A stretch of 11,612 bases of DNA from positions 1-11,612 of the forward strand of contig JACRKM010000130.1 in assembly GCA_016219765.1 (NCBI GenBank), given 5' to 3'. How positions within the stretch are numbered: position 1 is the first letter of the stretch; the number at the start of each line of letters is the position of its first letter. The translations under genes and the position numbers were made by a program. This DNA is from Candidatus Woesearchaeota archaeon (GTDB lineage Archaea > Nanobdellota > Nanobdellia > Woesearchaeales > UBA11576). This document shows positions 1-11,612 of the stretch, in pieces. Below the pieces are notes generated by a model. That model made no database searches, was not told the origin of the DNA, and was given only the letters and a program-made list of their open reading frames with translations.

Positions 1-3000
1 AAGATCCCTATTCCACAATTTTACTTCGTCTATTGTGCCATTCCAGAAACGTATAGTTCCCAGGCTGCCAAAGTCAATGACGGTGACGGAACCATTCGCG
101 TTTGAATTGAGATTATTAGAAGCGACTTGAGTTCCATTAACGTAGAGAACTACATGAGTACTATTCCATGTCCCGGCTATGAACGTCCAGTCACCATAAT
201 GTCCATTAGACAAAAGATCAACCGTCGCCGTACCATTACCAACTTTCAAATCATATACATTAGTACCTCCATTGTAAAAAAGACTAAGACCGCCGGCACT
301 GGTGCTGCGAATGTTTGCGATGAAGCATAAGTTTCCTGATTGACCGGTACAATTAACAGGCTTAACCCACGCAGCAAAAGTCCCAGTATTATTTATCGTA
401 TCAAACACCGTCGATGACCAAGGCAATGTTATTCTATCATTAAATCCATCAAACTGGTACGCGCCCCGCCCATCAAAACCTCCAGTCCTATTCCACACCG
501 CACCACCAAAGACCGTGCCGTTGTTTCTGAAGCCGGAGTAATCAATGCTTGCGTTTTGTTCATTCTGCGAACCGTTGCCACCCCACGCCTCAAAAGGCAT
601 GTTGAGTACAGCAATGCTTGAGCCATTCAAACGCCAATTAACAATATTCTTCACCACATCACCATCAACATCAACAGTAGACACATTATAAACAGTAATA
701 TTCTCAGAACTCAAGTTCGTGCCTAGCGTTGAATTAATCACCGGCGTTCCTTGTGTTGGTGCAGTACTAAGAACCGTCAAATTCGTGCTGCATGACTCTG
801 CGCCGTTAGTGAAGCCGTCGTTCGGCGTGATGCACGCGCTCCAATTCTCACCACGCAAAGTCTCGTTCCAAACAATTAAATCTGTGCGGTTCTCGAACAA
901 TGCTCTAATCTGGAACATCGACAATGACCGATTATAGATACGAACATCGTCGATACTTCCATTAAAGTACGCCGCCGCATCTTTTCCTATCGTGAATGGA
1001 CCCCAACTAGAAATAGAAGACAACTTTAAGCTCGCTTGCGATGTTAACGCACCGTTAACATACATTTTCATGCTATTAGTATTAGTAGTCCCATCCCACG
1101 TAAAAGCAATATGCTTCCAAACATTCAAACCAAGAGCTGCGGAATTAGTACTGTTACCCCCAACAGCCCACTCACTATAACAATATACAATATTATTTGC
1201 GGTGTAGGCTGTACACTGATAACCCCTACTTATACCCGTTCCAACAAGCCCGGGTTCGCCCACTACTTTTCTCGCAAACATCCAGAAAGTAACAGTAAAC
1301 GCTTTCGTAATGTTTATGCTTGCAGATTTACTCGCAGCGATATAATCATTCACACCATCAAAATTGTATGTTCCTCTTCCGTCAAAGCCTCCGGTTCTAT
1401 TCCACACTGCACCGCCAAAGACAGTGCCATTGTTCCCGAAGCCAGAGTAATCCATTGAGACATTGTTCTCGTTCTGCGTCCCGTTCGAGCCCCACGCCTC
1501 AAAAGGCATATTCAGAACAGCAAAACTTGAGCCGTTAAGGCGCCAGTCGACAATGTTCTTTACTATATCACCATCAACGTCAGCAGTAGACACATTGTAA
1601 ACAGTAATATTCTCAGTAGAACGATTCAAACCAAGAGTAGAATTAACCACCGGCGTCCCATGCGTCGGAATAGTATTGATGGCGATAGAATCAGATGCGT
1701 TCAGCGGCTCGAAATTCCTTCCTTCACAAGACACATTCCATGACACATTGCCTCCGGCACTGAACGTGCGATTGTAGAAAAACACATTAAACGCAGCCGA
1801 CCAGCTCATATTAAACGGACCGCTTGGAGAAACATTGAAAGCAATCGTACAATTACTCGCATTCGTCGGCTGATCAATCGGCGCACCATTCGTCACATTC
1901 GTATAATTCGCAGTGAAATTCACAAGCAAACTAACAAACACCAGCTTCGAGCCGCCCTGCGAATCATTGCTATCGTAAATCGACAAATTCGAATTAACAC
2001 TCACAGAGAAATTACTGAACCCTGATACATTGAATGAAATATTGCCGCCATCGCCAAAGAATGTTATGTTGCACGTTGTTCCAAGACAGATCGATCCATT
2101 GCGGCGCACCACAGGAACCTTCGAGAGAGAAACATTACGCAATGTCACATTCGCAGAAGAATTAAACGACTCGTGCAAGCCTCCGCCAAGTGTACTTACG
2201 TTCACGTTAACGGAACCTTTGCCAAGCGTTATGTTCCCATTGATAAACATGCCTGAGACATTCACCGCCTGGCTGCCCCAGCGGATGATGCCGTACGTAA
2301 CGTTATCCAAAACAAGATTCGTTACTGCAGTCAGGTCAGCAACGTTATCGAAGTCCGTAGATGCCCCGGCAAATGAGCTGGATCGCGGCAGCGTGCCTGT
2401 CTGCGCAGCCCTGATCGTCAGATTCGCCGAACATTTCTCCTGACCATTCACAAAGCCATCGTTTGGAGTGATGCACGCGCTCCAGTTTTGGCCAACAGCG
2501 AGCTCTTGGCTAACGATCAAATCCGTTCGATTGTTATACAACGCAAGAATCTCCGCATTTGACAACGAACGATTGTAAATCCGCACATCATCAACAAGCC
2601 CATTAATATTATAGGTGTTGCTCCTACCTCTGCCGATCTCCAGGGGACCGGTTGTGGAGGTAACTGGGTCTGCCCGAGCCGTAGCGGTCCCTTCAACTCC
2701 ATTCACGAAGACTACAATGTGTGTTCCATTGTACCTTCCAACGATATGATTCCAGTTCGTTACATTGAGTTCTTTACCAGCAGTGACTGTGTAGGTGCTA
2801 ATGAAAAAGTTCACTTCTGTCGCGTTGTTATAAAATATTCCATACCCATCAGTCCATGCCCCACTAGTTGACTTCATCAGAATTACATCATAAAGGCTAG
2901 GAGCTACGAGATTGCGCGTCCATAATGAAATCGTCATGTTATAAGTTATAAGATCGATATTGGGTGCGTTTGGAATGCTAATGTAATCATCAACACCATC

Positions 3001-4716
3001 AAACAAGTACGCACCACGCCCATCGAATCCTCCAGTCCTATTCCACAGTGCGCCACCGATCACCGTGCCATTCGTCTTGAAGGCCGAATAGTCTATGGAA
3101 GCGTCGTTCTCGTTATGCGTTCCGTTCGAGCCCCACGCTTCAAACGGCATATTCAACACCGCGAAACTTGAGCCGTTAAGGCGCCAGTCGACGATATTCT
3201 TCACCACATCACCATCAACATCAACGGTAGATGTGTTGTAAACAGTAATATTCTCAGAAGTTCGATTCGTGCCTAACGTCGAATTAATCGCTGGCGTCCC
3301 CTGCGTCGGAATAGAATTGATGGCGATAGAATCAGATGCATTCAGCGGCTCGAACTTCCTTCCTTCACAAGACACATTCCATGACACATTGCCTCCGGCA
3401 CTGAACGTGCGATTGTAGAAAAACACATTAAACGCGGCCGACCAGCTCATATTAAACGGACCACTCGGAGAAACATTGAAAGAAATCGTACAATTGCTAT
3501 TATTCGTAGGCTGATCGATCGGCAGGCCGCTCGTCACGTTCGTATAATTCGCAGTGAAATTCACAAGCAAACTGACAAAGACCACACGCGAACCGCCCTC
3601 TGAATCATTAAAGTCATAAATCGACAAGTTCGCATTAGACTTCGTGGAGAAATTACTGAATCCGGAAACATTAAATGTCAATACTCCGTTTTCATAGCTT
3701 GTAATGTTGCAGAACGGCGACAGGCAGATGCCTCCATTCTTGAGAACAACCGGCGTAAATGCGTATGGTAAACTCTTGATTTGCAGTTCGCTTGCATGAT
3801 TAAACACAGCACATTCCGGAGTTTCCTTAAGCCCTACAAGATTGGATTCTACAACAACACACGCATCCACTCCAGATATATCATCCACTTCGCTTTCTCT
3901 AAACTTAATCTTGCCAAGGCTGTTCTCCACAGAACGCGCTGCAGCATTAATGACTGGCGTCATGTTGAATGGCGCTTGAGCCTGCACAGGCAGTATCATG
4001 ACAGGCACAGCGGATTTTTGTGAAACGTTCTGAGTCGCGTTTTGTGATTCATTGAGTGTTGCATTTGATTCATTGAGCGTAGTATTGAGTTCTGCAACAG
4101 GGGCTCGCGCTGGTTCTTCTGGCGGCACCTTCTTCGTTTGATTTTTCGTTTTATTTGCTTCAGAACCGGGTGCTTCAACCGGCTCTTCCAGAGACTCGTT
4201 CTCTTGCAACTGCCCAATCTCGTATATGTTCTGCACAAGATTGCCGATAAAGCTTGACTTACCATGATCCGTTGCTCCAGCAATCGTCTTTAAGCCATAC
4301 GTGAATCCCTGTACGAAGCAGTCCTTGATCACAACATTTACATGGCCATCGTTCAGGATTCCGGTGCCATTGCCTGACCCTGCAATCGTCGCGCCGCTGC
4401 AGTCGACAGTCACGTTATCGGACGCGATGACAATTGCAGCGCTCTCAGGTGCAACGTCATACGCGTACAAGCCAGCATCAAGCACTACACTCTCATTCAC
4501 ATAATAAGTGTTCAATGTATCAAGTGTTACTGCGCCAGTTGGAGAGTGCAGACCAGCAAACATGCCCGGATAGAAAAGCGCCACAAGAAGTGCAAACAAC
4601 GCGAGCAACGCGGAGGGTAAGATTATGTTCCTTGGGCGCATTCTTCCAGCTGGCGCGGGTGCTGGCGCAGGGTTGAACAGCACATTCGCCTTCCAAGCTT
4701 CGGTTGCGCGCATCAT
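1..4716 (-). CDS. Giant membrane-anchored LamG-repeat surface glycoprotein (C-terminus beyond window)
   Basis: This frame is open for 1572 codons from ATG 4716 to the window edge, so the C-terminus is missing. Residues 1-30 are basic/Pro-Ala (NPAPAPAPAG). A hydrophobic segment at about 31-55 should anchor the protein with the rest outside the cell. Residues 59-168 resemble a NosD/pectate-lyase-like beta-helix fragment (NVTVDCSGATI, NVVIKDC). A charged linker rich in N-x-T/S follows (about 170-235). Two beta-rich units ending in FNVSGFSNFS lie near 280-357 and 810-905. LamG (concanavalin A-like) domains lie at about 561-716, 1107-1266 and 1411-1572; each has a FDGRG motif and ends like DDVRIYNRSLS. 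NWSACITPNDGF/CS motifs follow the first two LamG domains. N-glycosylation sequons are very dense. The start is chosen because ATGA overlaps the upstream HTH gene's stop, with a GGGGTGGGCGAG Shine-Dalgarno-like stretch just upstream; ATG 4713 is an alternative. A role in adhesion or glycan binding is inferred from LamG; the ligand is unknown. Confidence 0.9.
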   Translation of the reverse strand, partial: MMRATEAWKANVLFNPAPAPAPAGRMRPRNIILPSALLALFALLVALFYPGMFAGLHSPTGAVTLDTLNTYYVNESVVLDAGLYAYDVAPESAAIVIASDNVTVDCSGATIAGSGNGTGILNDGHVNVVIKDCFVQGFTYGLKTIAGATDHGKSSFIGNLVQNIYEIGQLQENESLEEPVEAPGSEANKTKNQTKKVPPEEPARAPVAELNTTLNESNATLNESQNATQNVSQKSAVPVMILPVQAQAPFNMTPVINAAARSVENSLGKIKFRESEVDDISGVDACVVVESNLVGLKETPECAVFNHASELQIKSLPYAFTPVVLKNGGICLSPFCNITSYENGVLTFNVSGFSNFSTKSNANLSIYDFNDSEGGSRVVFVSLLVNFTANYTNVTSGLPIDQPTNNSNCTISFNVSPSGPFNMSWSAAFNVFFYNRTFSAGGNVSWNVSCEGRKFEPLNASDSIAINSIPTQGTPAINSTLGTNRTSENITVYNTSTVDVDGDVVKNIVDWRLNGSSFAVLNMPFEAWGSNGTHNENDASIDYSAFKTNGTVIGGALWNRTGGFDGRGAYLFDGVDDYISIPNAPNIDLITYNMTISLWTRNLVAPSLYDVILMKSTSGAWTDGYGIFYNNATEVNFFISTYTVTAGKELNVTNWNHIVGRYNGTHIVVFVNGVEGTATARADPVTSTTGPLEIGRGRSNTYNINGLVDDVRIYNRSLSNAEILALYNNRTDLIVSQELAVGQNWSACITPNDGFVNGQEKCSANLTIRAAQTGTLPRSSSFAGASTDFDNVADLTAVTNLVLDNVTYGIIRWGSQAVNVSGMFINGNITLGKGSVNVNVSTLGGGLHESFNSSANVTLRNVSLSKVPVVRRNGSICLGTTCNITFFGDGGNISFNVSGFSNFSVSVNSNLSIYDSNDSQGGSKLVFVSLLVNFTANYTNVTNGAPIDQPTNASNCTIAFNVSPSGPFNMSWSAAFNVFFYNRTFSAGGNVSWNVSCEGRNFEPLNASDSIAINTIPTHGTPVVNSTLGLNRSTENITVYNVSTADVDGDIVKNIVDWRLNGSSFAVLNMPFEAWGSNGTQNENNVSMDYSGFGNNGTVFGGAVWNRTGGFDGRGTYNFDGVNDYIAASKSASINITKAFTVTFWMFARKVVGEPGLVGTGISRGYQCTAYTANNIVYCYSEWAVGGNSTNSAALGLNVWKHIAFTWDGTTNTNSMKMYVNGALTSQASLKLSSISSWGPFTIGKDAAAYFNGSIDDVRIYNRSLSMFQIRALFENRTDLIVWNETLRGENWSACITPNDGFTNGAESCSTNLTVLSTAPTQGTPVINSTLGTNLSSENITVYNVSTVDVDGDVVKNIVNWRLNGSSIAVLNMPFEAWGGNGSQNEQNASIDYSGFRNNGTVFGGAVWNRTGGFDGRGAYQFDGFNDRITLPWSSTVFDTINNTGTFAAWVKPVNCTGQSGNLCFIANIRSTSAGGLSLFYNGGTNVYDLKVGNGTATVDLLSNGHYGDWTFIAGTWNSTHVVLYVNGTQVASNNLNSNANGSVTVIDFGSLGTIRFWNGTIDEVKLWNRDL
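445..756 (-). repeat. Partial internal repeat copy C of the LamG gene
   Basis: This encodes residues 1321-1424 and matches only the second half of copies A and B (TQGTPVINSTLG through WRLNGSS, NMPFEAW and FDGRGAY). The first half of the module is absent here: the NWSACITPNDG motif runs directly into it, so the repeat order is not uniform. Confidence 0.85.
1336..2043 (-). repeat. Internal repeat copy B of the LamG gene
   Basis: This encodes residues 892-1127, the gap-free counterpart of copy A. From 1681 to about 1849 it differs from copy A at only a handful of positions, although flanking parts of the same module and the LamG domains that follow have diverged strongly. Confidence 0.9.
2977..3684 (-). 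repeat. Internal repeat copy A of the LamG gene
   Basis: This encodes residues 345-580 and aligns without gaps to copy B exactly 1641 bp away (residues 892-1127). It covers the FNVSGFSNFS end of one unit, a region with VSLLVNFTANYTNVT, and the WRLNGSSFAVLNMPFEAW unit leading into LamG 1. Part of it (about 3322-3490) is almost identical in DNA to copy B. Confidence 0.9.
4303..4536 (-). repeat. Beta-helix-domain repeat, copy in the large surface gene
   Basis: DNA encoding about residues 61-138 is close to identical, gap-free, to 7680-7913 in the small surface-protein gene (constant offset 3377). By eye roughly nine bases in ten agree, including long uninterrupted runs. The flanking DNA encoding the membrane anchors is not visibly similar. 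Confidence 0.9.
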
Positions 4717-5423
4717 GTCTTCTCGCCCACCCCCTGCTTGTGAGTCGACATTTTCTTTTGCGCACGATGATAGACTGTCCAGATGGTGCGATTGTCGCGA
4801 TGCAGTAGAACAGAGATCTGGTTCAATGAAAGATGCAATTCATCGCGCAAGTACTGCGTGATTGATTCGAGAACGCTCAGATTGCGGTTTGCGATGACGG
4901 AGAATGGCACGTTGATTTTTTCTAAGTCAACATGAGAAGCAACAGTACGCAATTTTGCAATTAAGTCGCGATCGCTTTGCAATGCTTGAATATCAAAACG
5001 GCCAGAAACTTTTTTGCTCGCAATGGAATACGTAGTCCAGATCGTTTTTGGACTGCGATTGAGCAATGCACCAATCTCAGTAATTGATTTGTTTAGTTCT
5101 TCCTTGATGTATTTGACAGTGATCTCAAGGCCGCTGAGTTTTTCTGTTGCAAAAAGAACAACCGGCAGGCCATGCTCTGCAACAGGTTCTGCAGTGGGTG
5201 ATGTCTGTTTTGGCTGAGCAGCTTCTTTGGCTGCTTCTTTAGATGGCTTTGCTGCAAGAATATCAAGAAGCTGTTGAACCGATATCTGCTGATACTTTGC
5301 GGTAAGATGATCAGAAACAATCTGCGCAATTTCATCCTTGATTTTCTCTGCATCAAGAGGAGGGCTGGAGCTAGCTCTATCGCTTACTCTATCTATGCTT
5401 TGCTGCCTTCCTCTTTTTCTCAA
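4713..5423 (-). CDS. Tandem helix-turn-helix DNA-binding protein, upstream partner of the LamG gene
   Basis: A 236-residue soluble protein with no membrane segment. A basic N-terminus and an acidic/Ala-Lys stretch (about 24-80) precede two copies of a ~54-residue module at about 86-139 and 172-225. Each module ends in a sigma-region-4-like helix-turn-helix (ITEIGALLNRSPKTIWTTY and LNQISVLLHRDNRTIWTVY) followed by a basic helix. One chain therefore carries two similar DNA-binding units. The start is TTG 5423, directly after an in-frame TAG, with GGCGTGAG just upstream; no ATG is available until the C-terminus. Its TGA stop overlaps the LamG gene start (ATGA), implying one mRNA and coupled translation. 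A paralogue at 8117-8656 has the same partner arrangement. Local transcriptional regulation is inferred. I do not recognise a named family beyond sigma-70-region-4-like HTH. Confidence 0.85.
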   Translation of the reverse strand: MRKRGRQQSIDRVSDRASSSPPLDAEKIKDEIAQIVSDHLTAKYQQISVQQLLDILAAKPSKEAAKEAAQPKQTSPTAEPVAEHGLPVVLFATEKLSGLEITVKYIKEELNKSITEIGALLNRSPKTIWTTYSIASKKVSGRFDIQALQSDRDLIAKLRTVASHVDLEKINVPFSVIANRNLSVLESITQYLRDELHLSLNQISVLLHRDNRTIWTVYHRAQKKMSTHKQGVGEKT

Positions 5424-5472
5424 CTACTCACGCCATTCAATAGACAACCAATCCCACTCTGTAAGTAGTTTC

Positions 5473-5482
5473 GTTTATAAAG
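5473..5482 (-). promoter_or_regulatory. TATA box for the HTH-LamG unit
   Basis: Read on the minus strand this is CTTTATAAAC, a good archaeal TATA box about 50 bp upstream of TTG 5423, predicting a start near 5448 and a short leader. A second candidate, CTATAAAATA (5540-5549), lies further upstream. Confidence 0.55.
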
Positions 5483-5678
5483 ATTTCTATTTTGTAAGAT
5501 TTCTTCCCTTGATGAGAGAAATTTATTAACCACCTATCTTATTTTATAGGAAGTATTACTTACATTTAAAGAAGAGTATGGGCAGGAATCCTCTTTTGAA
5601 GGCATTTATTTAAAAAAGAATCCCATCATGTACTATTCTATTTGTAATAAATAGAAGCCGCATTTCCGTCATTCTTTC

Positions 5679-5739
5679 ATTTCAATTTGGGTTTGATGCC
5701 CCGCAGCTCTGCTGCGGTTTGAACCACCCAAATTGAAAT
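5679..5739. repeat. Nested foldback element 1
   Basis: A perfect 14-bp outer stem (ATTTCAATTTGGGT 5679-5692 with 5726-5739) and a perfect 7-bp inner stem (CCGCAGC 5701-5707 with GCTGCGG 5711-5717) closing a TCT triloop. The two are separated by symmetrical 8-nt internal loops. It lies between divergent genes, so it is not the terminator of either. Confidence 0.85.
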
Positions 5740-5741
5740 TC

Positions 5742-5826
5742 GAAATTGCCGGTCGCGAAGCGAAAAAAGTCGCGTAATACACCGGGGCTCTGCCCCGGCC
5801 GGGATAGTGACTTTTTAGGCAATTTC
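5742..5826. repeat. Nested foldback element 2
   Basis: It starts three bases after element 1. The outer stem is GAAATTGCC 5742-5750 with 5818-5826 (9 bp, perfect), the middle stem AAAAAGTC 5764-5771 with 5809-5816 (8 bp, perfect), and the core stem CCGGGGC 5782-5788 with 5792-5798 (7 bp, perfect), again closing a TCT triloop. A small side hairpin TCGC-GAA-GCGA sits at 5753-5763. Confidence 0.85.
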
Positions 5827-5857
5827 TTTATTTGTAATACTACATTCCCAAAACGCG

Positions 5858-5886
5858 TATTATAATACTAAATCAGCATTACAATA
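5858..5886. promoter_or_regulatory. Imperfect palindrome, operator-like, first copy
   Basis: TATTATAATAC (5858-5868) and GCATTACAATA (5876-5886) form an inverted repeat matching at 9 of 11 positions around a 7-nt spacer. A related sequence (22 of 30 positions over 5861-5890) occurs exactly 90 bp downstream at 5951-5980. Confidence 0.5.
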
Positions 5887-5891
5887 CACAC

Positions 5892-5903
5892 AAAATATAT
5901 AAG
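5892..5903 (+). promoter_or_regulatory. Upstream TATA-like element for the ATPase gene
   Basis: AAAATATATAAG resembles an archaeal TATA box and begins just after the first palindrome. It could give a longer leader for the ATPase mRNA or be background of an A+T-rich stretch. Confidence 0.35.
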
Positions 5904-5941
5904 TCTTTGTGCTGTTGTCGTAATTTTAGACTATAATAAAG

Positions 5942-5953
5942 TTTATATATTTT
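5942..5953 (+). promoter_or_regulatory. Main TATA box for the ATPase gene
   Basis: TTTATATATTTT is a near-consensus archaeal TATA box. It predicts a start at about 5968-5975, inside the second palindrome copy (5951-5980), a position where a bound protein would block transcription. GAGGGT (5991-5996) is a plausible ribosome-binding site seven bases before ATG 6004. Confidence 0.6.
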
Positions 5954-5980
5954 AATACTAAATATACATTATAATATATG
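5951..5980. promoter_or_regulatory. Operator-like repeat, second copy
   Basis: TTTAATACTAAAT followed by CATTATAATA repeats the layout of the copy at 5861-5890, exactly 90 bp away. It lies immediately after the TATA box and over the predicted transcription start of the ATPase gene. Autoregulation or control by a neighbouring HTH protein is possible but unproven. Confidence 0.45.
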
Positions 5981-6003
5981 AAAGTTGAAAGAGGGTATTA
6001 CAA

Positions 6004-7317
6004 ATGACTGCAACTTTTACTGAAAAATCTCTTTCTAATATTTGGGAGATATATGGATTAATTTCAGACCCCTTTTATGTTGGCCCTATTCTTGTATTCG
6101 GCGGAAACCTGCCTAGATCCACTTTTATTGGAAGAAATAAGGAGAAAAAAAGATTGTTGGCTATTTTGAGGTCTCGTGGAGGGTCGAGAATATTAGTTTC
6201 GGGAGAACCTGGAGTCGGTAAAACTAGTTTTGTAAATGTAGTAAGATCGGAAGCTCTGGATGCTGGTTTTTTTACGCCTATGAAAGAAATAGGAGTCCAA
6301 CCCGAGTGGGAAGCAAATGATTTTATTCTAAATACATTATTTGCTATTTATAACACGCTCGTTCGCCAGAGTAAAGAAGAAGTTCTATCGAAAAATTTAT
6401 TCTTAGAACTTCAAAAATTAGTAACTTCTGTTAACATTAGTAGTTATTCGGGTTCAATATCTGTTGCGGGTTATGGGGTTGGCGGTTCTAAAAATGATGT
6501 ACCGAATGTGCAACAGATAACGACATCATACCTTCTGGATATATTTGAGAGAATTATTTTAGATTTAACTAGTAAAGAAAGTTTTTCAGAAGTAATAATA
6601 CATTATAACAATTTAGAAAATTTCAAGTCTGATGAACTGGCGCTTCTTTTTAAAAGAATAAGAGATTTCATTCTCACAGAAAAGGTACACTTTATTTTTG
6701 TTGGAGATTTAACTGTTCCACCAATTATTCAATCGGTTCCGAGAGCCCAATCTATTTTTAGTGATACTCCAATAATATTGGAAAGTTTATCTTTTGAAGA
6801 AACTCTACAAATCTTAGAAAAACGCGTTGAAACACTTAAAATACCTGGTTTAACGCACGTTACACCATATACTGTGGATGCGGTGAAATTATTATATGAT
6901 TTGTACAATGGCAACATTCGCTATATTCTTAATAGTTTATCAACGGCGATAAGAGAATTATCAACTGAACGGCCAATAATTCTAGACAATGAAATAATCT
7001 CCAATATTCTTTCTAAAGTTGCAGAAGACAGATGGTTATCAAAACTAAGCCATTGGGAAAAAGAAATTTTGGGAAGTATGTTAAATAAAAAAGAAATGAG
7101 TAACAAAGAACTCTCTCAGAAACTTCATAAAAAACCACAGAATATATCGAAAGCGCTAAAGAAACTCCAAGAAATCTCATCAATATATTTAAACAGAACA
7201 GAAGGAACGAGTAAACTTTATGCTGTGCATCCTTCAGTTAAATGGTTCCTGTTATCCAATAAAACAAAAAATAAGATTGACGATGAGAACTTGCTAAAAT
7301 ATTTTGTATTTATTTAG
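6004..7317 (+). CDS. AAA+ ATPase with C-terminal winged helix (Orc1/Cdc6-like architecture)
   Basis: A 437-residue soluble protein. An N-terminal YGLISDPF motif (17-24) and FIGRNKEKKRLL (41-52) precede a Walker A P-loop GEPGVGKTS (67-75). A glycine-rich insertion SVAGYGVGGSK lies at 153-163. The Walker B position is VIIHYNNLE (197-205), with Asn where Asp/Glu is usual. A sensor-1-like strand HFIFVGD (229-235) and a sensor-2-like GNIRYILNSL (303-312) follow. Residues about 344-418 form a winged-helix-like domain (MSNKELSQKLHKKPQNISKA). The order P-loop, sensors, winged helix matches Orc1/Cdc6 and related DNA-associated AAA+ proteins, but the origin-binding signatures of true Orc1/Cdc6 are not clear, so I do not call it a replication initiator. 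The gene is visibly richer in A+T than its neighbours, suggesting separate acquisition. Its cellular role is unknown. Confidence 0.85.
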   Translation: MTATFTEKSLSNIWEIYGLISDPFYVGPILVFGGNLPRSTFIGRNKEKKRLLAILRSRGGSRILVSGEPGVGKTSFVNVVRSEALDAGFFTPMKEIGVQPEWEANDFILNTLFAIYNTLVRQSKEEVLSKNLFLELQKLVTSVNISSYSGSISVAGYGVGGSKNDVPNVQQITTSYLLDIFERIILDLTSKESFSEVIIHYNNLENFKSDELALLFKRIRDFILTEKVHFIFVGDLTVPPIIQSVPRAQSIFSDTPIILESLSFEETLQILEKRVETLKIPGLTHVTPYTVDAVKLLYDLYNGNIRYILNSLSTAIRELSTERPIILDNEIISNILSKVAEDRWLSKLSHWEKEILGSMLNKKEMSNKELSQKLHKKPQNISKALKKLQEISSIYLNRTEGTSKLYAVHPSVKWFLLSNKTKNKIDDENLLKYFVFI

Positions 7318-7384
7318 CAGCCCACTTCGCGGCGCCGCTCACGACGCCCGCCATTTCCAGTCTTATTTACTTGATGTTACCTTG

Positions 7385-7390
7385 TTTTTT
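7385..7390 (+). terminator. T-run, possible ATPase terminator
   Basis: TTTTTT lies 68 bases after the ATPase stop codon in a T-rich context. Archaeal transcription often ends at such U-tracts. The evidence is only compositional. Confidence 0.35.
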
Positions 7391-7407
7391 GTGACAAATC
7401 ATTCCTG

Positions 7408-7446
7408 CGCCGCCCGACATCCCTCTGGGTACCCTGTCGTGCGGCG
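7408..7446. repeat. Hairpin in the convergent gap
   Basis: Arms CGCCGCCCGACA (7408-7419) and TGTCGTGCGGCG (7435-7446) pair with one mismatch. Inside, CCC-TCT-GGG (7421-7429) repeats in shorter form the TCT-triloop core of the 5679-5826 foldbacks. It lies between two convergent genes, so a bidirectional terminator is a simple alternative. The surrounding 7318-7577 has no gene; weak outer pairings (TTTAGC 7313-7318 with GCTAAA 7524-7529; GCGCCGC 7332-7338 with 7503-7509) suggest a larger fold. Confidence 0.7.
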
Positions 7447-7577
7447 ACTACGAAAATTAGAACATTCAACTGCACAATGCTGCATCCGCTCGCAGGCCGG
7501 TGGCGGCGCTGCAAAAGCAATGCGCTAAACAAATACGATTTTGACATTCATTCAACAATTATTCATTCTGCAACAAT

Positions 7578-8120
7578 CTACGGTTGTGCATTTATCTTGT
7601 AAACATTCTGCACAAGATTTGCAATGAAGCTTGAGGTTGCATAGTCCGTCGAATGCTCAACAGCCTTCAGGCCATACGCGAATCCCTGCACAACGCAGTC
7701 CTTGATCACAACATTTACATGGCCATCGTTCAGGATTCCAGTGCCTCTGCCAGAGCCGGCAATCGTCGCGCCGCTGCAGTCGACAGTCACATTATCGGCC
7801 GCGATGACAATTGCAGCGCTCTCGGGCGCAACGTCATATGCGTACAAGCCAGCATCAAACACAACACTCTCATTCACATAATAAGTATTCGATATATCAA
7901 GCGTCACTGCACCGCTCGGAGACCGCGGTCTGGCAAACCCGTCTGAACGGAATTGCGTCACATTGTCTGATACAATCCTGCTTGCGGCTTGTCCACCAGC
8001 GTCAGTAGTAATATGGCCCGTTAGTCTTGCACCAAGCAAGATGAGAGTGCTGCTGAGAGCTACCGCCACCAGCACTATTATCAATACCTGAACGTTCAGC
8101 GCGCGTTTACTTCTTTTCAT
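7578..8120 (-). CDS. Short membrane-anchored exoprotein with a single beta-helix-type domain
   Basis: 180 residues. A basic tail MKRSKRALN is followed by a strongly hydrophobic segment (about 10-31), predicting a single anchor with the C-terminus outside. A linker leads to residues 69-178, which match residues 58-168 of the large surface protein almost throughout (YYVNESVV, NVTVDCSGATIAGSG, GTGILNDGHVNVVIKDC, SSFIANLVQN). The similarity ends at YKINAQP and a stop, just where the large protein continues into its linker and LamG modules. It is thus either a minimal ancestral form or a copy that lost its C-terminal modules; the frame is intact, so I call it a gene, not a pseudogene. ATG 8120 overlaps the TGA of the upstream HTH gene (ATGA), and GGGGTTG lies about 15 bases before the start. 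No enzymatic residues are recognisable. Confidence 0.8.
   Translation of the reverse strand: MKRSKRALNVQVLIIVLVAVALSSTLILLGARLTGHITTDAGGQAASRIVSDNVTQFRSDGFARPRSPSGAVTLDISNTYYVNESVVFDAGLYAYDVAPESAAIVIAADNVTVDCSGATIAGSGRGTGILNDGHVNVVIKDCVVQGFAYGLKAVEHSTDYATSSFIANLVQNVYKINAQP
7680..7913 (-). repeat. Beta-helix-domain repeat, copy in the short surface gene
   Basis: Gap-free, near-identical DNA counterpart of 4303-4536. The high identity at nucleotide level, silent positions included, indicates a recent duplication or continuing exchange between the two loci. Confidence 0.9.
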
Positions 8121-8656
8121 TCTTGCTGTTCAACCCCTTTTTGTTGCGAGCGCTCTTTTTCAATGGCGCGTTTATGCACCGTCGCGATCGAGGCAGGATT
8201 TTTGTGAAGCAATACAGCAATTTTTGAGTTCGAAAACTTGTGAACAGCCCCAAGATAGGAAACAACATGTTCGAGAACGCTCTTAGTGCGTTCAGAGAAA
8301 AGAAAAACCGGAAGGAAGATGCCGGTTGAGATATCAATGACGAATGGCTCTTTTGATTTTCGTAAAGCGCGCTGATAACTCGTCCACACGCTGCGATCAT
8401 CCCGCTTCAGAATGACCGCGATCTCGTGATATGTTAAGCTGCGATTCTCTTTGAGGTACTTACACAGGCTTTCAGAAGGGCTCAGTTCATGAGAGAAAAT
8501 AGAAAGCGGAATGACCTCCTTTTGGGACCCTGTTTCTGTTTCATTGTAAAGGCCGACTATCTCTGCAAGGGAAAGCCCTTGCCGTGACTTCATGAATGAG
8601 ATTATACTCTTTAGCAGTTCAAACGAATCATTGCGGCTTTGTATTGGCGGCTGCAT
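8117..8656 (-). CDS. Tandem helix-turn-helix DNA-binding protein, upstream partner of the short exoprotein
   Basis: 179 residues, soluble, basic C-terminus. Two modules lie at about 49-101 and 114-165, each with a hydrophobic lead (LSIFSHELSPSES, PVFLFSERTKSVLE) and a helix-turn-helix (HEIAVILKRDDRSVWTSYQRA; SKIAVLLHKNPASIATVHKRA). The first keeps the Arg-Asp-x-Arg-x-x-Trp-Thr signature of the paralogue at 4713-5423; the second has lost the Trp. An extra N-terminal helical part (about 11-38) may correspond to residues 27-55 of that paralogue. ATG 8656 is the only start: the frame upstream reaches TAA 8702-8704 with no start codon. The stop overlaps the next gene by ATGA, implying coupled translation. 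A role as specific regulator is inferred from the repeated pairing; its targets are unknown. Confidence 0.82.
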   Translation of the reverse strand: MQPPIQSRNDSFELLKSIISFMKSRQGLSLAEIVGLYNETETGSQKEVIPLSIFSHELSPSESLCKYLKENRSLTYHEIAVILKRDDRSVWTSYQRALRKSKEPFVIDISTGIFLPVFLFSERTKSVLEHVVSYLGAVHKFSNSKIAVLLHKNPASIATVHKRAIEKERSQQKGVEQQE

Positions 8657-8715
8657 GGCGGGTTGTTCGACTTTGCTGGAATCGTCCTGTCTGGCTTTCG
8701 CTTAAACTGCATTGT

Positions 8716-8731
8716 TTAATTTTATAATATA
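8716..8731 (-). promoter_or_regulatory. TATA region for the HTH-short exoprotein unit
   Basis: On the minus strand the sequence reads ATATTATAAAATTAAA, about 65 bp upstream of ATG 8656. It predicts a start near 8695 and a leader of about 40 nt. An alternative A+T-rich box lies at about 8742-8752. Confidence 0.5.
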
Positions 8732-8847
8732 ATACTCCTTCTATTTAAAATCTTCCATTTCTTACTTCTTTTGTATATTTCAATACCTCCTATACTTTCT
8801 TTTTACTTTGTTTGTATAAACGGATGCGAAACATGTTCAGACTACAT

Positions 8848-8857
8848 CTATATAAAC
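8848..8857 (+). promoter_or_regulatory. TATA box for topA
   Basis: CTATATAAAC lies about 30 bp before ATG 8883, so transcription should begin within a few bases of the start codon and the mRNA is probably leaderless or nearly so. No Shine-Dalgarno sequence is visible before the ATG. A second similar box, TGTATAAACG, lies at about 8813-8823. Confidence 0.6.
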
Positions 8858-8882
8858 ATACAAGAACCACGCGAAAGACATC

Positions 8883-11105
8883 ATGAGCTACGAACTCATT
8901 CTCACAGAAAAACCCAACGCGGCACTCAAGATAGCGGCAGCGCTTGCAGACGGCAAAGCCATCAAGGAAAACATAAAAGGCGCACCGTACTATAAAGTCA
9001 CCCACGGCAGCAGAGACATAATTATTGGATGCGCGGTCGGCCATCTTTACTCGGTCGGGGAGCGCGAGAAGAAAAAAGGATGGACCTACCCGATATTTGA
9101 CATAGAATGGAAGGAGAGCAGCGAAGAGCGCAAAGAATCAGAATTCTCAAGAAAATATCTCGAAGCGCTCAAGAAGCTTGCAAAAGACGCAGACGAATTC
9201 ACGGTTGCGACAGATTACGATATTGAAGGAGAAGTGATCGGCCTGAACGTCTTGCGCTTCGCATTCAAACAAAAGGATGCAAACCGCATGAAATTCTCTA
9301 CACTCACCAAACCCGATCTTGTCAAAGCATACGAGCACAAATCAAAACACCTGGACTGGGGACAAGCTTACGCAGGCGAGACACGGCACTTTCTTGACTG
9401 GCTCTACGGCATCAATCTCTCACGCGCATTGACTCTCTCCATCAAGGAAGCGAAGGGACTGCACAAGATCCTCTCCTCGGGCCGAGTCCAGGGGCCTGCA
9501 CTCAAGATCATTGTAGACCGCGAAAAAGAAATCAAAGCATTCAAGCCAGTGCCATTCTGGCAGATCGAACTCTCTGGCAATGTTCGTGGCGGCGACATTG
9601 TTGCACTGCACGAAGAAGAAAAATTCTGGGAAAAGCCCAAAGCGGACGCAGTTTTTGCAAAAACCAAAGGAAAGAAAGCCACCGTCGCAGACGTGCAGCG
9701 AAAAGAATTCACGCAAGAACCGCCCCACCCGTTTGATCTAACAACGCTGCAGACAGAAGCGTATCGCTCACTTAACATCCAGCCTAAAGATACACTGTCA
9801 ATGGCGCAGAACCTCTACAGTGACGGATACATCTCATACCCGCGCACAAGTTCACAAAAACTTCCAAAAGAACTCGGACTCCCCTCCATCATTAAGGCAC
9901 TGCAGAAACAAGCTGAGTATGCCCCGCTGTGCCAGATGCTGCTTTCAAAAAGCAAACTGGCACCAAACGAAGGAGAAAAGACCGATCCGGCGCACCCAGC
10001 CATCTTCCCGACAGGAATCGAACCAAAACTCTCAGGCAAAGAAGCACAGCTCTACGATCTTATCGCGCGGCGATTCCTTGCAACATTCGGCGATCCTGCT
10101 GTACGCGAGACAATGACTGTAACAATCGACGTCAATAAAGAAAATTTCATCGCAAAAGGGACGCGGACACTCGTCAAAGGGTGGCACGTATTCTACGGAC
10201 CCCATCTTCAACTCAAAGAAGAAGAACTTCCTCCTGTCGTGAAAGGAGATGATGTTGCAGTCAAAACGATCGAGCTGCTCTCAAAAGAAACCCAGCCTCC
10301 AAAACGATACACACCAGCAAGCATAATCAAGGAGCTCGAGAAACGTGAACTGGGAACAAAAGCGACACGTGCAGCGATCGTGGAGAACCTCTACCAGCGT
10401 GGATACGTCAACAATAAGACCATCGAAGCCACTGAGCTTGGCATCAGAACGGTTGAAACACTTGAAAAATACTGCCCTGAAATCCTTGACGAGGAGCTCA
10501 CACGAAACTTCGAAATCGAGATGGACAAAATCCGTGAAGGAAGCAAGAAAGAAGACGAAGTTCTTGGAGAAGCGCGCACTGAGCTCACTAAGACGCTGCA
10601 GCACTTCAAACAAAACCAGATCAAGATCGGCGAAGAGCTCGCCGATGCGATGGTCGAGACACGCAAGACAATGAGCACGCTCGGAGCGTGCCCGACGTGC
10701 AGCGAAGGAAACCTGCAGATTCGCAAAGGGAAATTCGGAAACTTCGTCGCCTGCGACAAATATCCTGCATGTACAACCACCTTCAAGCTTCCTTCGGGGG
10801 CGATCTTCAAGCCAGCAAAGAAAGAATGCGAATCGTGCAAGCACCCGCTCATCATGATCATCCGCAAAGGCAAACGCCCAAACGAAATCTGTATCAATCC
10901 CAAATGCTCCTCAAAACAGATCGAAGATCTGGAGATGCGGGAAGAAGCGATGCGCGTCGAGAGCGGAGAAGTATCGTTTGCGTGCCCCTCGTGCAAAGAA
11001 GGAAAGCTTGTGCTGCGCAAATCAATCTACGGACAATTCTACGGGTGCAGCAGTTATCCAAAATGCAGGTTCACGAAGAAGCTGCAGCAGGACAAGAATT
11101 TGTGA
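8883..11105 (+). CDS. topA: DNA topoisomerase I, type IA, archaeal form
   Basis: 740 residues, full length. It relaxes negatively supercoiled DNA by cutting one strand and passing the other through. The Toprim domain occupies about 1-150, with Glu9 in ILTEKP and the metal-binding Asp111-x-Asp113-x-Glu115 in DYDIEGE. The catalytic tyrosine is Tyr319 in YISYPRTSS, followed by Arg321. LSSGRVQGPAL (197-207) and THPAIFP-like DPAHPAIFPTG (368-378) are standard type IA motifs. Three four-cysteine zinc ribbons close the protein: Cys603/606/624/630, Cys649/652/670/675 and Cys701/704/722/728; multiple C-terminal zinc ribbons are usual in TopA-type enzymes. No reverse gyrase helicase part is present. 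ATG 8883 is the natural start, as the conserved N-terminal strand YELILTEK follows directly. Base composition is higher in G+C than the ATPase gene, consistent with a core chromosomal gene. Confidence 0.97.
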   Translation: MSYELILTEKPNAALKIAAALADGKAIKENIKGAPYYKVTHGSRDIIIGCAVGHLYSVGEREKKKGWTYPIFDIEWKESSEERKESEFSRKYLEALKKLAKDADEFTVATDYDIEGEVIGLNVLRFAFKQKDANRMKFSTLTKPDLVKAYEHKSKHLDWGQAYAGETRHFLDWLYGINLSRALTLSIKEAKGLHKILSSGRVQGPALKIIVDREKEIKAFKPVPFWQIELSGNVRGGDIVALHEEEKFWEKPKADAVFAKTKGKKATVADVQRKEFTQEPPHPFDLTTLQTEAYRSLNIQPKDTLSMAQNLYSDGYISYPRTSSQKLPKELGLPSIIKALQKQAEYAPLCQMLLSKSKLAPNEGEKTDPAHPAIFPTGIEPKLSGKEAQLYDLIARRFLATFGDPAVRETMTVTIDVNKENFIAKGTRTLVKGWHVFYGPHLQLKEEELPPVVKGDDVAVKTIELLSKETQPPKRYTPASIIKELEKRELGTKATRAAIVENLYQRGYVNNKTIEATELGIRTVETLEKYCPEILDEELTRNFEIEMDKIREGSKKEDEVLGEARTELTKTLQHFKQNQIKIGEELADAMVETRKTMSTLGACPTCSEGNLQIRKGKFGNFVACDKYPACTTTFKLPSGAIFKPAKKECESCKHPLIMIIRKGKRPNEICINPKCSSKQIEDLEMREEAMRVESGEVSFACPSCKEGKLVLRKSIYGQFYGCSSYPKCRFTKKLQQDKNL

Positions 11106-11154
11106 AAGAAATCTAGCACATGCATAATTCTCATTTAACTTCGCAAGTATAACG

Positions 11155-11321
11155 GCCAGCACGCTCACCGCCACCGCCTTTCTGCGAGAGATGGACAATT
11201 ACTCATTCATACCGACAAGGGGGATGCCCCATCGGGGAACGTCGGTCCTCCATGAGCACAGACATATCACGAGCATGGCGTGGCGGTGAGCGAGCGATGC
11301 GTCGAGCATCGCGGTGCTGGC
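11155..11321. repeat. Large branched foldback (possible structured RNA or inverted-repeat element)
   Basis: An outer stem GCCAGCA (11155-11161) with TGCTGGC (11315-11321) continues into a 13-bp perfect stem CGCTCACCGCCAC (11162-11174) with GTGGCGGTGAGCG (11280-11292). On the 3' side a 7-bp hairpin GCGATGC-GTCGA-GCATCGC (11294-11312) bulges out. Inside the loop, ACCGAC (11211-11216) pairs with GTCGGT (11241-11246) around CCCC-ATC-GGGG (11227-11237). It does not resemble tRNA, and I could not match it to RNase P or SRP RNA. Confidence 0.75.
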
Positions 11322-11426
11322 TTGTCAAGACTTTCTACAGAGCCTTACGAACATCAACTCATTTTAACGACCCAACATCGTCCCAGACAGATGACAAAAC
11401 CTTATTTTCGCCGACAAAGCATCCAT

Positions 11427-11438
11427 AACTTATTTTAA
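11427..11438 (+). promoter_or_regulatory. Possible TATA element for the secreted-protein gene
   Basis: AACTTATTTTAA lies about 25-35 bp before ATG 11461, a spacing that would give a leaderless transcript. The match to the archaeal TATA consensus is only fair. Confidence 0.35.
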
Positions 11439-11460
11439 CCCTTCACAAATCCGCGAAGCT

Positions 11461-11612
11461 ATGAATAAATCATATGTCTTGTCAGTGCTTGCCCTCATCA
11501 TCTTTGTACAGGCAACAGCTGCGCAAGAAGGCCACATCAAACTTCTTGCAGTGGGCGATGGTGGAGGCAACTTCACTGGCAGCGTCGCTGACCTGTACCT
11601 TACAGTGCAGCC
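11461..11612 (+). CDS. N-terminus of a secreted protein, probably archaeal Lon-like (S16) serine protease family
   Basis: Only 50 residues are visible before the window ends. A short basic start (MNKSYVL), a hydrophobic core and TATAAQEG look like a Sec signal peptide, possibly cleaved near Ala-Gln at about 21. The following GHIKLLAVGDG and GSVADLYLTVQP resemble the N-terminal part of secreted archaeal proteases related to Lon (COG1750-type), which carry a GHIKLLAV-like strand right after the signal peptide. This assignment is from memory of the family. The catalytic Ser/Lys region would lie beyond the window, so activity cannot be judged. ATG 11461 is chosen because the signal peptide begins there; no clear Shine-Dalgarno sequence precedes it. 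Confidence 0.65.
   Translation, partial: MNKSYVLSVLALIIFVQATAAQEGHIKLLAVGDGGGNFTGSVADLYLTVQ

Follow-up and report, generated by a model that had tools for sequence, protein, structure and literature searches.

Two-module HTH proteins as probable autoregulators of the candidate surface-protein genes paired with them in Woesearchaeota

What are two DNA-binding proteins doing directly in front of two membrane-anchored proteins, each pair joined by a four-base overlap, in one archaeal neighborhood? The Woesearchaeota and Pacearchaeota, both groups of tiny archaea, occur widely, and most of them have never been cultured. The window, by which we mean the whole stretch of 11,612 nucleotides analyzed from Candidatus Woesearchaeota contig JACRKM010000130.1, carries both pairs on its minus strand (Table 1), and a sequence-only reading had proposed that they are paralogous cassettes of one design, a protein with two sigma-region-4-like helix-turn-helix (HTH) modules followed by an anchored protein with a beta-helix-type domain, and that they form a dedicated regulator/exoprotein system. 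The description is confirmed, with some corrections. All four open reading frames and both ATGA overlaps are present, P0001 and P0002 are homologous (32% over 149 aa, E 8e-16) with two HTH modules each, and a simple hydropathy scan finds one membrane anchor in each of P0003 and P0004. The likeness to sigma region 4 also stands: Sigma70_r4_2 is the top Pfam family for P0001 and P0002, at 21.4 and 22.6 bits against a cut-off of 25.7, and although these two scores are sub-cut-off, 75 of 83 family members match it at E<=1e-3. Close similarity is confined to the exoprotein module (81% amino acid identity over 115 aa and 83% nucleotide identity over 349 nt between P0003 and P0004). The HTH genes fall, by eye, into different classes, and blastn gives only a 21-nt match between them. 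The beta-helix fold is putative, Pfam giving no match for P0003 at E<=1. P0004 is chiefly a LamG protein, with three PF13385 stretches (E 3.7e-58) and 103 N-glycosylation sequons. No further copies of the P0003/P0004-type modules were found in the window's own genome, the only one searched for them.

Table 1. Coordinates of the two cassettes and their promoter elements within the window
Feature	Position	Strand	Remarks
HTH regulator P0001, two modules	4713..5423	-	236 aa, TTG start; among the 83 aligned family members
P0001 HTH module 1	5010..5165	-	core RSPKTIWTTY, diverged; hand-computed from alignment
P0001 HTH module 2	4749..4907	-	core RDNRTIWTVY; hand-computed from alignment
ATGA, P0001 stop/P0004 start overlap	4713..4716	-	from ORFs
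Exoprotein P0004	1..4716	-	1572 aa, open-ended at the contig edge; single anchor
P0004 membrane anchor, aa 31-49	4570..4626	-	hydropathy
P0004 LamG (PF13385), best of three stretches, aa 573-723	2548..3000	-	Pfam
P0004 module common with P0003, aa 53-167	4216..4560	-	81% identical
Operator-like site ACTACTTACAGAGTGGGATTG	5449..5469	-	downstream of P0001 TATA box; 6.5 bits, weak
TATA box TTTATAAA, P0001 operon	5474..5481	-	
Operator-like site AAATCTTACAAAATAGAAATC	5482..5502	-	upstream of P0001 TATA box; 7.5 bits, weak
HTH regulator P0002, two modules	8117..8656	-	179 aa
P0002 HTH module 1	8357..8512	-	core RDDRSVWTSY, canonical; hand-computed
P0002 HTH module 2	8156..8314	-	core KNPASIATVH, diverged; hand-computed
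ATGA, P0002 stop/P0003 start overlap	8117..8120	-	from ORFs
Short exoprotein P0003	7578..8120	-	180 aa; anchor and shared module
P0003 membrane anchor, aa 12-30	8031..8087	-	hydropathy
P0003 module common with P0004, aa 62-176	7593..7937	-	
TATA-like box TTTAAATA, upstream of P0002	8742..8749	-	
Class-variant operator TACAAAAGAAGTA (predicted)	8763..8775	-	
Class-variant operator TACAAACAAAGTA (predicted)	8804..8816	-	41 bp from TACAAAAGAAGTA, about 4 helical turns

The HTH family was found in 156 of the 371 genomes sampled from the phylum, with as many as eight copies in one genome. At E<=1e-3 the 83 aligned members match 23 Pfam families between them; neither sigma-70 region 2 nor an Lrp ligand-binding family is in this set, and an HTH_AsnC-type domain is matched by only two members. 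With region 2 missing, we dropped the possibility of a true sigma factor. A search of solved structures returned three weak matches, the best of them a sigma-H factor (E 0.0082). A viral or mobile origin was likewise dropped, as viral_contigs contained no relative by the A3 patterns and matches of the HTH proteins to PHROGs were weak (best E 0.0028); the broad alignment, A2, is too poorly conserved for such collection scans.

Homologues of the HTH genes do not lie mostly beside unrelated genes. A coupled, singly anchored exoprotein gene comes next after 84 of 103 HTH genes (106 less three with no visible downstream gene; L094, itself a fused gene, is scored as a match through its next gene), compared with 63 of 397 background genes (Fisher p 2.9e-36), which bears out the proposal of a dedicated system. 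Judged by adjacency and anchor, the co-oriented single-pass membrane partner typical of SigI/RsgI systems is thus found in this same majority. Within the window's own GTDB family the arrangement is seen in 19 of 20 HTH genes, one of the 19 pairs being known only from 59 residues before a contig end, and across the relatives an in-frame ATG overlaps the HTH gene in 80 of 102 same-strand neighbors (summed offsets). The observation holds far beyond the window. Exceptions are followed by an RsmC-like methyltransferase (L034/L010, L109), a GTPase (L037) or a multi-spanning protein (L045, L077). Gene starts and neighbors were taken from a simple gene caller made for the analysis, which missed 10 of 79 HTH loci; checked apart, eight of these have the exoprotein pairing and L077 and L109 lack it. 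The HTH gene was also missed in L007, L120 and L140. An outside binding domain is partly represented among the partners, with LamG in P0004 and L062 and none in P0003 or the other eight exoproteins scanned. A TG[FYLMHWQ] motif behind the anchor, present in 47 of 86 partners, was rejected as a system-specific signal because other anchored proteins have it too (20 of 70 in a control that still contained repeats of partner exoproteins).

HTH promoters share a predicted 17-bp operator, TACTTACATAATAAGTA, with helical-turn spacing and often flanking the TATA box, and the binding of HTH proteins to these upstream regions that had been predicted from the letters gains in silico support from this shared element. 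The core TACTTAC occurs in 36 of 76 HTH upstreams and in 4 of 222 controls. A five-fold held-out matrix reaches at least 10 bits in 56 of 77 HTH upstreams, compared with 9 of 252 controls and 9 of 385 dinucleotide shuffles, the last of which allow for the AT bias of the HTH upstreams (25.6 vs 32.4% GC); this operator set excludes HTH genes of <125 aa or >=400 aa and those with <60 nt upstream. Among later-collected HTH genes all 13 that could be scored were positive (40 genes minus 23 already used, then minus 4 of 17 with too little upstream sequence), six of them overlapping the ten fused operons discussed below (L174, L175, L177, L178, L179, L181). Overall, 26 of 101 distinct HTH genes have no site at the scan threshold, some for want of upstream sequence. 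In the genomes searched, the strongest sites are those at the family's own promoters: all four matches with 0-1 mismatch among eight whole genomes lie upstream of an HTH gene, as do seven of eight matches to a class variant, TACATAANNAGTA, upstream of the matching HTH gene in G004-G007. The HTH-carrying genomes G219, G022 and G263 contain no 0-1-mismatch match, and matches with two mismatches (28) are no commoner than those to the reversed pattern (41). Spacing between sites peaks at 21, 31-32, 41-43 and 52-53 bp, a period of 10.5-10.75 bp (Rayleigh p about 2e-21, n=89). Helically phased predicted operators are found at the TATA box of the regulator's own gene, as in a TATA-proximal autoregulator, and for this HTH family operators can be predicted from sequence. 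The window leans on its relatives here because the sites of P0001 score so low (Table 1); AAATCTTACAAAATAGAAATC, 33 bp from ACTACTTACAGAGTGGGATTG, is the top minus-strand matrix score within the window.

The HTH modules seem to read one half-site apiece, as changes in the recognition helix accompany changes in the half-site. Among promoters with sites, module 1 covaries with the right half (rho 0.37) and module 2 with the left half (0.49), while the cross terms are negative (n=68). Arginine in module 1 goes with G13 (p 6e-6) and arginine in module 2 with C9 (p 0.012), and the crossed controls give p 0.54 and 0.24. Single-module relatives have nearly perfect palindromes as operators, with 6.5 of 7 symmetric pairs (6 genes) vs 4.5 (69 genes; p 2e-4). 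These covariation, Arg/base and symmetry tests are tree-free. On the tree an Asn/Thr position changes four times, so that the covariation reflects few evolutionary events, and in its tree test one crossed control is significant (p 0.04) and another nearly so (p 0.09). A strict Asn/Thr rule for the left half, although strong in counts, was rejected: the position has changed independently only a few times, and 2 of 11 out-of-sample genes break the rule (p 0.06). The module/half-site rule makes testable predictions.

We consider it probable that the cassettes are self-contained surface-protein operons, each autoregulated through a dedicated regulator. The first gene would give rise to a DNA-binding protein with two sigma-region-4-like HTH modules, a single molecule of which would span the 17-bp pseudo-palindrome (TACTTACATAATAAGTA or one of its variants), with the left half read by module 2 and the right half by module 1, while single-module relatives would bind true palindromes as dimers. 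Placed on one helix face, often on either side of the operon's own TATA box and commonly 1-6 bp downstream of it, the bound protein should prevent recruitment of RNA polymerase, and the regulator is therefore most likely an autorepressor. P. furiosus LrpA, which binds to its own control region immediately downstream of the TATA box, blocking RNA polymerase (PMC2995911), is cited here as a precedent for such TATA-proximal autorepression. The autorepressor would then set the expression of a translationally coupled, membrane-anchored, sequon-rich exoprotein, itself putatively glycosylated and displayed at the surface. Recognition helices would have diverged among paralogues along with their operators, and each surface protein would therefore have a private switch.

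The exoprotein may in turn feed back on its regulator, as fusions between the two suggest. Pacearchaeota-type genomes encode giant exoproteins of 1099-3455 aa that carry the same HTH pair, fused on, at their end; fusions were counted at 13 distinct loci (eleven plus L095 and L069). L054 and L094 repeat two of the eleven and are uncounted, and a 2202-aa fusion in G112 (L183) was kept out of the count because the stretch past its HTH reads N. Sites of the same kind precede 8 of 10 fused operons, in a scan that leaves out L180, whose start is missing from the contig; in L177, which has both a fused HTH and a separate overlapping HTH gene, the site precedes the separate gene. Fused and unfused exoproteins alike can have a cytosolic N-terminal domain of about 95 aa (A5), which Pfam assigned to no consistent family. 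Whether exoproteins mostly occur without the HTH gene was followed for the A5 type only: among 30 such loci, the HTH gene lies immediately upstream in 16, five are HTH-fused, L226 is an interrupted relative of the fused form, L241 and L242 have a different small HTH-like gene overlapping, and six have neither.

These loci give some weight to the idea that the exoprotein is also a receptor whose cytosolic domain or covalent link holds or releases the HTH protein, such that the state of the cell surface governs operon transcription much as in a sigma/anti-sigma pair or a transmembrane transcription regulator. We offer this tentatively, with doubt outweighing confidence; it is compatible with the autoregulated operon, as an added step and no alternative. 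The HTH phylogeny tracks exoprotein type (22 changes vs a minimum of 32 in 200 shuffles), and RsgI provides a precedent (PMC4711584). However, in many exoproteins, P0003 included, the cytosolic stub is shorter than 20 residues and could not accommodate an anti-sigma-like domain, and on this ground a universal anti-sigma-like stub was dropped; a search for RsgI-type anti-sigma domains gave no Pfam match at E<=0.01 in 20 A5 stubs. The second membrane crossing in fused proteins is also weak: a hydrophobic stretch near the fused HTH reaches the threshold used in 5 of the 11 proteins, and the same strand also forms the end of several unfused relatives. It is conceivable, if somewhat doubtful, that these are archaeal surface receptors, some of more than 3000 residues, each controlling its own operon through a sigma-like two-module partner or tail with a private, readable operator code.

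Promoter placement bears on the direction of control, and argues for repression over the unlikely reading that the HTH proteins are activators, with a site upstream of the TATA box recruiting TBP/TFB. Sites lie within 25 bp upstream of the TATA box in 31 of the 64 promoters with sites, where they could serve activation and so count against a repressor, and Ss-LrpB is described as alternating positive and negative autoregulation (PMC2995911). In 33 of the 64, however, a site lies within 30 bp downstream, at 1-6 bp in 30 of these, and protein bound there should hinder RNA polymerase. Both sides have sites in 24 of 64, four have no site near the TATA box and 20 have no TATA box by the score used, TATA positions that overlap a site being excluded. 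The HTH proteins are thus probably autoregulators, and probably repressors.

It is very improbable that membrane-tied HTH proteins serve as a DNA anchor, keeping the locus at the envelope while the giant protein is inserted during synthesis: fusions do put a DNA-binding domain on a membrane protein and the strongest sites are near the gene itself, but the sites are phased and clustered around the TATA box. A neighborhood effect of common surface genes and frequent overlaps in these genomes, for which the background rate is indeed above zero (63/397), is negligible against the Fisher test, the fusions and the shared operator.

Our literature search found no description of such HTH/exoprotein operons, and one of the nearest parallels is bacterial. 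In Clostridium thermocellum, SigI is a DNA-binding factor with a sigma-type HTH, co-transcribed with RsgI, a membrane protein whose outside part is carbohydrate-binding or lectin-like; there are several paralogous pairs per genome, and they are autoregulated (PMC4711584). The archaeal cassettes resemble them in pairing a sigma-type HTH factor with a membrane exoprotein, in paralogous pairs and in autoregulation, the last predicted on the archaeal side. They differ in that the archaeal factor carries a pair of region-4-like modules and matches no sigma region 2, that its sites are predicted operators around the TATA box, that no RsgI domain is matched in the 20 stubs, and that regulator and exoprotein can be fused. 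The fused forms, which in related loci combine the HTH with an N-terminal anchor on one polypeptide, link a DNA-binding domain with a membrane protein whose outside part is large, as do transmembrane transcription regulators (PMC10269533, the main text of which does not contain the words DPANN, Woesearch- or Nanoarch-). Unlike these, they reach 1099-3455 aa with an extra cytosolic N-terminal region and an uncertain second crossing, and the window's own genes are unfused. The fusions nonetheless point to membrane-based regulation. LrpA offers the likeness of binding, here predicted, at its own promoter next to the TATA box, and Lrp-type sites also lie on one helix face, with a spacing of two or three turns (PMC2995911). 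Our HTH regulators belong to a different protein family from LrpA and Ss-LrpB. We know of no dedicated surface protein or fusion in the LrpA/Ss-LrpB system. Surface proteins of Woesearchaeota and Pacearchaeota, by comparison, seem each to have a private switch, an HTH protein co-made with or fused to them that controls its own promoter.

Sigma-like proteins (fam00359) are reported as prevalent in Woesearchaeota, their control as unclear and an anti-sigma factor as not found (PMC8204110). Our HTH family may be this 'sigma-70' family, both being sigma-like and woesearchaeal, an identity that we suppose. If so, fam00359 proteins resemble operator-binding regulators that have two modules and a membrane partner, and not sigma factors, which would give a concrete reading to that published open point. 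Closer to the window, the class to which P0002 belongs, assigned by eye, is found in 7 of 10 genomes of the same GTDB family.

In relatives of the window's cassettes, the pairing of an HTH gene with a gene for a membrane-anchored exoprotein is a rule. HTH relatives occur in 8 of the 10 genomes of the window's GTDB family, where a singly anchored exoprotein comes next after 19 of 20 distinct HTH genes. With 79 further loci from genome_contigs and 30 from the order, the set grew to 106 distinct HTH genes. Most relatives found by sequence in genome_contigs bear the name Woesearchaeota, Nanoarchaeota or Pacearchaeota; a few records carry no more than 'archaeon', 'bacterium', 'Euryarchaeota' or 'DPANN group'. 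Among the 103 HTH genes with a visible neighbour, that neighbour is on the same strand in 102 and coupled (-90 to +50 nt, longest start taken) in 94. The pairing with an anchored exoprotein proposed in the sequence-only reading is borne out, as such a partner is coupled in 84 of 103 cases vs 63 of 397 background genes from the 79 genome_contigs loci. The arrangement was also present in 8 of 10 genome_contigs loci, checked separately, whose HTH gene the gene caller had lost. The proposed retention of a 4-base overlap stands for both window pairs, which share ATGA, and does not extend to all relatives: among 102, the first ATG of the next gene most often lies at -4 (38), -11 (14), -14 (9), -8 (8) or -17 (6).

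Several of the 19 exceptions are near-misses, with another reading frame ahead of the exoprotein (loci L080 and L107) or two successive HTH genes before it (L101), and at L054, L069 and L095 the HTH is fused. In the real exceptions the adjoining gene encodes an RsmC-like methyltransferase at L034, a GTPase at L037 and a multi-spanning protein at L045. Among sampled genomes, HTH relatives were detected in 122 of 193 from the order (E<=1e-5) and in 156 of 371 from the phylum (E<=1e-8).

The window is the entire contig C99 of its 1.09-Mb, 81% complete genome (G000). Its two regulators, P0001 and P0002, are distant paralogues (32% over 149 aa), and their exoprotein partners have a 115-aa module in common at 81% identity. 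Because DNA likeness is high in this module (83% over 349 nt) and only 21 nt are common to the two HTH genes by blastn, the exoprotein module was probably copied or homogenised more recently than the regulators. The long exoprotein P0004 carries three LamG stretches and 103 sequons. In G008, the other genome of the window's genus, only the first 59 codons of the exoprotein gene in the P0002-class pair are present, the contig (L012, G008:C71) ending ahead of the shared module; repeats may break assemblies at such genes and leave exoproteins under-sampled.

Features of the window, with predicted operators and repeats
Feature	Position	Strand	Remarks
P0004, exoprotein (open)	1-4716	minus	ATGA common with P0001
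P0001, HTH regulator	4713-5423	minus	ATGA common with P0004
P0001 predicted operators			pair of weak sites (7.5 and 6.5 bits) flanking TATA box 5474-5481 at 33-bp spacing
Best family-operator match	5555-5575	plus	14.1 bits, between P0001 and P0005
27-nt inverted repeat	5666-5692 and 5726-5752		78% complementary; intergenic P0001/P0005; GC-rich sequence near
29-nt direct repeat	5858-5886 and 5948-5976		2 copies, 83% alike, 90 bp apart, just upstream of P0005
P0005, AAA ATPase with winged-helix-like end	6004-7317	plus	between the two cassettes
P0003, exoprotein	7578-8120	minus	ATGA common with P0002
P0002, HTH regulator	8117-8656	minus	ATGA common with P0003
TACAAANNAAGTA class-variant predicted operators	8763-8775 and 8804-8816		upstream of P0002, 41 bp apart
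P0006, topoisomerase I gene			beyond the two cassettes

HTH-gene promoters share a pseudo-palindromic motif, a predicted operator. In model-free counts, TACTTAC occurs in 36 of 76 HTH upstreams vs 4 of 222 control upstreams from the 79 genome_contigs loci, and TACATAAT in 20 of 76 vs none of the 222. With a 21-position matrix (consensus AATACTTACATAATAAGTATT) under five-fold hold-out, sites of at least 10 bits were found in 56 of 77 HTH upstreams vs 9 of 252 controls and 9 of 385 dinucleotide shuffles; by their indices, seven of the nine control matches belong to genes directly adjoining an HTH gene. A site was also present at each of the 13 scorable HTH genes that were added later. Gaps between consecutive sites are mostly about 21, 31-32, 41-43 or 52-53 bp, a period of 10.5-10.75 bp (Rayleigh p about 2e-21, n=89). 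Across 64 promoters with sites, these lie on both sides of the TATA box in 24, downstream only in 9, upstream only in 7 and on neither side in 4; no TATA box was found in 20.

Across eight whole genomes, ACTTACATAATAAGTA with at most one mismatch has four matches, all in front of an HTH gene (two in G209, one each in G223 and G019). At two mismatches there are 28, not commoner than the reversed pattern (41), six of them in the same promoter regions. The whole-genome search found no strong ACTTACATAATAAGTA site in G219, G022 or G263, where HTH genes are present. The P0002-class variant TACATAANNAGTA was searched in six genomes: seven of eight exact matches in G004-G007 are upstream of a P0002-class gene, the three in G023 equal its control count, and no exact match occurs in the window's own genome, where the sites read TACAAANNAAGTA. 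Within the window, four class-variant sites were found with one mismatch allowed, vs 0.27 expected. The P0001 sites keep their left halves and have degenerate right halves, as predicted from the diverged first HTH module of P0001.

This prediction comes from a correspondence between modules and half-sites. Across 68 genes, canonicity of module 1 correlates with the right half (rho 0.37, p 0.0017) and that of module 2 with the left (rho 0.49, p 2.6e-5), and the crossed terms are negative (-0.28, -0.11). An Arg in module 1 goes with G13 (11/14 with Arg vs 3/33 without, p 6e-6) and one in module 2 with C9 (34/42 vs 0/3, p 0.012), with crossed controls at p 0.54 and 0.24. Asn for Thr in module 2 goes with A for T at position 6 (8/8 vs 3/41, p 3.7e-7), and His after the module 1 Trp with a pyrimidine at position 16 (p 0.003), on a tree with only 4 and 3 protein changes, respectively, too few for a pairwise test. 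The three crossed controls for these two rules gave p 1.0 (clean), 0.09 (near) and 0.04 (significant); out of sample, 9 of 11 obeyed the Asn/Thr rule (p 0.06). The complete genome G019 encodes a single-module HTH protein whose stop overlaps the exoprotein start. The six of nine single-module genes that have sites score 6.5 of 7 symmetric pairs vs 4.5 in 69 genes with more modules (p 2e-4), and such near-perfect palindromes are what is predicted if each module reads one half-site.

In the reverse direction, the cytosolic N-terminal domain of the exoproteins (alignment A5) was matched in 73 of 279 genomes. For this exoprotein type the refuting pattern, exoproteins mostly without the HTH gene, was not seen: at 30 loci examined the gene is directly upstream in 16, and 5 are among the fused forms described below. 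One locus, L226, is an interrupted relative of the fused forms. L236 has a small gene overlapping by 4, and L235 and L239 have no HTH gene. No anchor lies near the domain in L234, L237 and L238, which are probably unrelated. By eye, L241 and L242 have a different, winged-HTH-like gene ahead of an exoprotein with a cytosolic coiled domain, overlapping at the equivalent position (-25, -4), which looks like a replacement of the regulator. HTH phylogeny tracks exoprotein type, with 22 changes vs a shuffled mean of 38 and minimum of 32 (74 genes). Of 86 partner exoproteins, 47 (L048, L044, L062 and others) have TG[FYLMHWQ] after the membrane anchor. The motif is not confined to partners, since further anchored proteins encoded in these genomes have it too, and it might serve the lineage as a signal for processing or sorting.

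The phylum search also gave HTH matches inside very long frames, and examination of these loci placed the HTH modules at the C-terminus of a giant protein in eleven (L172-L182). Ten have their start within the contig. Free of N and of internal stops, these encode 1099 to 3455 aa and run from a cytosolic N-terminal region and anchor through a sequon-bearing part to the tandem HTH. Two more fused loci, L095 and L069, come from the genome_contigs set; L183 was rejected as a twelfth fusion, as its sequence is masked. Alignment A5 unites the cytosolic domains of seven fused and 13 unfused proteins; the N-terminal region of L182 is different. At L177 a separate HTH gene overlaps, by 11 bases, the gene of an exoprotein whose own C-terminus is an HTH pair. 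Topology is the uncertain point of this reading: the hydrophobic stretch ahead of the fused HTH is short, is followed by a basic cluster and reaches threshold in 5 of 11, and the strand that precedes the fused HTH also forms the end of unfused relatives such as L046. Sites of 9 bits or more precede 8 of 10 fused operons; at L177 they lie before the separate HTH gene, and L181 has a single site (12.0 bits). By eye, L172 and L176 have repeats of CACACACCCTAG upstream in place of the usual operator, possibly the diverged operator of their sub-lineage. At the ten loci with visible sequence (L172-L177, L179-L182) the next gene encodes a 303-350-aa anchored exoprotein, after a short opposite ORF at L174, and at nine this is followed by a gene for a 170-193-aa protein that has hydrophobic segments at both ends, an order that suggests a larger surface complex.

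We propose that the autoregulator would sit along one helix face around its own TATA box. Repression would be the likelier sign given the precedent of P. furiosus LrpA, which is reported to bind just downstream of its own gene's TATA box and exclude RNAP (PMC2995911). Production of the coupled exoprotein would probably keep pace with that of its regulator. An influence of the surface protein on its regulator, much like that of RsgI on SigI (PMC4711584), is suggested by the fusions and by the shared cytosolic domain; the short cytosolic stubs and uncertain topology call for caution here.

A literature search outside subscription journals and preprints returned no recognisable account of the pairing, the operator or the fusion. 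The nearest accounts are of sigma-70-like proteins, prevalent in Woesearchaeota but lacking anti-sigma factors (PMC8204110), of LamG proteins from a different DPANN group with a possible role in adhesion (PMC7414124), of an archaeal LuxR-type HTH census that includes a Woesearchaeota record (PMC5413776), and of a survey of transmembrane transcription regulators (PMC10269533). The parts, an autoregulator and transmembrane or sigma/anti-sigma-like control, are familiar in principle; we rate as not familiar the system as a whole, the readable code and the giant fusions.

Three further features lie between P0001 and P0005: the best family-operator match of the window, the inverted repeat, and the direct repeat, which is perhaps P0005's own operator.
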